Below, piece by piece: positions 1 through 5,299 of a DNA stretch of 5,299 nt. Location of the stretch: the NCBI GenBank assembly GCA_021157815.1, contig JAGGVT010000109.1:1-5299 (forward strand), given 5' to 3'. The translations under genes and the position numbers were made by a program. The notes below the pieces were generated by a model that saw only the letters and a list, made by a program, of their open reading frames with translations, had not been told where the DNA came from and made no database searches. Origin of the DNA: a bacterium (lineage in GTDB: Bacteria > JAJVIF01 > JAGGVT01). Each line of letters begins with the position of its first letter. The stretch's first letter is position 1.

Positions 1-15
1 ATCAAGTATATTCAA

Positions 16-90
16 TGTCATTCCGGGCTTGACCCGGAATCCATCTTCAAGCCTGGAAGACGTGGATTCTGAATCAAGTTCAGAATGACA
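16..90. repeat. Dispersed palindromic element, two hairpin arms around a central hairpin
   Basis: The arms 16-43 and 63-90 are inverted copies matching at 22 of 28 positions; they begin with TGTCATTC and end with AATCCA. Each arm is also a hairpin: ATTCCGGG/CCCGGAAT (20-27 with 33-40, loop CTTGA) and ATTCTGAA/TTCAGAAT (66-73 with 79-86, loop TCAAG). The two loops are perfectly complementary. The centre holds a third small stem, TCTTC (44-48) with GAAGA (56-60). From memory, elements starting TGTCATTCCGGGCTTGACC are dispersed, high-copy palindromes in many unrelated bacterial genomes; no search could be run here. There is no coding capacity, and no clear target-site duplication was seen. Confidence 0.8.
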
Positions 91-110
91 ATTTGCCATC
101 TTTGAGTGAA

Positions 111-150
111 GATAAAATTAAAACAGGGTTTTTCAACAGCCCAATCCTGT
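111..150 (-). terminator. Possible weak terminator downstream of the lipoprotein gene
   Basis: Read on the minus strand, ACAGG (150-146) pairs with CCTGT (127-123) across an 18-base loop, and TTTAATTTTATC follows. The T-rich tail is right for an intrinsic terminator, but the stem is short and the loop long. An alternative GGG/CCC pairing uses the same bases. It lies about 115 bases beyond the stop at 265, after the larger hairpin at 168-220. No stronger candidate was seen for this gene. Confidence 0.25.
129..142 (-). repeat. GGGCTGTTGAAAAA motif, copy 1
   Basis: The minus strand reads GGGCTGTTGAAAAA. The same core occurs at 2506-2518 on the plus strand and, as GGGACTGTTGAAAAA, at 2850-2864 on the minus strand. 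Both of those lie inside the proposed mobile element, so this copy suggests that the downstream spacer also contains related repeat debris. Confidence 0.6.
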
Positions 151-167
151 CTGTATCTTTTGAGCTT

Positions 168-220
168 TCCTGCCTGCATCTATTCACATCTTAAGTTACG
201 GCTCAAGATTGCAGGCAGGA
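168..220 (-). repeat. Structured hairpin element in the 3' spacer of the lipoprotein gene
   Basis: TCCTGCCTGCA (168-178) and TGCAGGCAGGA (210-220) form a perfect 11-bp inverted repeat. Inside it, on the minus strand, ATCTTGAG and CTTAAGAT (209-202 and 195-188) form a second stem with a CCGTAA loop and a single G-T wobble. On the plus strand that position is an A-C mismatch, so the RNA made with the lipoprotein gene folds better. A 9-base one-sided internal loop (179-187) separates the stems. No T-tract follows on either strand, so it is not a classic terminator. It could stabilise the mRNA 3' end or be a REP-like repeat; the sequence alone does not decide. Confidence 0.65.
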
Positions 221-264
221 TGCCCGTAGCACAACCGCACCACAACAACTCATACTTTCTTCCG

Positions 265-2331
265 CTAATCCTCAACCAGCACCGCATTGCGGCGTCCAAT
301 GTCATGATTCGTGCCGTCAAGGTACGCCCAGACCATGTGCAGATGCCCGTCATCCGCATCAATTAACATGTCCGGATCGCGATTGGATGACCCTACAGGG
401 CTGACAAGTTCAGGCTCACTGAATGTGATTCCGCTATCGAAACTTGATATGAGAAATAGCTCATTGTTGGTTTCGTATGATACGGTAACCACATCAAGCC
501 CAAGCGGATGGCCATAACCAATAGTCGCGTCATTGAAAGGTACTACCTGCTCGCGGACTACTACCTCGACTGGATTATCAAACGAATCATCATCGGATGT
601 GTAAACGAGCTGGTAACCCTCGCTTCCTGATACTCTTCGCGTATAGACTATATGGCAGATATTGCCGGGTTCGACATGAAGCGATGGGTCTCTCACTTCA
701 ACGTAATTTGCGGTGCCATCGAACACGACTGTTGAATCATCCCACGTGTTGGCGGGATCAAAATCAGTGTTACGGCACAAGCTGATTACTTTTTTATCCG
801 TGCTGAATACCGCGAGGAAAATATCCTCACCGTCACCCAAATCGATTGACCGCACATGGCTGAGAATGTTTCCGCTGGTTATTGTGTACTCAGGGTATGA
901 CCACCAGTTTTCATCACCGGTGAACAGTTGATTCGGGGAATGTTTTATGGTTACTGCGGACGATGAATCAGACAGGCAGTAAACCCAGCCGTGAATATCC
1001 ACAACAACTTCCATGTTATATGTTGGACGTCCTGCGCTGAAACCTCGATGCATCGCGCCGGGAACAAGGGGAGCGATATATCCTAAATTACTCTGCCAGG
1101 AATAGGTTCCGTACGAGACAGATGTTGCGGATGGGAAAATTTTGCATTTATCCGTAGCCCAACCGGTGGAACCGCCATATTCGGGCATGCCCAGATATGT
1201 ATATGTTGCGCCGTCATCCGAACTTCGATATTTGGCTGAGAGAAAGGAAAGTCCGGGATTCAAATCAAGAATGTCATTTGCAGCGAGCATCATCCCAAGA
1301 TTACCGTCGTATTCCTCACAGAGAGCAGGGGAGAGAACATCGAAATCCTCCGATGGCGGGTTCATCGGAGGCGCTGGTGTTACGAAAGTCAGGAAATCAT
1401 CAAACTCCCAGTGATAACCGCCTGCTGATTCACTGATTGTGATTTCAACGTAATTATAGATGCTGATGTTTTGCGGATTAGGGCTTAGAGCCATCATCAG
1501 CTGATTGTAATCACCAACGGCTGCGCCCTCCGTATTGGATATTTCCACCTCGTAATAACCGTGATTCAACGGGTCTTCCTGCAGCTGGACAGGCGCCCCG
1601 GTAAACGGTATTGAATTAAGGAATACTCCGGAGACATTATCCTGATGATCATCAACCTTGCATCTGATTGTTGCCAAACCGCCATCCTCGGTAAGTTCTC
1701 CGGTTTGGATCATATCACTTATTTCGTACGGCTCGGGAGTCTGGCCGGGCAGATGCGCTGTAATCGCGTAATTGACCGCTGCGCCTGCTCCCGGAGGGAA
1801 ATCAAGAAACAGCATTTCCGTGTCAATTCCACCGGGGCCAAGTGGAAACGCGCGATCAGGGTCCTCTTTCATGAAAGCGGTAAACGGAAATACATCTGAA
1901 ATTGGAGTTCCCAGAAAATCGGTGTAGCTGTCCGGATTGAGAACGGTTTTACCAAACATGTTAAGGTATTCGACGCGCAGGTCATACGCCTGGATTGCAA
2001 GCGGATTTTCCAGTGTCAGTTCAATTTCAAGAACCGTTCCTACAACATCAACGATGGCGAATCTGAAGCAACCGCCCGGGCACTTGTCCGGCAAAAATCC
2101 GGTGATGTCATACATATATTCCATTTGCCTGTTGTCGTTTTGGCTGATTGTCATGGTGTCCAGGTCAATCTCAAATGTGCCGGAATAGAGCAGGTTGGTT
2201 TCATCGGCGATGTAATCCGTTTGAGGCATGTTCACGTTGTCAGGCTGTACGGGAATTGCGGATGAACCGGAACATCCGGCAGACAAAATTAGCAGTGAAG
2301 ATATAGTAATAACTAATGTCAAATATCGCAT
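265..2331 (-). CDS. Surface lipoprotein with beta-sandwich modules and a sialidase-like Asp-box beta-propeller
   Basis: This is a complete 688-residue reading frame. It starts at ATG (2331-2329) behind AGGAG and ends in TAG. Residues 1-20 form a lipoprotein signal: a hydrophobic stretch LTLVITISSLLILSAG, then Cys20. Position -3 is Ser, not the usual Leu, so the lipobox is slightly off consensus. Ser follows the Cys, which in diderms is compatible with outer-membrane sorting. Residues about 45-300 look like all-beta sandwich modules, with a CPGGC motif at 84-88 and a module at about 220-282 that recurs in the upstream gene. Residues about 340-688 resemble a sialidase-type propeller. They carry Asp-boxes SSDDGATY (370-377) and SFDSGITF (630-637), a degenerate one near 579-584, and repeated DP-x-L...H-x-V strands (548-563, 652-668). 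No sialidase Arg triad or FRIP motif was recognised, so a binding or structural role fits better than hydrolase. No specific function can be named. A terminator separates it from the upstream gene, so it is probably monocistronic. Confidence 0.92.
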   Translation of the reverse strand: MRYLTLVITISSLLILSAGCSGSSAIPVQPDNVNMPQTDYIADETNLLYSGTFEIDLDTMTISQNDNRQMEYMYDITGFLPDKCPGGCFRFAIVDVVGTVLEIELTLENPLAIQAYDLRVEYLNMFGKTVLNPDSYTDFLGTPISDVFPFTAFMKEDPDRAFPLGPGGIDTEMLFLDFPPGAGAAVNYAITAHLPGQTPEPYEISDMIQTGELTEDGGLATIRCKVDDHQDNVSGVFLNSIPFTGAPVQLQEDPLNHGYYEVEISNTEGAAVGDYNQLMMALSPNPQNISIYNYVEITISESAGGYHWEFDDFLTFVTPAPPMNPPSEDFDVLSPALCEEYDGNLGMMLAANDILDLNPGLSFLSAKYRSSDDGATYTYLGMPEYGGSTGWATDKCKIFPSATSVSYGTYSWQSNLGYIAPLVPGAMHRGFSAGRPTYNMEVVVDIHGWVYCLSDSSSAVTIKHSPNQLFTGDENWWSYPEYTITSGNILSHVRSIDLGDGEDIFLAVFSTDKKVISLCRNTDFDPANTWDDSTVVFDGTANYVEVRDPSLHVEPGNICHIVYTRRVSGSEGYQLVYTSDDDSFDNPVEVVVREQVVPFNDATIGYGHPLGLDVVTVSYETNNELFLISSFDSGITFSEPELVSPVGSSNRDPDMLIDADDGHLHMVWAYLDGTNHDIGRRNAVLVED

Positions 2332-2341
2332 AATTTTAACT

Positions 2342-2346
2342 CTCCT
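2342..2346 (-). promoter_or_regulatory. Ribosome binding site of the lipoprotein gene
   Basis: The minus strand reads AGGAG, ten bases before the ATG at 2331. It supports this start, which also places the hydrophobic signal peptide at the N-terminus. Confidence 0.8.
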
Positions 2347-2369
2347 GTAAAATGTTTTTAACGGTTTTC

Positions 2370-2398
2370 ATTTTATCAAATAGGCATATATATTACTA
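2370..2398 (-). promoter_or_regulatory. Candidate extended -10 promoter for the lipoprotein gene
   Basis: On the minus strand, TAAAAT (2375-2370; 5 of 6 to TATAAT) is preceded by TGA, an extended -10 TGn. A weak TAGTAA -35 box (2398-2393; 3 of 6) lies 17 bases upstream. The predicted start near 2363 gives a leader of about 30 bases that includes the AGGAG site. The region is AT-rich, so chance matches are likely; the extended -10 and the good position are the main support. Confidence 0.4.
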
Positions 2399-2427
2399 CT
2401 GTGAATATTTAGCCCGGGAGATTCGGC

Positions 2428-2504
2428 ACCCTTGCCGGAAAGTAGGATGCATCAGCACCCCTATTTGGAAAACGGGGGGGCTTATGCTCCCTACCGGCAA
2501 GGGT
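2428..2504. repeat. Long interrupted hairpin at the left end of the element
   Basis: ACCCTTGCCGG (2428-2438) pairs perfectly with CCGGCAAGGGT (2494-2504). Pairing can continue inward through TAGG/CCTA (2443-2446 with 2490-2493), GCAT/ATGC (2449-2452 with 2484-2487) and CCCC with the G7 run (2458-2461 with 2474-2480). The left base also forms a local CGGCA-CCCT-TGCCG hairpin (2424-2437). The right inverted end has no equivalent insert, so this hairpin may be a separate insertion. Confidence 0.7.
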
Positions 2505-2505
2505 A

Positions 2506-2518
2506 GGGCTGTTGAAAA
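2506..2518 (+). repeat. GGGCTGTTGAAAA motif, copy 2
   Basis: The plus strand reads GGGCTGTTGAAAA directly after the hairpin 2428-2504. It is inverted relative to the copy at 2850-2864, matching the inverted ends of the element. Confidence 0.6.
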
Positions 2519-2533
2519 GGGTGTATTTTTACC

Positions 2534-2578
2534 GGTGTCAGACACCTTGATAATGGTATTGTCAAGGTGTCTGACACC
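2534..2578. repeat. Near-perfect inverted repeat built on GGTGTCTGACACC
   Basis: GGTGTCAGACACCTTGA (2534-2550) is the exact reverse complement of TCAAGGTGTCTGACACC (2562-2578). On the plus strand the stem continues through a T-G wobble and AAT/ATT to a GGT triloop (2555-2557), giving 21 base pairs with three loop bases. Each arm contains its own 13-base palindrome. No T-tract follows on either strand, so it is not an intrinsic terminator. From memory, GTGTCAGACACC palindromes recur near REP-associated Y1 transposase loci in other bacteria; that link was not checked here. Confidence 0.85.
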
Positions 2579-2697
2579 TATATCCCAAGTAAATTTCAAA
2601 TGCCATATACAGTAAAAATTGTCTACCAGTCTGTTCATGCCCCACAGCATCATTGTGCAATTTATATGAAAGAGTCCGACCCCCTACATTAGGAGAC

Positions 2698-2714
2698 TCA
2701 AGGTGTCTGACACC
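2698..2714 (+). repeat. Third copy of the 17-base TCAAGGTGTCTGACACC repeat
   Basis: The sequence is identical over 17 bases to 2562-2578, in direct orientation, 136 bases further on. A related palindromic core, AAGAGTCCGACCCC (2670-2683), lies just upstream and shares the GTCYGAC centre. The T-rich GACTTTTCTT that follows could suggest a terminator, but there is no plus-strand gene for it to end. Confidence 0.75.
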
Positions 2715-2751
2715 GACTTTTCTTAAAAAATATGAATCCCGATTTTACCGA

Positions 2752-2819
2752 AATTTACGGAAAAAACGGATTCAAATCGAACACGATATGGAACCGTTTC
2801 TCAATCCCTTCCGTAAATT
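2752..2819. repeat. Three-tier stem structure inside the element
   Basis: AATTTACGGAA (2752-2762) and TTCCGTAAATT (2809-2819) pair perfectly over 11 bp. Inside, AAACGG-(A)-TTC (2764-2773) pairs with GAACCGTTT (2791-2799) with one bulged A. At the tip, ATCG (2776-2779) pairs with CGAT (2784-2787) around an AACA loop. A competing stem joins TGAATCC (2733-2739) to GGATTCA (2768-2774). No coding sense was found here. A folded single-strand transposition substrate or a structured RNA would both fit. Confidence 0.65.
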
Positions 2820-2849
2820 AGTGCCAAGTATCAATTTACAATTTGATGC

Positions 2850-2864
2850 TTTTTCAACAGTCCC
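2850..2864 (-). repeat. GGGACTGTTGAAAAA motif, copy 3
   Basis: The minus strand reads GGGACTGTTGAAAAA. It shares its first G with the inner edge of the right terminal repeat and is inverted relative to copy 2. Confidence 0.6.
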
Positions 2865-2910
2865 AAGGATGCCGACACTCCCGGGAGGGGGGATTCTTAA
2901 TGTATAAATG

Positions 2911-2935
2911 AAAAAGTAGAGGGTTAAAACCCTCT
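2911..2935 (-). terminator. Intrinsic terminator of the beta-helix gene
   Basis: On the minus strand AGAGGG (2935-2930) pairs with CCCTCT (2923-2918) around TTTTAA, with a possible seventh T-A pair. ACTTTTTCATTT follows. The structure starts about 32 bases after the TAA at 2970-2968. It separates the beta-helix gene from the mobile element and the lipoprotein gene. Confidence 0.8.
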
Positions 2936-2967
2936 GCTATCTTATATGTCAATCTTCTAATTAACGA

Positions 2968-5299
2968 TTAATCCTCGAAATTCCAGTCGCCGCCGGGACC
3001 GCCGTAGCAGCCGATGTCGTTCTGGGAGCCGTCATAGTCATTGTAAGCAGCATCAGGATCACCAGCATCAATACACGGTGAACTCGCCTGCAGATGATGT
3101 CCATTTTCATATAGCGGGTCTAAACCGTAATCATCCAGAGGATCGCCCGGATTGATGCAGTTCGCGCCTTCGGTTATATCACCGTAGAAACGATAATCAC
3201 TATAGTATTCCAGATAAATAGGATTACCCCAGAGTTTCAGAATGTTCCAAACATTGCAATAATCAGCAACCGGACTTGTATTCCCACTGCCGATTATACC
3301 CCTGGAACAACCATTAATAAAATCGAACGCGGAACCAAATAGATTTGAAATAACAGTATTAATGATCTGGGGCGAGATGCTGTTTGCAATATGAACTCCT
3401 CTTACATTGGCTGGAGCAGTACAATTACCTAATGTACACCATTCAATCTGATCAACTGTGTTATTTGCAACTACAATACTATCACATTCGGCAGCGTATA
3501 TTGCCGTAACAGTACCAAAGTCAGCCGGAATAGAGCTGTCGCAGAAAATGATATTATTCACTTTTGCGTTATCACAATTGCTAAGATAAATACCGTAGCC
3601 GGGTTTCCATCCTTGATACTCAGTCTCAGCCAGATGGTCATGAAAGTAGATGTGGGATATTTGCACATTGTCTGAATTCTCGAAGTGTATTATGCGCACC
3701 TGTTCATGCCAACCACCAGTATTACCATGCTCAGGCCCTCTTATATGATCAAACTCAAACCCGTCGATTTTCATGCCGGTTGCACCATCACCGAAAAAAC
3801 ATTCTGACATATACCAGCTTGAACCAACGTCCCGTCCTGATGGGCGATAATTGCGCATTGCAGGTGGAATTGAGTTTGAGTCATTAAGGCTGTAACCCTG
3901 AATGTGAAACCCGGTATGAGCTGATGTTAAATCAACTCGCTCCGGGTAATTCAGTTGACCACTACTGCCATCATCACCGCGAATCAGGAGAGTGGTTTCC
4001 GCGGGCGTTGTTACGCCAGCTACGCCATTGGCTATTGTGTCGAACGGATTAAAAGCATCTCCGGGACCAGCGCCCGTTCCGATTGCGCTGTCAACATAAA
4101 CGCCGGTTTTAAGAACTATTCCATCAACAAATGTAAATGTCGTAGAGTCACTGCCATTAATTCTAAGCACGGGATAATACGTTCCCAGAGCGGTTCCCGC
4201 CGGATAACCGGCAGTGTAAACCGGATAAGTCAGACCCTCGACTTCGTATGTGCCGTCGCCATCGATATCCCAATCGAACGTTAATGCATCAATTGAGCAG
4301 GAGGCATCGAAATCAATCAGCCATTCGGTCGGAACCGGATTATCAGCTGTGCCGTCAGGACCAATGCCATCAAAGTATTTGTGAATATCAACCGTAAAAC
4401 ACGCCTCGCCAGCCGCGCCCTCAACCGATGCCGTGAATAGCTGGAATGTAGCGAATTCAGGCAAATTGAAGTGTTCGAGCAGAATTCCATCGGGTGAGTC
4501 GATTATAAAATCCCTGTCTCCAATCGACCCCACAGCCCGCTCATCGGTTACTTTCACAAGCCCGAAATAATCGCCCTCTTCAAGCAGATTCTCATTTGCG
4601 ATTGCGAACGTGTAAACCAGAGGATCATCGGGAGTTCCCGCACCGCTGTCCTCAGTTGTAACCGATTGAAGAGCGCTGTTCATGCCGGGAATCTCGACTG
4701 AAACGTTTGAGACCTCTGATGCGGCATAGATATCAGTCGGATTTACCAGTTCAGAATCGACATTCGCGCCAATCTGCCAGTCGTAAACCTCAACTACGAC
4801 ATCCCGAGTCGTTATGCCATCACCCGCGGGCCAGGATTCAGCCGGTGGAGTAACATCCACTTTCCATGCTGCTTTGCGGTTGAACTCGGGGTTGTAATAT
4901 TCGGGAATAAGCCTGTCCGGTTTTTTTGCGCTCCAGCCATAACCCATGGTTAAATACAGATCAAAATTCAAATCACCGGATGCCAGGTTGAAAGTGGCAT
5001 CGAATTCAATGTCTTTCATTCCCATCTCGAATTTATTGTATGAGCTTGTTCCACCGATGCTGTCATCAATAATAAGGAAATATGGGAGAGCCGCGCTATC
5101 CTCGATTACTTCATTTAGTTCAGTAGTGTAGCCGTCAGTGCCAACGCAGAAACCAGTGTATGCGCTTGCACTAGTCTGGCTGTAGGTTGATGCGACAGCT
5201 TCCTGCGGCGCGATTACCATCGCGAGGTCGAATACATCCAAATCAAGGCGATTTATCGCTGTTGGCGGTTTTAGAATATCGCCTTTTTCAAATGGATGG
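2968..5299 (-). CDS. Large secreted PKD and parallel beta-helix protein, 5' end cut by the window
   Basis: The frame stays open to the right edge, giving 776 visible codons; the true start and any signal peptide lie outside. A TTG at 5241 in this frame is internal, since coding sense continues upstream (HPFEKGDILKPPTAINRLD). Counting from that TTG as residue 1, residues about 65-280 are beta-sandwich-like and include EVYDWQ (151-156) and the AIANENLLEEGDYFGL block (213-228) shared with the lipoprotein. Residues about 305-376 are PKD-like, with FDWDIDGDGTYE at 322-333 as a probable calcium-type loop. From 381 (VYVDSAIGTG...FNPFDTIANGV) to about 680 is a right-handed parallel beta-helix with recurring coils such as MKIDGFEFDHI, NVQISHIYFHD, AKVNNIIF and IVVANNTVD. 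The end, SPCIDAGDPDAAYNDYDGSQ then NDIGCYGGPGG (721-751), is a familiar tail of such proteins. No sorting anchor follows. Beta-helices include pectate-lyase-like enzymes and adhesins; no catalytic site was recognised, so the substrate is unknown. Confidence 0.92.
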   Translation of the reverse strand, partial: HPFEKGDILKPPTAINRLDLDVFDLAMVIAPQEAVASTYSQTSASAYTGFCVGTDGYTTELNEVIEDSAALPYFLIIDDSIGGTSSYNKFEMGMKDIEFDATFNLASGDLNFDLYLTMGYGWSAKKPDRLIPEYYNPEFNRKAAWKVDVTPPAESWPAGDGITTRDVVVEVYDWQIGANVDSELVNPTDIYAASEVSNVSVEIPGMNSALQSVTTEDSGAGTPDDPLVYTFAIANENLLEEGDYFGLVKVTDERAVGSIGDRDFIIDSPDGILLEHFNLPEFATFQLFTASVEGAAGEACFTVDIHKYFDGIGPDGTADNPVPTEWLIDFDASCSIDALTFDWDIDGDGTYEVEGLTYPVYTAGYPAGTALGTYYPVLRINGSDSTTFTFVDGIVLKTGVYVDSAIGTGAGPGDAFNPFDTIANGVAGVTTPAETTLLIRGDDGSSGQLNYPERVDLTSAHTGFHIQGYSLNDSNSIPPAMRNYRPSGRDVGSSWYMSECFFGDGATGMKIDGFEFDHIRGPEHGNTGGWHEQVRIIHFENSDNVQISHIYFHDHLAETEYQGWKPGYGIYLSNCDNAKVNNIIFCDSSIPADFGTVTAIYAAECDSIVVANNTVDQIEWCTLGNCTAPANVRGVHIANSISPQIINTVISNLFGSAFDFINGCSRGIIGSGNTSPVADYCNVWNILKLWGNPIYLEYYSDYRFYGDITEGANCINPGDPLDDYGLDPLYENGHHLQASSPCIDAGDPDAAYNDYDGSQNDIGCYGGPGGDWNFED

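Follow-up and report, generated by a model that had tools for sequence, protein, structure and literature searches.

The spacer at the centre of the window, a bacterial DNA stretch of 5,299 nucleotides that constitutes an entire contig (C153) of a draft genome (3.2 Mb, 221 contigs), consists, with very little doubt, of three nested repeat families, all of them multi-copy in their own right in the same genome. A MITE-type element with IS1182-type ends interrupts a palindromic repeat (labeled A), and itself encloses a REP-pair element (labeled B). This confidence applies to the nesting and to the identity of the layers; whether the insertion target was read as a structure is graded separately below. 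As repeat stacking goes, the nest is ordinary. The part worth following is a hairpin-apex rule with variable duplication length, found for the MITE family, which provides a natural data set on structure versus sequence choice by some IS1182-type transposases. Variation in duplication length from one hairpin to the next is hard to reconcile with a fixed cutting stagger.

Repeat A and the element inserted into it

The spacer is flanked by two minus-strand genes (265–2331 and 2968–5241), one with a lipoprotein-like signal, and neither matches a Pfam family at E 0.001. No open reading frame longer than 87 amino acids is listed in the spacer, and a search of known RNA families returned no Rfam match in the window. 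The original prediction treated 2413–2885 as a single transposase-less element, and several of its descriptive features are accurate. The 22-bp imperfect inverted ends are present, with 2413–2434 (CCCGGGAGATTCGGCACCCTTG) identical to the reverse complement of 2864–2885 (CCCGGGAGTGTCGGCATCCTTG) at 19 of 22 positions, as are the inverted GGG(A)CTGTTGAAAA motifs located just inside them (2505–2519 and 2850–2864, 12 of 15 identical). The interior is indeed rich in strong hairpins: as single-stranded DNA, 2413–2885 folds at −100.8 kcal/mol, compared to −53.9 ± 4.6 for shuffled sequences (z −10.2).

The stretch is, however, not a single mobile unit ending at 2413 and 2885. Searching the own genome with this stretch gave 58 matches, and the query is spanned only by the window itself. 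The remaining matches sort into classes, corresponding to A (query 1–50 or 1–92, at 20 or more places), to B (query ∼94/115 to 303–423, ∼17 copies), and to a short right-end piece. Copies other than the window's end at inner boundaries, the very outcome that the original prediction had set against itself, and 39 other genomes, three of them from the same class, contain no match to the 473-bp stretch. The layers are independent: the genome contains no further full copy, whereas A, B and the MITE ends all occur separately in it.

The fetched copies show that A is a ∼105-bp palindromic repeat (CCCGGGAGATTCGGCACCCTTGCCGG ... CCGGCAAGGRTGCCGACACTCCCGG) with further hairpins within; seven copies are complete and uninterrupted, and several others are half units. 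In the window, its left arm and center (CCCGGGAGATTCGGCACCCTTGCCGG...CCGGC) occupy 2413–2498 on the plus strand, and the remaining right arm (GCCGACACTCCCGGG) is found at 2871–2885, on the same strand. When 2505–2870 is removed, the joined flanks are collinear from end to end with all seven intact copies, with 84–90 of 118–123 letters identical, although these copies are paralogues and not orthologous empty sites. What looked like 22-bp inverted ends are thus the stem arms of A.

The spacer does contain an element that has inverted ends and no transposase, as originally proposed, but it is delimited by the inner motifs. It spans 360 bp (2505–2864), with a left terminal inverted repeat (TIR) AGGGCTGTTGAAAAG (2505–2519, plus strand) and a right TIR GGGACTGTTGAAAAA (2850–2864, minus strand), the latter an exact match to the family end used for searching. 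It possesses no transposase gene of its own among reading frames above the limit of 87 amino acids given above. Its ends are bordered by a direct target duplication with one mismatch, AAGGGT at 2499–2504 and AAGGAT at 2865–2870 (both plus strand). In the intact A repeat, AAGGGT occurs once in the right arm, at the apex of a CGGC-AAGGGT-GCCG mini-hairpin whose stem is only 4–5 bp long. The same point is used in other A-type copies: one (L029, on C193) carries a different MITE, of 165 bp, between AAGGGT and AAGTGT, and a third (L017, on C43) has a MITE end at this hexamer. With one mismatch between its hexamers and three among the 15 positions of its TIRs, this MITE copy is an old one. No second complete 360-bp copy with the same interior between both ends was found, while the 130/131-bp family does have such copies; 2505–2864 is therefore filed as an element with family ends, rather than as a typical copy.

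Element B and the order of the layers

Element B (2528–2750, plus strand) begins 8 nt inside the left TIR of the MITE, with TTTACCGG, and TTTACCG occurs again close to its right end; in the longest copies, homology extends to ∼2835. It includes an inverted REP pair, GGTGTCAGACACCTTGATAAT/ATTGTCAAGGTGTCTGACACC (2534–2578, plus strand), with 21-bp arms and a 3-nt gap, and a third REP unit, TCAAGGTGTCTGACACCG (2698–2715, plus strand). The pair alone (2526–2583) has a folding z of −9.0. The start motif is present at 14 places exactly, and at 19 with one mismatch. In the aligned copies there is a sharp common left edge, TTTACCGGTGTCAGA, preceded by unrelated DNA in most of them, and a second TTTACCG past the last REP, with variable right edges. 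The REP-like palindromes, originally assigned to the same element as the outer ends, constitute a separate, third family that has boundaries and copies of its own.

Many B copies, apparently extragenic, contain the inverted REP pair, as expected for a REPIN. At one locus (L011), a RAYT (Y1 transposase) gene at 1192–1869 has a B copy just upstream and one more REP at its 3′ end, and matches the profile NF047646 (E 6e-20; 71.6 bits, below the 80-bit cut-off). B resembles known REPIN/RAYT systems, in which an inverted REP pair is multi-copy and the RAYT gene is flanked by the same REP (PMC3116915, PMC2817692), and was presumably moved by this type of Y1/HUH transposase. Its REP foot, however, is TTTACC (TTTACCGG in the aligned copies) and lacks the GTAG or CGTC tag by which the two large superfamilies of REPs are marked (PMC3733652). 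I also considered A as the cognate REP of the RAYT gene on C151. That gene is directly followed by half an A copy, but a different repeat, GTACCCGGTACGAAT, also flanks it, and the assignment is not claimed.

Repeat A, a REPIN-like palindrome, is the oldest layer. The MITE-type element then entered the mini-hairpin apex in its right arm, duplicating the apex hexamer, and B forms the third layer. The order of the last two steps may be the reverse, the MITE already containing B when it inserted into A. A B copy elsewhere (L040, on C1) has a clear MITE left end in the same place, with no right end nearby, so the combination of MITE and B may already have been moved or copied earlier. Other copies of B are found within A repeats or abutting them (L043, L036), showing that the repeat families cluster.

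Two other accounts of the spacer have to be weighed. Mobilization of 2413–2885 as one composite element, through its outer ends, could draw on their 19 of 22 matching positions and on the existence of several A copies. I regard it as extremely improbable, and have rejected a single element with these boundaries on the strength of the genome copies and the seven intact A repeats: no second copy combines both boundaries with the interior, A occurs seven times without that interior and pieces of the interior occur without A, and no direct duplication is apparent outside 2413 and 2885. The apparent nesting and mixed flanks could also be assembly artefacts of a fragmented metagenome bin, since several of the 221 contigs end inside MITE copies and some of these copies, such as L089, have mismatched flanks. 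This is very unlikely, as the hexamer at the junction of A and the MITE is seen again on other contigs (C193 and C43), and the window junctions obey the same rule as dozens of others.

The MITE family and the source of its ends

The end motif GGGACTGTTGAAAAA, allowing up to two mismatches, occurs 150 + 156 times in the genome (∼306), against 6 + 2 (8) for the reversed control. Most of the examined copies are 130 or 131 bp long, and some are 165, 190, 226 or 453 bp. A second member is present in the window, outside the nest: positions 1–143 are the right part of a MITE of the 190-bp type, by eye almost identical in sequence to the 190-bp MITE at L076:805–994, and are followed by ATCCTG. The contig starts inside this copy, and several other contigs of the genome also start or end in MITE copies.

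A transposase-carrying relative, which the original prediction had suggested looking for, is present in the same genome as a relic. A search with DDE_Tnp_1_6 identified a 995-bp locus (C90:4771–5765) at which fragments of a transposase gene are enclosed by GGGGCTGTTGAAAAA and GGGGCTGTTGAAATA, TIRs that it has in common with 2505–2864. Both fragments match the IS1182-family transposase (NCBIfam NF033551; E 1.3e-32 and 1.5e-13), and neither reaches the full-length cut-off, which is to be expected when a gene is broken. Another relic (on C56) shares 90% identity with that of C90 across the first fragment, and its left end is of the same type. This MAG yielded no intact transposase carrying these ends. 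The MITE was presumably moved in trans by a DDE transposase of the IS1182 family, whose genes with these ends would now persist only as relics. An intact IS1182 gene in a genome of the same class (L141 of G001, encoding 476 amino acids) was considered as the mobiliser and set aside, as a different end, GAGACTGTCTCA, surrounds it (by eye). That gene is apparently also located beside a REP loop, TGGAA.

Hairpin apices as insertion sites

Among 33 sites in the own genome, 23 have exact direct duplications, which are not uniform in length: 15 are of 4 nt (GAAA/TTTC), seven of 5 nt (ATCCT/ATCTT) and one of 6 nt (GTAGCC). On average, 5.4 of the 6 flanking positions on each side are paired, compared to 1.5 at random positions. 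The palindrome axis, sought independently of the duplication and with one mismatch allowed in the latter, falls uniquely at the duplication center in 25 of 29 sites, where 1.2 would be expected; at the window's own site it ties with one other axis. Duplication length varies within subfamilies, with the 131-bp MITEs showing 4 and 5 nt and a one-mismatch 6-nt case, and the 130-bp MITEs 4 and 6 nt. Only GAAA is plainly a loop; the outer bases of ATCCT, GTAGCC and AAGGGT can pair, so that the duplication corresponds to the apex including one possible closing pair. In genomes labelled as Planctomycetes, Armatimonadota, Deltaproteobacteria, WOR-3 and others, the same end pattern is found, mostly with 5-nt duplications and often at REP-like hairpins, although the axis is less often centered in these genomes (uniquely at 12 of 29 sites, and at 16 when ties are counted).

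One tentative reading, for which I would give nearly even chances, is that this IS1182-family DDE transposase picks DNA by its shape, whatever the sequence, and cuts symmetrically around the apex. It would join the 3′ ends of the element on either side of the apex of a hairpin or cruciform, at equal distances from the dyad, and gap repair would then duplicate the apex only, yielding 4, 5 or 6 nt depending on the target. The duplication would follow the palindrome center and have no fixed length, and REPs would become landing pads on which repeats stack. Alternatively, the transposase may recognize sequence motifs of REPs, the duplications being centered simply owing to the palindromic nature of REPs; such a reading would compete with the mechanism and not with the nesting. 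This is a possibility that I take seriously while leaning away from it. Most sites in this genome belong to two REP families (loops GAAA and ATCCT), and other insertion sequences do hit one point of a REP with a fixed duplication (PMC1525189). Yet at least five different hairpin sequences are used in this genome, other REP families are used in other phyla, and one and the same MITE subfamily gives rise to different duplication lengths, all of which argue against recognition of REP sequence.

Comparison with known systems points to both similarities and differences. IS1272, of the IS1182 family, targets hairpins, and reported insertions delete these and leave no duplication (PMC5678879, PMC4923244). 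IS1272 and TnSha1 have in common with the MITE family described here the transposase family (NF033551) and a preference for inverted repeats or hairpins with little sequence conservation, but their insertions remove all or part of the hairpin with no duplication, whereas the MITE sites keep the arms and duplicate the apex (PMC5678879, PMC4923244). A hypothetical ‘pathway c’ was drawn for IS1272, in which the element ends join at the loop and the loop alone is duplicated (PMC5678879), and the own-genome MITE sites look like its outcome. Among the papers searched, none reports IS1182 MITEs in hairpins. ISRm22, ISPsy8, ISPpu9/10 and IS1397 also insert into REP palindromes, ISPsy8 and ISRm22 at the symmetry axis (PMC1525189). 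These REP-targeting elements each have a fixed duplication (for instance 3 bp for ISPsy8 and 6 bp for ISRm22) and one type of REP, while the MITE family has duplications of 4–6 nt and several hairpin types.

Two further kinds of site were observed. In two MITE copies (L089:1501–1631 and L094:1501–1631), the flanks apparently come from different hairpin families, through recombination between copies or misassembly; mixed flanks in some copies of REP-targeting insertion sequences have been read as recombination between copies (PMC1525189). At six other loci (L060, L075:140–365, L079, L112, L137 and L140), the MITE ends are flanked by inverted instead of direct apex copies (GAAA/TTTC, GAAC/GTTC, TAAC/GTTA, ACAGT/ACTGT), forming a longer palindrome. 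These may have arisen by template switching that perfects imperfect palindromes (quasi-palindrome correction), or by recombination between MITEs.
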